NCBI RefSeq assembly: GCF_012102745.1
Contig: NZ_JAAVSY010000004.1
Span: forward strand, 1 to 64,000
Source: Haematospirillum sp. H4485
GTDB lineage: Bacteria > Pseudomonadota > Alphaproteobacteria > Rhodospirillales > Rhodospirillaceae
Reading direction: 5' to 3'
Length of the DNA: 64,000 nucleotides
In this document: one piece after another, positions 1 to 64,000 of the stretch
Numbering within the stretch: the first letter of the stretch is position 1
How the letters are laid out: each line of letters starts with the position of its first letter
Notes under the pieces: generated by a model
What the model was told of the DNA's origin: nothing
Seen by the model: the letters and a program-made list of their open reading frames with translations, nothing else
The model's database searches: none
Translations under genes and position numbers: made by a program

Positions 1-79
1 CGACGAGGGCATGACGCTGCGCAGCAAGGTCTTGCTTGTCAGTAGAGCAGCGCGCGTAACCAATCGTAATATTCTTCAT
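1..79 (-). CDS. Serine site-specific recombinase (resolvase), N-terminus only
   Basis: The minus strand from 79 reads as the first 26 codons of a small serine recombinase. It contains the family signature IGYARCSTDKQDLAAQR, including the nucleophilic Ser of the YARxST motif. Homologues resolve transposon cointegrates at a res site. The gene runs off the left end of the window, so its length and intactness are unknown. The ATG at 79 fits the family, whose proteins start a few residues before the first beta strand. It is divergent from a transposase remnant, which suggests one mobile element. Confidence 0.72.
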   Translation of the reverse strand, partial: MKNITIGYARCSTDKQDLAAQRHALV

Positions 80-89
80 GTCATAAGAT

Positions 90-104
90 GTACGTTAGAC
101 GTAC
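90..104. repeat. Short palindrome between recombinase and transposase remnant
   Basis: GTACGT-TAG-ACGTAC is a perfect 6-bp inverted repeat with a 3-bp spacer, 11 bp upstream of the recombinase start. Resolvases usually bind paired sites just upstream of their own gene, so this could be part of a res site or an autoregulatory operator. That role is inferred from position only. Confidence 0.4.
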
Positions 105-185
105 CGTTACTGCAATTTTTATCGTACCATTCAATTGATAAAGAAAACCTCCCGTTATTTACCGATATGTGTACTGAGTGGGTTT

Positions 186-369
186 ATGATGATGAACCGT
201 CCGCACAACGATCCTCTTACGGACAATCTCACAGACTTCTCTGAAGAACAGCGCAGCCAGGCAATGCGCCGGTTTGCGCTTCTCCGGCCGCATCAATGAA
301 CTCGCCATGATCACTGAAGATGTCGTCGATGCCGCAGGACAGGCCCTCGTCATCGGGAACGCCAAATAG
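186..369 (+). pseudogene. Degenerate transposase/transposon remnant
   Basis: From the ATG cluster at 186 a 37-codon reading frame runs to a stop at 297. Its tail, FSEEQRSQAMRRFALLRPH, resembles the start of Mu/TniA-type DDE transposases (pattern RFALLRPHLEDGVPL). Coding sense then seems to move to another frame (about 283-369, reading RINELAMITEDVVDAAGQ and ending at TAG). That looks like the end of a second transposition protein. I read this as an internally deleted and frameshifted element left next to a resolvase gene. The family assignment comes from memory of the motif and is not certain. Confidence 0.4.
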
Positions 370-620
370 CAATCAAAATTCAAAGCCATTTAGCGATCAA
401 GGTCACACACATGGTACGTAAGAACCAAATGCCAGTACCTATGCGACGAGAAAGTTCACAACGCACATAAGACGAGTGCCATCAGAAAGGGGCTTGATAC
501 AAACAATACATCTATGGAGTGCGAATCCATACTCAAGACAATGAAGACTTGGGATCAACACCCGGGTTACAATAGGCACTACCATTGCAGTGCAGAACAC
601 ATACTACCAAAAGCACCGAA
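370..620. other. Intergenic, no gene recognised
   Basis: This 251-bp stretch lies between the transposon remnant and the 3' end of tldD. No convincing reading frame, hairpin terminator or repeat was seen. GTACGT recurs once at about 415-420, echoing the palindrome at 90-104. Confidence 0.4.
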
Positions 621-2051
621 TTACCCACCTGTGCCACCAACAGTCAGGCGCTCTACTTTCAAGGTTGGTTGCCCAACGCCACAGGGAACCCCCTGGCCAT
701 CCTTGCCACATGTGCCAATTCCCGCATCAAGCTCCACATCATTGCCGATCATGGAGACACGCGTAAGAACATCGGGCCCATTGCCAATCAAGGTTGCTCC
801 CTTGACCGGAGCCGTCAGCTTGCCGTCTTCAATTTTCCAGGCCTCTGTACAGGCAAAGACAAACTTTCCAGACGTAATATCGACTTGGCCACCGCCAAAA
901 TTAACGGCAAAGAGGCCCTTTTTCACACTTCGGATAATTTCCTCCGGCTCGTACGAGCCACCCAGCATGAAGGTGTTGGTCATACGCGGCAGGGGCTTGT
1001 GGGCATACGACTGCCGACGCCCGTTTCCGGATGAACGAACCCCCATCAGGCGGGCGTTCATCCGGTCAAACAAATAACCTTTCAGAATGCCATCTTCGAT
1101 CAAAACATTACGGGCTGAAGGCGTACCTTCGTCATCAATCGTGATCGACCCGCGCCGGTCCGGCAAAGTTCCATCATCAACCACAGTCACACCAGGAGCT
1201 GCCACACGCTGCCCCATCAGCCCGGAAAAGGCCGACGTCTTCTTGCGATTGAAGTCTCCTTCCAGGCCATGCCCGACAGCTTCATGCAAAAGAACACCCG
1301 GCCACCCACATCCCAGAACAACCGGCATTTCACCGGCAGGGGCATCAACGCTTTCAAGATTGACCAATGCCTGATTCAGGGCACGCTCTGCCGCAGTCTT
1401 CCAAGTTTCCTCTTCCAGCAGCCAGTCGTACTTGATACGCCCACCCTGCCCCCATGAGCCCGTTTCACAACGGCCATCTTTCTCGACCATAACGGTGATG
1501 CTCAGGCGCACCATCGGACGAATATCAGCGGCCTCACCGTCTGGACGCATGATATGAACAGCCTGCCAGGACGCACCCAAGGAAGCCATAACCTGGCGAA
1601 CACGCGGATCACGCCCCCTGAGATAGGCATCAATCTCTCCCAGCACCCCAACCTTGACTGAAAAAGGAACCGGCGAAAGGGGGTTCTGATCTGTATAAAG
1701 AGATTGGTTTGTCCCCACAGGTGGCGCAGCAAAGGTCCCGGAATAACCACCACGTACAGCCGAAACAGTGGCCGCTGCGCGACGCAAGGAGGCTTCATCC
1801 AAGGTCGATGCATGAGCGTACCCTGCTGTCTCCCCCACGATGGCCCGCAGACCAAACCCCTGTGCTGTATCAAAGGAAGCGGAACGAATACGCCCATCAT
1901 CCAGCGAAACGGATTCAGACTGCCTGTATTCCAGATAAAGCTCTCCGTCATCAGCCCCGGACAATGCCTCAGAAACGATACTGCGCGTTGCATCTTGGTC
2001 GAGCCCGGCACGAGAGAAGAACAGATCTTCGGTAAGGGCACGATCAACCAT
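621..2051 (-). CDS. tldD: Metalloprotease TldD (PmbA/TldD family)
   Basis: The product is a 476-residue TldD-type peptidase, matching the usual ~480. The zinc-binding HExxxH motif is visible as HEAVGH at residues 256-261, followed by a conserved GLEGDFNRKKTSAFSG stretch. TldD works with PmbA/TldE as a heterodimer that degrades peptides and matures some RiPPs such as microcins. PmbA is not in this window. The ATG at 2051 was chosen over an upstream in-frame start (2132) because GGAG lies 8 nt before it and the family starts here. It lies 101 bp downstream of the sensor kinase and may be read from the same transcript. Confidence 0.95.
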   Translation of the reverse strand: MVDRALTEDLFFSRAGLDQDATRSIVSEALSGADDGELYLEYRQSESVSLDDGRIRSASFDTAQGFGLRAIVGETAGYAHASTLDEASLRRAAATVSAVRGGYSGTFAAPPVGTNQSLYTDQNPLSPVPFSVKVGVLGEIDAYLRGRDPRVRQVMASLGASWQAVHIMRPDGEAADIRPMVRLSITVMVEKDGRCETGSWGQGGRIKYDWLLEEETWKTAAERALNQALVNLESVDAPAGEMPVVLGCGWPGVLLHEAVGHGLEGDFNRKKTSAFSGLMGQRVAAPGVTVVDDGTLPDRRGSITIDDEGTPSARNVLIEDGILKGYLFDRMNARLMGVRSSGNGRRQSYAHKPLPRMTNTFMLGGSYEPEEIIRSVKKGLFAVNFGGGQVDITSGKFVFACTEAWKIEDGKLTAPVKGATLIGNGPDVLTRVSMIGNDVELDAGIGTCGKDGQGVPCGVGQPTLKVERLTVGGTGG

Positions 2052-2152
2052 GGCGAAAACTCCGGTCCAAACGTCAAGAACGCCCACACTATGTGCGTTT
2101 CCCAGCAAAATCACCAGCCCGGAAAATAACAAAAAAGCGCTTCTGGATAAAC

Positions 2153-4882
2153 TCAGGCTCCCTGAACAAGCCTATCAGGGGGAAGCCATACGCGAACCTC
2201 GGTCCCTTTACCCGGCGCACTGACCAAGGATAATGTCCCCCCATGCGCCTCCACCAAGGAACGGGACAAGGGCAGCCCCAAACCCGTTCCCTGATGTCGG
2301 CGCGACAAACTGCTGTCAATCTGACCAAACGGGGCCATGGCAACGGCAATATCCTCGATCCGCATACCAATGCCGTTATCAGAAACCGTTATCGTCATAC
2401 CATCCGCAGAAGGGTACAAGGCAGTAACGGTCACAACACCGCCTGAAGGAGTAAACTTGATCGCGTTGGACAACAGGTTCAGCAGGACCTGACGCAGGCG
2501 TCGCGCATCTCCCCTGATGGACAGGAGATCTGAGGGGATATCTGTGCGCATTGTCAGCCCTGCGGCAGACAGCTGGCCCTGAAGAAGACGGATTGTTCCA
2601 TCAATCAGGTCAACCGGTTTTATCACATCGTCATCAAGCGTCAGATGCCCGGCCTCAACCTTGGCTGTATCAAGTATATCATTGATAATAGAGAGAAGAT
2701 GCTGCCCTGACTCCTTGATACTGGCCGAATAGTCCTTGTACTGGGGTGCGGTATGGGTACCAAGAATCTCACTGGCCATAACATCGGAGAAGCCGATAAT
2801 CGCATTCAGCGGCGTCCTCAACTCGTGACTCATATTTGCCAGGAAAAGAGACTTTGACCGGCTGGCAGCATCCGCCTGCTCCAAGGCTGCCCTGAGGTGC
2901 GTTTCTGTCTCAACGTGGGTAATCCGGGCCCCGATCCACAGGGCCAACAAGCGCGCAAACTCAAGGTCGGCGGGCTGCAGGCAATGTCCTGTCTTTCCCG
3001 GACCACGAAAGAACAAGATACCCCACGTGCGTCTGCAAGCCACAACACGCACAGCCAGACAGGCTTGACCTGTCTCCTCCTGTGTACAGCTTGGCACAAG
3101 AATTTCCTGCCCTTCCAGAACATCAGACAACGACATTCCGGCGCAGGATACAACCTGTCCCACCTTCAGATCATCATGCCTCCCAACCACGTAGTCCGAA
3201 ATCAGGACATCGCCCTGACAACGCGCAAGACAGGCACCGGTCATGTCAAAGCGCTTGCACCCAAGCTGCAAGAGGGCTGGAACCTTCTCGGCCATTCCTT
3301 GGTCCGGATCACTGCTGATCTTGTGTAGCTCACGCAAATCAGCCTCTGACGACAACAAGGCCAACTCGGCCGCTTTTCGTTCCGAGATATCGGTAAACGT
3401 CATGACCGTCAGCCCCTCAGGCGTCCTGGTTTCTGTCATCAGGACCCACAAAGAATCCCGGAAGCAACGTTCACGTGGACGGGAGCGTTGGCCGGAAGCA
3501 TCTCCGGGATCACGGTCGTGACCGTCTGATGCAGAAGCAACCGAGACAGGCTGCTCAAGAGCATCAAGCAAGGCTACGACTTCGGCATAATGAATGCCGG
3601 GTACAACACGTTTGGTCAGTGACGGGAAAAGCAACCGGAATGCTTGATTACAAATCAGAAGACAGTCTTGGCTGTCCCAAAGAAGGAAACCTTCGGATAC
3701 CCGGTCCAAGGCTTCGGCCAAACGGCTTTCAACCGTCCTTTTATGCTCGAGGGTTCGGGCGGTAAATTCTTCTTCCATCCGATCGCGCGCATTGCGAAGA
3801 TCACGTTCCAGGCGCTTCATGGCCGTAATGTCCGTAATGGAAATGAAGAAACCCCGCACGGCAGCCCGTTCAAAAACAGGCTGTAATTCGACCCTGACGC
3901 AGCGCACTCCGTCAGGGAATGACCAGACCCCCTCGGAAACCGCAGACAACCCATCCAGAGCGGCCACAACAAGATCAGAAACCTGGGCGTAGTTCTCACC
4001 CAGATGAAATTCAAAATTCTCCCCGGCCAGAAGGTTGGTACCAACCGGAACGGAGGATGTCCCAAAAGTGCCAAACCAGCGGCAATATTCGGCTGTTGCA
4101 AAAACATAATGCTGGCGATGGTCAACCCGGGCAATCATTGCCGGCAAAGGACCCGTAATATCCTGCAGGGAGCAAGACAACGCGCTTATACTTTCCTCCA
4201 TATGGCGACGCAGCGCCCCTTCCCTCACCAGAAGCTGGCGATCGTGTCCCCGGGCCCGCCAGAACACGACACAGATTGCCAGAACAATCAGGAAGACAAC
4301 ACCAAACCCTGCCCCAACGCACCAACGATACACTCGCAAAAAGATCTGTTGTTCATTCAGGGCTGAGCTGGCATCCAGACGCAACAGAACCCCGCCAACA
4401 AGACTACCGTCACGACGCTCCAAAGGAAGTGCGGCAATAATTTCCACAGACGTACCATGATCCTGCAACCAAACGGACTTGTATCCACGCAAGGCCGAAG
4501 ACAGCCACAAGGGATCAGAGGAAAGATCAGGCAAGGCAGGAGCTGCATCCGGGATAACCGCAGACCCATCTGGATAAACCACCACAACGGCTGTCACGGG
4601 AAGATGATGAATCTCCCTCATGACAAGACTGTACACAACCAAGGCAAGATCATGCGAAAGTTCTGCGGGAGCCTGTGTCTGTGAGGACCATCCCTCCAGA
4701 GCTGAACTCAGGGCCGGCAAAGACCCCCAGACTTCCTGTAGGGACAACTCCAACGCCAGTTCACGCACCCTGCGTTCTGAAAGCGAAAGAGATACGAGAG
4801 CAGCTAATACGACAAGACACAGGGAAAAAAGCGTTGCGAGCCGCAAACCCCATGCCTTGCCCTGCTGCCCGTCAACACTCAT
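2153..4882 (-). CDS. Membrane-bound PAS/GAF sensor histidine kinase
   Basis: The protein has 909 residues. Segments in order: TM helix (~12-33), periplasmic sensor (~35-187), TM helix (~188-212), PAS (~240-345), short coiled coil, second PAS (~385-500), GAF-like region (~515-650), HisKA with phospho-acceptor His686 in NMSHELRTPL, and HATPase_c with N, G1 and G2 boxes (NLLSNAIKF, DNGIGM, GTGLGL). No receiver domain is fused and no response regulator lies nearby, so it is an orphan kinase with an unknown signal. The ATG at 4882 sits 2 bp after the heme A synthase stop, so translational coupling is likely. A longer in-frame extension to 5119 lies inside that gene and is rejected. Confidence 0.9.
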   Translation of the reverse strand: MSVDGQQGKAWGLRLATLFSLCLVVLAALVSLSLSERRVRELALELSLQEVWGSLPALSSALEGWSSQTQAPAELSHDLALVVYSLVMREIHHLPVTAVVVVYPDGSAVIPDAAPALPDLSSDPLWLSSALRGYKSVWLQDHGTSVEIIAALPLERRDGSLVGGVLLRLDASSALNEQQIFLRVYRWCVGAGFGVVFLIVLAICVVFWRARGHDRQLLVREGALRRHMEESISALSCSLQDITGPLPAMIARVDHRQHYVFATAEYCRWFGTFGTSSVPVGTNLLAGENFEFHLGENYAQVSDLVVAALDGLSAVSEGVWSFPDGVRCVRVELQPVFERAAVRGFFISITDITAMKRLERDLRNARDRMEEEFTARTLEHKRTVESRLAEALDRVSEGFLLWDSQDCLLICNQAFRLLFPSLTKRVVPGIHYAEVVALLDALEQPVSVASASDGHDRDPGDASGQRSRPRERCFRDSLWVLMTETRTPEGLTVMTFTDISERKAAELALLSSEADLRELHKISSDPDQGMAEKVPALLQLGCKRFDMTGACLARCQGDVLISDYVVGRHDDLKVGQVVSCAGMSLSDVLEGQEILVPSCTQEETGQACLAVRVVACRRTWGILFFRGPGKTGHCLQPADLEFARLLALWIGARITHVETETHLRAALEQADAASRSKSLFLANMSHELRTPLNAIIGFSDVMASEILGTHTAPQYKDYSASIKESGQHLLSIINDILDTAKVEAGHLTLDDDVIKPVDLIDGTIRLLQGQLSAAGLTMRTDIPSDLLSIRGDARRLRQVLLNLLSNAIKFTPSGGVVTVTALYPSADGMTITVSDNGIGMRIEDIAVAMAPFGQIDSSLSRRHQGTGLGLPLSRSLVEAHGGTLSLVSAPGKGTEVRVWLPPDRLVQGA

Positions 4883-4884
4883 TA

Positions 4885-5934
4885 TCACCCACGCACAAGC
4901 CGAAAAATAAGGGTTACACACAGGCCTACCAAGACAACAGCCATCGCCTGATGCACGATACCAAGGCTGACAGGAACAGCCAGAAGCAAGGTTGTAATAC
5001 CAAAACCAAGCTGTACACAAACAGCAAGAGCCAAGGCGAGAGCAAGATAACGGACAGGCTTGGTCAATGATGTGGCCCAAAGTTTCCATGCAACGACGCA
5101 GGTCACCACAACCGTACAAAGCGCCAAAGCCCGATGTATAAACTGTACCGTTGCAACATTCGCCACCAGATTATACCACCAAGGATCCTGCACCCACGCC
5201 CCCGGTGGAACAATATGCCCATCCATCAGGGGAAAGGTGTTGTAGGTCAGCCCTGCATCAAGGCCCGCAACAAAAGCTCCCCATGTCATGGTCAGCATAA
5301 TCATGCCAAGGCACAGCAAGGAACCGCGTACGGCACCCTCTGGTGCCGGAGAGAAGACGGTGGGAACGGTACGGTCCAAGGCCATCCACAACAGGGCTGC
5401 AAACAGGACAACAGCCAGCATCAAGTGCGCAGCAAGGCGATAGTGGCTGACATCCGGACGGTCAACGAGGCCCGAGGCAACCATGAACCAGCCCAGTGCT
5501 CCCTGCAGACCACCAAGAACAAAAAGCCCGAGGATACGGCGCAACACACGACGATCCACGAGACCACACGCTACAAACACAAGCAGCGGGACCATCACCA
5601 CAACACCTACCAGCCGCCCCACAAGGCGGTGAACATATTCCAGCCAGAAAATACCCTTGAACCCGGCCAGATCCATACCCACATTACGCTGCGTGTACTC
5701 GGGAGATGCCTTGTACAGCAGGAACATCTCCTGCCATGCGACCTCATTCATAGGGGGCAGGACGTCAAGAGGCCTCCACTCCACCATAGAGAGTCCGGAC
5801 TGCGTCAGCCGGGTTGCCCCCCCCAAAAGCACCATGCAAAAAACCAGGGCGCAGAGAGACCACAACCAAATCTGGACTGACCGATCCCCGATATTCCCAG
5901 CCACTTCCAGAGTGGCTGCATGATTCCTCGCCAT
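4885..5934 (-). CDS. ctaA: Heme A synthase (COX15/CtaA)
   Basis: The product is a 349-residue polytopic membrane protein of the COX15/CtaA family. It oxidises the methyl group of heme O to a formyl group, giving heme A for aa3-type cytochrome oxidases. The heme-ligand histidine regions are visible (EYVHRLVGR near residue 100, later HLML, FIHRAL and HQAMAV). The start at 5934 is preceded by a G-rich Shine-Dalgarno; in-frame ATG (5955) and TTG (5964) starts lie upstream. It is the first of a likely unit with the sensor kinase and tldD. No ctaB or cox genes are in the window. Confidence 0.93.
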   Translation of the reverse strand: MARNHAATLEVAGNIGDRSVQIWLWSLCALVFCMVLLGGATRLTQSGLSMVEWRPLDVLPPMNEVAWQEMFLLYKASPEYTQRNVGMDLAGFKGIFWLEYVHRLVGRLVGVVVMVPLLVFVACGLVDRRVLRRILGLFVLGGLQGALGWFMVASGLVDRPDVSHYRLAAHLMLAVVLFAALLWMALDRTVPTVFSPAPEGAVRGSLLCLGMIMLTMTWGAFVAGLDAGLTYNTFPLMDGHIVPPGAWVQDPWWYNLVANVATVQFIHRALALCTVVVTCVVAWKLWATSLTKPVRYLALALALAVCVQLGFGITTLLLAVPVSLGIVHQAMAVVLVGLCVTLIFRLVRG

Positions 5935-5967
5935 CAATCCCCCCAAACCCCACATGTCAGACAATGA

Positions 5968-6651
5968 TCAGCCCTGCATTTGATGGCAACGGGCAATCCC
6001 CTCATAGGCCGTTGCAAGTAGACGAACAATAGTGTCCACGTCATCCAGGCGTGCCGTGTTCAGAACCAGATCAAACGCCGCCGGATCATCTGAACGGGCT
6101 CCGAACATATCTTTCAGAAAACACAAACGCGCTGTATCCGCCTGCAGAACCTGTTGGTCGGCAATGGCCTCCGACACGGCATTACGCTCGGCGATCCTCT
6201 TGATCCGCACAGCCCGCGGAGCAACAAGCTTCAGACGAAGGGCACAGGAATCCTCCAGAACAAGGTGTGCACCACGTCCGAGAATAACGCCACCAACCCT
6301 GGATAACCCCAGAAAGATATTCACCAAGTGGGTCCGCCAAGCATCCTTGGAAAGATCTTTCCCCTTCAAAAGCCCCACCAGCCATAAATCGCTGGCACGC
6401 CCCACGCTTTCATCCAGCATTTTCGCCGTCTCCTGATCAACATCAAGGCGGCTGGCAATCTTGCCAATCAAGGCGCGATCATACAGGGGAACCTGCAAAT
6501 GAGCAGACAGAGCCTCTGCGACCTGGCGCCCCAATGCCCCATGTTCCCTGGAAATCGTAACCACCGGGCGCACCGGACGCCCGGCAGCCGAGTCTGCCTT
6601 GATACGGCTCGCAGACATCAGGGCCTGCATGGCAGCATGCACATCGGTCAT
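5968..6651 (-). CDS. Cytidylate kinase-like family protein
   Basis: The product is 227 residues and matches the Cytidylate_kin2 family (P-loop kinase-like proteins related to Cmk). A modified nucleotide-binding region appears in VVTISREHGALGRQVAEAL at about residues 30-50, and RxxD-type motifs follow. True CMP kinase is a different gene (cmk), so the substrate here is unknown. ATG 6651 was preferred to GTG 6663 because GGGG precedes it at useful spacing. It lies 33 bp upstream of ctaA on the same strand. Confidence 0.8.
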   Translation of the reverse strand: MTDVHAAMQALMSASRIKADSAAGRPVRPVVTISREHGALGRQVAEALSAHLQVPLYDRALIGKIASRLDVDQETAKMLDESVGRASDLWLVGLLKGKDLSKDAWRTHLVNIFLGLSRVGGVILGRGAHLVLEDSCALRLKLVAPRAVRIKRIAERNAVSEAIADQQVLQADTARLCFLKDMFGARSDDPAAFDLVLNTARLDDVDTIVRLLATAYEGIARCHQMQG

Positions 6652-6780
6652 CACAAACCCCACACCCTGTCATCCCCGTCGGGAGCAAAGACGGAACGAA
6701 AACACCCCTGCTGAAACAAGGGCAACCCCAAGGCACGGAGTATACCTGACACACGGGGAATGCGCCAAGAAAAGCCAAGC

Positions 6781-6809
6781 AAAAAACCGGGGCCTCCACA
6801 GCCCCGGTT
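6781..6809 (-). terminator. Rho-independent terminator after cheZ
   Basis: On the minus strand AACCGGGGC and GCCCCGGTT form a perfect 9-bp stem around a 7-nt loop, followed directly by a T run. It lies 34 bp past the cheZ stop and would end cheZ transcription before the cytidylate-kinase-like gene. Confidence 0.88.
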
Positions 6810-6842
6810 CAAGCAAACGTACGTAGCCGGATAACAGGATAT

Positions 6843-7640
6843 TCAGCCAAACAGCTTGTCGATATCGCCCTGAGAAATCGCTCTCTCGGCCATCTGTGGT
6901 CCGTTAAGCAGGCGACGCTCGTCATCACCGGCCGGCGTATCGGGCATTTCAGCCAGAAGCTCTTCAAAGGTTTCCTGCCCCCAGATATTAATCATCTTGT
7001 CGATACGCTCTTCAACAAACTTCAGCGTGCTGACGACCTTGTTGATGCGCTGACCGGTGATATCCTGGAAGTTGGCATGCTCGAAAATTGACACAACATG
7101 TTCGCTGATATCTTCGGCGAGATGGGCGAAGTAAGCATCATCGGCCTTGGAACGCAGGTTCTGGGCGGCGTTGTCGATCTTTTCGGCCGCTTCCAGAATA
7201 CCATCGGTCGCCCGCTCGGTTGCACCGACAACGGCATCCAGTTCACCGGCGACAATATCAAGCCGATCAGAATCCCCGTCACTGGTCCGCAACTGCGCAA
7301 TTTCGCGTTTCGTCTCCTGAATGGAGTTGGCCAAAGCCCGCAACTCCATCTTCAGAATGCGCACCTCGGTGCGCTGACGCTCAAACTCCTGCACCAAGGG
7401 ATCCTCGGGATCGGGCTCCCCGTCGGCGGCCTTTTGCTCGTCTTCCGGCGGAATAACATATGTTCTGAGGAGATGACTGAGGTGACTGACCTCATTCTTC
7501 AGGGCGGAAACCTCTTCACGCATTTCAGGGTCAGAGGCAGCAACAACAGCGCCACCGGCAGGGGAAGCGTCACCGCCATAGCGGTTACGCAGCTGAACCT
7601 CTGCGGTGAACATCTTGCGCGGGGAACGCCCTTTGTCCAT
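6843..7640 (-). CDS. cheZ: Chemotaxis phosphatase CheZ
   Basis: The product has 265 residues, is predicted mostly helical, and carries the CheZ catalytic region around NFQDITGQRINKVV (~residues 190-205), where the conserved Asp/Gln pair acts in CheY-P dephosphorylation. CheZ resets the flagellar motor signal. The extreme C-terminus, ISQGDIDKLFG, should be the tethered CheY-binding helix. ATG 7640 has GAGGG 5 nt upstream; ATG 7652 is an alternative. No other chemotaxis or flagellar genes are in the window, and cheZ has its own terminator, so it is monocistronic here. Confidence 0.88.
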   Translation of the reverse strand: MDKGRSPRKMFTAEVQLRNRYGGDASPAGGAVVAASDPEMREEVSALKNEVSHLSHLLRTYVIPPEDEQKAADGEPDPEDPLVQEFERQRTEVRILKMELRALANSIQETKREIAQLRTSDGDSDRLDIVAGELDAVVGATERATDGILEAAEKIDNAAQNLRSKADDAYFAHLAEDISEHVVSIFEHANFQDITGQRINKVVSTLKFVEERIDKMINIWGQETFEELLAEMPDTPAGDDERRLLNGPQMAERAISQGDIDKLFG

Positions 7641-8014
7641 TCCTGCCCTCATCCAGTACTGAATTCGGTCAAGTCACTCTGCCCATACCGATAAGGAAAC
7701 CACCAAAAGGCCCCACTCGCCATGGACCAGAATAACCGGCACACCCCGACGACAGGACATACTTCCCGACCGCTTTGTGCATACCGAGGGATACCGCACT
7801 TTTCCAAACCCCGGCAAGGCTGCAGACCCGGATGTGTCCATCCGGACCACGTAACCTGCCTGCAAATAATTCTGCTGACAAAAAACACGTGGCAACACAA
7901 AGCCAAAGCTTGCTTTTTCTCATGTCATTTAGGGCTGGAAAACAGGGCAGCCAACATGCCAGCATGGTTACGGTTTCACCTGTACAGCAACAGAAGCAAG
8001 AGAATCCGACACCC
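7641..8014. other. Divergent intergenic region cheZ/lrgA
   Basis: This 374-bp region separates divergent cheZ and lrgA and should hold both promoters. Several open frames cross it on both strands, but none shows a recognisable domain or good start signal. I call no gene here. Confidence 0.5.
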
Positions 8015-8452
8015 ATGACCCCAGGTTTTATTGCAATCCTCGTTGTTTGCCAGCTTGCGGGGGAAGCCTTGGCCCGCATAGCCCGCATTCCCGTGCCGGG
8101 CCCTGTTCTTGGTATGGTTCTGTTGTTTTCCGGGCTTCTGGTGCGTGGCTTTCTCCTGCGCAGGGGTGGACTGGCCGATCCTCCACCGGAGGGCTTACAG
8201 TCCACGGCCAATGCACTTTTGCGACATCTTGGCCTGTTATTTATCCCCGCAGGGGCAGGAGTCGTAACCTTGGCACCACTGCTGGCCCTGGAATGGAAGG
8301 GAATCACACTGGCGGTCGTGGGATCAACACTTCTGGGCCTGATTGTTACGGGCCATGTCATGCAGGCAATGACACCCCGTACACGCTTCTCTGCAGAACC
8401 CCATGGCGGGCCGGAGTCCGGTCATGACGTACAGGAACAGCCTCCCTCATGA
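8015..8452 (+). CDS. lrgA: CidA/LrgA family membrane protein
   Basis: The 145-residue protein has four predicted TM helices and matches LrgA/CidA, starting with the typical FIAILVVCQLAGEALA and containing PVPGPVLGMVLLF and LLFIPAGAGVV. The family was first described as holin/antiholin-like modulators of autolysis. In Bacillus the related PftA/PftB pair transports pyruvate. The ATG at 8015 is the family start; longer in-frame extensions upstream have no homology. Its stop overlaps the start of lrgB (ATGA), so the two are co-translated. Confidence 0.88.
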   Translation: MTPGFIAILVVCQLAGEALARIARIPVPGPVLGMVLLFSGLLVRGFLLRRGGLADPPPEGLQSTANALLRHLGLLFIPAGAGVVTLAPLLALEWKGITLAVVGSTLLGLIVTGHVMQAMTPRTRFSAEPHGGPESGHDVQEQPPS

Positions 8453-9174
8453 TGTCCACGCATATCACCAACGTCTGGAATGACCTCAGCACAAGCCCCC
8501 TGACAGGACTGGCCATCACGCTGTTAGCTTATGTTGCCGGCTTGTGGATCTTCGAGAAAAGTGGACGGCGGGCCATTCTGAATCCCGTTCTGACGGCCAT
8601 GCTGCTGCTGGTCGGAGTCCTCAAGATCAGCAATATCAGCTACGCCGATTATTTCAGTGGGGCACAACTCATCCATTTCCTGCTGGGGCCAGCTACCGTG
8701 GCACTGGCTGTCCCGCTTTACAACCAGCTGGGACGCGTGCGCCGCTCCCTGCGGGCCCTTGTCGTAGCCATAGGCACAGGCTCAGTCTGTGCGGCCGGCA
8801 GCGCCATTGCTCTGGCATGGGCAGCCGGTGTCAGCCCCGTCTCCCTCGCATCCATAGCACCAAAGTCCGTCACCAGCCCCATAGCCATGGGAATCGCCGA
8901 GCAGATCGGTGGTTTGCCTTCCCTGGCGGCGGTTATTGTTATCCTGACCGGCATCCTGGGGGCCGTAGTTGGCCCCGGGATCCTGCGCCTGACCGGGGTT
9001 CGTGACCGTCGGGCCTGCGGTGTAGCCATGGGCACGGTGTGCCACGGCGTCGGAACAGCACGTGCCCTTCAGCACAGCGAAGTCAGCGGCGCCTTCTCCA
9101 GCCTGTCCATGGGCCTCAACGGCTTGGCCACAGCCATTATCCTGCCGATTTTATGGGTTCTTTTTACCGGGTAA
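8449..9174 (+). CDS. lrgB: LrgB/CidB family membrane protein
   Basis: The 241-residue polytopic protein matches LrgB throughout. The conserved block APKSVTSPIAMGIAEQIGG is at ~140-158 and the terminal CHGVGTARALQ region is present. It partners LrgA in the inner membrane. The first ATG overlaps the lrgA stop; a second ATG follows at once (8452). The gene converges on the lipocalin gene with only 8 bp between stops. Regulation by a LytS/LytR pair is typical of the family, and such a pair occurs about 10 kb away. Confidence 0.9.
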   Translation: MMSTHITNVWNDLSTSPLTGLAITLLAYVAGLWIFEKSGRRAILNPVLTAMLLLVGVLKISNISYADYFSGAQLIHFLLGPATVALAVPLYNQLGRVRRSLRALVVAIGTGSVCAAGSAIALAWAAGVSPVSLASIAPKSVTSPIAMGIAEQIGGLPSLAAVIVILTGILGAVVGPGILRLTGVRDRRACGVAMGTVCHGVGTARALQHSEVSGAFSSLSMGLNGLATAIILPILWVLFTG

Positions 9175-9182
9175 CAGAACCA

Positions 9183-9725
9183 TCAGGGAATGGGAGGCTG
9201 TTGGGTAAGCACCAGCTTCGAGACCGGGTATCCCAGACGTTCTGCCTTGGCCTTGAGGGTCTCGTACTGGGATTTACTCATCGTCGGGGTGCGCGACAGT
9301 ATCCAGAGATAGCGCCGGTCAGGAGAACCAACGACGGACCACCGATAGCCTGCGTCAAGGGCAAGGACCCAGTACGCTCCTTCGGTAAACGGAAAAAAGC
9401 TGACAAACAGACGGGATCCATCGGGCTGTAAGGGATCGAGACGCGCGGTCCCCTTTGCTTCCCGCTCCCGTCCACGGAAAGACTCGTGCAGGCAGCGGTT
9501 TGTCACCTCTATGGTTCCGTCAAAAGTCTTCTCGTACTTGGCTGTGGTTGCCACACACCCCTCCTGGAACGGAGCAGGCAACGAGGCAATTTCGTACCAG
9601 GTTCCCATATAGCGATCCATGTCAACCGGGCCAGCCGTTGGCGGAGCGTTCACGGGAGGAACTTTCGGGCCACACCCGGCAAGCAGGCCAGAAACCACGA
9701 CAGCTACAAATCCGTACCGCTTCAT
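9183..9725 (-). CDS. blc: Outer-membrane lipocalin lipoprotein (Blc-like)
   Basis: The 180-residue product starts with a lipoprotein signal peptide ending in LLAGC (Cys ~17). The lipocalin signature MGTWYEIASLPAPFQ follows at ~40-54, and a second motif is present in the C-terminal half (WVLALD, YLWILSRTP). Bacterial lipocalins bind lipids or hydrophobic ligands at the outer membrane. GGAGG lies 8 nt before the ATG at 9725; an in-frame extension to 9776 is unlikely. It is separated from pta by a terminator, so it probably has its own promoter. Confidence 0.93.
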   Translation of the reverse strand: MKRYGFVAVVVSGLLAGCGPKVPPVNAPPTAGPVDMDRYMGTWYEIASLPAPFQEGCVATTAKYEKTFDGTIEVTNRCLHESFRGREREAKGTARLDPLQPDGSRLFVSFFPFTEGAYWVLALDAGYRWSVVGSPDRRYLWILSRTPTMSKSQYETLKAKAERLGYPVSKLVLTQQPPIP

Positions 9726-9806
9726 CGCAACACCCTCCACCCGGTTCAGCAGGATCACGGTAGAGAAGACGCTCACCGGAAATCAATGGCTTTATCAGGA
9801 AGAAAC

Positions 9807-9838
9807 CAAAAAAGAGCCGGGTTCAAACCAAACCCGGC
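9807..9838 (-). terminator. Rho-independent terminator after pta
   Basis: Minus-strand GCCGGGTT and AACCCGGC form a perfect 8-bp stem with a 7-nt loop, followed by a run of six T. It lies about 30 bp beyond the pta stop and should end the pfl-ack-pta transcript. Confidence 0.88.
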
Positions 9839-9869
9839 CCTGATTTATCTCAATCCGTATTCCCTGGCG

Positions 9870-11975
9870 TCAGGCACCGGATTCAACCGGTCGCGCCGCA
9901 GCCTGAATAGCCGTCAGGGCAATTGTATAAACAATATCGTCCACCAGAGCACCACGGGACAAATCATTGACCGGCTTGCGCAGGCCCTGAAGCATCGGAC
10001 CGACACTGACCACACCGGCAGAACGCTGGACAGCCTTGTATGTTGTGTTGCCGGTATTCAGATCCGGAAAGACAAAAACCGTCGCGCGCCCGGCCACCGG
10101 ACTGTCTGGGGCCTTGCTCCGGGCCACACTCTCAACACTGGCCGCGTCGTACTGCATCGGACCATCTATGGTCAGGTCCGGACGACGGGAGCGGGCCAGC
10201 TCGGTCGCTTGCCGCACCTTCTCGACATCATCGCCACTACCCGATGTTCCCGTTGAATAGGAAATCATCGCCACACGGGGATCGATGCCAAAAGCCCGCG
10301 CGGAATCCGCCGACTGAATGGCAATATCGGCCAGCTGCCCGGCATCGGGGTCTGGATTGATGGCACAGTCGCCATAAACCAGAACCTGGTCCGGCATCAG
10401 CATGAAAAAGATGCTGGAGACAATACTGGCACCCGGTGCTGTCCGAATTAACTGAAGTGCCGGGCGCACCGTGTTGGCTGTTGTATGAACGGCACCGGAT
10501 ACAAGGCCATCAACCTCGTCCAGGGCAAGCATAACAGTTCCCAACACAACAGTATCTTCCAACTGTTGCGCTGCCTGGGGTGCGGTCAATCCCTTGCCCT
10601 TGCGCAGCTCGACCAGCGGGTCCACATAACGGTCACAGACAGATTCCGGATCAACAATTTCCAGTCCCTCGGGCAGTTCCAGACCACGCGCAGCCGCCAC
10701 TTCGCGGATACGACCCGGATTACCCAACAGAACACAGCGGGCAATTCCCTTGCGATGGCAGATCACCGCGGCCTCCAGGGTCCGGGGTTCATCACCCTCG
10801 GGCAGAACAATCCGCTTGTCGGCCTTCCGGGCTTCCCGGATCAGACGGTAACGGAAGGCGGGAGGCGACAACCGAAGCTCGGAAGGCTCACCGATGATAC
10901 GCCGCAAAGGCCCCGTATCCAGACGGCTTGCCACGAAATCAATCACCTGCTCCATCTGCTCGAAGTCATCGGCAGCAACCCCGCTGGCCAGACGGGACAG
11001 GGCAGAAGCTACAGCAAAGGTATCTTCCTTCGCCATAACAACCGGCAGGGTACCGGAGCTGGGGGGCATCACCAGATCAGCAACCCGTGGCGACAACGTC
11101 CCGCCACCGGTCAACAGAAGTCCGGACAAGGGCACGCCCCTCTGGTTGGCAAGAGCTGTAGCCAAGGCAATATCGCCACGGTCACAGTGGCTGACGACCA
11201 GAGCACCAGGCCCAAGGCGGGAAATACAGGTCTCGGATTCACCGGCGGCCACAACGATATTGCGGACCCGTGATGTTTCCAGAGACCCATGATGCAGCAC
11301 CTTCAGATCCAGGGCACGCACCACATCAGACAAACGGGGAGCCAGTAACCGTGGCTCCCAAGGGACAATACCGATCAGCGGGATTGAAACATCGGCCTTC
11401 TCCATGGCAACCCGCAAGGCCGAAGCATCAACATCTGCCGCATGCTTGTTGACCAGAACCCCGACCGGGGAACGGTCTGCAGCGGGAAGGCGAACAGCCT
11501 TGGCCACAGAAGCAGCCAAGGCATCCAGACCTTGGTTCTGTCCGGGGACAACAACAATCCGACCGGCATCCAGGCTGCGACACATGGCCGCGTTGAGAGC
11601 CGTTGCCATACCGCTGCCATTCAGGGGCAGCAGCCCTTCCAGGACAACAACGTCAACACCGGCAGCCACCGCCTCAACAATAGAAACCACATCTTCCATC
11701 AGACCGTCGATGTCGCCGGCCGTAAAGCGGGTTTCCGCAACATCGAAAGGTATAGAAGACGCCACTTCGGCAAGACAAAGCTGACGGGCAAACTGGGCAG
11801 ATGGATCAGCCAGGTCCCCCTCGGAAACAGGTCCAGAAGAGTCCGGCTGAGCCACCGGCTTGGCGAAGGCAACCTTCAGACCACTGCGCTGAAACGCGCG
11901 GGCCAGCCCCAAAGCAGCAGAGGTCAGCCCTGCATCGCGGGTTGTTGCCGAAAGAAAGAACGTTTTGGAGGACAT
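9870..11975 (-). CDS. pta: Phosphate acetyltransferase (long, Pta type)
   Basis: This 701-residue enzyme converts acetyl-CoA and phosphate to acetyl phosphate and CoA. It has the long E. coli-like architecture: an N-terminal dethiobiotin-synthetase-like P-loop domain (~1-220), a DRTGG domain (~220-340) and the C-terminal catalytic PTA_PTB domain (~380-695), with the conserved GATFVFPDLNTGNTTYKAVQR-like stretch near the end (here RATVFVFPDLNTGN). ATG 11975 has GGGGGAG upstream. It follows ackA by 12 bp and is the last gene of the fermentation operon. Confidence 0.96.
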   Translation of the reverse strand: MSSKTFFLSATTRDAGLTSAALGLARAFQRSGLKVAFAKPVAQPDSSGPVSEGDLADPSAQFARQLCLAEVASSIPFDVAETRFTAGDIDGLMEDVVSIVEAVAAGVDVVVLEGLLPLNGSGMATALNAAMCRSLDAGRIVVVPGQNQGLDALAASVAKAVRLPAADRSPVGVLVNKHAADVDASALRVAMEKADVSIPLIGIVPWEPRLLAPRLSDVVRALDLKVLHHGSLETSRVRNIVVAAGESETCISRLGPGALVVSHCDRGDIALATALANQRGVPLSGLLLTGGGTLSPRVADLVMPPSSGTLPVVMAKEDTFAVASALSRLASGVAADDFEQMEQVIDFVASRLDTGPLRRIIGEPSELRLSPPAFRYRLIREARKADKRIVLPEGDEPRTLEAAVICHRKGIARCVLLGNPGRIREVAAARGLELPEGLEIVDPESVCDRYVDPLVELRKGKGLTAPQAAQQLEDTVVLGTVMLALDEVDGLVSGAVHTTANTVRPALQLIRTAPGASIVSSIFFMLMPDQVLVYGDCAINPDPDAGQLADIAIQSADSARAFGIDPRVAMISYSTGTSGSGDDVEKVRQATELARSRRPDLTIDGPMQYDAASVESVARSKAPDSPVAGRATVFVFPDLNTGNTTYKAVQRSAGVVSVGPMLQGLRKPVNDLSRGALVDDIVYTIALTAIQAAARPVESGA

Positions 11976-11987
11976 CGGTACTCCCCC

Positions 11988-13202
11988 TTATGCCAAGCCG
12001 GAAGAAGACGAAACCAGCGCCAAGGCATCGCTGGCGATCATCCATTCCTCGTTGGTTGCCACAACAGCCGCCACCGGCTTGCTACCGGCAGAAATCACAC
12101 CGGCCTTGCCCCGTACCGCGGCCTCATTTGCTGCGGTATCCAGTGTCAGGCCGAAAACCCCCAAGCGGGCGATGGTATCACGGCGGATCAGCGACGAATT
12201 CTCACCGATCCCACCCGTAAAGACCAAAGCATCCAGCCGCGGCAAGGATGTTGCCAAAGCTCCGACCGTGCGTGCCAGACGATGCACAAAAACAGCCAAT
12301 GCCAACCTGGCTCCTTCATGACCTTCGGCTACCGCCTGCTCTAGGGTCCGGCAGTCATTCGACAGGCCCGACAACCCCAGCAACCCACTTTCACGGTTCA
12401 GGACACGATCGATCCCGTCCAGATCCAAGCCCTCACAACGGGCCATATGCAGAACCGCACCAACATCGATATCACCGCAGCGGGTTCCCATCACCAACCC
12501 CTCCAGGGGTGTCATCCCCATGGAAGTGTCGACGCTCTGCCCATTCAGGACAGCCGCTGCCGATGCCCCGTTACCAAGGTGCGCAATCACAATGCCGTGA
12601 TCATCGGGATCCAACCCCAGCATGGCAACTGTCTGTGCAGCCACAAACCGGTGGCTGGTTCCGTGGAAACCGTACCGCCGTACACCATGCTGGCTATAGA
12701 ATCGCTGCGGCACAGCATAGGCAAAGGCTGTTTCCGGCATGGTCTGATGGAAAGCCGTATCAAAAACAGCAACATGTGCAACACCCGGCAAGGCTGCCAT
12801 CGCCGTGCGAACACCCAGAAGATTGGCTGGATTATGCAGGGGGGCCAGCGGGGTACAGGCCTCGATATCGGCCAGAACTTCGGGCGTAATCACAACCGAA
12901 GTACAGAACCGTTCACCCCCATGCACAATACGATGCCCAACCGCTGTGACACGCCCCAGAAGCCCCTGCTCTCCCAAAACCCCCAAAATAAACGCCAGCG
13001 CCGCATCATGACCCGGCCCGGACAAGGCTACCGTCTGGCTTTCTCCATCGTGGATCCGGTATTTCAGACGGGCCTCCGGGCTTCCCAAGCACTCTGCAAG
13101 ACCTGACAGCTCAGACTCCTGGCTGCTTCCGGCAAAAACCGCGAACTTCAGCGATGAACTACCGCAGTTGATGACCAGAACCAGATTTTGGGTATCGCTC
13201 AT
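11988..13202 (-). CDS. ackA: Acetate kinase
   Basis: The 404-residue protein carries both acetokinase signatures: LVINCGSSSLKFAVF near the N-terminus and GHRIVHGGERF at ~85-95. FTGGIGENSSLIR lies in the C-terminal half. It makes ATP and acetate from acetyl phosphate supplied by Pta. It lies between pflA and pta on the same strand with short gaps (63 and 12 bp), so the operon links pyruvate cleavage to substrate-level phosphorylation. Confidence 0.97.
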   Translation of the reverse strand: MSDTQNLVLVINCGSSSLKFAVFAGSSQESELSGLAECLGSPEARLKYRIHDGESQTVALSGPGHDAALAFILGVLGEQGLLGRVTAVGHRIVHGGERFCTSVVITPEVLADIEACTPLAPLHNPANLLGVRTAMAALPGVAHVAVFDTAFHQTMPETAFAYAVPQRFYSQHGVRRYGFHGTSHRFVAAQTVAMLGLDPDDHGIVIAHLGNGASAAAVLNGQSVDTSMGMTPLEGLVMGTRCGDIDVGAVLHMARCEGLDLDGIDRVLNRESGLLGLSGLSNDCRTLEQAVAEGHEGARLALAVFVHRLARTVGALATSLPRLDALVFTGGIGENSSLIRRDTIARLGVFGLTLDTAANEAAVRGKAGVISAGSKPVAAVVATNEEWMIASDALALVSSSSGLA

Positions 13203-13265
13203 AACAAAAACTCGCCTCGTCGCAGGGCCGGCGCAGAATGATGATCCGGCCGGAACAGAAAAAAA

Positions 13266-14057
13266 TCAGTAAACGGTCAAACCATACGCCGCAAAACGCT
13301 TGCGTGCAGCATCAGTTTGCTCCGCTGTCGGAACCGGAGTATCAGCCAGGGGATAGTCCATATCAAGCGACTCCCATTTGGAAGCACCCAGCTGATGAAA
13401 CGGAAGAACTTCAACGCGTTCAACCGCTGAACCAAGTGAGACCAGAAACTCTCCCAGACGGTCGATATCCGCAGCCCCGTCGGTCACACCGGGAACCAGC
13501 ACATACCGAATCCACATCGACTTGCCAAGTCGAACCAGGCGACGGGCAAAATCAAGGGTCGGTTGCAACGGCTGTCCGACAAGACGTTGGTAGGCATCCG
13601 GATCGCTGTGTTTGATGTCCAACAAGACAAGATCAACCGGATCAAACCAGTCATCATCCACATCGGCATGCAGGAACCCCTGCGTATCCAGGGCACAGTG
13701 CAGGCCAAACTCATCTTTCAGGCGCCGCAGCAGGGCACCGGCAAAAGCCGCCTGCATCAGCGGCTCTCCGCCAGACAAGGTCACCCCGCCGCTGCGCTTG
13801 AGAAAACGGGCATAGGGGCTGACCTCGGCAACCGCCTCATCCAGTGTGACAAGGCGGCCGTTATGCAGTTTCCAGGTATCCGGATTATGGCAATACGAAC
13901 ACCGGAACAAACATCCTGACAAAAACAGAACGACGCGCATCCCCGGTCCGTCAACCGCCGCCCCGGTTTCCACCGAATGCAGATAGCCACAGGGATGATC
14001 CCCACCGGGAGCAACCGGAACATGGGGGCGGGTCAGGGACATAGGCATACGCATCAT
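13266..14057 (-). CDS. pflA: Pyruvate formate-lyase activating enzyme (radical SAM)
   Basis: The 263-residue radical SAM enzyme has the CxxxCxxC cluster motif CLFRCSYC (about residues 49-56), followed by HNPDTW typical of PflA. VTLSGGEPLMQ is the SAM-binding GGE motif. It installs the glycyl radical on PflB using S-adenosylmethionine and a 4Fe-4S cluster. Several ATGs cluster at the start (14057, 14054, 14048); GGAG is just upstream and the exact one is uncertain. The gap to pflB is 16 bp, as expected for an activase made with its target. Confidence 0.95.
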   Translation of the reverse strand: MMRMPMSLTRPHVPVAPGGDHPCGYLHSVETGAAVDGPGMRVVLFLSGCLFRCSYCHNPDTWKLHNGRLVTLDEAVAEVSPYARFLKRSGGVTLSGGEPLMQAAFAGALLRRLKDEFGLHCALDTQGFLHADVDDDWFDPVDLVLLDIKHSDPDAYQRLVGQPLQPTLDFARRLVRLGKSMWIRYVLVPGVTDGAADIDRLGEFLVSLGSAVERVEVLPFHQLGASKWESLDMDYPLADTPVPTAEQTDAARKRFAAYGLTVY

Positions 14058-14073
14058 TCTCCGGGTAACAAGT

Positions 14074-16332
14074 TTACATGGCGCCGTGGAAAGTGCGGTT
14101 GATCACATCAAGCTGCTGTTCACGGGTCAGCTTGACGAAGTTCACCGCATAGCCCGACACACGAACGGTCAGCTGTGGGTACAGCTCGGGATGTTCCATG
14201 GCCTCGATCAGCGTATCGCGATTGAAGACGTTGACGTTGACATGGAAACCACCTGCTTCCGCAAAACCATCCAGGCAGCCGGCCAAGTTGGCGGCCCGCT
14301 CGTCCGGAGTACGGCCAAGGGCATCAGGCGTTGCCGAAGCCGTCCAGCTGATGCCGTCCAGAGCAGCGTCATATGGCAGCTTGGCAACCGAAGCACCCGC
14401 AGCCACAAAGCCCTTGGTATCACGCCCGTTCATCGGGTTGGCACCCGGGGCGAACGGCTCGCCGGAACGACGCCCGCACGGGGTATTCCCGGTTTTCTTG
14501 CCGTATACCACGTTGGACGTGATGGTCAGCACAGACTGTGTCGGCATGGCATTGCGGTAGAAGACTGGCTGGGCTGCCACCTTCTTCATGAAGGTTTCCG
14601 TCAGCCAGATCGCAATGCTGTCAACCCGGTCGTCGTTGTTGCCATACGCCGGGTAGTCACCCTCGATCCGATAATCAACGGCCAAGCCGCGCTCATCACG
14701 AACAACATGAACCTTGGCATGACGAATGGCAGACAGGGAGTCCGCCGCAACAGACAGGCCGGCAATACCGCAGGCCATGGTCCGCAGGATATCACGGTCA
14801 TGCAGGGCCATTTCGATCCGCTCGTAGGAATAGCGGTCGTGCATGTAGTGAATGCAGTTCAGAGCCTTGACATACGTCACAGCCAGCCAGTCCATGGTCT
14901 TGTCGAAACGTTCCATGACTTCGTCATAGTCAAGGACATCGGCCGTGATCGGCTCCATGCCCGGGGCTACAGTCTGGCCGGTCTTTTCGTCAACACCACC
15001 GTTGATCGCGTACAGCAGGGCCTTGGCAAGGTTGGCGCGCGCACCAAAGAACTGCATCTGCTTTCCAATGCGCATGGCAGAGACACAGCAGGCAATGCCA
15101 TAGTCATCGCCCCACTTCGGACGCATCAGGTCATCGTTCTCGTACTGGATAGCGCTGGTATCTGCTGAAACCTTGGCGCAGAACAACTTGAACCCTTCGG
15201 GCAGGCTGGTGGACCACAGGACCGTCAGGTTAGGCTCCGGAGCCGGACCCAGGTTGTACAGGGTATTCAGGAAACGGAAGCTGTTGCGGGTAACCAAGGG
15301 ACGCCCGTCTTCAGCCATGCCACCAACGCATTCTGTCACCCATGTCGGGTCACCGGAGAACAGCTGGTCGTATTCCGGTGTACGCAGGAAGCGGACAATA
15401 CGCAGCTTGATCACCAGATCGTCGATCATCTCCTGGGCCTGCTCTTCGGTCAGGGCACCGGCTTCGATATCGCGCTGAATGAAAATATCGAGGAACGAGG
15501 ACACACGGCCGAAGGACATGGCCGCACCGTTCTGTTCCTTCACAGCCGCCAGATAGGCCATGTAGGTCCACTGGATGGCTTCACGGGCATTGGCTGCCGG
15601 ACGGCTGACATCAAAGCCATAGCGGGCTGCCATCTCCTGGAGCTCGCCAAGGGCACGCCTCTGTTCGCTCAACTCTTCGCGCAGGCGCAGCACGTCCTCG
15701 GTAAAGCTGTGGTTATCCAGCTCATGGAACTCACGCTGCTTGTCCTGGCGCAGGAAATCGACGCCGTAAAGGGCAACACGACGATAGTCACCGATAATGC
15801 GGCCACGACCATAGGCATCGGGAAGGCCGGTGATCACACCGCTCTTGCGGGCAGCCAGAATATCGGGGGTGTAGGTATCGAACACGCCCTGGTTATGGGA
15901 CTTGCGGTACTTGGTCCAGACGTCCTGGACAGCCGGATCAATTTTGAAACCATAAGCCTCAAGACCGCTCTCGACCATACGCAGACCCCCATTGGGCATG
16001 ATAGCCCGCTTCAGGGGGGCATCGGTCTGCAACCCGACAATGATCTCATTGTCCTTGTCGATGTAGCCAGGGTCATGGGCCAGGATGGAAGACGGACGAT
16101 CCGCAGAAACATCCAGCACACCCTTTTCGCGCTCAAGCTTCAGCAGTTCGCCAAGCTTGTCCCACAATGCCTTGGTCCGTTCTGTCGCACCGGCCAGAAA
16201 GCTGTCATCGCCTTCATAAGGGGTGACGTTACGCAGGATAAAGTCGCGCACATCGACCTTTTTTTGCCACTCACCATCCCGGAAACCGGACCAGCACAGG
16301 GCAAAGGCATCGTTTTTGGATTGAACACTCAT
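14074..16332 (-). CDS. pflB: Formate C-acetyltransferase (pyruvate formate-lyase)
   Basis: The 752-residue glycyl radical enzyme splits pyruvate and CoA into acetyl-CoA and formate. The catalytic Cys pair is Cys415-Cys416 (IACCVSAM) and the radical Gly is Gly727 in RVSGYAV, matching E. coli PflB (760 residues). ATG 16332 has a strong AAGGAG 8 nt upstream. The enzyme is oxygen-sensitive when active, so this operon should serve anaerobic or microaerobic growth. A formate channel gene (focA), often next to pflB, is absent; cstA lies upstream instead. Confidence 0.97.
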
Positions 16333-16352
16333 TACTATCTCCTTTGGAGCAG

Positions 16353-16381
16353 CCCGGGCAGCCAACACAAGACTGCCCGGG
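16353..16381 (-). promoter_or_regulatory. Strong hairpin between cstA and pflB
   Basis: CCCGGGCAG and CTGCCCGGG form a perfect 9-bp inverted repeat with an 11-nt loop in the 57-bp cstA-pflB gap. No T run follows on the minus strand, so it is not a classical terminator. It could be an mRNA processing or stabilising element, or a partial attenuator uncoupling pflB from cstA. Confidence 0.55.
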
Positions 16382-16389
16382 TAACCGGT

Positions 16390-18192
16390 CTATTCGGCCG
16401 CAGCGGGTCCGAATGCCGGGGCTTTTGCAGCCCGCAGCATTTCGGCCCACTTGCCAATGGCCGAAATCAGGATCACGACCCCAAGTCCCATCATGATAAG
16501 CGAGAGACCTGCATTAAACGGGCTGTAACCCCTTGCCATTTCATTCAGATAAACGTTCTCTATCATCCAGAAAGCAGCATAGTTGACGGTGACAAACAGG
16601 TACGCCAAGGGCACCAGGCAGGTCAGCACATAGATGCGCTTCTGCGAGAGCCTCAGGATAATAGTTGCACCGATAATCAGACCCACGGTGGCCATCAGCT
16701 GGTTGGACACCCCGAACAGGGCCCAAACCGAGTTGATATCACCGGAGTTAAGAAGGTATCCCCAGGCCAGGCAGGCCAACGCACTGGCACCAATGGCGCC
16801 CGGAGCCCAGTCAATCCGCTTCAGGGGTGCCCACAAGCTGCCGCCGAAATCCTGGATCAGGTAACGGGCAACACGGGTCCCGGAATCAACCGCCGTAAGG
16901 ATAAAGACGGCCTCAAACATGATCACGAACTGGAAGAAATACGACGACAGGGTCGAGAACCAGGGGATTTTCGTGAAGATGTACGTCATGCCAACGGCCA
17001 AGGTCACCGCACCACCGGTACGCCCGGCCAAGTCAATGCCAACAGCCTCGGACAAGCGCGGCAGTTCGACCACATCCATGCCCAGCGCCGCGAACACTTC
17101 CGGCTTTGCATTAATGGCGAAATAATCCGCCACAGGCAGGGAAGTTGCAGCAACCAGAGCCATAACCGCGACCAGGCACTCTACCAACATGGCACCAAAA
17201 GCAACCGGACGAATATCAGACCACTTGTCCACCAGCTTCGGCGTTGTTCCTGAGCCAATGAAGGCATGGAAACCAGAGATCGCACCACAGGCAATAGTAA
17301 TCGAAATAAAGGGCCATACCGGACCGGACAGAACCGGACCGCCACCATGAATAAACTGGGTAAAGGCAGGGAATTGAATCGTCGGGTTGATGAACACAAC
17401 ACCAACAACCAAGGCACCAAACACCCCGATTTTCATGAAACTGGACAAATAACCACGTGGGGTCAGCAGCAGCCAGACAGGCAGTGCACTGGCAAAGAAT
17501 GCATAGATCGGCAGCGACAGGGCGACCGTGTCAACATGCAGGCTGAGCCATTCACCAACCAGCGTGCCCTGAATATAAGGACCAGCCACCACAGAGGCCA
17601 AGATTCCGATCAACCCTGCCCATGTCGCTGCACGGGCATGTCCCGTAATCCGCTCGAACAGGCCAACAAAGATGGCAATCGGTACCGTCATGGCCACGGC
17701 AAACGTCCCCCAAGGGTTCCGTTCCAGGGCATGAACCACGACCATCGACAAACCGGACATGGTAATGGTGATAATAAACAGCATGGCCAGACCGGTACAC
17801 ACACCGGCAACGGGACCAAGCTCGGCCTTGGCAATTTCAGACAGGGAAGTTCCGTTATGCTTCATCGAAGCAAAAAGAACGACCGTGTCATGTACAGCGC
17901 CACCAACGACAACGCCGACCAGCAGCCATACAAAACCAGGGAAATAACCAAACTGGGCCGCCAGAACCGGACCAACCAGGGGACCAGCAGCGGCAATGGC
18001 AGCAAAGTGCTGCCCGGCATTCACCCATTTACGAGTCGGCACATAGTTCCTGCCATCGGCAAGCTTGTGAGCCGGCGTGATCTGTGAATCATCTGCGCCC
18101 AGAACGTTCTTGACGATAAAAACACCGTAAAAACGATAACATATGGCAAGAACACAGATGGCCAAGATCACGAAGGTCAGGGCATTTTCCAT
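16390..18192 (-). CDS. cstA: Carbon starvation protein CstA family transporter
   Basis: The 600-residue polytopic inner-membrane protein matches CstA: the N-terminal NYVPTRKWVNAGQHFAAIAAAGPLVGP stretch is characteristic (only part quoted: TRKWVNAGQHFAAIAG-like), as are VHDTVVLFASM and GFHAFIGSGTTPK. Family members CstA and BtsT of E. coli take up pyruvate or peptides. The ATG at 18192 has GGAG 8 nt upstream; an in-frame extension to 18378 is not supported. It lies downstream of a LytTR response regulator and upstream of pflB. This suggests regulated pyruvate transport, though the substrate is inferred. Confidence 0.92.
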   Translation of the reverse strand: MENALTFVILAICVLAICYRFYGVFIVKNVLGADDSQITPAHKLADGRNYVPTRKWVNAGQHFAAIAAAGPLVGPVLAAQFGYFPGFVWLLVGVVVGGAVHDTVVLFASMKHNGTSLSEIAKAELGPVAGVCTGLAMLFIITITMSGLSMVVVHALERNPWGTFAVAMTVPIAIFVGLFERITGHARAATWAGLIGILASVVAGPYIQGTLVGEWLSLHVDTVALSLPIYAFFASALPVWLLLTPRGYLSSFMKIGVFGALVVGVVFINPTIQFPAFTQFIHGGGPVLSGPVWPFISITIACGAISGFHAFIGSGTTPKLVDKWSDIRPVAFGAMLVECLVAVMALVAATSLPVADYFAINAKPEVFAALGMDVVELPRLSEAVGIDLAGRTGGAVTLAVGMTYIFTKIPWFSTLSSYFFQFVIMFEAVFILTAVDSGTRVARYLIQDFGGSLWAPLKRIDWAPGAIGASALACLAWGYLLNSGDINSVWALFGVSNQLMATVGLIIGATIILRLSQKRIYVLTCLVPLAYLFVTVNYAAFWMIENVYLNEMARGYSPFNAGLSLIMMGLGVVILISAIGKWAEMLRAAKAPAFGPAAAE

Positions 18193-18374
18193 AGACTTTC
18201 TCCGTGACCATGGTTGTTGATGAAACCTTATCTTTTTTATGGATTTTTGGGGGCATACAAACAGCAAGCGGCTTGATAAAACTGCCAGCGGCAGAAAAAC
18301 AGCTGCGAGCGGTTCTGAAAAAAGCCCCCGCACCCGACGGAACACACACAGGCCCACGCCGTGAAAAAACCGGG

Positions 18375-19082
18375 TCATGCTATACCAAGATGCTCTTTGA
18401 GCAACCCAAGGGAACGCCTGCTAACCGGCACCGTGTGATTACTGCATGTTTCAATCAGGGCACCCCCTCCGTCGCACAGCGCAATATCGCGAATATGGTC
18501 GGGATTGATCATATACTGACGATGGCAACGAATAAGTGGTGTACGGTCTTCCATGGTCCGAAGGGTCAGCTCGGTAAAATGCTCCACGCCGTCTGTGGTC
18601 ATCACATAAATCCCACCGGGCCTGGAGACAGCGGCCTCAATCTCCTCAACCTTGAACAAACTGATCCGATGCAACCCGGAGCAGGGAATCCGCAGCAACG
18701 GACGCGTAACAGAAGGTATGGAGCGGTTCTTGTCACGCAAGGCATCCAGGGTTTTTTGCAACCGTAATTTCTCAATCGGCTTGAGAACATAATCAAAGGC
18801 CCGCCCTTCAAAGGCCTGCAGGGCATAATCCTCATGGGCTGTCAGGAAGATGATCCGGGGCATACGTTGTGGATCAAGCATGGACAAAAGCTCGATACCA
18901 CTGATCCGGGGCATCAAAATATCCAGGAAAACGGCATCCGGCGAGGTCCGGTTGATCGCAGCCAAGGCATCCACTGCATTGCCACACTCACCGACAACCT
19001 CAACATCACATTCATCCAGAAGGAGAGCCTTCAACGCATCGCGGGCCAAAGGTTCATCATCAACAACCAGAACACGGATCAT
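18375..19082 (-). CDS. LytTR-family response regulator
   Basis: The 235-residue protein has an N-terminal receiver domain (MIRVLVVDDEP; phospho-acceptor Asp54 in FLDILMP; conserved Lys in YVLKPI) and a C-terminal LytTR DNA-binding domain (~135-235). It resembles BtsR/YpdB/LytR regulators. Its start overlaps the kinase stop by 4 bp (ATGA), so the pair is translationally coupled. The next gene downstream is cstA, the type of gene controlled by BtsR in enterics. A longer in-frame start at 19175 lies inside the kinase and is rejected. Confidence 0.92.
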   Translation of the reverse strand: MIRVLVVDDEPLARDALKALLLDECDVEVVGECGNAVDALAAINRTSPDAVFLDILMPRISGIELLSMLDPQRMPRIIFLTAHEDYALQAFEGRAFDYVLKPIEKLRLQKTLDALRDKNRSIPSVTRPLLRIPCSGLHRISLFKVEEIEAAVSRPGGIYVMTTDGVEHFTELTLRTMEDRTPLIRCHRQYMINPDHIRDIALCDGGGALIETCSNHTVPVSRRSLGLLKEHLGIA

Positions 19083-20761
19083 GCGGCAACACTCCGCTTG
19101 CACCCCAAGTCCTGCATACTGGACATAGATACCGGAATAGAGAGGGTAGCTCGGGTTAATGTTCCCGGCAGGCATGTCATATCAAGCGTACCGCCGCTCC
19201 TACAAATTTTCTGCCGTATAAGGCCAAGGCCCATACCCTTCACCACAGCAGAGCCGTCCTCACTGTAAAGCCCGGCGCTGTCTTCCACCGCTATAACCAG
19301 GCGGTCTTCTTCACGGTGTGCCCGAATACGGACAGTACAAGAACCCAGACTCTGGGAAACACCATGCTTGATGGCATTCTCCACCAGCGGCTGCAGCACA
19401 AAGGAAGGTACACTTTCCTGGTACAGGTCATCCGGGATGTGTATCTCCAGATTCAGACGATCTCCAAAACGTGCCTGCCCGATAGCCAGATAGCTGGTCA
19501 CGTGCTCCAGTTCATCTTCCAAAGATGCCTCTCGCCACGGATGCTCCAGATTACGGCGCAACCATGCCGCAAATTTCTGGATCAAAAGGCGCGCATGATC
19601 AGGGTCATGACGAACAGCGGCAGCCATTGTATTCAGTGCATTAAACAGAAAATGAGGGTTAAGCCGGGCCCGTACCAACTCTTCCCTGGCTTCCTCAAGC
19701 ATACGAACCTGCTGTACACCACGCTCCGCAGCCCATGCCGACAAGAGCAATGCCCCAACCATTTCCGTCAAGGCCACGACGCATGAAGAAAGCGGATGAT
19801 AATCAAAAACAAAGAACACCAGATGCCCACTATATTCTCCTTCCCCATTGCCAAAAGGTATGACCAAAACTGAATCAGATCCCGGACAACGGGTAGGAAA
19901 AACCGTCTGAGAGAGCTGCGCTGGATTCTTGCAGGACGCTATGTCATCAGGACGAAATGCATCGGGCACGTCACCCACACGGGCCAAGATCTGCAAGCCA
20001 TCTGTTACGCAAACACCATTGACACCAAGGCCGTGCCATAGAAGCTCTGCAACAGAAGCTGCTCGCTCGGGATCCAGGATCGGAAACAACCCTTGAAGCT
20101 TGCCTGCAAGATCCTGCGCCTTGTTCCACGCGGCAGTCATATCAAAACGGGTAGCACGTATACACACTTTAAAGACAGACACAAAGCCTGCACTAGAAAC
20201 AGCCTGTACCAGAAGGGTAAATGCAGCGGCAAACAGTAAAGACGATTGATCAGGCCCGATCAGATCTGTTCCCAAGAGGATGACCATATAATGCAGGGAC
20301 ACAGACAGCAGCGTCGCCAGAGGAATAACGAACAGATTGGGCAAAAGGGGAAAAGAAGCTCGATAACGTATGCACAGGTGACACACCACCCCAACCAGAA
20401 GTACACATGCCACCATTGAAAATGCGGTAATGGTATCATAAAGCCCCAGACCATAAAGGCAGAGGGAACTGGTAACCGCTACGGCCCCCGCCACAACAAG
20501 ACCTTGCAGGAGACAGGCTATCACCACACCGGCTATGGGGAAAACAACCCAGTGGGGGCCAAAACAAGCTGCCTCAAGCCACCCGCACAAAACAGACAAG
20601 AGCACAGCCCCAATCATAAGCACGGCCTTGCGTGACCATGACGGGTATGACGTACAGACTGAAGATAAAAGAAATGTGGTCCCCAAAACCCAAGCCAACA
20701 AGACGTAACCCGAGACCTGTTCCACAAACAAGACAACTAAAGAAGAAAAATCGGGGAGCAC
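19079..20761 (-). CDS. LytS-family sensor histidine kinase
   Basis: The 560-residue protein has about six hydrophobic segments in residues 1-200, a GAF-like region (~220-345), a His_kinase domain with His370 in NPHFLFNALN, and a C-terminal HATPase domain (LVENAIKHG; GMGLGLIRQK). This is the LytS/BtsS/YpdA type that partners LytTR regulators. The start is GTG at 20761, supported by GGAGG 7 nt upstream. In BtsS the ligand is extracellular pyruvate; here the signal is unknown. The N-terminal region should be compared with the 5TMR_LYT domain to assign the subfamily. Confidence 0.9.
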   Translation of the reverse strand: MLPDFSSLVVLFVEQVSGYVLLAWVLGTTFLLSSVCTSYPSWSRKAVLMIGAVLLSVLCGWLEAACFGPHWVVFPIAGVVIACLLQGLVVAGAVAVTSSLCLYGLGLYDTITAFSMVACVLLVGVVCHLCIRYRASFPLLPNLFVIPLATLLSVSLHYMVILLGTDLIGPDQSSLLFAAAFTLLVQAVSSAGFVSVFKVCIRATRFDMTAAWNKAQDLAGKLQGLFPILDPERAASVAELLWHGLGVNGVCVTDGLQILARVGDVPDAFRPDDIASCKNPAQLSQTVFPTRCPGSDSVLVIPFGNGEGEYSGHLVFFVFDYHPLSSCVVALTEMVGALLLSAWAAERGVQQVRMLEEAREELVRARLNPHFLFNALNTMAAAVRHDPDHARLLIQKFAAWLRRNLEHPWREASLEDELEHVTSYLAIGQARFGDRLNLEIHIPDDLYQESVPSFVLQPLVENAIKHGVSQSLGSCTVRIRAHREEDRLVIAVEDSAGLYSEDGSAVVKGMGLGLIRQKICRSGGTLDMTCLPGTLTRATLSIPVSMSSMQDLGCKRSVAA

Positions 20762-20882
20762 AGGTGCGCCTCCATAACTTACGCCAAGACCACAAGCCCC
20801 AGTATCCCTGCACCCCTAGGCCTGCGCATCCTGCCCCAATACCCACAAAATAAAACAGGACTTATTTGCAGGACTGCCATCT

Positions 20883-20909
20883 CGATATAAGATAGCAGTT
20901 CTTATATCG
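20883..20909. repeat. AT-rich 10-bp palindrome upstream of the LytS-type kinase
   Basis: CGATATAAGA and TCTTATATCG form a perfect 10-bp inverted repeat with a 7-bp spacer, about 122 bp upstream of the kinase GTG and about 115 bp past the stop of the upstream ABC_sub_bind gene. Dyad size and position suit a dimeric regulator operator. No T run follows in either direction, which argues against a terminator. Confidence 0.55.
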
Positions 20910-21024
20910 TCATAATTTCAATATTTTAGCTTAAAAAGCGGGATAAGATGCGCCACAAGAAAAATATTCAGGATTGATTTATTGCGTCAGATAAAAATAA
21001 TAAAGGTAGAGATAAGACTAACTG

Positions 21025-21993
21025 TCAGGGCAAAACAACAGCTCCATCAGGAATCGTGGCCTTGTGCAGATCCGCTGCTGCTTTTGAAACAATCAGATGA
21101 GGCTTGGGCAGAACAATAGGTAGCATGGATGCATCCTGTCCTTTGAAAACAGCCAACGCCATTTCAGCGGCAGCACGCCCAATATCCTCAGCCAACGGAG
21201 CCCAGGTTGCCAGCCACCCCTTCCGTACAGGATCCTCGCCAGAAGCAAAAAGCGGTATACGGGAACCAATAGCCTGATGAATATCAGCAGCCTGTGAAAT
21301 CAGGTAGCTGTCGGTTCCGATAAACAGGGCATCTGCACTCAATTCACCGGACGAGATACTGACCAAGGCACGTTCAAGCGCATCCGTCCCCGGGGCAACC
21401 CGGCGTTCCAACACCTCTACCCCGGCTGGTCCTGCCCAACCGCGAACTTGATCAGCAAACAAGTTCGCATTGCTTTCCCGCGCATTGTACAGGAGAGACA
21501 GACGCTTGATAGGTACCAGACGCGACAAGGCATCAAGCTGCGCGTTAACAGGGACCCCAATTGTAACGCCCGTTACATTGCCACCAGGAATTTTCATGGA
21601 GTGGACAAGGCCGGCACCGACAGGATCAAAGACATTGACGAAAAGAACCGGCACAGCACCACGAACAACCTGCACTGTCATCTGACACGCTGTTGTCCCG
21701 AAGCAATAGACAATATCAAACTTTTTGCCCGCAATATCTTCCTGCAAGGCCCGTATCTTCTCGCCAAGAACGGCCCGGTCCTGCTTGGACAAAATCTCGG
21801 TATACATTACCGAGTACCCATTCTCTTCGATCTTGGAGCGGAATGACTGTTCAACCGCCGTAACACCACGCCACAGAACCATCAGAACGGTCCTCTGCTC
21901 TGCAGCTGCAGCCGAAAAAGACAAGACCGCACTGGCCAGCCCAAAACAAACAGCAGCCGAGAACCGTAACAGGGTTGAACGGAGAATTATCAT
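21025..21993 (-). CDS. ABC_sub_bind family periplasmic protein (second of a tandem pair)
   Basis: The 322-residue protein has a Sec signal peptide (~1-31, ending SAAAAE) and matches the ABC_sub_bind family (PF04392 type, BMP-like fold): VLMVLWRGVTAVE, VPVLFVNVFDPVGAGLV and GTDSYL motifs. Such proteins bind small ligands in the periplasm. No permease or ATPase gene is adjacent, so it may serve a remote transporter or act as a sensor input. It overlaps the stop of the upstream paralogue by 4 bp and lies upstream of the LytS-type kinase. Confidence 0.82.
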   Translation of the reverse strand: MIILRSTLLRFSAAVCFGLASAVLSFSAAAAEQRTVLMVLWRGVTAVEQSFRSKIEENGYSVMYTEILSKQDRAVLGEKIRALQEDIAGKKFDIVYCFGTTACQMTVQVVRGAVPVLFVNVFDPVGAGLVHSMKIPGGNVTGVTIGVPVNAQLDALSRLVPIKRLSLLYNARESNANLFADQVRGWAGPAGVEVLERRVAPGTDALERALVSISSGELSADALFIGTDSYLISQAADIHQAIGSRIPLFASGEDPVRKGWLATWAPLAEDIGRAAAEMALAVFKGQDASMLPIVLPKPHLIVSKAAADLHKATIPDGAVVLP

Positions 21994-22970
21994 GGAACAG
22001 CCTTTTCTGTCACGCCCCCCGGACCAGGAACACCGACGGGAAACACAATATTATGCCGCTTGGCAGCCGCTGCATCAAAAAACAACTGCGGCTTGGGCAT
22101 CCGAACCTCCTCAAGCCCCGGGTCTGTGCCCTTACCCAACACATCCAAAGTCAGATCTGCGGCCATACGGCCGATTTCAGCTTCGTCCGGAGCCCAGGCA
22201 GCAACCCAGCCAGCCCGCACCAACTCATGACGACCTGCCAAAAGGATAATACGTTCCCCCACGGTTTCCGCAATTTCTTGTCCGCGTGACGTCACATAAC
22301 TGTCATCAGAGACAAACAGTACATCGGCAGCAAGTTTCCCGACGAAGAGGTCAGAAATGACTTCATCAAGGCTTATACTGCCGGGAACAACACGCCTTTC
22401 CTCGACACGAATCCCCTCTTTCTCGGCCCAGTCCATTACAGCATTGCGGGAGAGGATGGAGTTGTATTCACGTGGATTATAGAGGAACAAAAGGCTGTTG
22501 AAACGAACAAGGCCACGCAGAACAGAAAGCTGTTCCCCAACAGCCACTCCTCCTTTCACGCCACCCGTTCCAAGCCCCGGAACGACCAAGGAATTGGCAA
22601 CGCCAGTCCCTACCGGGTCCAGAACATTGGCAAACACAATGGGAACATCGCCACGCACGACCTGCTTCGCCACCATACAAGCCATCGACTCTGAACAATA
22701 AATCAAGCTAATCTGCCCGCCATCAAATTGGCTGCGCAGTTTACGCAAACCATCAACCAAACGCCCCCGGTCTTGCTCTGCAGACAGAACTGTAACCTGA
22801 TGCGGTACTCCGGAATGGTTCATACGGTCTCGCCATGCGCTCTCGACAGCGGTTTCACCACGCCACAACAGCATCAGAATATGGTGTTCAGACGCAAAAG
22901 CTCCCCCGAATGCCGGGGCCAGAAGCCAAGCCGACAGAGCCGCCGCAAGTGTCCTGTGCCACCTGGCCAT
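21990..22970 (-). CDS. ABC_sub_bind family periplasmic protein (first of a tandem pair)
   Basis: The 326-residue paralogue of the next gene has a signal peptide (~1-27, ending AFAS) and shared motifs (ILMLLWRGETAVES, VPIVFANVLDPVGTGVA, SDDSYV). By eye, similarity runs along the full length, so the two arose by tandem duplication. The downstream copy starts within this stop (ATGA). The ligand is unknown; the conserved LWRGxTAVE stretch right after the signal peptide sets this pair apart and could seed a search for relatives. Confidence 0.82.
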   Translation of the reverse strand: MARWHRTLAAALSAWLLAPAFGGAFASEHHILMLLWRGETAVESAWRDRMNHSGVPHQVTVLSAEQDRGRLVDGLRKLRSQFDGGQISLIYCSESMACMVAKQVVRGDVPIVFANVLDPVGTGVANSLVVPGLGTGGVKGGVAVGEQLSVLRGLVRFNSLLFLYNPREYNSILSRNAVMDWAEKEGIRVEERRVVPGSISLDEVISDLFVGKLAADVLFVSDDSYVTSRGQEIAETVGERIILLAGRHELVRAGWVAAWAPDEAEIGRMAADLTLDVLGKGTDPGLEEVRMPKPQLFFDAAAAKRHNIVFPVGVPGPGGVTEKAVP

Positions 22971-23132
22971 TACGTCCCGACCGACCCTTTCTCACGGATT
23001 CCCACCACTCTCCAACAATAACTGCCATAGGACAAACCGCCCCGAACTTTTGAGACGGCCTGTCTGAATGGTGACAGCAAGATACAGAGCCAAGGATAGA
23101 TCAGCTGAGAGGGACTTGTTTACTGGAAGGCA

Positions 23133-24557
23133 CTATCCCCGATCGCTGCAAAGGATAACGCCGGGATTAAGAATATATTGGGGATCAAGGGCCTTTTTGA
23201 CCCTACGCATCATATCAATCTCTTCATCTGCCTTATAACGAAGCATCTCATCAACCTTGAGACGCCCGATACCGTGCTCGGCGGAAAAAGACCCGCCCAT
23301 GTCAGCAACAATGTCATGGACAATCCGGTTCAAATCTTCCCACTTGGCAAGAAAATCAGCTGAAGACATTGCCTCGGGCTGGGTCAGGTTAAAGTGGATA
23401 TTACCATCTCCGACATGCCCGAATGGACACGGCCTGATCCCAGGAACGGCCTGAGATACAGCCTGCATAGCCCGCTCCAGAAACTCCGGCACACTGGCAA
23501 TGGGAACGGATATGTCGTGCTTGACCGAAGCGCCCTCGTGCTTCTGGGCCTCGGGCAGCCCTTCGCGCATTCTCCAGAATGCAGCGTCCTGCCGCCCGCT
23601 CTCGGCAATAACCGCATCGCCGATCAATGCCTGCTCAAACGCTTCTTCCAGAAAGCGTTCAAACACCGTGCGCAAATCTGTTCCGGCCCGGGTGGTTGAA
23701 AACTCAACCAGGACATACCATGGCCAAGGAGACTCAAAAGGATCTGTAACACCATCAAGATGACGACATGCCAGCTCAAGAGAGAAACGGGCCATAAGCT
23801 CAAAAGCACTGACCTGGTCACCCGAGAGGAAGCGTGCCAAAGCCAGAAGATGAGGAACAGAGCGGACATCGGAAACAGCACACAGTGCTGTCTGCTTTTC
23901 CAGCGGGCGGGGGAAAAGCTTCAGAACAGCAGCGGTGATAATGCCGAGCGTCCCCTCCCCCCCGATAAACAAGTGTTTCAGCGCATAACCCGTATTATCC
24001 TTGCCAAGGTGCTTCAGGCCGTTCCATATCCGACCGTCTGCCAGCACAACTTCCAGCCCCAGGCACAGATCGCGGGCATTACCATAGCGCAAGACATTCA
24101 AACCTCCCGCATTGGTTGCCAGATTACCACCAATCTGGCATGAGCCCTGCGCACCAAGCGACAAAGGGAAAAAGCGATTTGCGTCCAATGCGGCCTTCTG
24201 GATCGTTTCCAGAACCACACCGGCTTCCACAGTCATGGTAAAATTGACGGGGTCTATGGAGCGAATCCGGTTCATGCGCCCCAATGACAGAATAACCTGA
24301 CCGGCATCGGAAACGGCGCCGGCACATAGCCCTGTATTACCGCCCTGGGGGACAAGGCTTAATGCGTGGCGGGCACACAGCTGTACAACAGCGGAGACCT
24401 GATCAACCGAAGATGGTCGCACAACAAGCGATGATGCGCCACGATACCGCCCACGTTCCTCACGCAGAAACGGATCAAGGGCCTCAGGATCAACAAGAAC
24501 ACCCTCTGCTCCGATGACAGAATACAGTTCGGACAAGATATGATCAGCTATAGACAC
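23133..24557 (-). CDS. FAD-linked D-2-hydroxyacid dehydrogenase (GlcD/D2HGDH-like)
   Basis: The 474-residue flavoenzyme of the VAO/PCMH family has an N-terminal FAD_binding_4 domain with VPQGGNTGLCAG and QIGGNLATNAGG, then the FAD-oxidase C domain with CPFGHVGDGNIHFN, and ends in a typical SAEHGIG...L region. Relatives oxidise D-lactate, glycolate or D-2-hydroxyglutarate; the sequence alone does not choose, though D-2-hydroxyglutarate dehydrogenase is closest by memory. The start is GTG at 24557 with a weak G-rich site. If it uses D-lactate, its product pyruvate would feed the neighbouring pathway. Confidence 0.88.
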   Translation of the reverse strand: MSIADHILSELYSVIGAEGVLVDPEALDPFLREERGRYRGASSLVVRPSSVDQVSAVVQLCARHALSLVPQGGNTGLCAGAVSDAGQVILSLGRMNRIRSIDPVNFTMTVEAGVVLETIQKAALDANRFFPLSLGAQGSCQIGGNLATNAGGLNVLRYGNARDLCLGLEVVLADGRIWNGLKHLGKDNTGYALKHLFIGGEGTLGIITAAVLKLFPRPLEKQTALCAVSDVRSVPHLLALARFLSGDQVSAFELMARFSLELACRHLDGVTDPFESPWPWYVLVEFSTTRAGTDLRTVFERFLEEAFEQALIGDAVIAESGRQDAAFWRMREGLPEAQKHEGASVKHDISVPIASVPEFLERAMQAVSQAVPGIRPCPFGHVGDGNIHFNLTQPEAMSSADFLAKWEDLNRIVHDIVADMGGSFSAEHGIGRLKVDEMLRYKADEEIDMMRRVKKALDPQYILNPGVILCSDRG

Positions 24558-24660
24558 AGAAGGTACCCCGAAACCTGTTTTATAAAATCAGGGATTATAT
24601 GTTGGTTCTCATATACCGCAATCCCCACAACAGAAAGAATGGTATATCTTGGCATGTCTC

Positions 24661-24701
24661 AATCATACAAAGAGAAAATGCTCTCTGGAATCATACAAAG
24701 A
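24661..24701. repeat. 13-bp direct repeat upstream of the DUF2061 gene
   Basis: AATCATACAAAGA occurs at 24661-24673 and 24689-24701, exactly 28 bp apart, in the divergent region between the FAD dehydrogenase and the DUF2061 gene. AGAG/CTCT pairing occurs in the spacer. This may be a tandem operator; function unknown. Confidence 0.5.
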
Positions 24702-24751
24702 AATGCGGCATGCTAATGGAAATACTGTTCTTGTGAGTGGAGCACCGCAGC

Positions 24752-24997
24752 ATGCGTGATATCCTGAAGACGGGTAGTTTTGCGGTCCTGCATTTCTGTG
24801 TTGGCTTTGCCATCACCTATCTTCTGACCGGTTCCATCGCCATCGCGACGGGGGTTGCCCTACTGGAACCAACCGCAAACACCATCGTATTCTACTTCCA
24901 CGAGAAGGTGTGGAACAAGTTCTCACCACAATCCAAGGTTATTGGCGCGTGCGGTGGGCACAAGCGACTGGCCGAAGAACCATTCGGAACACGCTGA
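24752..24997 (+). CDS. DUF2061 small membrane protein
   Basis: The 81-residue protein has two predicted TM helices and the DUF2061 pattern: SFAVLHFCVGFAITYLLTGS, then ALLEPTANTIVFYFHEKVWNK. Function is unknown; some relatives are fused or adjacent to sulfur metabolism or dehydrogenase genes. ATG 24752 was chosen because GGAG lies 9 nt upstream; the GTG at 24737 has no site. It stands alone on the plus strand between two minus-strand genes. Confidence 0.82.
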   Translation: MRDILKTGSFAVLHFCVGFAITYLLTGSIAIATGVALLEPTANTIVFYFHEKVWNKFSPQSKVIGACGGHKRLAEEPFGTR

Positions 24998-25043
24998 CCG
25001 GAACCTGCACCAGCCAAAACCAAGACTCGTGCAGGCCCCCATA

Positions 25044-26018
25044 TCAGACAAAGAAACCCTGACGGGGATCACGCGGGGCAGCTGCACGTCGCAAACGATC
25101 GTTGATCGCCAATCCCAAACCATGATCGGGAATAGGCATCACGGCAATGCCAGCCCAACCGGCAGCATCCAGCTCGAACAACATGGCAAAAAGATTGGCA
25201 GCAGCTTCAACCAAATCCCCGGAAGGAGACAGGTTAAGCGTGGCTCCCGCTGTCATACCGGCAGCACCGAAACCGAGCAATGCCTCCCCTGGCCCTGCCG
25301 ACACAGCATCAAGGCGAACGGGACAAGAAGGAGCATAATGCGACAAAAGCTGACCGGGGCTATGCGGTGCCACATCATTGTCGACATCCCACAACAGCGG
25401 CCCAAGAACAGATTCCAGACGTTCCCGCGAAATCCCCCCGGGACGCAGCAAGGCAGCCTGACGCCCCGTCAAATCCACAACCGTACTTTCTACCCCGACA
25501 CCACACGCCCCCCCATCCAGAACCATATCAACACGGTCACCCAAGCTGGCAACAACATGAGCAGCAAGCGTCGGGCTGATAGATCCTGACCGGTTGGCCG
25601 AAGGCGCGGCAACCGGGCGCCCGCATTCGCGCAGAAGGGCAAGAGCCAAGGGGTGATCCGGTACACGAACGGCAACACTGGGCAGACCCGCTGAAACCAG
25701 GGAAGAAAGAGAGCACCCCTCACGCCGTGGCAAAACAAGGGTTAGTGGCCCGGGCCAGAAGGCAGCCATAGCCAGTCGGGCCCGTTCATCACAGTGAACC
25801 AAGGGCACCAAGGATTCCGGATCCGGTACATGACAGATCAAGGGGTTGAACGATGGCCGTCCCTTAGCCTCGTAAATGCGGGCAACGGCACGATCTTGGG
25901 TTGCGTCAGCACCAAGGCCATAGACTGTCTCAGTCGGAAACGCGACCAAGCTACCTGAACGAAGGAGACCTGCTGCAGCCGTCAGCGCTGTCGGATCAGA
26001 AAATGGGATAACAGGCAT
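25044..26018 (-). CDS. L-threonylcarbamoyladenylate synthase (Sua5/YwlC type)
   Basis: The 324-residue protein has an N-terminal YrdC domain (~10-190: SLVAFPTETVYGLGADA, KGRPSFNPLICHV) and a C-terminal Sua5 domain (~210-320, starting near HSPGQLLSHYAPSCPV). It makes threonylcarbamoyl-AMP from threonine, bicarbonate and ATP for t6A37 of tRNAs read with TsaD/B/E. The ATG at 26018 lies 16 bp after the cysQ stop, so the two are co-transcribed. A longer frame to 26105 would overlap cysQ. Confidence 0.93.
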   Translation of the reverse strand: MPVIPFSDPTALTAAAGLLRSGSLVAFPTETVYGLGADATQDRAVARIYEAKGRPSFNPLICHVPDPESLVPLVHCDERARLAMAAFWPGPLTLVLPRREGCSLSSLVSAGLPSVAVRVPDHPLALALLRECGRPVAAPSANRSGSISPTLAAHVVASLGDRVDMVLDGGACGVGVESTVVDLTGRQAALLRPGGISRERLESVLGPLLWDVDNDVAPHSPGQLLSHYAPSCPVRLDAVSAGPGEALLGFGAAGMTAGATLNLSPSGDLVEAAANLFAMLFELDAAGWAGIAVMPIPDHGLGLAINDRLRRAAAPRDPRQGFFV

Positions 26019-26034
26019 CAGGACAGAACCCGCA

Positions 26035-26811
26035 TCACAAGCCGGAGGCGATAAAGCCCGGATTGCCAAAACCCGGCTTGCCATAGACAAAAGGTGCACC
26101 GTCAAGACAAGTCATGCGCCCGCCGGCAGCCAAAAGAACAGCATGGCCCGCACAGGTATCCCACTCACTGGTAGGACCAAAGCGGGGATAGACATCAGCC
26201 GTCCCTTCTGCCAAACGACAAAACTTCAGCGAACTTCCGGCGTGCACGATACCGGCAACAACCTTGTCTGCAAGCCAGGCCGAAAGAGCGTCTCCCTTGG
26301 CATGAGAACGACTGGAAAGCACGGTCAGTCCTTCTGCCCCGGGGGCACGGCACTGCAAACGTTCCGGCAGGCCATCACCCGTATACCGAAATGCACCACC
26401 GGAACCACAGCCGAGATACAGCACATCCAGGACCGGAAGGTATACAATTCCGAAGACAGGGTATTGCCCTGAAACCAATCCGACATTAACAGTGAACTCG
26501 CCGTTCCTTCGCACAAACTCCTTTGTGCCATCCAAAGGATCAACCAGCCAGAACGGCCCACTCCCCACAGAAGGGCAATCCCCCGCAGCTACAGCTTCTT
26601 CGGCCACAACGGGAAAATCCGGCGTCAAATCACGCAGGGCTGGAACCAGAATGTCCTCGGCAACACGATCCGCTGCCGTCACAGGTGAATCGTCGTCCTT
26701 TTGCAGGACAGCAAAATCACTTTCGTAAATCCCCATGATCGCAGATCCAGCCTTGCGAACAACCGGTATCAAACTGTCAGCAAGAAAGCGAAAATCGGGC
26801 ATATCAGTCAC
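26035..26811 (-). CDS. cysQ: 3'(2'),5'-bisphosphate nucleotidase CysQ
   Basis: The 258-residue inositol-monophosphatase-fold enzyme has metal-binding motifs VVAEE and WLVDPLDGTKEF (~88-99) and a later WDTCAGHAVLLAAGG. It removes the 3' phosphate from PAP formed in sulfate assimilation, keeping RNases and sulfotransferases active. The start is GTG 26811 with GGAAG 8 nt upstream; ATG 26802 is possible. It is followed by the Sua5-type gene. Confidence 0.92.
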   Translation of the reverse strand: MTDMPDFRFLADSLIPVVRKAGSAIMGIYESDFAVLQKDDDSPVTAADRVAEDILVPALRDLTPDFPVVAEEAVAAGDCPSVGSGPFWLVDPLDGTKEFVRRNGEFTVNVGLVSGQYPVFGIVYLPVLDVLYLGCGSGGAFRYTGDGLPERLQCRAPGAEGLTVLSSRSHAKGDALSAWLADKVVAGIVHAGSSLKFCRLAEGTADVYPRFGPTSEWDTCAGHAVLLAAGGRMTCLDGAPFVYGKPGFGNPGFIASGL

Positions 26812-26877
26812 AGAAGTCTTCCATTATCTGGTGTTCACAAGCCCCTTCCTCACTGCATGGCACTGAAAAGAGGGATT

Positions 26878-27810
26878 CTATAACATATCGGCCACAAGAA
26901 CCGTGGCCGGCAGGGTAAAAAAGGCCAAGATCATTTGTAAAGATATTATGCGGGCCATAAGCGGGGCATCCCCTCCCATCTGCCGGGCCAGCACATAGGC
27001 TGAAGGCGGGGCTGGCAACGCGAGCATGAGAATGACCACCGCACGCACCATACCTTCCAGCCCCAACAGGTGCGCCGCCAACACCCCACCGGCAGGCATA
27101 ATCAAGAGCTTGAGCAGAGAAGATAGCGCCTCCATCAACCAACTTGCACCCAGCGGACCAAACCGCAGCCCGGAGCCAGCCACCAACAAAGCCATAGGCA
27201 CAGCCGCTGCTCCGGCAAGCCCCAGACCATCCATAAGACCGGTAGTAACAGAAATAACCCCTGTTCCAACAGCCCAGCCAATAACACAGGCCCAGATCAG
27301 TGGGTTACGTGCCAAGGCCAAGGTTATGTTGAGGACAAGATGCCACGTTCCCTGCGCCTGCACCAAAGAAACCGATAAAGTACCAACGCACAGCACATTG
27401 AATAAAATAACTGTTACGCCAGCCGCCGCTGCAACCAAAGCCAGACCGGGCGGCCCCCACAACCCCTCGGCAACACCCAGAGCAATAAAGGTATTTCCAC
27501 GAATAACCCCTTGGAAAACAGATGTAAAAGCCGCACGATCACAGGCTGGGAACAGGACAGGAACAGCCCACAAGGCCAGCGTCATACATAATGATACCCC
27601 AAGAATACCACTTGCCATCCCCCCAATTACAGCAGGCTCAGGCGGGCGGTGACCCAAGGCATGGATCAGGAAGGAAGGGATAAGAATATAGTAGGTCAGC
27701 CACTCCAGGGCAGACCAGATCCTCGGGGAAACAAAGCCTGCCGCACGTGCGCCGTATCCAAGCCCCAGAAGCATCACCACAGGCAACAGCGCACCAAACA
27801 CAACAAGCAC
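26878..27810 (-). CDS. AEC family transporter
   Basis: The 310-residue membrane protein, with about ten TM helices, matches the auxin efflux carrier family (PF03547). It starts FGALLPVVMLLGLGYGARAAGF, has YYILIPSFLIHAL, and ends with a hydrophobic C-terminal half (LALPAPPSAYVLARQMGGD). Bacterial AEC members often carry organic acids such as malate; the substrate here is unknown. The start is GTG 27810 with AGGAA ~8 nt upstream. It lies 66 bp upstream of cysQ on the same strand. Confidence 0.88.
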   Translation of the reverse strand: MLVVFGALLPVVMLLGLGYGARAAGFVSPRIWSALEWLTYYILIPSFLIHALGHRPPEPAVIGGMASGILGVSLCMTLALWAVPVLFPACDRAAFTSVFQGVIRGNTFIALGVAEGLWGPPGLALVAAAAGVTVILFNVLCVGTLSVSLVQAQGTWHLVLNITLALARNPLIWACVIGWAVGTGVISVTTGLMDGLGLAGAAAVPMALLVAGSGLRFGPLGASWLMEALSSLLKLLIMPAGGVLAAHLLGLEGMVRAVVILMLALPAPPSAYVLARQMGGDAPLMARIISLQMILAFFTLPATVLVADML

Positions 27811-27866
27811 TGCACGTTCCTTACCTTATTAGCCAATAAACAAATCTATACATGCTCAATCAAGGC

Positions 27867-28262
27867 TTACCGGCACTTGGAAAAACGTGTCAACTGGCCG
27901 GAAGCATACGTGTATTTACGCATCTCTGCCCCCACGACTGTAAACAGGAAATCAGGACTGTCGCTAGGCTCAAACCGCTGCAGTTTGAAGGAAACACTGC
28001 CACTTCCCGGCTGCCAGGAATACTTGCCACGGGCATAGCCCCAGTCGGTGGCGGCCTTGCGCCAGCGATAGCCACCGGAGGAAAAGATCATCAGCAGGCT
28101 GCCACTGTCCTCACACCTTTGCCCGGCCTTTACCCAAGACCCCTCAAGATCAGGCGAGACGTCATTGCGCCAGCTGTAAGACTGCGCAAATACGTCATCT
28201 GCAGACATGATGACAGTCCAGAATGCAACCAGGAACAACAACACAGCATATCGGATGCGCAT
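27867..28262 (-). CDS. Small secreted protein of unknown function
   Basis: The 131-residue product has a clear signal peptide (~1-26, ending DDVFA). The mature part is rich in aromatic residues and has the look of a small beta-barrel or lipocalin-like fold (GSWVKAGQRCED, FSSGGYRWRKAA, FKLQRFEPSDSP, KYTYASGQLTRFSKC). Two Cys in the mature part could form a disulfide. GGAGG lies 9 nt before ATG 28262. I do not recognise the family. It is divergent from pepA and sits 56 bp upstream of the AEC gene. Confidence 0.75.
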   Translation of the reverse strand: MRIRYAVLLFLVAFWTVIMSADDVFAQSYSWRNDVSPDLEGSWVKAGQRCEDSGSLLMIFSSGGYRWRKAATDWGYARGKYSWQPGSGSVSFKLQRFEPSDSPDFLFTVVGAEMRKYTYASGQLTRFSKCR

Positions 28263-28503
28263 ATCAAGAACCTCCCCCAAAAGCCGGGCAAAAGCTTAGG
28301 GCACATGGCTGCAAAATTCCACCATCCGTCGTGCCTTTATTTTCACACAACATTCAAGAATTTCGCGCCCATACCGGCAGTTATACCTTTTCAGGAATCC
28401 GGAAAGGGGTAAATATCCACAAGAACTTCGATTTGCACGGCCATCATCGCTTCTGGTTTCACAGGCCCCCTTATGGCCCCGGACAAGCACAGAGAGACAG
28501 ACA

Positions 28504-30012
28504 ATGAAAATAAGCTTCGCCAAACCTGCCCTACCTGCCTCGGGTACAATTGTTGTCGGCATTCTTGCCGGGCGCAAATTAACCGCAACGGCCCGTTCCC
28601 TGGACAAATCTGGCGGAGGACACCTGAGCCGGGCCATGGAAGCTGCTGCCTTTGAAGGGCGGGCCGAGCAAACACTGACCATTCTCGCACCAGCTGGCAG
28701 CGGCTTGTCCCGTCTTGTTCTTCTGGGCATGGGTGAAGCCGCGAAGCTGGATACGGCCGCGTTCGAACGGCTTGGCGGAGCCACATGGTCAGCCATAGCC
28801 AACGCAAAGGACAAAGACGTCACGCTTGTTGTCGATACTCTCCCCGGATGCAATGTGCCCATCGCACAGGCAGCAGCGCACATGGCCATCGGGGCTCTCC
28901 TGCGCTCTTACCGCTTTGATCGCTACCGGACCGAAGCAACAGAAAAGAAAGATGACAAGCCGCAGGTTGGGAAGTTGATTGTTTCAACCGCAGACCATGA
29001 TCTGGCCAAAAAAGCCTTTGCCCCGATGGAAGCCGTGGCCGAGGGCGTGTTCCTGACCCGAGACCTGCAAAGTGAACCAGCCAATATCCTGGGTCCGGTT
29101 GAGTTCAGCGAAGAATGCCAGAAGCTGGAGAAGCTTGGCATCAAGGTCAGTGTCCTGACTGAAAAAGAGATGAAGAAACTGGGCATGAATGCCTTGCTGG
29201 GCGTCGGGCAAGGCTCTGTCCGCGGCAGCCGCACCGTGATACTGGAATGGAACGGCAGCAAGGCCAAAACGCCACCTCTGGCCGTTATTGGCAAGGGTGT
29301 CTGCTTTGACAGCGGCGGAATCTCCATCAAGCCAGCCGGTGGCATGGAAGACATGAAGTGGGATATGGGCGGAGCCGGCGTGGTGACCGGGCTGATGGCA
29401 GCCTTGGCCCGGCGCAAGGCCAAGGCCAATGTGGTTGGCTTCCTCGGCTTGGTCGAGAATATGCCATCTGGCACAGCCCAGCGCCCGGGGGATGTTGTCC
29501 GGTCCATGAGTGGCCAGACCATCGAAGTCATCAACACCGACGCGGAAGGGCGGCTGGTGCTGGCCGATGTCCTGACCTATGCCCAACGCAAGTACAAACC
29601 GGCCACTATTATTGATCTTGCGACCCTGACAGGGGCCATCGTCATTGCCTTGGGGATGGAGCACGCCGGACTGTTTTCCAACGACGACACACTGGCCGGA
29701 CAGCTGACCAAGGCCGGACAGGAGACGGGGGAAAAATTGTGGCGCCTGCCGATGGGAGACAGCTACGACAAGCTGATAAAATCAGACATAGCCGACATGA
29801 AAAACGTCGGCGACGGTCGTGGTGCCGGCTCCATTACGGCAGCCCAATTCCTGGCCCGTTTTATAGAAAACGGAACACCATGGGCACATCTGGACATCGC
29901 CGGAACAACCTGGACCAACAAGGATCTGCCCCTGGTATCCAAGGGCGCCACAGCCTTCGGTGTGCGCCTGCTGGACCGCTACATCGCTGAACACATTGAA
30001 AACAAGCGCTGA
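28504..30012 (+). CDS. pepA: Leucyl aminopeptidase (M17)
   Basis: The 502-residue cytosolic M17 peptidase has the metal-binding and catalytic signature NTDAEGRLVLADVL (~346-359) and the upstream GKGVCFDSGGISIKP (~262-276, with the conserved Lys and Asp). It releases N-terminal residues from peptides; in E. coli the homologue also acts as a DNA-binding repressor. The start at 28504 suits the family N-terminus. A 241-bp divergent region with the small secreted protein should hold its promoter, and a strong hairpin follows the stop. Confidence 0.95.
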   Translation: MKISFAKPALPASGTIVVGILAGRKLTATARSLDKSGGGHLSRAMEAAAFEGRAEQTLTILAPAGSGLSRLVLLGMGEAAKLDTAAFERLGGATWSAIANAKDKDVTLVVDTLPGCNVPIAQAAAHMAIGALLRSYRFDRYRTEATEKKDDKPQVGKLIVSTADHDLAKKAFAPMEAVAEGVFLTRDLQSEPANILGPVEFSEECQKLEKLGIKVSVLTEKEMKKLGMNALLGVGQGSVRGSRTVILEWNGSKAKTPPLAVIGKGVCFDSGGISIKPAGGMEDMKWDMGGAGVVTGLMAALARRKAKANVVGFLGLVENMPSGTAQRPGDVVRSMSGQTIEVINTDAEGRLVLADVLTYAQRKYKPATIIDLATLTGAIVIALGMEHAGLFSNDDTLAGQLTKAGQETGEKLWRLPMGDSYDKLIKSDIADMKNVGDGRGAGSITAAQFLARFIENGTPWAHLDIAGTTWTNKDLPLVSKGATAFGVRLLDRYIAEHIENKR

Positions 30013-30020
30013 CAGCATGA

Positions 30021-30052
30021 AGCACCCCCGCACATCGTGTGGCGGGGGTGCT
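30021..30052 (+). terminator. Hairpin after pepA, probable terminator
   Basis: AGCACCCCCGC and GCGGGGGTGCT form a perfect 11-bp stem with a 10-nt loop, starting 9 bp after the pepA stop. No long T run follows, so termination strength is uncertain. Confidence 0.7.
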
Positions 30053-30159
30053 CATCATGTGGGAGAGCAGGAAAAATATACCCTTTTACTTGCATGGATT
30101 AACCTGATCCTGCACCCTTCCCGGGAAGACCTGATGACAGGGATGTGCCAGGAGGAAAC

Positions 30160-31905
30160 ATGGCTGACTATACTGCCCCTCTGAAAGAGATCATGCATTC
30201 CATGAAAGTGGTCGGGCTGTCGGATATCACGGCACTGCCTGCCTACAGCGACGCAACGGATGATCTGGTACAGGCCGTGCTGGAAGAAGCAGGGCGGCTG
30301 GGCAGTCAGGAACTGGCACCACTGAACAGCATTGGTGACCGCATGGGGTGCCGTCTTGAGAATGGCACGGTTCGTACCTTCCCGGAACTACAGTCCTTTT
30401 ATGCCCGCTACCGTGACGGGGGCTGGAATGCCATTCCTTTTGATCCCGAATACGGGGGACAAGGTCTTCCTTGGCTGGTTGCAGCTGGCGTACAGGAAAT
30501 CTGGCAATCTGCAAACATGGCTTTTGGCCTGTGCCCCATGTTGAACCAGGGCGCCGTGGATCTGCTGGACGCCCACGGATCCGAAGAACAAAAGGCCCTG
30601 TATCTGCCGAAAATGATCTCGGGCGAATGGACCGGCACCATGAACCTGACGGAATCACAGGCCGGGTCCGATCTATCACAGATCAAGGCACGGGCCGTTC
30701 GGGAGGGGAACGCATACCGGATTACAGGCACCAAGATTTTCATCACATATGGCGACCATGACCTGTCGGACAATGTCATTCATATGGTTCTGGCCCGCCT
30801 GAATGATGCACCGGAAGGCGTCAAGGGAATCTCCCTGTTCCTGGTTCCGAAATATCTGGTCAATCCCGACGGCAGCCTTGGTGACCGCAATGACGTTATC
30901 TGCACGGGGCTGGAACACAAGCTGGGGATTCATGCCAGCCCGACAGCCGTCATGTCATTTGGGGAGCACGAGGGAGCTGTTGGCTGGCTTGTCGGTGAAG
31001 AAAACAAGGGGCTGGCCTGCATGTTCACCATGATGAACAATGCACGCCTGAATGTCGGGCTACAGGGCTATGCCATTGCTGAACGGGCCTATCAGCATGC
31101 CGCTTGGTATGCGCGGGAACGTGTCCAATCAAAACCCGTGGTGGGGGAGCACAAGGGGCCAGCCACCATTATCCATCACCCTGATGTCCGGCGTATGTTA
31201 ATGAACATGAAAGCCCGCACACAGGCCGGACGCCTGCTGACATTTTCGGCCATCGCTGCCAATGACAGGGCCATCAAGACAGCAGATACCCGAAAAGCAG
31301 CTGCATGGGCGGCCCGGGTCGCGCTACTGACCCCGCTGGTCAAGCTGTGGGGCACAGAGATCGGCGTGGATGTTGCCAACGAAGCTATTCAGGTCTTTGG
31401 CGGCATGGGCTTTGTAGAGGAAACAGGCGCGGCGCAGTTCTACCGTGATGCACGGATTGCCCCCATTTACGAGGGAACAAACGGCATTCAGGCCGCCGAT
31501 TTCGTCGGCCGCAAGATCCAGAAAGACCAAGGGCATGAAATGCTTGCACTGATTGACGAGCTGCGTACAGCCCTTCCACGCCATGATACCAGCCTGACAC
31601 CACCTCTCGAGGAAGCCTTGAAGGGACTTGAACGAACAACACGCTGGGCCTGCACCGCCTCAACCGCAGACGCCTATGCGGCGGCCCTCCCCTTTACCCG
31701 GCAGGCTGCCCTGACACTTGGTGGATGCTGGCTTGCCTTGTCAGCGACGCAGGCTCAAAACAGCGAAGATCAAGCTTTTGCGCAGGAGAAGACAACAACA
31801 GCCCTGTACTTCATCCGCCATATTCTTCCGCAGGTAGCAGCTTTGGAGGCCGATGCGACAGCAGGCGCCAACGCCCTGATGGCGATACCGGAAGAAGCCT
31901 TCTAG
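30160..31905 (+). CDS. Acyl-CoA dehydrogenase (long, DmdC/FadE-like)
   Basis: The 581-residue flavoprotein has an N-terminal helical domain, a central FAD region (MNLTESQAGSDLSQIKARA), and a C-terminal domain with the catalytic Glu region RIAPIYEGTNGIQA, plus an extra C-terminal helical extension typical of the ~590-residue group. Relatives include 3-methylmercaptopropionyl-CoA dehydrogenase DmdC, but many act on ordinary acyl-CoAs; the substrate is unknown. ATG 30160 has a perfect AGGAGG upstream. It stands alone between pepA and a convergent gene. Confidence 0.92.
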   Translation: MADYTAPLKEIMHSMKVVGLSDITALPAYSDATDDLVQAVLEEAGRLGSQELAPLNSIGDRMGCRLENGTVRTFPELQSFYARYRDGGWNAIPFDPEYGGQGLPWLVAAGVQEIWQSANMAFGLCPMLNQGAVDLLDAHGSEEQKALYLPKMISGEWTGTMNLTESQAGSDLSQIKARAVREGNAYRITGTKIFITYGDHDLSDNVIHMVLARLNDAPEGVKGISLFLVPKYLVNPDGSLGDRNDVICTGLEHKLGIHASPTAVMSFGEHEGAVGWLVGEENKGLACMFTMMNNARLNVGLQGYAIAERAYQHAAWYARERVQSKPVVGEHKGPATIIHHPDVRRMLMNMKARTQAGRLLTFSAIAANDRAIKTADTRKAAAWAARVALLTPLVKLWGTEIGVDVANEAIQVFGGMGFVEETGAAQFYRDARIAPIYEGTNGIQAADFVGRKIQKDQGHEMLALIDELRTALPRHDTSLTPPLEEALKGLERTTRWACTASTADAYAAALPFTRQAALTLGGCWLALSATQAQNSEDQAFAQEKTTTALYFIRHILPQVAALEADATAGANALMAIPEEAF

Positions 31906-31931
31906 CCTGAAGGATCGGGGGACCTCCCCTC

Positions 31932-32582
31932 TCAGAGGAGGGTGCAGTAGTAGAGTGCCTTGCCAAGAGCACTGGCACCATCGTTGCCGGCCACCTGCTC
32001 CAGTCGAGCCCGTGTGATCTGCCCGGTCCACTGGTGCCGCTGGGACAGGATTTCCAGAATTGACACACTGTTGGACGGCGTAAAAGCAACACCCGCCTGT
32101 TTCCAGAGACACCGGCAATCCAGCTTAGGCACAAGCTGTTCGCACTGTGCTACAACCTTCCCTGCCATATCATCCGTATATTCATTGGACGGCCTGGAGT
32201 TATAGGCTTTCAGCCACAATCCACCTCCAACCCCAAGTGTCAGGGCAATGCCCAAAGCAACAATGCGGATAAAGAAACCAAACTGCGAGGGACGACGGAG
32301 AGGCCGACCATGATGGTCGTGGTGACCAGGGTGATGGTCCGCCGTATGATGATGGTCAGCAGCGGAAGGCCCATGGCTGTGATGACCATGGGCATGGTGC
32401 GGCTGTGGATGTGTAGCACTGCCATGAGACCCCGGGCCATGAGGGCCGGAAGTCGGGTGACCGTGGTGCCTGAGGCCACGATTGCCATGCTTGTCCGGTT
32501 TATGATGGTCCGGACCATGCTCCCCTGCGCTATGGCCGGGGTGATGAGCCCCACCGGAAGAATGGCTGTGATCCTTGGCCAT
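31932..32582 (-). CDS. Histidine-rich single-pass membrane protein of unknown function
   Basis: The 216-residue protein begins with about 92 residues holding 30 His in Gly/Pro/Asp-rich context (for example HHAHGHHSHG and DHHHTADHHPGHHDHH). A basic patch and one TM helix follow (~104-126), then a C-terminal domain with four Cys (CEQLVPKLDCRC; YYCTLL). With a basic patch before the helix the His-rich tail is probably cytoplasmic, and the Cys domain periplasmic. GGGGGG precedes ATG 32582 by 6 nt. It is divergent from lptF (117 bp). Metal binding by the tail is an inference. Confidence 0.82.
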   Translation of the reverse strand: MAKDHSHSSGGAHHPGHSAGEHGPDHHKPDKHGNRGLRHHGHPTSGPHGPGSHGSATHPQPHHAHGHHSHGPSAADHHHTADHHPGHHDHHGRPLRRPSQFGFFIRIVALGIALTLGVGGGLWLKAYNSRPSNEYTDDMAGKVVAQCEQLVPKLDCRCLWKQAGVAFTPSNSVSILEILSQRHQWTGQITRARLEQVAGNDGASALGKALYYCTLL

Positions 32583-32699
32583 ACGCGCCCCCCTTGTATC
32601 ATAAACCCTCCAAGTACAGCGTATTGTAGCACATCCTGTCCGAAACATGGAAATCGTGCTGGTTTCTGGATACAAAGCCGCTCTATACTCCGCCCCACG

Positions 32700-33836
32700 A
32701 TGCGTACCATAACGTCCTATGTCCTGTTTCAGCTTGCTACCGGAACCATCTTGGTCACTGCCGGTCTGCTTTCTGTTGCCTGGCTCACACAGTCGCTGCG
32801 TTACATTGAACTGATTGTTACGCAGGGTGTGTCTGTCCACTCTTTCCTGACCTTGACCGGATTGCTGCTTCCAGGCTTCCTGTCCCTGATCATGCCCGTC
32901 GCCTTGTTTATGGTTGTTTTGTTTACATACAACCGCCTGAATACAGACCGGGAGCTTGTTGTTATACGTGCGGCCGGGGTGGGCCCATTCGGCTTGGCGT
33001 GTCCAGCCCTGATCCTGGCTTTTGTCATGATGGCAGCTGGCTACAGCCTGACGCTCTGGCTGGGGCCGGAAAGTGCACGTTCCTTCAAGGAACTGCAATG
33101 GAACCTACGCAATGATGCATCAAAGTTGATGATCCAGGACGGCACCTTCAACGATGTTGCTACCGGCCTTACGGTCTATACCCGCACCAGAACCAGCAAT
33201 GGAGAGCTTCTTGACGTCATGATCCATGACACCAGGACACCGGGCAAGACAAACACGATTATAGCAGAGCGGGGAGCTGTTGCTTCGTCGCCGGCAGGCC
33301 CCGTTCTGATTCTGGGCAAGGCGAGCAGCCATCAGGTCACTCTTGGGACTGGAACCATGGCACTGCTGGATTTCGAACGCCTGTCCGTCAACCTGTGGGA
33401 TCAGCCCGGGAAAGAACACGGGCAGCGCTATCGTGAAGCACAGGAGCGACCAACGCACGAGTTGCTGACAGTCACAGAGAAAACAGATCTGACCATCCGC
33501 CCGGCTGATGTACCCCGTTTCCGGGCAGAGGCCATACAACGACTGTTCAATCCCATATCCTATGTCTGCTTCGTCCTGATTGCCCTTGCTGGTCTTTTAT
33601 CAGGTTCCTTCAGCCGACGTGGCCATACGCAGCGTATTGTTCTGACAGCCGCAACCATGGTCTTGGTACAGTCCGGGATCATAGGTGCCGGTAATCTGGC
33701 ATCACACGCTACAGATCTTTTACCCCTAATTCCTGCAGCTGTTCTTTTGCCAACAGCGGTAGCCTTGTTTATCCTTGCTCGCTCAACCCGATCTATCACC
33801 GTGTCCCCTTTCCCCAACCGGACCAGAATGTCATGA
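32700..33836 (+). CDS. lptF: LPS export permease LptF
   Basis: The 378-residue protein is an LptF/LptG (YjgP/YjgQ) permease with TM helices at both ends and a periplasmic beta-jellyroll in the middle. The N-terminal WLTQSLRYIELIV and FTYNRLNTDRELVVIRAAG are typical of LptF rather than LptG. With LptG and the ATPase LptB it extracts LPS from the inner membrane. The ATG at 32700 has no clear Shine-Dalgarno. The stop overlaps lptD (ATGA). LptG, which usually lies between lptF and lptD in this group, is not here. Confidence 0.9.
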   Translation: MRTITSYVLFQLATGTILVTAGLLSVAWLTQSLRYIELIVTQGVSVHSFLTLTGLLLPGFLSLIMPVALFMVVLFTYNRLNTDRELVVIRAAGVGPFGLACPALILAFVMMAAGYSLTLWLGPESARSFKELQWNLRNDASKLMIQDGTFNDVATGLTVYTRTRTSNGELLDVMIHDTRTPGKTNTIIAERGAVASSPAGPVLILGKASSHQVTLGTGTMALLDFERLSVNLWDQPGKEHGQRYREAQERPTHELLTVTEKTDLTIRPADVPRFRAEAIQRLFNPISYVCFVLIALAGLLSGSFSRRGHTQRIVLTAATMVLVQSGIIGAGNLASHATDLLPLIPAAVLLPTAVALFILARSTRSITVSPFPNRTRMS

Positions 33837-36046
33837 CAAGACGTGGCATGTTACCACCGCTTTCTCCGCTGACGCGCCCGATACCATTTCTCCTGTCAGG
33901 CATGATGGTGTGTGCCACGGCAATTGCGCTATGTATCCCGCAACAGGCGTGGAGTCAGATGCAGCCCCCCCCGCCAACAGAAAACCGTGCGGAGGAACAG
34001 AAACCGCGTGCGCATGTAACTGCCGATGAATTGATCCACGACAAGAACCTGGATACGGTTACAGCGCGTGGAAATGTAGAGTTCCAGTACGGTGCGGTCA
34101 TTCTGATCGCTGATACCATCAGCTATCAGCCCGGAAAAGATTTGGCTACGGCCAGCGGAAACGTGGTGCTGACAGACGAGGATGGTACCACCACATTCAC
34201 GGACTATGCAGAGTTAACCGGAGACCTGAAAAACGGCTTTACTCACGCCATCAAGGTTGTACTTGCGGATGGATCACGCAGCCATGCTGAACAGGCGGTA
34301 CGCCGTGAAGGAACCTCGACAACCCTTGAAAATGCAGCCTACACACCGTGCGATGACTGCGGCGATGATCCTGTCATATGGCAGATCAAGGCCGTACGGG
34401 TTGTGCACGACCAAAATGCCCGGGAAGTTCGGTATAACCACGCATGGCTTGAATTGTTTGATGTGCCCGTGCTGTATACCCCGTATCTGTCTCACCCGGA
34501 CCCCTCTGTCAAACGCAAAAGTGGCTTTCTGGTCCCATCGTGGAAGAACAACAAAGATCTTGGTTCTGCCTTTAGCATACCATGGTTCCAGGTCATCAAT
34601 GATCAGCAGGATATAACCCTGACGCCCACGATAACATCAAAGGAAGGGATTGTTCTTGGCAGTCAATATCGTATTGTCGGACACAAAGTGGCCCTTTCTG
34701 CCACAGGGTCCATAACCCGGGACAATCGGGAGCGTGTCCGCAATCACGTGTCTGCAAAAGGACTATACGCCATAAACGATACGTGGCGCGCCGGTGCCGA
34801 TATTGATCTGGCATCTGATCCAACCTACCTGCGGCGTTATGGCTTCGGAGCACCGGCTTTCCTGGAAAATCGGGGCTATGTCGAAGGGTTCAGCCGTCGC
34901 AGCTATGCCGCACTGGAAAGCTTCTATTTCCAGAACACAGGCGCCCCGCTGAGAAAGGGCTATGAGATCCCGTTTGTTACTCCGCTGGGCAGCATCAATT
35001 ACAGTACAGAACCCGATAACAGGGGAGCATGGACAACGCTGGACATATCCACTGCCAGCATAAACCGAACATCAGGGCCAAAAAGCCAACGGGCAACAAC
35101 AACACTGGGATGGCATTTACCCTATGTCGGATCTGCTGGAGACGTATGGAGACTGGATACAAGTCTGCGTGGAGATGTGTGGCATGTTGCTGATGTACCA
35201 ATCAAGGACAGCACCGATCATCGCTATACAGGGACCATAGGGCGAGCCGTGCCTGAGGCCGCACTGACGTGGAGTCTCCCGCTTGAGCGTACGCATGAAG
35301 ACTGGAGCGAGGTGCTGGAACCAACGATACAGGGTATTATAAGCCCGCGTGGGGGCAATAACCGTAAAGTCCCCAACGAGGACAGCCTCGATTTCGAGCT
35401 TGACGATGTCAACCTGTTCTCGACCAACCGCTTCACGGGCTATGACCGCATTGAAGGCGGAACACGGGTGAACTATGGGATACGCTATACGGCATACGGC
35501 ACAAGGGTGGGGACCATAGACACCTTGGCAGGGCAGACGTGGCGGCAGCATCCTGATGGATTGTTCCAGAAAACATCCGGGCTTCATGACACTTTCTCCG
35601 ACTACGTCGGCAGACTGTCTGTTTACCCGAACAGCAATTTCTCGACATCCTGGCGTGTACGGCTGGATCGCGACAATGGTGAAATACGCCGCAATGACTT
35701 CAACACAACAATCGGACCGGATGTCATGCGTACAACGGTTGGATATGTAAGCACGCAGCGTCCCGCGATTGAGGACAATACCACCGGCGAACGCAAGGAG
35801 CTCTACAGTGGCGTATCGTCACGTATCTCGCGGTACTGGAGCAGCGGTGTATCCGGACGTTGGGATGTCGCCCGTAACGGGGGGCCAATCGCAACCCAAG
35901 GACAGCTTGTTTATGAGGACGAATGTATTGGTGTTACCTTACAGGCTGGCCGTAAATATACGTATGACAGGGATTATAATGGTGGAACATTTATCGGCTT
36001 GGTCCTGTCACTAAAGACACTGGGCGACTATAACACACAGCTCTGA
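33833..36046 (+). CDS. lptD: LPS assembly outer-membrane protein LptD
   Basis: The 737-residue protein has a signal peptide (~1-41, ending AWSQ), an OstA/LptA-like beta-jellyroll (~60-190: VTADELIHDKNLDTVTARGNV) and a large C-terminal beta-barrel (OstA_C). It forms the LPS translocon with LptE. Cysteines are few (CDDC at about 163-166 and one near the C-terminus), so the disulfide pattern differs from E. coli. It is translationally coupled to lptF and followed 11 bp later by surA. Confidence 0.93.
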   Translation: MTRRGMLPPLSPLTRPIPFLLSGMMVCATAIALCIPQQAWSQMQPPPPTENRAEEQKPRAHVTADELIHDKNLDTVTARGNVEFQYGAVILIADTISYQPGKDLATASGNVVLTDEDGTTTFTDYAELTGDLKNGFTHAIKVVLADGSRSHAEQAVRREGTSTTLENAAYTPCDDCGDDPVIWQIKAVRVVHDQNAREVRYNHAWLELFDVPVLYTPYLSHPDPSVKRKSGFLVPSWKNNKDLGSAFSIPWFQVINDQQDITLTPTITSKEGIVLGSQYRIVGHKVALSATGSITRDNRERVRNHVSAKGLYAINDTWRAGADIDLASDPTYLRRYGFGAPAFLENRGYVEGFSRRSYAALESFYFQNTGAPLRKGYEIPFVTPLGSINYSTEPDNRGAWTTLDISTASINRTSGPKSQRATTTLGWHLPYVGSAGDVWRLDTSLRGDVWHVADVPIKDSTDHRYTGTIGRAVPEAALTWSLPLERTHEDWSEVLEPTIQGIISPRGGNNRKVPNEDSLDFELDDVNLFSTNRFTGYDRIEGGTRVNYGIRYTAYGTRVGTIDTLAGQTWRQHPDGLFQKTSGLHDTFSDYVGRLSVYPNSNFSTSWRVRLDRDNGEIRRNDFNTTIGPDVMRTTVGYVSTQRPAIEDNTTGERKELYSGVSSRISRYWSSGVSGRWDVARNGGPIATQGQLVYEDECIGVTLQAGRKYTYDRDYNGGTFIGLVLSLKTLGDYNTQL

Positions 36047-36081
36047 GACAATCGGGAATGGCAAGAGTAGCAAGGCATCCT

Positions 36082-37392
36082 ATGATACACACCACACAGA
36101 CAACCAATGTCGCATTACGATCCAGGCTTCCGGTGTCAGCCATTGCCTTCTGCGTCGGACTTTTATCGGTATGCGGATCCTTGCCTGCTTTTGCTGTACA
36201 AAGTGGCCAAACACAGCGCATCGCAGCCGTTGTGAACGATGAAGCGATAACATGGAAGGATGTTGACGAGCGGACATCTCTTCTTCTGCTGACCTCACGC
36301 CTTCCGGACAATCACGAAACCCGGCAGAGAATTGTCCCACGCGTTATTCAGGTTCTGGTCAACGAGCGCCTGAAAGTGCAGCAAATCAAGAAGGCAGGAA
36401 TAGACGTAGAGCCAGCTGACATTGCAAATGCAAAACGTCAGATCGAACGAAATAACGGATTCCCGACCGGCGCACTGGATGATTTGCTAAAGCATCAGGG
36501 TCTTGCTCCTCATATCCTGGAAACACAGCTCCGCGCTGATATAGGCTGGGTACGCTACGCACAGAGTACACTGCGGCGTCAGGTTTCTGTTGAGCCTGCC
36601 GAGGTTGATGCTGTCATCAGTACCATGAAGGATAACCTCGGGCGCCCACAGCGGCTACTGGCTGAAATTGTCCTGCCTGTAACTGATCCGGCTGAAGAGC
36701 GGCAAATGCGCGCCTTGGCTGATCGCTTGGTAGACCAGATCAGGCAAGGCGCTCCCTTTGCTTCGCTGGCGCGCCAGTTCTCGGCTTCAGTAACAGCTGC
36801 TGTAGGCGGTGATCTCGGCTGGATCACTACCGGAGCCTTGGAGCCCGAGATTGAGCGGGTTCTGGACACCATGTCGCCGGGCATGCTGTCACAGCCTGTC
36901 CGTACGACAGGAGGCTATGCCATCATGCTGCTGCGTGACGCCAGGGAACCCAGAAAGCAGAATCCGGATGATATCCGGGTCCAATTGAGCCAGATTTTCA
37001 TGCCGTTATCCGGCCCGGCAGCCCTATCCGAAGCCAAGAGAGCAGAGATTGCACGCTCTGTCCGCGACACTGCCAAGTCATGCGCCGATATTGATGCAAC
37101 GGCAGGTCAACTGAACCTGCCGGGATCCGGTGCCATCGGGAACATGCGACTTGCCGACCTGCCCCCGCCGGTACGGGCTGTGGTCAGGGATTTACCACTG
37201 AACACCCTCGGCGGCCCGGTTGAGGTTGCTGGCGGGGAGGCTATCGTTATGGTCTGCGATCGTCAGGACACAGCCGGCCTCCCACCACGGGAAGAGATCG
37301 AACAACGCCTGACGCTGGAGAAGCTGGAGCGGGTCTCCAACCGTGCACTCCGTGATCTGCGTCGATCCGCACTAATTGATATCAGACGCTGA
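36082..37392 (+). CDS. surA: Periplasmic peptidyl-prolyl isomerase/chaperone SurA
   Basis: The 436-residue protein has a signal peptide ending PAFA, a SurA_N chaperone domain (IAAVVNDEAITWKDVDER), then a parvulin PPIC domain (~170-275: ASLARQFSASVTAAVGGDLGW) and a second degenerate parvulin-like region. It escorts unfolded outer-membrane proteins, including LptD, to BAM. I chose ATG 36082, with AAGG 6 nt upstream; ATG 36058 is in frame but has no well-placed site. It lies in the lptF-lptD-surA-pdxA-rsmA run common in Proteobacteria. Confidence 0.92.
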   Translation: MIHTTQTTNVALRSRLPVSAIAFCVGLLSVCGSLPAFAVQSGQTQRIAAVVNDEAITWKDVDERTSLLLLTSRLPDNHETRQRIVPRVIQVLVNERLKVQQIKKAGIDVEPADIANAKRQIERNNGFPTGALDDLLKHQGLAPHILETQLRADIGWVRYAQSTLRRQVSVEPAEVDAVISTMKDNLGRPQRLLAEIVLPVTDPAEERQMRALADRLVDQIRQGAPFASLARQFSASVTAAVGGDLGWITTGALEPEIERVLDTMSPGMLSQPVRTTGGYAIMLLRDAREPRKQNPDDIRVQLSQIFMPLSGPAALSEAKRAEIARSVRDTAKSCADIDATAGQLNLPGSGAIGNMRLADLPPPVRAVVRDLPLNTLGGPVEVAGGEAIVMVCDRQDTAGLPPREEIEQRLTLEKLERVSNRALRDLRRSALIDIRR

Positions 37393-37434
37393 GATCAATC
37401 GTACCAATCACGACAGAACGACACACTTTCTGCC

Positions 37435-38457
37435 ATGCACACAACACGCCCCCTCGCCCTGACAATGGGAGACCCTGCAGGAATCGGGGGGGATATTACC
37501 TTGAAAGCGTGGCTTGGGCGGAAACAGAATCCGGTACCTGCCTTTGTAGCCCTTGATGATCCCGGGCGCCTGCAAGAACTAGCCTACAGGCTGGGACTGT
37601 ATGTACCACTCGTAACGGTCAGCACAGCGCAAGAGGCACAAGCCGTATTTGACCAGGCCCTCCCCGTGATCCCTGTGCCCCTTGCCAAAAAAGCGGTTCC
37701 GGGATACCCGGATCCAGACCATGCCGGTGCGGTACTGGACTCCATACGTATAGCCGTTCAGATGACCATGGCTGGTAAAACCTGTGCCATGGTTACAAAC
37801 CCCATCAGCAAGAAAGTGTTACGTGAACAGGGGTTTGGCTTCCCCGGTCATACCGAGTACCTGGCCAGCCTGGCTGGTCCTGATACACAGGCCGTGATGA
37901 TGCTGGCCAACGAGAGCCTGCGGGTTATTCCAGTTACCATTCATATTCCCCTGCGGGATGTTGCAAGCACCTTGACCACAGAACACATTGTCACATGTGG
38001 ACATACCGCCGCACAGTCCCTGCGACAGTACTTTGCCATCCCTTCACCCCGGCTTGCCATTGCGGGGTTGAACCCTCATGCCGGAGAGGGCGGAATTATG
38101 GGAACCGAAGAGCAGGATATTATCGAGCCTGCTGTTCAGCTCCTGCGCCAAGACGGCATTGAAGCATCTGGCCCCCTGCCAGCTGACACCCTGTTTCACG
38201 CTGAAGCCAAGCAGCACTATGACGTTGTGCTGTGTATGTACCATGACCAAGCCCTGATCCCACTCAAGGCCCTGGATTTTCATGGCGGGGTCAACGTGAC
38301 CCTTGGCCTTCCCTTCATTCGTACATCACCAGATCACGGAACAGCATTTGCGCTGGCCGGGACCGGGAAGGCGCGCGAAACCAGCTTGGTTGCAGCCCTA
38401 CGCATGGCCTCCGCCATGGCCGGGCGTTCTCCTGCCTCAGCTGCATATTTATCCTGA
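37435..38457 (+). CDS. pdxA: 4-hydroxythreonine-4-phosphate dehydrogenase
   Basis: The 340-residue enzyme starts with LALTMGDPAGIGGDIT and carries metal-binding His motifs (FPGHTEYLA, MYHDQALIPLK, SPDHGTAFALAGTG). It oxidises 4-phosphohydroxy-threonine in the DXP-dependent pyridoxal phosphate pathway, with PdxJ, which is not in the window. It lies between surA and rsmA as in E. coli. Confidence 0.96.
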   Translation: MHTTRPLALTMGDPAGIGGDITLKAWLGRKQNPVPAFVALDDPGRLQELAYRLGLYVPLVTVSTAQEAQAVFDQALPVIPVPLAKKAVPGYPDPDHAGAVLDSIRIAVQMTMAGKTCAMVTNPISKKVLREQGFGFPGHTEYLASLAGPDTQAVMMLANESLRVIPVTIHIPLRDVASTLTTEHIVTCGHTAAQSLRQYFAIPSPRLAIAGLNPHAGEGGIMGTEEQDIIEPAVQLLRQDGIEASGPLPADTLFHAEAKQHYDVVLCMYHDQALIPLKALDFHGGVNVTLGLPFIRTSPDHGTAFALAGTGKARETSLVAALRMASAMAGRSPASAAYLS

Positions 38458-38472
38458 AAGTAACCTTGTGCC

Positions 38473-39360
38473 ATGACGCCGTCGCATCCAGATTTCCCGG
38501 AACATCCCCTGTTCCCGCTTCTACCTCTACGCGAAACAATTGCCGCACACGGCTTGATGGCACGCAAGAGCTTGGGGCAGAACTTTCTCTTTGATCTCAA
38601 TCTGACAGGACGCATCGCCCGTAGTGGCGGTACCTTGGCCGCAGGTACGACCATAGAAATTGGTCCCGGCCCCGGGGGGTTGACCCGCGCCCTGCTGGAT
38701 AACGGCGCCCGCCACGTCATTGCCATAGAACGTGACCCACGCATGCTGCCGATCCAGCAAGAGATTGCATCCGCCTACCCGGAACGTCTTGAGGTCATGC
38801 AGGCTGATGCCCTTGCCATCCCCGTGCATACCCTTGGCACATCACCGCGGCGCATTGTGGCCAACCTTCCCTATAACGTTGCAACGCCGCTGATTCTTGA
38901 ATGGCTGAAGCATATTCAGGCCTTTGAATGTCTGGTGGTCATGCTTCAGAAAGAGGTTGTCAACCGCCTGGCGGCACGCCCCCGTACATCAGATTACGGA
39001 CGCCTGACAATTATCACCCAGTGGCTGTGCACCGTTGAACCCTTGTTTGACGTCAATCCCCGGGCTTTTATTCCCCCACCCAAGGTCACGTCCACGGTTG
39101 TGCGCCTGGTTCCGCGTCCGGCCCCCCTCGCCCCTTGCCGTTTTGACATGTTGGAGGCAGTCACCGCTGCTGCCTTCAATCAAAGACGGAAAATGCTGCG
39201 GTCCAGCCTAAAAGGCCTGGCAGCATACATGCCAAGCGGCATGACACCAGAAGACCTGTGCGCCGCCGCCAACATTGTACCTACAGCACGCGCCGAGGAG
39301 CTGGACATTCCCCAATTTTGCGCCTTGGCGAACAGCTTGGACCCCAGCCATACGCTATAA
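38473..39360 (+). CDS. rsmA: 16S rRNA dimethyladenosine transferase RsmA/KsgA
   Basis: The 295-residue SAM-dependent methyltransferase has the SAM-binding IEIGPGPGGLTRALL and the catalytic NLPYNVATPLI motif. It dimethylates A1518 and A1519 in helix 45 of 16S rRNA; loss gives kasugamycin resistance. The N-terminal extension contains KSLGQNFLFD, the usual KsgA start region. It converges on gmk with 10 bp between stops. Confidence 0.96.
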   Translation: MTPSHPDFPEHPLFPLLPLRETIAAHGLMARKSLGQNFLFDLNLTGRIARSGGTLAAGTTIEIGPGPGGLTRALLDNGARHVIAIERDPRMLPIQQEIASAYPERLEVMQADALAIPVHTLGTSPRRIVANLPYNVATPLILEWLKHIQAFECLVVMLQKEVVNRLAARPRTSDYGRLTIITQWLCTVEPLFDVNPRAFIPPPKVTSTVVRLVPRPAPLAPCRFDMLEAVTAAAFNQRRKMLRSSLKGLAAYMPSGMTPEDLCAAANIVPTARAEELDIPQFCALANSLDPSHTL

Positions 39361-39370
39361 ACGCCACAGG

Positions 39371-40018
39371 TTATAAACCGCGCAGAGCAGCCACAAAGGC
39401 TTCCATGCCTTTCTGACGGGACCGTTTCAGGCGCTCGGCCTCAAGGATGGAATGCACAGCGCGGATGCTTGCATCAAGATCGGTGTTGACCAGAACATAG
39501 TCATATTCTGCCCAGTGCTCCATCTCGCTGCTGGCTTTGGCCATTCTTTTGCGAACCACCTCGTCGGGATCCTGCCCTCGACCACGCAGGCGGCGCTCCA
39601 GCTCGGACAGGGATGGCGGCAGAATGAAGATACGCACAACATCATCGGCTGCTTTTTCCGTCAGTTGGCGCGCACCCTGCCAATCAATATCAAACAGCAC
39701 ATCCTTCCCGGCAGCCAACGCTTTCTCGACAGGCTCCCGCGGTGTCCCATAGTGATTGTCAAAGACCTGCGCATGCTCCAGGAAACCACCGGCAGCAACC
39801 ATGGCCTCAACATCGGCATGCGTCCGGAAGTGATAGTGCACTCCGTCAATCTCACCCGGGCGCGGAGAACGGGTTGTCACGGACACAGAAAGCTCAAGGC
39901 AGTTGTCCTGCCTCAGAATCGCCTGCGCAATTGTGGATTTCCCTGCACCAGAGGGGGACGACAGGATCAACATCAAACCACGCCGGGACACGTGGGGCAT
40001 ATCAGGGGCAAACGTCAT
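39371..40018 (-). CDS. gmk: Guanylate kinase
   Basis: The 215-residue P-loop kinase has LILSSPSGAGKSTIAQ (Walker A) and the GMP-binding stretch VTTRSPRPGEIDGVHYHF. It phosphorylates GMP to GDP. The ATG at 40018 has GGAA upstream and gives the usual ~210-residue length; a frame extending to 40057 is not needed. It follows yicC by 42 bp, a pairing conserved in alphaproteobacteria. Confidence 0.95.
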   Translation of the reverse strand: MTFAPDMPHVSRRGLMLILSSPSGAGKSTIAQAILRQDNCLELSVSVTTRSPRPGEIDGVHYHFRTHADVEAMVAAGGFLEHAQVFDNHYGTPREPVEKALAAGKDVLFDIDWQGARQLTEKAADDVVRIFILPPSLSELERRLRGRGQDPDEVVRKRMAKASSEMEHWAEYDYVLVNTDLDASIRAVHSILEAERLKRSRQKGMEAFVAALRGL

Positions 40019-40060
40019 GAGAGTTCCGCTGTATTGAAGAAAGGACACACTATGCAAAGC

Positions 40061-40960
40061 TTATTCAATATTCTGGACCTGCTCGCGCAGCTGGTCGATC
40101 ACTGTTTTGAGATCAAGGCCCAGCCGGGTCAGGTCCGCATCCTGGGATTTTGAGCATAGCGTGTTGGCTTCGCGATTGAATTCCTGACATAGAAAATCCA
40201 GACGGCGCCCACAAACACCCCCTGTCTCCAGAAGTTTCCGGGCCTGGGCAACATGGGCCGACAGACGATCCAACTCCTCACGAATATCCAGACGCGTTGC
40301 AATCAAGGCCAGTTCTTGGGCCAATCGTTCTTCAGGAACAGGAACCTTGCTGTCAAGCAACACAGCAAGCTGTTGTTCCAGACGACGACGGACAGACCCG
40401 GGACGGGCAGAAGCTGTCTCCCCGGCCTGCTGGATCAAGGACTCCAGACTGGCAAGATGCCCCTGGAGAACGGCATGCAGACGCCCACCCTCCTCGCAGC
40501 GCACAGCGACCAAGCCCTCAAGCGCCTTGGACAGGGTCTCAAGGACCACTGCAACAAGGTCAGAAGCCAATGGATACGCCTCTGCTTCAGAAGATGCGGC
40601 ACTCTCTTCGATAACACCACGAACCCGCAGCAGGCCATCAAGGCGCGGTTGCCCCACAGACGGCGGCAGATCTTCAGCCAAGGCGATCAATGTTGCAAGC
40701 CACTCACGATTGATGGTCAGTCCTGAAGCAGAACGGGAGCTGTCATTCAACGACAATGACAAGGCAATGCTTCCACGCGACAGGCATTTCTGGGCCAGAT
40801 CACGGGCTGGCGCTTCTATACTGTCCCAACCTTGTGGCCACCGTATCCGGATATCCAGCCCCTTTCCATTTACACTGCGTGCTTCCCAGACCCAGGACAA
40901 GGCACAACCATGATCCTGCCCCTGTGCGCTGGAAAATCCGGTCATACTGGCGATACCCAC
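40061..40960 (-). CDS. YicC family endoribonuclease
   Basis: The 299-residue protein has the family N-terminus SMTGFSSAQG, a YicC_N domain (~1-155) and a C-terminal DUF1732 domain ending near NREANTLCSKSQDADLTRLGL. E. coli YicC cleaves certain small RNAs. The start is GTG 40960 with AGAGG 8 nt upstream; the inner ATG (40945) falls inside the SMTGF motif and is rejected. It is upstream of gmk on the same strand. Confidence 0.92.
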   Translation of the reverse strand: MGIASMTGFSSAQGQDHGCALSWVWEARSVNGKGLDIRIRWPQGWDSIEAPARDLAQKCLSRGSIALSLSLNDSSRSASGLTINREWLATLIALAEDLPPSVGQPRLDGLLRVRGVIEESAASSEAEAYPLASDLVAVVLETLSKALEGLVAVRCEEGGRLHAVLQGHLASLESLIQQAGETASARPGSVRRRLEQQLAVLLDSKVPVPEERLAQELALIATRLDIREELDRLSAHVAQARKLLETGGVCGRRLDFLCQEFNREANTLCSKSQDADLTRLGLDLKTVIDQLREQVQNIE

Positions 40961-41114
40961 TAATGTTTCCTCTTCCGGGCTATAGAATGAAACGGGTTAT
41001 TCCACGACACAGCTTCATACACAACGGTTGACAATACTTTCACCGCTTTCACTGCTGAATAAAACAAGGCATGCTTCGCAGCATATACTGGACACGCTTC
41101 CCCAAGATGGTTCC

Positions 41115-41897
41115 ATGCCCCACAATAATACCCTGACCGATATACCGATACCAACACTGTCACCTGCCATACCGGGTCTCGCCTGCTTTGCCTCTGTTTC
41201 ATCAGTACAGGCATACTGTTTCCGTGGCCATGAAGGGCTGTCTACGACAGAACATGAATGTATCAGCCGTATGATCCGAGCAGAGGACAGGGCGCAACGC
41301 ACCGCTGCCCATGTCCTAAAACGCAGAGTACTGGGGAACATCCTTGGCGTATCCCCCGAACGTCTTGAGTTTCATCAAGACAGGAACGGCAGGCCTTTCC
41401 TGCGTCACCCTGAAAGCACACTGGATTTCAACATCAGCCACGCCGGAAACTGGGTTGCCTTGTCCGTTGTTTCCTGCCACGACCAAGCATGCCGCACAGG
41501 CGTGGATGTAGAGGCCCAGCGGCCTCAGCTGGACTGGGCGTCATTATCGGAGAATTTCTTGTCCCCTGCAGAAATCCGGATCATGGACGCACTTGATCAT
41601 GATCAGAGCCGCCTTTTTGCCCTGTCCCGCTGGAGCATGAAAGAAGCCATTGTAAAAGCAACCGGTGAAGGGCTTGGGGCCACCCTGAGTACGATAACGC
41701 CAACCGTCCATGCTGACGGCACATTCCACTGCAGAAACCTGAATGGATATACCATTGCCTGCGATGGTCATCATGTTATGGGAGCTGCTGTATTTCCAGA
41801 CACAGTGACAGCACAGATCATAAAGCTGGACAGCACGGGATGGGTACAGGCAACTCCCGTGACCCAACCGCGCAATAGCTTTATAAACCATGACTAA
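41115..41897 (+). CDS. Sfp-type 4'-phosphopantetheinyl transferase
   Basis: The 260-residue protein has the core motifs: FNISHAGNWVALSV, GVDVEAQRP and WSMKEAIVKATGEG. These bind CoA/Mg and the carrier protein. It transfers phosphopantetheine from CoA to acyl or peptidyl carrier proteins. No PKS or NRPS gene is in the window, so the partner is remote or it serves ACP. ATG 41115 was chosen; a TTG at 41028 would add 29 residues with no homology. It overlaps the SDR gene by 8 bp. Confidence 0.88.
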   Translation: MPHNNTLTDIPIPTLSPAIPGLACFASVSSVQAYCFRGHEGLSTTEHECISRMIRAEDRAQRTAAHVLKRRVLGNILGVSPERLEFHQDRNGRPFLRHPESTLDFNISHAGNWVALSVVSCHDQACRTGVDVEAQRPQLDWASLSENFLSPAEIRIMDALDHDQSRLFALSRWSMKEAIVKATGEGLGATLSTITPTVHADGTFHCRNLNGYTIACDGHHVMGAAVFPDTVTAQIIKLDSTGWVQATPVTQPRNSFINHD

Positions 41898-42645
41898 GAT
41901 AGCAAACAACCAGCATACGCTGATTACAGGAGCCTCTTCCGGTATCGGCAAAGCCTTGGCCCTGGCCTATGCCAAGCAGGGACATGACCTGACCCTGACC
42001 GGTCGCAATCCGGAGCGCCTAGAAGAAACGGCTATAATCTGCCGGTCCACGGGTGTATCCGTACATACCAGTCTGACGGATGTAACAGATTGCGACGGCA
42101 TGAAAGCGCTGATACAGGAGGCCGATGGCAAAGTTCCCTTGCGTCTTGTCATTGCCAATGCCGGCATTGGGGAAACATCATCACCACAAGCCGTGTTTGC
42201 CACCAACATCACCGGGGTTATGAACACGATCATACCTGCCCTAGATGTAATGAAACCACGCAGGAACGGACAAATCGCGCTTATGGCCTCTGCAGCGGGT
42301 TTCCGTGGCCTGCCGTCCGCACCGGCCTATTGCGCCAGCAAGGCCTGTATAAAAGTTTGGGGCGAAGGCCTGCGCGGGGCACTGGCAACAGACAATATAA
42401 GGGTTTCCGTTGTCCTGCCCGGATTTGTCGAAAGCCGTATCACCGCGGTTAATCCGTTTCCCATGCCCTTCCTGATGCCTGCCGAGAAGGCAGCCCACCA
42501 TATTGTGCGCGGGCTGGCCAAAAACAAGGGGCGGATCAGCTTCCCCTGGCCTGTCATCCTGACCTCATGGCTTCTGGCAACCCTTCCCGATCCGTGGGCG
42601 GACCAACTCACCCGCCGCTTTCCACAGAAACCGCGCATGGATTGA
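41890..42645 (+). CDS. Short-chain dehydrogenase/reductase
   Basis: The 251-residue classical SDR has the NAD(P)-binding TGASSGIGKALA (~14-25), NAG motif (VIANAGIG) and the catalytic Ser/Tyr-x-x-x-Lys region (ALMASAAGFRGLPSAPAYCASK). A hydrophobic C-terminal end (SFPWPVILTSWLLATLP) suggests membrane association. The substrate is unknown. Its start lies inside the PPTase 3' end, so the pair is coupled and may act in one lipid or secondary-metabolite step. Confidence 0.92.
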   Translation: MTKIANNQHTLITGASSGIGKALALAYAKQGHDLTLTGRNPERLEETAIICRSTGVSVHTSLTDVTDCDGMKALIQEADGKVPLRLVIANAGIGETSSPQAVFATNITGVMNTIIPALDVMKPRRNGQIALMASAAGFRGLPSAPAYCASKACIKVWGEGLRGALATDNIRVSVVLPGFVESRITAVNPFPMPFLMPAEKAAHHIVRGLAKNKGRISFPWPVILTSWLLATLPDPWADQLTRRFPQKPRMD

Positions 42646-42664
42646 AAGAGAGAAAGCAGCCTTC

Positions 42665-45139
42665 TCAAGCGGGCCAGGACATCACCCCATCCGGTACCAG
42701 ACCGGCCTTGCGGGCGGCAACAAAATCAGCAAAATCCCTTGGCGGAAGGGGGCGGGCAATCCAGTACCCCTGGAAAGCATCACAGCCCATTTCACGCAGA
42801 AGGTCGACGTGCTTCATATGCTCCACACCTTCGGCAACAACACCAAAACCAAGGTTGCGGGCCAAGGTAATAATGGTGGTGACAATGGCGGCATCACGCC
42901 CACTGCCGGACAAGTCACGAACAAATGTCTGGTCAATCTTGAGGGTATCAATCGGGAAAGTCTTCAACCAGGTCAGCGATGAATAACCCGTCCCGAAATC
43001 ATCCATCGACAAGGTCACACCAAGATCCTTCAACTCCCGCAGAATGGTGACAGCACGGGATACATCCCCTGTCATGACGCTCTCGGTAATTTCCAGGTCA
43101 AGGCGTACCGGATCAAGCCCGGTTTCATCCAGAATCTGGCGTACACTGGCAACAAACCCCGGATCCTGAAACTGACGCAGGGATACGTTGACCGAGACAC
43201 TGGGTACACCAATATCGCTGCGAAGCCAGTTGACCAACTGCACACAAGCACGGCGCAAAACCCAGCGCCCAATCGGCACGATCAAACCAGTTTCTTCAGC
43301 AATGGGCACAAACTCTGCCGGGCTTACCATACCATAAACCGGATGATGCCAACGGATCAGGGCTTCGGCACCCCTGATCTTCAAGGTAACAGCATCCACC
43401 TTGGGCTGGTAATACAACTCCAGCTCACCACGCACAGAGGCCAGCCTGAGGTCATTCTCAAGGCCAGGATGGACGCCTGCAGCCGCAGACATGGATGAGT
43501 CATAGACCGTATAGCGGCGCACAGCGTGCTTCTTTGAAACCTGCATCGCAACATCTGTGTTACGCAGGACATCGCCTGCTGTCAGGCCATCATCAGGAAA
43601 AAGAGCAATCCCTATCGATAATTGGCAGAACTGCTCTGTCCCGGCTAACGAAAAAGGTTCCTGCAAAGCATGCAGAATGCGTTCAGCCATCGCAACACCA
43701 GCTTGGACCGTTTCAACCTCGGGCATCAGAACCAGAAATTCGTCACCACCCAGACGCCCGACACTATCTTCTGATCCAACACACTGGTTCAGGCGGCGGG
43801 ACAAAAGCCGCAGCAACTCATCGCCCGCCGTGTGGCCCCATGCATCGTTGATGGCTTTGAAACGATCAAGGTCAACCAGAAGGACGCAGCCCCGCTTGCC
43901 CTCCCTGCATGCTGTCTCCAAGGCAGATTCAAGGCGTTCCATCAAAAGACGCCGGTTGGGCAGGCCAGTCAGCAGATCATAGTTAGCATGAAAACGAACC
44001 CAAGCCTCATCATTCTTCCGCGCCGTTACATCTGAAAGACGCACAACAAAGTGGGTAGTCTGCCCATGATCATCATGAACAGCCGAGACAACAGCCTCTG
44101 CAGGAAAGGGTTCATCATCGCTGTCGCGGATAAACAATTCACCCGCCCAGTGACCGGAGACACGAACCGTTTCAAGGATGCGATCCAGATAATCAGGATC
44201 GTGCAGCCCCTCGGCGAGCAAACGCAGGGGCTTTGTTTCCGCCACATCCCCGGAAAGCCCGGTCATGCATACAAAAGCCGGGTTGGCAGCATGCAGGCCC
44301 CCGCTCTCATCAAGCAGCACGATGCCTTCACGCGTGCTTTCAAAAACGCGGACCAAAAGGCGCAAACGTTCGTCTGCTTCCTTACAGGCTGTGATATCAC
44401 GGACTATCGCCTCGTAAAACAATGGCTCCCCACGATCATCAACCACGCAACTGATCTCCTGCGACACCCAAAGGATTACATGATCCGGGCGTGATACCAT
44501 CATCTCAAAATCGCGGACATAACCCCGCTCTTGCGCCAAGGCAAATAACTCTATACCGCACGCGGGATCAACATAGGAAGGAAATGCACCAACAGGTAAC
44601 GACACGGCCAGATCACCACAGTCAGGATGTCCCAGAAGCGCAGCAAGATCCGGACTGACATAAATACAGCGCCCATCGGGTGTAAGGCGATACACGCACC
44701 GCGTCGCAGCTCCTGCCCCGGAACAGTGAGCAAAAGGAAAGAATGCGTTTGAGCAAACAAGGCAATCATGTAACGGCCTGACTCGCCACACATCTGCAGA
44801 AACACCTTCACCCAAGTCAGGCGCATTACGGATAAGAGAAACCTTTACCTCGGTATGACGTCCATTCTTCGCGGGCAGAACAACATGGAATCCGGCCTTG
44901 TCTCCACGCTCCTTTTCCCTGTCGGACAGCTGGATCAGCGAAGACCATGCCTGACCGCACAAGGCGCGCGCAGACAGACCGGACAGAGCCTCCATCGTCG
45001 CATTGACCCGCACAACAAGGCCGTTTCGGACAACGACCAAGGCATCTGGAAAAGACAGTACGAAAGAGTCCGGAAGAACGGATTGCGACAACAGAATGCA
45101 GGCAGTCAAGCAAGACCCCCCCTGACTGAACGCTTGCAT
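42665..45139 (-). CDS. PAS-PAS-PAS diguanylate cyclase/phosphodiesterase (GGDEF-EAL)
   Basis: The 824-residue protein has three PAS-like segments (~20-120, ~135-250, ~255-375), GGDEF (~380-540; intact LGGDEF at ~463-468) and EAL (~560-815; GAEALIRWHHP, EITESV, DDFGTGYSSL, LKID, EGVE). Both active sites look intact, so it could make or break c-di-GMP. No RxxD inhibitory site is seen upstream of GGDEF. No TM helix, so it is probably cytoplasmic. ATG 45139 has a weak site; a TTG at 45109 preceded by GGGGGG is a credible alternative start. Confidence 0.92.
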   Translation of the reverse strand: MQAFSQGGSCLTACILLSQSVLPDSFVLSFPDALVVVRNGLVVRVNATMEALSGLSARALCGQAWSSLIQLSDREKERGDKAGFHVVLPAKNGRHTEVKVSLIRNAPDLGEGVSADVWRVRPLHDCLVCSNAFFPFAHCSGAGAATRCVYRLTPDGRCIYVSPDLAALLGHPDCGDLAVSLPVGAFPSYVDPACGIELFALAQERGYVRDFEMMVSRPDHVILWVSQEISCVVDDRGEPLFYEAIVRDITACKEADERLRLLVRVFESTREGIVLLDESGGLHAANPAFVCMTGLSGDVAETKPLRLLAEGLHDPDYLDRILETVRVSGHWAGELFIRDSDDEPFPAEAVVSAVHDDHGQTTHFVVRLSDVTARKNDEAWVRFHANYDLLTGLPNRRLLMERLESALETACREGKRGCVLLVDLDRFKAINDAWGHTAGDELLRLLSRRLNQCVGSEDSVGRLGGDEFLVLMPEVETVQAGVAMAERILHALQEPFSLAGTEQFCQLSIGIALFPDDGLTAGDVLRNTDVAMQVSKKHAVRRYTVYDSSMSAAAGVHPGLENDLRLASVRGELELYYQPKVDAVTLKIRGAEALIRWHHPVYGMVSPAEFVPIAEETGLIVPIGRWVLRRACVQLVNWLRSDIGVPSVSVNVSLRQFQDPGFVASVRQILDETGLDPVRLDLEITESVMTGDVSRAVTILRELKDLGVTLSMDDFGTGYSSLTWLKTFPIDTLKIDQTFVRDLSGSGRDAAIVTTIITLARNLGFGVVAEGVEHMKHVDLLREMGCDAFQGYWIARPLPPRDFADFVAARKAGLVPDGVMSWPA

Positions 45140-45249
45140 GTGGTCGGTTTATCTGGCGACAAGGTAAATACGCAACAAAAAAGGGGGAAACAGGGGAGAA
45201 CAATGCCGTACATCAAGCCCCGCACAGAACAAAAGGGGCCCGGGCCGGA

Positions 45250-45450
45250 TCAGTCTCCCTGCCCAACTGCCAACAGAACCGTCCCAATCATCAGAAGAGC
45301 GGCAAGACCAAGGCCAATATGCTGGGCCACACGCGATACATCCTGAAAACCCACAGCGGAGACAGCCAGAACACCAATAAAGGCAAGAAGGCCAACCAAG
45401 CCCACCAAGACCACGCCAAGCGTTTTCCCGGCAACAGAACCTTGGGTCAT
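45250..45450 (-). CDS. Small two-helix membrane protein
   Basis: The 66-residue protein has two TM helices (~9-33 and ~45-62) and no known domain. ATG 45450 has GGGAGAG 5 nt upstream, which picks this start over a longer frame. It lies between the DUF2794 gene and the GGDEF-EAL gene on the same strand; function unknown. Confidence 0.7.
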   Translation of the reverse strand: MTQGSVAGKTLGVVLVGLVGLLAFIGVLAVSAVGFQDVSRVAQHIGLGLAALLMIGTVLLAVGQGD

Positions 45451-45572
45451 AACACTCTCCCTTACATCCATGACATCGTCAGGATAATACACCCTTGATT
45501 TTATCAAAAAACAGAAAAGACAAGAGGATATGGAAAAATTAGCCCCGCAGAAGCATGCAATCCCGGCACCGG

Positions 45573-45905
45573 TTACACAGCAGCCGAAATGCGCCTGAAG
45601 CATCCAAGGATTTCCGAAAGATTGCGACTCTGCCGAACACGCCGGCTTTCGTCAAAAAGTGTATAAACAACATGGCCAGACACGGCGCGCTTTGTCAGCA
45701 CACAAGCAGGGCGTTCACCAGCATAACGGTACACGGCAAACCAAGCCTGCCTACCATCACTCCCGATGGCATAATCACGCCAGCCTCCCCGTGAAACACT
45801 ATCTGCATAAACCCCAAGAAGGGCGCTCATCTCATCCCGGCTGAAGAACACAGCCACACCATGGCGGCAGGCGCGATAACCGGCCAAGGGAACGACTTGG
45901 TTCAT
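45573..45905 (-). CDS. DUF2794 protein
   Basis: The 110-residue cytosolic protein matches DUF2794, a family almost confined to alphaproteobacteria: FFSRDEMSALLGVYADSV, GGWRDYAIGSDGRQAWFAVYRYA and ERPACVLTKR. Function is unknown. ATG 45905 has a perfect AGGAGG upstream; an in-frame start at 45956 is not needed. Confidence 0.85.
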   Translation of the reverse strand: MNQVVPLAGYRACRHGVAVFFSRDEMSALLGVYADSVSRGGWRDYAIGSDGRQAWFAVYRYAGERPACVLTKRAVSGHVVYTLFDESRRVRQSRNLSEILGCFRRISAAV

Positions 45906-46009
45906 AGCGCCTCCTGTACAGGCAGACACCGCGCGCCGCCCCGAGCAGGGCTGCAACCGATCGGTCTATTGTCAGGAATCCAGTCCACCGGGTCAACTCT
46001 ACACAGGAA

Positions 46010-46351
46010 CTACCATGTTCTCTGCAAACCACCGGGAACATTTCCAACCAGATGGTCATGAGGGTTGGGACTCTGTGTATGGTAACAATCCACCGCACCA
46101 ATAGAGCGATAGCAATACAAATCCGGAGTCTCCGGCCTGTTCTCATAGACAGGCTGGCACCAGTGCCCCCCACGCGCTGCACGGGCCGAGGAACAATCCT
46201 GACCGGATACCCAACCGCTGAGGCGATCCAAAGGGGTACGATCTGTCCCGATGTACCCGAGTCCCACATAGCCGGGCTTCGGCAAAACCTCACATCCCGA
46301 GGACATGAGGACAGCCATAACAGCCAGACAGCGTGGAATCAGGGCATTCAT
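46010..46351 (-). CDS. Cysteine-containing putative lipoprotein
   Basis: The 113-residue product has a signal peptide with a lipobox-like end (LMSSGC, Cys ~20). The mature part starts with PKPGYVGLGYIGTDRTPLD and contains paired Cys (GQDCSS, GHWCQP, DLYCYRSIGAVDCYH). I recall similar small proteins from Rhodospirillales, without known function. The Shine-Dalgarno before ATG 46351 is weak. It sits upstream of the DUF2794 gene on the same strand (104-bp gap). Confidence 0.65.
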   Translation of the reverse strand: MNALIPRCLAVMAVLMSSGCEVLPKPGYVGLGYIGTDRTPLDRLSGWVSGQDCSSARAARGGHWCQPVYENRPETPDLYCYRSIGAVDCYHTQSPNPHDHLVGNVPGGLQRTW

Positions 46352-46572
46352 CCAGGCTACACCTTCCCAAGAGGCCAATTCCGGGACACCAGGAACTCGT
46401 TAAAGCGGGCACCATCACGGATTGTCACTACGTGTCCCATGGTCAGGTCACGGTGGTTAAAAAACGCTGAAAAACGCATGAAATGTGCCGAAAGAGGCGA
46501 TCCGCTCGTTGCTTACAGAGCCACCTCGCACTATGTTCGGGGCTCCAAGGTTTCTTGCAAGGACTGATATCC

Positions 46573-47259
46573 GTGGCTGATACACCACTTGACCCACAAC
46601 AGGCCGCCCTGTTCCGCGAGGTGGATGACGACCTTCGTCACGAGCAACTGAACCGACTGTGGAAGGCCTATGGCCCCACGGTTGTTGCCGCAGCTGTGGC
46701 ACTGGTGCTTGCTGTTGCCGGCTGGCAGGGATGGATGGCTTGGCAGGCGTCTTCTCGTGTAAAGGAAGCAACAGCGTTTGAAGCTGCCCTGTCACGGGGC
46801 GCTGATACAAATCATGAAGCAACGGCACAGGCGTTGAAGGATTTTGCTTCCGGCGCATCAAGGGGAAATCGTGATCTTGCGGTCATGAAAGCCGCCGCTC
46901 TGCTCGCGCAGGCAGGCAAAGTAACCGAGGCCACAGCCCTGTGGAAGCAATTGCGCGACACAGGCAATGCCGACCCGATCTTCCGTGATCTTGCCCGCCT
47001 TCTTGTTGTACAGCACGGGCTGGATCAGCCCGGGGCCGACCTGTCTGCCCTGGACGCAGAGCTTGCACCACTTCTTGGTCCGTCAACCCGCTTTCGTTAC
47101 CTGGCCGGCGAGCTGCGCGGACTGATTGCCTTGCAGCAAAACCGCCGCGATGATGCGGTCACACTCTTTACAGATCTGGCTGCTGATCGCAGTACCCCTT
47201 ATGGGATTCGGGCCCGCCTGCGCGAGGTTCTGATGTCTTTGGGGGGCCACCGTCCCTGA
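46573..47259 (+). CDS. YfgM/tetratricopeptide-like membrane protein
   Basis: The 228-residue protein has a short cytosolic start (FREVDDDLRHEQLNRLWKAYG), one TM helix (~32-54) and a periplasmic helical region with TPR-like repeats. This is the TPR_21/YfgM family, whose E. coli member works with the periodic chaperone PpiD at the SecYEG exit. It precedes bamB and der, the same gene order as yfgM-bamB-der in E. coli. The start is taken as GTG 46573 with AAGGA ~9 nt upstream; longer frames lack homology. Confidence 0.85.
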   Translation: MADTPLDPQQAALFREVDDDLRHEQLNRLWKAYGPTVVAAAVALVLAVAGWQGWMAWQASSRVKEATAFEAALSRGADTNHEATAQALKDFASGASRGNRDLAVMKAAALLAQAGKVTEATALWKQLRDTGNADPIFRDLARLLVVQHGLDQPGADLSALDAELAPLLGPSTRFRYLAGELRGLIALQQNRRDDAVTLFTDLAADRSTPYGIRARLREVLMSLGGHRP

Positions 47260-47326
47260 CGCCCCCTGATACATGCATCCCCTTTGCTGTCCTGAGCTAT
47301 TGAGCCCCCCGGGAGACCTTATCTTC

Positions 47327-48676
47327 ATGGCCCGAAACCGCAACGCCTGTACCGTTCTTGTTCGTACACTCTTCATCATGACCCTCTCTGCCGGCTTGTC
47401 TGCCTGCTCGGGTGACAGTTGGTTCGGGGATGATGTGAAACCACCTGTGCCCGGAACCCGCATTTCTGTCCTGGAGCACGAGCGTTCCCTGAAACATGAC
47501 CCGGACCTGGCTGCATCCATTCGCCTGCCCGCCCCGGAAGACAATGCACAATGGCCACAGCAGGGCGGGTACAGCCACCATGCCATGCAGCACATGAAAG
47601 TGTCGGCATCGCCAAAAGTTGCCTGGATTCGCTCCATAGGCAGTGGCTCAGGCCGACGGGACCGCCTGATGGGGGAACCCGTCGTTGCGAACGGTACTGT
47701 TTATACCATTGATACCTCGGGTGTAGTGACAGCGCTCAACGCCCAAAGCGGTGCAACCTTGTGGCACAAGGCGTTGGCCCCTGATCACGAGGATGACGGT
47801 TACCTGATGGGTGGCGGCGTCGCCTTCAACAATGGACGGCTGTTTGTCACAACCGGATTTGCCGACGTTATTGCATTGAAGGCAGACAAGGGTGAGGAAA
47901 TCTGGCGGCGGTCCGTCCCGGCCCCGATGCGGGCCGGTCCAACGGTCAGCGACGGTCGTGTCTTTGTGACAACGCTGGACAACAAGGCCCTCGCCCTTTC
48001 TGAAGAGAACGGATCAATCGTATGGACATACTCGGGGGTTGAGGAGAATACATCGGTTCTGGGAGCTGCTGCTCCCGCCGTCATGGGTGGCGTCGGGATT
48101 TTCCCCTTCACCAGCGGCGAGGTTGTGGCCTTGCGTACGGATACAGGGGCAGCCCTGTGGGCAGACAGCGTGGTGGCAACACGACGCACCGATGCAACCG
48201 GCACGCTGGCGGCCATTGCTGCCCGTCCGGTGATTGATAGGACCCGCATTTTTGTTCTGGGGCATTCCGGGCTTCTGACCGGAATAGACATGCGCACAGG
48301 GGAACGGGCATGGGAACTGTCGATGGCTGGCCTGCATCAGCCCTGGATTGCAGGGGACTGGCTGTTTGCCGTCACCCTGGATGCTGAAGTGGTCGCCATT
48401 GATGCAAGAAACGGGAAGATCGCCTGGATCACCTCCCTTGACCTGTGGGAAGACCCTGAAGACAGAAAGGGACGGATCACATGGGCTGGTCCCGTGCTGG
48501 CCTCTGACCGTCTTGTCCTTGCAGGATCACAGGGCAAGGCGGTCAGCATAAACCCCTATGACGGGGCCGTCATCGGCCACCTGGATATGCCTGCCGGTAT
48601 ATCCCTGTCTCCTGCTGTCGCACATGAAGCCCTGTACTTCCTGACCGACGCCGGGGATGTCGTCTGCGTTCGCTGA
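47327..48676 (+). CDS. bamB: Outer-membrane assembly lipoprotein BamB
   Basis: The 449-residue protein has a lipoprotein signal ending LSACSG (Cys ~27) and an eight-bladed PQQ beta-propeller with repeated AL(N/R)xxxGxxxW motifs ([29 protein letters not shown]). BamB supports BamA in outer-membrane protein insertion. ATG 47327 has GGGAGA upstream, somewhat far; a frame to 47273 is unlikely. It lies between the YfgM-like gene and der. Confidence 0.92.
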
Positions 48677-48702
48677 ATTTTCTGGAAAGTACGAATTTTA
48701 TC

Positions 48703-50208
48703 ATGACTTTTACGGTTGCCATTGTTGGCCGCCCCAATGTCGGCAAGTCTACGCTGTTCAACCGTCTGGTCGGCAGACGGTTGGCTATTGTTCATGACAT
48801 GCCGGGCGTAACCCGTGACCGTAAGGCCCATAAAGCCAGCCTTGCTGGTATGGACTTTATGGTTATCGATACAGCAGGCTTGGAAGACAGTACGGACGAG
48901 AGCCTGGAAGGGCGGATGCGGGCGCAAACAGAAGCCGCTCTTGATGAGGCTGATGTCGCGCTGTTCCTGATTGACAGCCGGGCCGGGGTAACCCCCCTGG
49001 ATGCTCACTTTGCTGCCCTTTTACGCAAGCATCCGACCCCTGTTATCCTGTGCGCAAACAAGTGCGAGGGCAAGGCCGGTGCACCGGGGCTTTACGAGTC
49101 CTGGAGTCTGGGCCTTGGCGAACCTGTTGCTGTTTCGGCTGAACATGGCGAAGGTATGCTGGAGCTGTTCCAGGCTCTTCTACCGTTTGCTCGTGAAGCC
49201 GGAGCAGAACCACCCGAGGACGGTGAAGGCCCGTTGGCATCCATCGTCAGGGAAACGGATGACATAACAGACGGTGACAGCACGGCTGATGAGGCCAGCG
49301 ATGACGACGATGACTCACTCACCCCTGCCGCTTCGGATGCTGACACCGACGAAGAAGAAGAGCTGGAACCCTATGAGGAACCTGGCCGACCGGATCGCCC
49401 CCTGCAAATGGCCATTGTCGGGCGCCCGAATGCCGGCAAGTCAACCTTGATCAACCAGCTGCTGGGGCAGGAACGCATGCTGACTGGTCCCGAGGCTGGC
49501 ATCACACGTGATTCGGTAGAGATAGACTGGGAATGGCAAGGGCGGCGCATCCGCCTTGTCGATACAGCAGGCATACGCCGGCGCGCCCGCATCGATGACA
49601 GCCTGGAAAAGTTGTCTGTTGCCGAAACTCTCAACGCCATTCGCATGGCGGAGGTTGTGGTGTTGATGCTCGATGCCAACGCCATATTGGAAAAACAGGA
49701 TCTGACGATTGCCAGGATGGTAATTGATGAGGGGCGAGCTCTTGTTATCGCAGTCAACAAATGGGATGCCGTAGACAACCGCCAAGAAGCCCTGCAACAG
49801 CTTGATGATCGCCTGCAAAAGTCATTGCCGCAGGTTCGGGGTATACCGACCCTGACAATTTCCGCCTTAAGGGGTCGCGGAATGGATCAGCTGATGAAAA
49901 CAGCCTTTGCTGTTCATAGGGTCTGGAACACACGTGTCACCACATCAAAGCTGAATCGCTGGCTGGCAGAGATGACCGAACGCCACCCGACCCCCCTGTC
50001 CAAACAGGGGCGACGGATTCGCCTGCGCTTTATGACCCAAGCCAAAACACGCCCCCCAACCTACGCCATTTTTGCATCCAAGCCTGATGAACTGCCGGAT
50101 AGCTATATGCGCTATCTGGTTAACGGTCTGCGGGACACATTCGGGATAGAGGGTGTGCCGATCAGAATTTTTCTGCGCAAACGGGATAACCCGTTTGACA
50201 AGAAGTAA
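48703..50208 (+). CDS. der: Ribosome-assembly GTPase Der
   Basis: The 501-residue protein has two tandem GTPase domains (G1 GRPNVGKS at ~9-16 and GRPNAGKS at ~240-247; DTAGL, DTAGI; NKC and NKWD) and a C-terminal KH-like domain. It acts in 50S subunit assembly. The linker between the GTPase domains (~171-226) is unusually long and acidic, with about 25 Asp/Glu, including runs of five D and four E. The gene follows bamB by 26 bp and is closed by a terminator. Confidence 0.96.
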
Positions 50209-50232
50209 GGCGTGAACAGTGCCGGGAACCAG

Positions 50233-50269
50233 AACGGTCGGGTCATTCAATTGATCTGGCCGTTTTTTT
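50233..50269 (+). terminator. Rho-independent terminator after der
   Basis: AACGGTC pairs with GGCCGTT (one G-U pair) around an 18-24-nt inner segment that can extend the stem, followed by seven T. It lies 25 bp after the der stop. Confidence 0.75.
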
Positions 50270-50468
50270 GTGTCCCCATAGCACCCTAATTCAGATGCCT
50301 ACATATACAATCATAAATTTTAATCACGAATCATAGTCTATTTACCGGATCATTGTTCCGTGCAATAAAGATGCATTTGCAGGCATAAAACTACAAAAAA
50401 TTGTGTATTTTTCTGCAATTTCATCGCCTTAAACAAGGCAGATAACCACGGAATGAGGATTGGCACCC

Positions 50469-51910
50469 ATGTCGCTGAATGCGCTGGCCCCGGCACCGCA
50501 CGCCGCCCCCTTACCTGACCGTGACGTTGCTTCCCTCTACACGCGGCTGCGATGGCAGATTTTCTCTGGCATCTTCATCGGCTACGCCGGGTATTATCTG
50601 GTACGCAAGAACTTCTGCCTGGCCATGCCGTATCTGATAGAAGAAGGCTATTCCCACGGTGAATTGGGAATAGCTGCTTCAGGCCTATCTGTTGCCTATG
50701 GACTATCCAAATTCTTGATGGGTGCTGTTTCCGACCACTCCAATCCCCGGCTCTTCATGCCGCTCGGGCTTTTTCTTTCCGCCACCATCGTCTTCATACT
50801 GGGATATGCGTCTTGGGCAACGTCAAGCATTGCCATGATGGGTATTCTTTTGTTTGCAAATGGCTGGGCGCAAGGCATGGGATGGGCACCGTGTGGTCGC
50901 ACCATTGTAACTGGTGGCCACAGTCAGAGCGCGGGCTGATCGTTTCTGTCTGGAATGCAGCACACAATATCGGCGGTGGTCTTCTGGGGCTTCTGTTCCT
51001 GACCGGTATGGGCTGGTTTAACGACTGGCATGCCGGTTTCTATGTACCGGCAGGGTTTGCTTTCGTTATTGCTGTCTTCACAGCCCTGACTCTGCGCGAT
51101 ACACCACAGTCCTGTGGATTGCCATCTGTAGAAGATTACAGCTCTGGTCGTCAAACGCCTCACCGACCAGAACAGAAAATGCCTTTTCGTATGGTTATTG
51201 GACAGCATGTCATCCCCAATACCATGCTGTGGTGGCTTGCAGGCGCAAGCGTTTTTGTACACCTGATCCGGTTCGGGGTTCTGGATTGGGCACCGACATA
51301 TCTGAAAGAAACAAGAGACTTTGATGTTGGAGTCTCTTCATGGGTTTACTTCCTGTACGAATGGGCTGGTATTCCGGGCACTCTGCTCTGTGGCTGGCTA
51401 TCAGATCGGCTGTTTTCGGCGCGACGGGCACCCGCTGGCATCCTGTTCATGGCTCTGATTCTCTGCGCCCTTCTTGTGCAGTGGCTCGGGACAGCCCAGA
51501 ATCCCTACATTGAAATGACAGCATTTCTGGCTATCGGCTTCCTTATTTACGGCCCTGTCATGTTGATAGGATTGCACGCTATGGAACTGGTACCCAAGAA
51601 TGCTGTCGGAGCGGCAGCAGGATTTACCGGCCTATTTGGCTATTTGTGCGGATCCGTCGCAGCCAATGCCATGATGGGGTACACGATCGACCTATTCGGC
51701 TGGAACGGAGGCTTCGCACTTTTGACCGGGGCCTGCGTCATGGCAACAATCTGCTTGCTCAGAACACAGATGTCTCACCGATCTTACGCCAGTCCCCCGA
51801 CTTCACATCAGGACGCGCCGGGCAACACCTATGTCTGCCCACTACTACAGCCAGCCTTTGCGCTTGAAGTACAGGAAGGGTACAACCGCCGACATGAGCA
51901 TCAGGAATAG
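50469..51910 (+). pseudogene. GlpT/UhpT-type MFS transporter broken by a one-base frameshift
   Basis: Residues 1-156 (ATG 50469, stop at 50939) match the N-terminal half of organophosphate:phosphate antiporters ([25 protein letters not shown]-like region). The rest continues in another frame with [24 protein letters not shown]. Restoring one base near 50907-50909 joins the two into a full ~12-TM protein. The C-terminal frame then runs 66 bp into corA on the other strand, longer than the family, so the natural stop may also be lost. Either a true pseudogene or a sequencing error. Substrate would be a phosphorylated sugar or glycerol. Confidence 0.85.
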
Positions 51911-52828
51911 CGCCCATGGGTACCCCAGTGCCCACTTCAGCTCGGGCATCAGCTCGAAATTCATGCCATAGATACTGGCAATCATGGTCGGAGGCAGGAA
52001 AACAACGGAAACAACCGAGAAGATTTTGATAATCGAGTTCTGCTCGATATTGACCATGCCAAGGGTTGCATCCAGCAGGAAGCTGATCTTGCCAGCCAGA
52101 AAGGTGGCATGATCCAGAAGGCTTTGCACATCGCGCCACATAATCTTGACCTGAGCCCTGGCTTCCTGACCCTGACTGGGTAACCCCTGGTCTAGGAATG
52201 CCAGAAGCCGCCCAATCGACATCAAGCTTTCGCGCGCACGGGATGCAACGTCGCCAGTTTGGCCGATATCGCGTAAAATCTCCTGAAAGTCACGACTTTC
52301 AGCTTGGTTCACTCGCCTCTGACCGGTTGGTGTGTGATTGAAAACTTCGGAGGATATGGTATCGACGCGAGCCATCTCACGTTCCAGAATATCGGCAGCA
52401 CGCTCGATAACTGTTTCCAACAAGTTTACCAATATTACATCGCCGGTCTTCAATCCCTGCTGCCGGCTGGCACGTGTAGCAAAGGCCCGAAACGGCTTGG
52501 GTTCAGCGTGGCGCACTGTCACCAGTCGCTCGCCGGACAGAATAAAGGTCACAGCTGTTGTTTCCGGATGCTCCGTATCGGACTGGGCCAGCACGACGGC
52601 TGTCATGAAAACAGCGCCATCTTCCTGATACAACCGGCTTGAAGCCTCAATCTCCTGCATTTCCTCCCGGGTTGGCAGGGCAATATCAAGAGCCTGCTCG
52701 ACTCGATGAACCTCGGCCGTTACCGGTTGGTACAGATCAATCCACACCACTTCCGGCGGAACCGGAAGCCCCGGAGCCGGAGGAAAGGAATACAGACCGG
52801 CCGGTCCTGGCACATAGACGGTCAGCAT
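51845..52828 (-). CDS. corA: Magnesium/cobalt transporter CorA
   Basis: The 327-residue protein has a large cytosolic N-terminal domain and two C-terminal TM helices, with the signature YGMNFELMPEL between them and a short basic tail (YFKRKGWL). CorA forms a pentameric channel for Mg2+ and Co2+. The ATG at 52828 gives the family start MLTVYVPG. Its 3' end overlaps the antisense end of the broken MFS gene. Confidence 0.95.
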   Translation of the reverse strand: MLTVYVPGPAGLYSFPPAPGLPVPPEVVWIDLYQPVTAEVHRVEQALDIALPTREEMQEIEASSRLYQEDGAVFMTAVVLAQSDTEHPETTAVTFILSGERLVTVRHAEPKPFRAFATRASRQQGLKTGDVILVNLLETVIERAADILEREMARVDTISSEVFNHTPTGQRRVNQAESRDFQEILRDIGQTGDVASRARESLMSIGRLLAFLDQGLPSQGQEARAQVKIMWRDVQSLLDHATFLAGKISFLLDATLGMVNIEQNSIIKIFSVVSVVFLPPTMIASIYGMNFELMPELKWALGYPWALFLMLMSAVVPFLYFKRKGWL

Positions 52829-52903
52829 GGCAACTCCCTGTCAGCGATCCCTCTCTATACGCCGCCCCGCCCCCCGGGGGAACCATCTATATGCACGGTG
52901 ATA

Positions 52904-53671
52904 TCACCCAGTGAACTGTTCGGACAAAATTCTTTCCTCAAGGTTATGCTCGGGATCGAACAGAACAGGTAACACGATCGAGCGATCCTCGCGCACGGAG
53001 ACCCGTATGACATCACGCACTTCGGTATAATCGGCCACAGCCGAGACCGGGCGCTTTTCGCCCTCTATAATGTCAAAATCAAGGGATACCTGATGAGAAA
53101 GAACAGCACCACGCCAGCGCCGGGGACGAAATGCCGAAATCGGTGTCAAAGCCATGACGTTTGATCCCATGGGAAGAATGGGACCATGTGCAGAGAGATT
53201 ATAGGCAGTTGAACCTGCCGATGTGCACACAAGCGCCCCGTCACAGATCAATTCCGGCAAACGGACCTTTCCGTCTACGCTGATACGGATCTTGGCTGCC
53301 TGACGCGTCTGACGCAGCATTGAAACTTCGTTGATTGCAAGGGCATGCAGGGTATCCCCTTGGCTGGTCAGCGCCGTCATCGCCAAAGGGAACAGCTGAA
53401 CGCAGGTCGCCTTTGCCAGGCGCTCCTCCAGCCCATGCTCGGCATACGCATTCAACAGAAAGCCGACCGTTCCCCGGTTCATGCCATAGATCGGTTTTTT
53501 CAATGCCATATGGCGGTGCATGGTTTCCAGCATGAAACCATCCCCCCCCAAGGCCACAATAACATCAGCCCGATCCGCAGGAACCTGACCATAGCGCTGA
53601 CAAAGGCGCTCCAGTGCTTCTTCGGCAGCAGAGGTAGCAGCAGCGGTGAAGCAGATCGAACCAAACGCCAT
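52904..53671 (-). CDS. nadK: NAD kinase
   Basis: The 255-residue protein has the NAD kinase motifs [16 protein letters not shown] (GGDG near the N-terminus), [10 protein letters not shown] and [18 protein letters not shown]. It makes NADP from NAD and ATP. ATG 53671 has GAGG 5 nt upstream and gives the short alphaproteobacterial length; an open frame to 54019 overlaps the divergent DUF952 gene and is rejected. Confidence 0.94.
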
Positions 53672-53860
53672 AAAGCCTCGCTGATGGCAACAAACAACAC
53701 AGGGGAACACGGGAATGTCAGTATAATCGAGCCGCATTCCCTTGCCTACCCGCCGCCCGCTCTCCATCACAAGCGTAATATCCTGTCTACCTGCCACCCT
53801 ACAGGACAGGACTAAAAGTTTCTTTCGATATCCGGGGCTCTTGAGGTACAGTTCTCGATC

Positions 53861-54262
53861 ATGAGCTATACACATATCCGGCGTGATCTGCGCCCTGAAC
53901 ACGACACACGATCCCCGCAACGGCTGTATCGTCTTATTTTGCCCGAACAGTGGCGCCAGGCCGTCCGCGAAGGCTTTTTCGAAGGGTCTCCCACCGACCG
54001 GGCCGACGGGTTTATCCATCTGTCAACCGCAGCTCAGGTTATGGGAACGGTGGAACGCTGGTTCTCTGAAACACCTGAACTGATGCTGCTGCGCCTTGAC
54101 CGCGACCGCTTGGCCGGGGCTGTGCGTATGGAGGGACCTGAACTCTACCCACACCTCTACGGTCTTCTTCCGATCGAGGCGGTGCAGGAAACATGGGATC
54201 TTCCATTGAACGAAAACCTGCGCTTTATATTCCCGACCGAAATTATCTTGGCCTCATCCTGA
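53861..54262 (+). CDS. DUF952 family protein
   Basis: The 133-residue protein matches DUF952 ([50 protein letters not shown]-like PHLYGLLP). The function is unknown; the fold is glutathione-transferase-inhibitor-like in some annotations. It is divergent from nadK and 9 bp upstream of pyrD, a common alphaproteobacterial pairing. Confidence 0.88.
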
Positions 54263-54271
54263 TTTGCATTG

Positions 54272-55348
54272 ATGCCGCTTGATCTCTACCGCCGTGTTGC
54301 AGCGCCACTTCTGGGACGAATGGACCCGGAGCAGGCGCATCGCGTGGCGATACTGGCTGCACAGTCGCTCCTATTCCCGCTCTTCACACCTCCGCCTCAA
54401 CCAGAATTGGCTATTTCTCTTTGGAACCGGACTTTTCCCAATCCGGTTGGTCTGGCCGCAGGATTCGATAAAAACGGTAAAGTCGCTGATGCCATGCTGC
54501 GCATGGGATTTGGTTTTGTAGAGATTGGTGGCGTTACACCCCGCCCGCAGGATGGCAACCCAAAACCACGCCTGTTCAGGCTCCCGGAAGATGGGGCCAT
54601 CATCAACCGGATGGGGTTCAACAATGATGGCATGCACGTTGTCAGCCAAAGGTTGGCACGCTTGCGCAACAGCAAGCGAACACTTCATGGATTGATCGGT
54701 GTCAACCTGGGCAAGAACAAGGACACGATCGATCCGGCTGACGATTACGTGAAAGGCGCCACAACCTTTGCCGGTTTGGCGGACTTCCTGGTTATCAATG
54801 TATCAAGCCCGAATACACCGGGATTGCGGGCACTGCAGGAACGCAAGCATCTGGAGCACATTGTCAGCAGCGTGCGACGCACCTTGGAGCAGGATACGAA
54901 CTCGACCCCGTTGCTGCTCAAGATTGCTCCTGACCTTGGAGAGCAAGATGAAGTGGAGCTTGCAGCCTTGGCCTGCGACAGTGGTATTGATGGACTGGTT
55001 GTCGCCAACACTACGCTGGCACGTCCGGATACGCTGATGGGACAGGCCCGTCATGAAGCGGGTGGGTTGTCCGGTCGCCCTCTCCGCACGGCATCAACAG
55101 CCTTGCTGCGACGCATGTACCACCTGACCAAGGGAAGCATTCCCCTGATAGGGGTTGGCGGCATTGGCAGTGGCGCTGATGCCTGGGAAAAAATAAAGGC
55201 CGGGGCTTCCCTCATACAACTGTACACCGCCTTGGTCTACCAAGGGCCATCCCTGGTTCAGCAGATCAGGGATGATCTTGTTCTTCTGGCAAAGCGCGAA
55301 GGTTTCCATTCTGTTGCGGAGGCTATTGGTGCCGACCACAATTCCTGA
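54272..55348 (+). CDS. pyrD: Dihydroorotate dehydrogenase (quinone), class 2
   Basis: The 358-residue flavoprotein has the class 2 N-terminal helical extension (membrane association), NPVGLAAGFDKNGK, VNLGKNK, and the catalytic base region FLVINVSSPNTPGLR (Ser as base). It feeds electrons from dihydroorotate to the quinone pool. ATG 54272 is taken; a TTG directly before it is in frame. The last codons overlap the HAD gene. Confidence 0.95.
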   Translation: MPLDLYRRVAAPLLGRMDPEQAHRVAILAAQSLLFPLFTPPPQPELAISLWNRTFPNPVGLAAGFDKNGKVADAMLRMGFGFVEIGGVTPRPQDGNPKPRLFRLPEDGAIINRMGFNNDGMHVVSQRLARLRNSKRTLHGLIGVNLGKNKDTIDPADDYVKGATTFAGLADFLVINVSSPNTPGLRALQERKHLEHIVSSVRRTLEQDTNSTPLLLKIAPDLGEQDEVELAALACDSGIDGLVVANTTLARPDTLMGQARHEAGGLSGRPLRTASTALLRRMYHLTKGSIPLIGVGGIGSGADAWEKIKAGASLIQLYTALVYQGPSLVQQIRDDLVLLAKREGFHSVAEAIGADHNS

Positions 55349-56240
55349 CACACCTGAACCATCATCCGGTCTGTATATTCCCTTGCAACTTCCCGGCCTG
55401 CGCGCCGCCGCCGGGCTGTGGAACGTGTTTATTCTGGATCTGTGGGGCGTGATTCACGACGGTGTCGCGGCGTATCCCCATTCAGCCGAGACCTTGCGTC
55501 AACTGCGGGCCACGGGGGCACGTGTGATGTTGCTGTCCAATGCACCACGACGTGCCTCTGCCCTGATAACGCAGATGGAGACCATGGGAATCCCCCGTGA
55601 TCTGTATGACGGTATCCTGTCATCAGGGGATGCTGTGCATCATGCTCTTCTGACCCGCAAGGACCCCGCTTTTGCCGCACTGGGAAATACATGCTTTCAT
55701 CTGGGGCCAGAACGGGATCTGACAATTTATGAAGAGACCGGCGTTGTACTGACAGACCTGGATCACGCCACATTCATCATGAATACTGGTCCGGTCAGCT
55801 TGGACGACAGTGCCGATGACTACCGGACCATGCTGGCCAAAGGCGTGCAAGCCGGACTGCCGATGGTATGCGCCAACCCGGACAGGATTGTCATCCGACA
55901 GGGAAAGACCATCGTGTGTGCGGGTGCCTTGGCGGATATCTATCTGGAATACGGGGGGACGGTTATCTGGAGAGGAAAGCCTGATCCTGCGGTATATCGG
56001 TTGTGTCTGGAGAAAATGGGGTTTCCCTCAACCGGCGTCTGCACAATCGGAGATTCCCTTGAAACAGACATGGCTGGTGCGGCGGCGGCGGGTATCGACG
56101 GGCTATGGGTAACGGGTGGCATTCATGCTGATGAAGTCGGCGGTGCCTACGGGAAGCCTGCCGATCCCCTGCGCATGGCACGCCTTGCCGCCCGCCATGG
56201 CGTTCGTCCAGCAGCTGCCTTGGCTGGTTTTATCTGGTAG
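55329..56240 (+). CDS. HAD-superfamily hydrolase (TIGR01459 type, NagD-like)
   Basis: The 303-residue HAD phosphatase has motif I FILDLWGVIHDG (DxWGV variant), motif II LLSNAPRR, Lys region WRGKPDPAVY and motif IV IGDSLETDMAGA. It belongs to the NagD/PGP-like class IIA subgroup; the substrate is unknown. The start is GTG 55329, with GGAGG 6 nt upstream inside the pyrD 3' end (20-bp overlap), so translation is coupled to pyrD. Confidence 0.88.
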   Translation: MPTTIPDTPEPSSGLYIPLQLPGLRAAAGLWNVFILDLWGVIHDGVAAYPHSAETLRQLRATGARVMLLSNAPRRASALITQMETMGIPRDLYDGILSSGDAVHHALLTRKDPAFAALGNTCFHLGPERDLTIYEETGVVLTDLDHATFIMNTGPVSLDDSADDYRTMLAKGVQAGLPMVCANPDRIVIRQGKTIVCAGALADIYLEYGGTVIWRGKPDPAVYRLCLEKMGFPSTGVCTIGDSLETDMAGAAAAGIDGLWVTGGIHADEVGGAYGKPADPLRMARLAARHGVRPAAALAGFIW

Positions 56241-56266
56241 CCACAGGCAAAAAGGGACAATTTGTC

Positions 56267-57316
56267 ATGCATGCGTTATCCCCTCTGGAGTATCCTTGGG
56301 CAGAGCCACCAGCGCCGTCAAACGTACAAAAAGTAGGAGATGGTCTGCTCTGGGTCCGGATGCCCCTGCCCTTCGCCCTTGATCACATCAACCTGTGGAT
56401 ACTGGAAGATCTGGATGCAGGCCTGACCATCGTGGACACGGGCCTTGCTACAGACGAAACCCAAGCCATCTGGGACGAACTGCTGAACGGACCTCTGGCA
56501 GGTAAAGCCATATGGCAACTGCTGTGTACACATTTCCATCCCGACCATATGGGATTGGCCGGCTGGCTGTGCCAACGCTTCAATGCTCCTCTGACAACAA
56601 CACTGTCCGAATGGGCAATGGGGGTTATCTTGTCCTGTGACAGGTCTGAGGCTTTTTCAGAGAACCAAGCCGATTTTTATTACCGGGCAGGATTGAACCC
56701 GGAAAAAATTCACCGTGTCGAAAAACGGGGTAATACCCTCTCCCGGCGGGTTTCACCTGTTCCCAAACGCTTTAACCGCATCAGGCATGGCGATACGATC
56801 ATGATCGGATCGTACGCGTGGGATGTTATCATCGGACAGGGTCATTCTCCGGAGATGGCCTGCCTTTACTGCCCAACACAAAATATCCTGATTGCCGGAG
56901 ACCAAGTCTTACCCCGCATCAGTCCAAATATCAGTGTCTGGCCCAATGAGCCAGACGCCAATCCCTTGGCTTTATATCGGCATAGCCTGGAAATCCTGAA
57001 GGATCTGGTTCCGGACACAGCCTTGGTTCTTCCCAGCCATGGACTCCCGTTCCGTGGTCTACATCGAAGAATCGACGCCATTCTGCAACACCACAAAAAC
57101 CGTCTTGAAGACTGCCTTTCTGCCTGTCAGGACACACCACGCAGTGCTGCGGATCTTCTTAACGTTCTCTTCCGGTATCCCTTGGATGAACACGGCTTGC
57201 TCTTTGCTGTGGGAGAGGCCATTGCCCACATTCACCTCCTGGAACAAGAGAACGCCCTGGAGCGAGTACACGGGGCGGACCACATTGATCGCTTCATGGC
57301 GCGTCGCACAAAATGA
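56267..57316 (+). CDS. MBL-fold metallo-hydrolase
   Basis: The 349-residue metallo-beta-lactamase fold protein has the metal motif CTHFHPDHMGLAG (HxHxDH), a downstream GHSPEMACLYCP and a final SHGLPFRG. It also has a C-terminal winged-helix region, as in the LACTB2-like/BLACT_WH group. The substrate is unknown. It is 26 bp after the HAD gene in the same unit. Confidence 0.9.
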   Translation: MHALSPLEYPWAEPPAPSNVQKVGDGLLWVRMPLPFALDHINLWILEDLDAGLTIVDTGLATDETQAIWDELLNGPLAGKAIWQLLCTHFHPDHMGLAGWLCQRFNAPLTTTLSEWAMGVILSCDRSEAFSENQADFYYRAGLNPEKIHRVEKRGNTLSRRVSPVPKRFNRIRHGDTIMIGSYAWDVIIGQGHSPEMACLYCPTQNILIAGDQVLPRISPNISVWPNEPDANPLALYRHSLEILKDLVPDTALVLPSHGLPFRGLHRRIDAILQHHKNRLEDCLSACQDTPRSAADLLNVLFRYPLDEHGLLFAVGEAIAHIHLLEQENALERVHGADHIDRFMARRTK

Positions 57317-57473
57317 TACCCGAATCCAGCACTGCATTCGATAACCCGACACTGGTACAAAATCGGCATGGCAGGCTTCGCACCGCTCTCTTATACTGAT
57401 AACAAGAAGCATAGCCTGCGATAGATAATCCGGTGGCTTGCTTGTCAAAACCTGCTACAGGATGGAGTGGTTG

Positions 57474-58403
57474 ATGCCAACTCTCTTGGTATCGCATCAT
57501 GATTGTCTCGAGCACGAAACCGGCGGTTACCACCCCGAAAACCCTGATCGCTTGCGCACTGTTCTCCAGATCCTCGAAAGTGAGGATTTTTTTATGCTGC
57601 ACCGCGAAGAGGCCCCGCGCGCTACCTTGGAGCAGTTAACCCGCGTACACCCCCAGTCTTATATCGACGACATTATGAGCCATATCCCCAAGCAGGGATA
57701 TTATGCCATCGACAGCGATACACCGCTGTCACCGAAAAGTGGTGAAGCTGCACTGCGTGCTGCAGGGGGTGTCTGTGCAGCCGTTGATGCCGTAGTTGCA
57801 CGGCAGGCCCGCAATGCTTTTGTTGCCGTCCGTCCGCCCGGCCACCACGCAACCCGCACCCAGCCCATGGGATTTTGCATTTTCAACAATGTCGCCGTCG
57901 GGGCCATGCAAGCGCGGAGCATACACGGCCTTGGGAAAGTGGCTGTCATCGACTGGGATGTTCATCACGGGAACGGAACCCAGGACATTTTCTGGAATGA
58001 TCCTGATGCGTTTTATGCATCCACACACCAGTTTCCCCTGTATCCCGGCACCGGAAGCACAGAGGAAACGGGGGCATACAACAATATCGTCAACTGTCCT
58101 CTGCCGTCTGGATCAGACGGAACCGTGTTTATGGAAGCACTGGATAACCGCATCATACCGGCCCTGAAAAACTTCAGACCGCATATCCTGTTCATTTCGG
58201 CAGGGTTTGATGCACACGGACGCGACCCGCTGGCCAATATGAAGCTGACCGTCAAGGACTATGCCGAAGCAACCCGCAAACTGATGGGTGTTGCAGACAG
58301 CCTGTGCGGCGGACGCATCGTTTCTGTTCTGGAGGGAGGGTACGACCTGATCGCAACGGCCTCGTCAGCAGCAGCACATATCAGGGTCCTGATGGAAAAC
58401 TAG
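57474..58403 (+). CDS. Histone deacetylase-family hydrolase
   Basis: The 309-residue class II-type deacetylase-like protein has HHDCLEHETGGYHPENPDR, RPPGHHATRTQPMGFC, the metal-binding DWDVHHGNGTQD and SAGFDAHGRDPL. Relatives deacetylate polyamines or small acetylated compounds. ATG 57474 has GGAG 6 nt upstream. It ends at a hairpin shared with grxC. Confidence 0.93.
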   Translation: MPTLLVSHHDCLEHETGGYHPENPDRLRTVLQILESEDFFMLHREEAPRATLEQLTRVHPQSYIDDIMSHIPKQGYYAIDSDTPLSPKSGEAALRAAGGVCAAVDAVVARQARNAFVAVRPPGHHATRTQPMGFCIFNNVAVGAMQARSIHGLGKVAVIDWDVHHGNGTQDIFWNDPDAFYASTHQFPLYPGTGSTEETGAYNNIVNCPLPSGSDGTVFMEALDNRIIPALKNFRPHILFISAGFDAHGRDPLANMKLTVKDYAEATRKLMGVADSLCGGRIVSVLEGGYDLIATASSAAAHIRVLMEN

Positions 58404-58428
58404 GGCGGTCGTCCCGGCTATACCGCCC
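58403..58428. terminator. Hairpin between convergent HDAC-like gene and grxC
   Basis: GGGCGGT and ACCGCCC form a perfect 7-bp stem around a 12-nt loop, lying in the 32-bp gap between convergent stops. No T run follows, so it is a weak bidirectional terminator candidate. Confidence 0.4.
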
Positions 58429-58435
58429 CACACAT

Positions 58436-58699
58436 CTAGCTGGCTTGGGCCAGCATCGGGTCAAGACCACCTTTTTCATCTAAAGCATGCAGGTCATCAC
58501 ACCCACCGACGTGCGTACCACCAATAAAAATTTGTGGAACGGTACGACGCCCCGAGCGCTGCTCCATCTCTGTGCGCTTGGCCGTGTTGTCCAGAACGTC
58601 AATCTCGGTATAGGCAACACCCTTCGCATCGAGAAGAGCCTTTGCCCTGTGACAATAGGGGCAGTGGGGCCACGTATAGATCTCGATATGCACGCTCAT
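58436..58699 (-). CDS. grxC: Glutaredoxin 3
   Basis: The 87-residue glutaredoxin has the CPYC active site at ~11-14, TVPQIFIGG and GGCDDL for glutathione binding. It reduces disulfides using glutathione. ATG 58699 gives the usual length; an open frame runs further upstream but lacks homology. It follows comF on the same strand. Confidence 0.95.
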   Translation of the reverse strand: MSVHIEIYTWPHCPYCHRAKALLDAKGVAYTEIDVLDNTAKRTEMEQRSGRRTVPQIFIGGTHVGGCDDLHALDEKGGLDPMLAQAS

Positions 58700-58805
58700 G
58701 AGCCGAAACTCCGCCTGAAACACCACCGGACACACACGCAGCCGGCTCTCTGATAGCAGTATGCATTCAAGCGGCCCGGCACGCAACAGCGCTCGCACTG
58801 CAACA

Positions 58806-59558
58806 TTATAATCCCGGGCCCATAGCCCGGGCCAGAACAACGGCATCAACCTGACCAGCCCCGGCATCCCGCAAGGCACAGGCACAGGCACGCAATGTCG
58901 CACCCGTTGTCATGACATCATCGACCAGCAAAACCCTGCGGCCAGCAAGCCCAGCCCTATACTGCAAAGCAACATGAAACGCCCCTGCAACGTTGTCATG
59001 GCGCTGAATACGATCAAAATGCCCCTGCGTCTGCGTTGCCCGCACACGCTGCAACGAAACCGGACAATAGAGGGCACGAGTTTGAAAAGAGACAAGGGCA
59101 TGGGCCAGAAGAGCCGACTGATTATACCGCCGCCAAAGAAGGCGCCAGCGATGTAATGGCACCGGCATGACCACATCAGCTTCATGCAGCATATCAGCAG
59201 ATACACGTGCCAGCCACGCCGCCAATCCACGTGCCATATCCGTGCGGTCAGCATGCTTGAAAGCCAGAATCAAGGAGCGGGTTCCATCATCATAAAGTGT
59301 TGCTGCCCGCACCCTGTCCAGAATACGGTCATGGTCTGGTTCACAGGCATGCTCCCCACCTTGTCCGGGACTTTCGAGAGGCATGGCGCAGCGCGAACAC
59401 TGGGTTGCAGCCTCAAGGAAACGGATTGTTCCGAAACAGGAGGCACACACTCCATGAGCCGTGCCTGTCACGACACCACAGCGCAAACAGCGTGGAGGAA
59501 GGACTGTATCCAAGGCAAGACGCACAGGATAAAAAAAACGATCGATCTTTATGGCCAT
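58806..59558 (-). CDS. comF: ComF family phosphoribosyltransferase-like protein
   Basis: The 250-residue protein has an N-terminal zinc-ribbon (CLRCG, CASC, CSRC) and a C-terminal PRTase fold with the PRPP-binding VLLVDDVMTTGATLRACA (~210-225). ComF supports DNA uptake in competent bacteria; related proteins are widespread with unclear roles. ATG 59558 is the family start (LPPRCLRCG near residue 20). It is divergent from the methyltransferase gene. Confidence 0.92.
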   Translation of the reverse strand: MAIKIDRFFYPVRLALDTVLPPRCLRCGVVTGTAHGVCASCFGTIRFLEAATQCSRCAMPLESPGQGGEHACEPDHDRILDRVRAATLYDDGTRSLILAFKHADRTDMARGLAAWLARVSADMLHEADVVMPVPLHRWRLLWRRYNQSALLAHALVSFQTRALYCPVSLQRVRATQTQGHFDRIQRHDNVAGAFHVALQYRAGLAGRRVLLVDDVMTTGATLRACACALRDAGAGQVDAVVLARAMGPGL

Positions 59559-59724
59559 TCTTCACAGAAACATAATCAATCCAAGGTGGACTATACGATC
59601 GTGCGATACGGTCCCTGTAGCACTTTTTCAGGTCACCCCGTTGACGGGAAAAAACAGGACCATTATCCCCGCTCGCAGAAAGAACCGTTACTCTCGTTCC
59701 GACACAAGGAAAGGTCTTGCCGGT

Positions 59725-60645
59725 ATGCATACCTCCACCCCTGTCATTTTTGACCGGCAAGCCCTGCGCCAGCACCAAAATCGGGCAGCACGTTCCCTGA
59801 ATGATTTTTCCTTCCTCTTCGAAGAGGTCGGGAACCGGCTGATCGAACGGCTGGATGACGTTAATCGCTCCTTCCCGACCGTCGTTGATCTGGGAAGCCA
59901 TGGCGGCATGTTGTCACAACCATTGTCCCGGCGTGCAGGAACACAGCAGGTCTTCTCGACAGATGCAGCCAAAGGCATGCTGGAACGGGGACGCCATCAA
60001 CAAGCCCATATTCTGGGATGCGACGAGGAAGCCCTGCCCTTTGCCGACAGCAGCCTGGACCTGGTCGTGTCATCCTTGTCCCTGCACTGGGTCAATGACC
60101 TGCCCGGTACCCTAGTTCAGATACGCCGGGCCCTGAAGCCCGACGGACTGTTTCTGGCGGCCCTGTTCGGGGGGCATACCTTGCATGAGCTACGTCAGTG
60201 CCTTCTGGAAGCCGAGAGCGAGGTGGAAGGCGGTGCCTCCCCACGCATCTCCCCGTTTGTGGATATCCGCGACATGGGCATGCTGATGCAACGTGCCGGC
60301 TTTGCCCTGCCCGTGATTGACTGCGACACAATCCCGGTTACGTATGATTCAGCGCTGAAGTTGATGAAAGACCTGCAGGGTATGGGAGAAAGCAACATCC
60401 TGACCGAACGCCGCCAAACCTTCTCCCGCCGGGAAACCTTGCTGCGTGCGGCGGAACGGTATGAAAGAATGTTTGCAAACGATACCGGGCGCCTGACCGC
60501 AACATTCCAGATTGTCTGGGTTTCCGGATGGGCACCGGCTGCCACCCAGCCCAAGGCGCTGCGCCCCGGCACAGCAACTCACAGCCTGGCCGAAGCCTTG
60601 GGGGCCACCGTCTGCGGACTCGACGACACCACGGGGAAAGGATAG
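59725..60645 (+). CDS. SAM-dependent methyltransferase, NDUFAF5/BioC-like
   Basis: The 306-residue protein has a class I methyltransferase domain (VVDLGSHGGMLSQ, FADSSLDLVVSSLSLHWVNDLPG) and the C-terminal region ENDUFAF5 homologues share. In mitochondria NDUFAF5 hydroxylates an Arg of complex I; the bacterial homologue is common in alphaproteobacteria. ATG 59725 follows AAAGG at loose spacing. A frame to 59551 lacks homology. comF and this gene are often neighbours in this class. Confidence 0.88.
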   Translation: MHTSTPVIFDRQALRQHQNRAARSLNDFSFLFEEVGNRLIERLDDVNRSFPTVVDLGSHGGMLSQPLSRRAGTQQVFSTDAAKGMLERGRHQQAHILGCDEEALPFADSSLDLVVSSLSLHWVNDLPGTLVQIRRALKPDGLFLAALFGGHTLHELRQCLLEAESEVEGGASPRISPFVDIRDMGMLMQRAGFALPVIDCDTIPVTYDSALKLMKDLQGMGESNILTERRQTFSRRETLLRAAERYERMFANDTGRLTATFQIVWVSGWAPAATQPKALRPGTATHSLAEALGATVCGLDDTTGKG

Positions 60646-60654
60646 TGTGCGCCG

Positions 60655-61374
60655 ATGCATTTTGGACACACTCTCATTCGCGGCACATTGATCAAGCGTT
60701 ACAAGCGGTTCATGGCCGATATCACACTGGCAGATGGCTCTGTTGTCACGGCGCATACAGCCAATTCAGGATCCATGTCAGGATGCTGCACCCCGGGGTC
60801 TGAGGTATGGCTGTCCCCTGCCGACAATCCGGCACGCAAGCTCAAATACACATGGGAAATGATCCGGGTGGATGGCTCCCTAGTCGGTGTCAACACCAGT
60901 CATCCCAACGCCTTGGCCGCAGAAGCCATACAGGCCGGACAGATCCCTCAGCTGGCCGGGTACGAAACCCTGCGCCGCGAAGTAAAGTACGGGCGCAGCA
61001 GCCGTATTGATATTTTGCTTGAAAGTACGGCCAAGCCACCATGCTACGTTGAAGTCAAGAACGTCACCCTGTTCCGCGACACAGGGACAGGCGGGAAAAC
61101 AGCCCTGTTCCCCGATGCCGTCACGGCACGCGGGGCCAAGCATCTGGATGAACTGAGCGCGATGGTCGCGGCCGGAAATCGTGCGGTTATGCTCTATGTG
61201 GTACAAAGGGAACACGATGGCCTGGTCCGCTTTTCCATTGCCGATGACATCGACCCGCACTACGCTGCCGCCCTGCAACAGGCCACGGCAGCCGGCGTTG
61301 AGGTCTTGTGCCACACCTGCACCATGACGCCGTCGGCCATCCATCTGGCGACCCCCTTGCCCGTTGCGCTGTAA
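60655..61374 (+). CDS. sfsA: DNA/RNA nuclease SfsA
   Basis: The 239-residue protein has GSMSGCCTPGSEVWLS, the family block RSSRIDILLE and YVEVKNVTLF with acidic nuclease residues. SfsA was named for sugar fermentation stimulation and is now described as a nuclease. ATG 60655 lies 9 bp after the methyltransferase stop, so the genes are linked. Confidence 0.93.
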   Translation: MHFGHTLIRGTLIKRYKRFMADITLADGSVVTAHTANSGSMSGCCTPGSEVWLSPADNPARKLKYTWEMIRVDGSLVGVNTSHPNALAAEAIQAGQIPQLAGYETLRREVKYGRSSRIDILLESTAKPPCYVEVKNVTLFRDTGTGGKTALFPDAVTARGAKHLDELSAMVAAGNRAVMLYVVQREHDGLVRFSIADDIDPHYAAALQQATAAGVEVLCHTCTMTPSAIHLATPLPVAL

Positions 61375-61398
61375 CCTATCACTGCCAGGAACACCTGC

Positions 61399-62205
61399 AT
61401 GTCACCGTCCCGCCGCTCTGAAAACACCGTTATCCTGCATGATGCCAATGGCTTTGCCGCCATGCGCAAGGCCGGCCAAACAGCGGCCGCTCTTCTGGAT
61501 TACCTGACCCCCTTCATACAGCCCGGCATTTCAACAGCTGACATTGATGACCTGGTGGTTGCCTGGACACAGGAACGGGGACTGAAAAACGGGCCTTTTG
61601 GATACCGGGGATTTCCACGCTCGGTCTGCACATCGGTCAATCATGTTGTCTGCCACGGTATCCCGGACGAAAAGAAGAAACTGGCCAACGGCGACATCAT
61701 CAATATTGATGTCACGCCGATTGTGGACGGCTGGTACGGTGACAGCAGCCGCATGTATTACGTGGGCAAACCATCGGTCAAAGCAAGGAAACTGGTCGAG
61801 ACGACCTATGAATGCCTGATGCGTGGCATCGATGTTGTCCGTCCCGGTGCCACACTGGGTGATATCGGGCACGCAATTGAAACATGGGCGCACGAGAATG
61901 GATTCTCGGTCGTCACCGATTTCTGTGGGCACGGTGTCGGCACACAGTTCCACACAGCCCCCAGCGTGTTGCATTACGGCCAACCCGGAACCGGTATGGT
62001 GCTGGAAGCCGGCATGATCTTCACCATAGAACCCATGATCAACGCGGGCAAAGCCCCAACCAAAGTCTTGCCCGACGGATGGACGGCGGTAACCCGGGAT
62101 CGTTCGCTGTCCGCGCAGTTTGAGCACACCATCGGCATTACGGTCGATGGTTGCGAAATTTTCACCGTGTCCCCACAGGGATGGCATTGTCCGCCCTATT
62201 CCTGA
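61399..62205 (+). CDS. map: Type I methionine aminopeptidase
   Basis: The 268-residue enzyme has the M24 fold with conserved metal ligands: FPRSVCTSVNHVVCHG, NIDVTPIVDGWYGDSSR (Asp), GHGVGTQFHTAP (His), FTIEPMIN (Glu) and FEHTIGIT (Glu). It removes initiator Met. The start at 61399 is the family start. Gap to sfsA is 24 bp; radC follows 4 bp later. Confidence 0.96.
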   Translation: MSPSRRSENTVILHDANGFAAMRKAGQTAAALLDYLTPFIQPGISTADIDDLVVAWTQERGLKNGPFGYRGFPRSVCTSVNHVVCHGIPDEKKKLANGDIINIDVTPIVDGWYGDSSRMYYVGKPSVKARKLVETTYECLMRGIDVVRPGATLGDIGHAIETWAHENGFSVVTDFCGHGVGTQFHTAPSVLHYGQPGTGMVLEAGMIFTIEPMINAGKAPTKVLPDGWTAVTRDRSLSAQFEHTIGITVDGCEIFTVSPQGWHCPPYS

Positions 62206-62209
62206 GATC

Positions 62210-62911
62210 ATGTCCGACACACTCCCTCCCCTGACCAACGAGTACAGTGGCCACCGGCAGCGGCTGAAAGAACGCTTTCTGGCCAGCGCACGTGCTGAAA
62301 GCCCGGACTCATTAAAGGACTACGAGTATCTGGAACTGCTTCTGTTTCTGGGAATTCCGCGCCGGGATGTCAAACCTCTGGCCAAGGGGCTTCTGGCGCG
62401 CTTTGGCAGTGTTGGCGGCGTTCTGTCCGCAGAGCCGGACCAACTGGTTGCCTTGGTCGGTGAGTCCGGTGCAGTGGCCTTGAAAACAGCAGCAGCAGCA
62501 GCAACCTGGATGCTGAGAGAAGAAGTTCTCGACAAGCCGGTTCTGGCATCATGGGACCGTGTACTGGACTATTGCCACGCGACCATGGCCCATCGTGAAA
62601 CGGAGTGCTTCCGCGTTTTGTTCCTGGACCGCAAGAATCGCCTGATCGTGGAAGAGGTCATGCAAAAGGGAACCATTGACCATACCCCCGTTTATCCAAG
62701 AGAGGTCATACGCCGCGCCTTGGAACTGGGCGCCAGCGCCTTGATCATGGTGCACAACCACCCCAGCGGTGATCCCCAGCCATCAAAGGCTGATATCGAC
62801 ATCACCCGCCAAATCAGGGACGCTGCACGTCCACTGGGTGTTATTCTACACGATCACGTCATCATCGCCCGAACCGGATACAGCTCTTTTAAATCCGACG
62901 GTCTTATTTAA
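62210..62911 (+). CDS. radC: RadC family JAB-domain protein
   Basis: The 233-residue protein has an N-terminal helix-hairpin-helix region (YLELLLFLGIPRRDVKPLAK) and a C-terminal MPN/JAB domain with HNHPSGDPQPSKADID, the JAMM metal motif. Despite the name, a repair role is not established. ATG 62210 lies 4 bp after the map stop, so they are co-transcribed; a frame to 62120 overlaps map. Confidence 0.93.
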   Translation: MSDTLPPLTNEYSGHRQRLKERFLASARAESPDSLKDYEYLELLLFLGIPRRDVKPLAKGLLARFGSVGGVLSAEPDQLVALVGESGAVALKTAAAAATWMLREEVLDKPVLASWDRVLDYCHATMAHRETECFRVLFLDRKNRLIVEEVMQKGTIDHTPVYPREVIRRALELGASALIMVHNHPSGDPQPSKADIDITRQIRDAARPLGVILHDHVIIARTGYSSFKSDGLI

Positions 62912-62973
62912 ATCTACACTGCGTGGAAATAGCATCGAGATATTGATGTTTCCCGTTTAAGGCTAACAACGTC

Positions 62974-63010
62974 GTGTCTTTTTTATCACATGCATGCATA
63001 AAAAAGACAC
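62974..63010. terminator. Perfect AT-rich hairpin between radC and the porin gene
   Basis: GTGTCTTTTTTAT and ATAAAAAAGACAC form a perfect 13-bp inverted repeat around an 11-nt loop containing the palindrome TGCATGCA. It is 63 bp past the radC stop. T and A runs in the arms let it act on either strand, but no T run follows the stem, so the exact mode is unclear. Confidence 0.65.
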
Positions 63011-63168
63011 ATTGCCCTTGATTTGCCTTTTGGGCTGCGTATCAGCAGTTGACCTTCTAGATCCTCATATTCCTTAATATTGTCGCGTTGCATGCTCGCA
63101 AAGAAACAGGGCATCCGCAACAAAGCAGGTTTGAGTCACACTTTTGCAAATAGGGACATCAGAAGAGC

Positions 63169-64000
63169 ATGAAAAAGCTCCTTATCGGAACCAGCGCCCT
63201 TGTTGCCGCCATGACCTTGACTGGCGCTGCATCAGCTGCTGAACCCCTGAAGCTGTCTGTCGGCGGTTTCGGGTCTGTTTTTGCCGGGTACGCATCCCAG
63301 CAAAGTGAATACAAAAAGGCCCTGCGTGATGCCGGAAAAGGCGGGGAAGTATCTGCGGTTGACGTCAAGGGCGACAACGAACTCCACTTCAAGGCTGCAA
63401 CCACACTGGATAATGGCCTGACTGTATCGGTGAAGTACGAGCTGGAAGCCGGTGGTACCGATGAAGGCCAGAAGTCGGTTGACAACTACAGCATCTCGCT
63501 CGGCGGTTCGTTCGGTACCGTTGTAGCTGGAACCGGCGACTTGGCCTTGGCCATGATTGCCAATCGTTCTCCGCACATGGGAGGCCGCCTGTTTGGTGCA
63601 GGCTTGGCCGATGGTGACTTGGCTACCGGCGTATGGGTTCTGAAGCCCGAATCCGTAAGCGGGGGCAAGGCTACCCTTGTCAACAGCCATAGCGACAACG
63701 AATCTATCAGCTACGTCTCTCCCTCTGTTGTCGGCTTTACATTCGGTGCATCATACGTTCCGGATGGAACAGAAAAGGATGCCGCAGGGAAGAAGCTGAA
63801 GCACAACCCGACCCAGCCGAACGGCACCAACACCATGGAAATGTATGGCGCCGGCATTGGGTATGAAGACAACTTCGGCGGGCTTGATGTAAAAGCTGAT
63901 ATTGGCTGGGCTACCGCTGATAACGATGCCGTTGACAGCCATAACGAATACCAGGCCGGTCTGCAGATGTCATATTCCGGCGTTATCGTCGGTGGTGGAT
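63169..64000 (+). CDS. Gram-negative porin, N-terminal part
   Basis: The open frame starts at ATG 63169 (AGAAGAG upstream) and leaves the window at 64000 after about 277 residues. A signal peptide (~1-23, MKKLLIGTSALVAAMTL... ending SAA) leads to alternating beta strands with porin features (LKLSVGGFGSVFAGY, LHFKAATTLDNGLTVSVKYELE-like, FGTVVAGTGD). It matches the Porin_4/Omp32-like group, forming trimers in the outer membrane. Its end and any partner gene are outside the window. Confidence 0.88.
   Translation, partial: MKKLLIGTSALVAAMTLTGAASAAEPLKLSVGGFGSVFAGYASQQSEYKKALRDAGKGGEVSAVDVKGDNELHFKAATTLDNGLTVSVKYELEAGGTDEGQKSVDNYSISLGGSFGTVVAGTGDLALAMIANRSPHMGGRLFGAGLADGDLATGVWVLKPESVSGGKATLVNSHSDNESISYVSPSVVGFTFGASYVPDGTEKDAAGKKLKHNPTQPNGTNTMEMYGAGIGYEDNFGGLDVKADIGWATADNDAVDSHNEYQAGLQMSYSGVIVGGG

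Follow-up and report, generated by a model that had tools for sequence, protein, structure and literature searches.

Separate loci for the lipopolysaccharide export genes lptF and lptG in Haematospirillum and its relatives

Where is the gene for the second permease of a lipopolysaccharide exporter when lptF runs directly into lptD? The question is raised by a window of 64,000 nucleotides from Haematospirillum sp. H4485 (contig NZ_JAAVSY010000004.1), a member of a genus that NCBI taxonomy places in the Rhodospirillales, family Novispirillaceae. In this window, lptF and lptD share an ATGA motif (33833-33836), in which the lptF stop codon TGA (33834-33836) overlaps the lptD start codon ATG (33833-33835). 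A sequence-only reading of the window had noted the overlap and the lack of space for lptG, and the sequence confirms both: lptG needs ~1.1 kb, and no such space exists between lptF and lptD even if lptD has a later start. From this, it had been proposed that lptG is missing, having either moved elsewhere or given way to a homodimer of LptF.

The lptF-lptD junction and the lptG gene of contig C3

The product of the window gene scores 229.7-230 bits against the LptF model (TIGR04407), which is borderline for the cut-off of 230, and only 66.5 bits against the LptG model (TIGR04408). The solved structures nearest to it are LptF chains (6mit_F, E 2.3e-14). In an alignment of 50 LptF rows, the protein is gap-free over 352 core columns and matches 34 of 35 near-invariant columns, defined as those at least 95% identical across the alignment. 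Its coupling-helix glutamate is residue 85, which aligns to residue 84 of 6mit_F. The lptD product has its top NCBIfam matches to LptD models, at 107.3 bits, short of the cut-offs.

Both lptF and lptD are in the interior of a single contig of 161,146 bases, and their junction is therefore not an assembly break. In Haematospirillum sp. H1815, a public contig (L005) encodes an LptF with 95% identity to that of the window, and the neighbouring genes are the same. The surA-like gene also keeps its position after lptD in relatives; it is followed by two genes that we take to be pdxA-like and ksgA-like. On the other side of lptF, a divergent frame on the minus strand (31932-32582) encodes a histidine-rich, possibly metal-binding product, with 30 His within the first 100 residues counted from a putative start Met at 32582.

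Table 1. Exporter genes and lptF-lptD cluster genes of the Haematospirillum sp. H4485 genome (positions without a contig label are those of the window)
Feature	Position	Strand	Evidence
lptF, LPS export permease LptF, 378 aa	32700..33836	+	TIGR04407, borderline
lptD, outer-membrane LPS assembly protein, 737 codons	33833..36046	+	ORF, LptD-model matches
surA-like peptidyl-prolyl isomerase gene, after lptD	36058..37392	+	NF008038 88.2 bits, below cut-off 394
pdxA-like gene, lptF-lptD cluster	37435..38457	+	ORF; position kept in relatives
ksgA-like gene, lptF-lptD cluster	38473..39360	+	ORF; position kept in relatives
lptG, full length	G000:C3:60779-61858		TIGR04408 249.4 bits, cut-off 240
LptB gene	C26:55665-56375		367.8 bits, cut-off 240
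LptC gene	C26:54088-54597		32.3 bits, cut-off 21

A genome-wide hunt for a second YjgP/YjgQ-type permease (Pfam accession PF03739) gave exactly two matches: the window gene and a gene on contig C3 (60791-61852). The latter is an intact lptG (Table 1), the outcome that the sequence-only reading had said would make the case one of relocation. Its product scores 76.7 bits against TIGR04407, and the solved structures nearest to it are LptG chains (8frl_G, E 1.2e-15). Within the LptG alignment (59 rows), the protein is gap-free over 363 core columns and matches all 41 near-invariant columns.

Alignment to solved chains places the coupling-helix glutamate of the C3 protein at residue 113. This glutamate is kept in every row of both alignments (59/59 LptG, 50/50 LptF). 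In one study (PMC5082905), it is described as crucial, strictly conserved and needed for LptB2FG assembly; the E. coli residues are E84 of LptF and E88 of LptG. The genes for LptB and LptC were found ~1.1 kb apart on contig C26.

The claim that lptG is missing thus stands for the lptF-lptD locus and fails for the genome, and the suggestion that the gene moved is supported by the LptG equivalog on C3. Because an intact lptG is present elsewhere, the lipopolysaccharide exporter looks ordinary, with only its gene order unusual. Like the LptB2FGC extractor of solved structures (6mhu, 6mit, 8frl, 9doh), the window genome has one LptF, one LptG, LptB, LptC and the coupling-helix glutamate; what sets it apart is that its lptF and lptG are unlinked. 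According to PMC10353723, lptF and lptG occupy one locus and lptD another in E. coli, S. flexneri and B. burgdorferi.

Distribution of the split in the Rhodospirillales

We surveyed lptF and lptG in 100 sampled genomes of this one order, the window's genome included. Before manual re-reading, the two genes were adjacent in 76 genomes and on different contigs in 20, while 1 genome had LptG only and 3 had neither. Two calls were changed by hand. G080 went from adjacent to split: only an extra pair (L037) is adjacent, the lptF linked to lptD is on its own (L038) and a second LptG is on another contig. G032 went from split to uncertain because both of its matches are at contig starts, so that their separation is probably a contig break. 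In the final count, 20 of 100 genomes are split, some of them (including G075 and G087) solely from different contigs; the other 80 comprise 75 adjacent, 1 uncertain (G032), 1 with LptG only (G084) and 3 with neither.

The split includes every sampled member of four families (f1, 8/8; f4, 5/5; f22, 6/6; f24, 1/1). Comparison of gene order among relatives, which had been proposed along with the genome search, thus reveals an arrangement common to four families of the order. Outside these families, 75 of 80 genomes have the genes adjacent, and the expectation that lptF and lptG are usually neighbours holds in the sampled order. Compared with the remainder of the order, the window has an unusual gene order, yet one that is old and common to its relatives.

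We also searched the window's own family (59 genomes): 30 are without an adjacent pair, 26 carry one or more such pairs and in 3 LptG alone was found. The genes are on different contigs in 28 of the 30 non-adjacent genomes; in the other two they are on one contig, 148 kb apart in G119 and 711 kb apart in G123, which is a one-contig genome. More than one LptF match was found in 25 of the 26 genomes with an adjacent pair. Where both copies were inspected (G080, G100, G103, G132, G138, G140 and G146), an adjacent pair occurs beside a separate lptF. G128 (58% complete) is an exception to the family-wide split, as its sole LptF and sole LptG matches are adjacent.

The lptF-lptG-lptD clusters of other families resemble the window in that lptF and lptD are clustered, followed by surA-, pdxA- and ksgA-like genes in fetched stretches long enough to include them. 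They differ from it in that lptG follows lptF: 14 of 15 have lptF just upstream of lptG, and 11 of 15 have lptD downstream within 5 kb. Candidate LptF-LptG fusions, which appeared as one frame of ~750-900 aa in many genomes, were rejected, the inspected examples being two frames with a single stop between them (in L026, frames 2087-3280 and 3284-4387 are parted by a single stop codon).

Several loci depart from both arrangements. In family f17 (L028, L033, L043, L044), surA directly follows lptG and lptD is gone from the cluster. The LptD match is far from lptG or on another contig in 6 of 6 f17 genomes searched, and the departure of lptD is a parallel relocation. In G084 (L056; family f27, 98% complete), lptG is clustered with lptD, a mirror image of the window case; no LptF match was found in this assembly, in which a gap is possible. 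In genus g66, lptF is beside lptD in G140 (L119), G118 (L121) and G136 (L122). The usual lptG and its cobalamin adenosyltransferase gene were not found in these three genomes, whose sole LptG match belongs to an extra pair. This may reflect lptG loss or an assembly gap; if the loss is real, one LptG could serve two LptF proteins.

Extra, diverged LptF-LptG pairs are encoded in some genomes of the family, including G100 (L123 7066-9492), G140 (L118 8000-10406) and G080 (L124 8555-10963). Close to the G100 pair are genes for a fatty acid hydroxylase, a DAGK_cat protein and a serine palmitoyltransferase, the last scoring 624.9 bits against NF047599 (cut-off 500). The genes adjoining the G140 pair encode a Sulfatase-family protein and one of the DAGK_cat/YegS_C type. 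The G100 pair resembles the LptF2/G2 set of Caulobacter crescentus, whose LptC2/F2/G2 proteins are proposed to transport phosphosphingolipids (PMC11324152). The Caulobacter set belongs to the same permease families, whereas the window genome has a single LptF and a single LptG.

A proposed single relocation and its alternatives

We built trees from one LptG each of 59 loci and one LptF each of 50 loci, using quick searches with SH-aLRT support only. The lptG tree has 44 split and 15 other rows on two sides of one branch (SH-aLRT 100). The lptF tree likewise has 37 split and 13 other rows on two sides of one branch (SH-aLRT 91; the tool's mark is 95). The lptG tree and neighbour counts leave out L002 (the same gene as L003) and L086 (G018; lptG matched in two pieces), the lptF set leaves out L001 and L005 (the same genes as L004 and L006), and loci fetched later are absent from trees and neighbour counts. 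Copies from extra sets scored below 180 and were dropped, except the LptG of L057 (G103), which was kept and labelled adjacent.

L057 is a second, very diverged lptF-lptG-lptD-surA-pdxA cluster that G103 carries besides its split genes (L058, L059). Its LptG has a very long branch in the lptG tree, and the cluster was possibly acquired.

The simplest account, which also fits best, is one old relocation with local rearrangements after it. lptF would have remained in the cluster beside lptD, while lptG would have undergone one move, in an ancestor shared by several of the order's families. At its new site, lptG would adjoin a divergent cobalamin adenosyltransferase gene, with glycosyltransferase and PAP2 phosphatase genes downstream. 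LptF and LptG would then be made from separate loci and pair as the usual heterodimer on the LptB dimer. Of 37 split lptF loci, 30 have a relative of lptD next to lptF; the other 7 (L012, L014, L024, L055, L101, L103 and L104) have no adjoining lptD match, which indicates more extensive rearrangement in some lines.

We give a probability of roughly 0.95 to the reading that the window holds one half of an ordinary LptB2FG extractor, with lptG relocated once and the LptF-LptG heterodimer retained. Both genes are present, intact and unlinked, the arrangement is common to relatives and the trees show a single branch. Expression of both genes, formation of the heterodimer and relocation as one event are what we infer.

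The alternative in which lptG is truly absent and LptF acts as a homodimer draws on the lack of lptG between lptF and lptD, but its strict form is refuted by the conserved full-length LptG on C3, which scores over the curated cut-off. With 23.5% identity over 119 residues, LptF and LptG of the window genome are also clearly distinct proteins. Since the genome encodes a conserved partner in LptG, the homodimer is unsupported here, and we consider it extremely improbable. We attach equally little likelihood to the split being an artefact of assembly or binning. The window genome is in 29 contigs, but both genes are well inside long ones (97,975 bases for that of lptG). Moreover, the neighbours of lptF are the same in Haematospirillum sp. 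H1815 (L005), those of both genes are the same in G055 (L006, L007), which belongs to the window's genus and is probably the genome of H1815, and the split is also found in other genera and in the one-contig G123.

It is also quite unlikely that the C3 lptG was imported from another lineage and replaced the native gene, as its gene order, unlike that of other families of the order, might suggest. The gene groups with those of other split genomes in the tree, and its GC content resembles its surroundings (0.569 vs 0.562 in the surrounding 20 kb). In addition, G055, G121, G091, G111 and G039 are among the best six relatives of both LptG and LptF. An old replacement of lptG at the base of the clade is possible.

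The new neighbours of lptG and lipid A

For the neighbourhood of lptG, we counted genes within 5 kb whose products match proteins of the window genome. Among 44 split lptG loci, 36 have the divergent cobalamin adenosyltransferase gene (not found in 8), 33 have the PAP2 gene downstream (not found in 11), 29 have the PMT-type glycosyltransferase gene downstream (not found in 15) and 28 have etfB further up; some of the misses are loci cut by contig ends, and divergent copies could escape the count. None of these four neighbours was counted in the fetched flanks, shorter for most, of 15 adjacent-type lptG loci.

The lptG stop codon of the window genome (L003 9868-9870) overlaps the glycosyltransferase frame, which has a putative start at ATG 9863 (a later ATG is at 9878). 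The glycosyltransferase stop codon in turn overlaps the PAP2 ATG at 11398 of L003 (ATGA). In Pfam, the glycosyltransferase is a PMT_2 protein (88.7 bits, cut-off 26.1) and the phosphatase a PAP2 protein. The top NCBIfam matches are the ArnT model for the former (NF009784, 26.7 bits, cut-off 567) and the LpxF model for the latter (NF045633, 123.6 bits, cut-off 400). As both scores are below the cut-offs, these likenesses are resemblances and not memberships.

Rhizobia pair LpxF with a PMT-type galacturonosyltransferase. Based on the overlap of lptG with genes for a PMT-type glycosyltransferase and an LpxF-like PAP2 protein, the lptG operon could couple lipid A remodelling at the periplasmic face (phosphate removal and sugar addition) to the supply of LptG, with the remodelled lipid A then exported. 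We offer this idea tentatively and consider it doubtful.

A literature search of titles and abstract openings, in which few subscription papers were covered, found no description of a split between lptF and lptG, a slight hint that it is unpublished. Mildly new is that lptG now overlaps genes resembling those of lipid A-modifying enzymes. The analysis removes the false lead of an LptF-only exporter and shows that lptF and lptG can remain separate while several families diversify. The neighbours that recur beside lptG are a modest hint at lipid A modification in this lineage.
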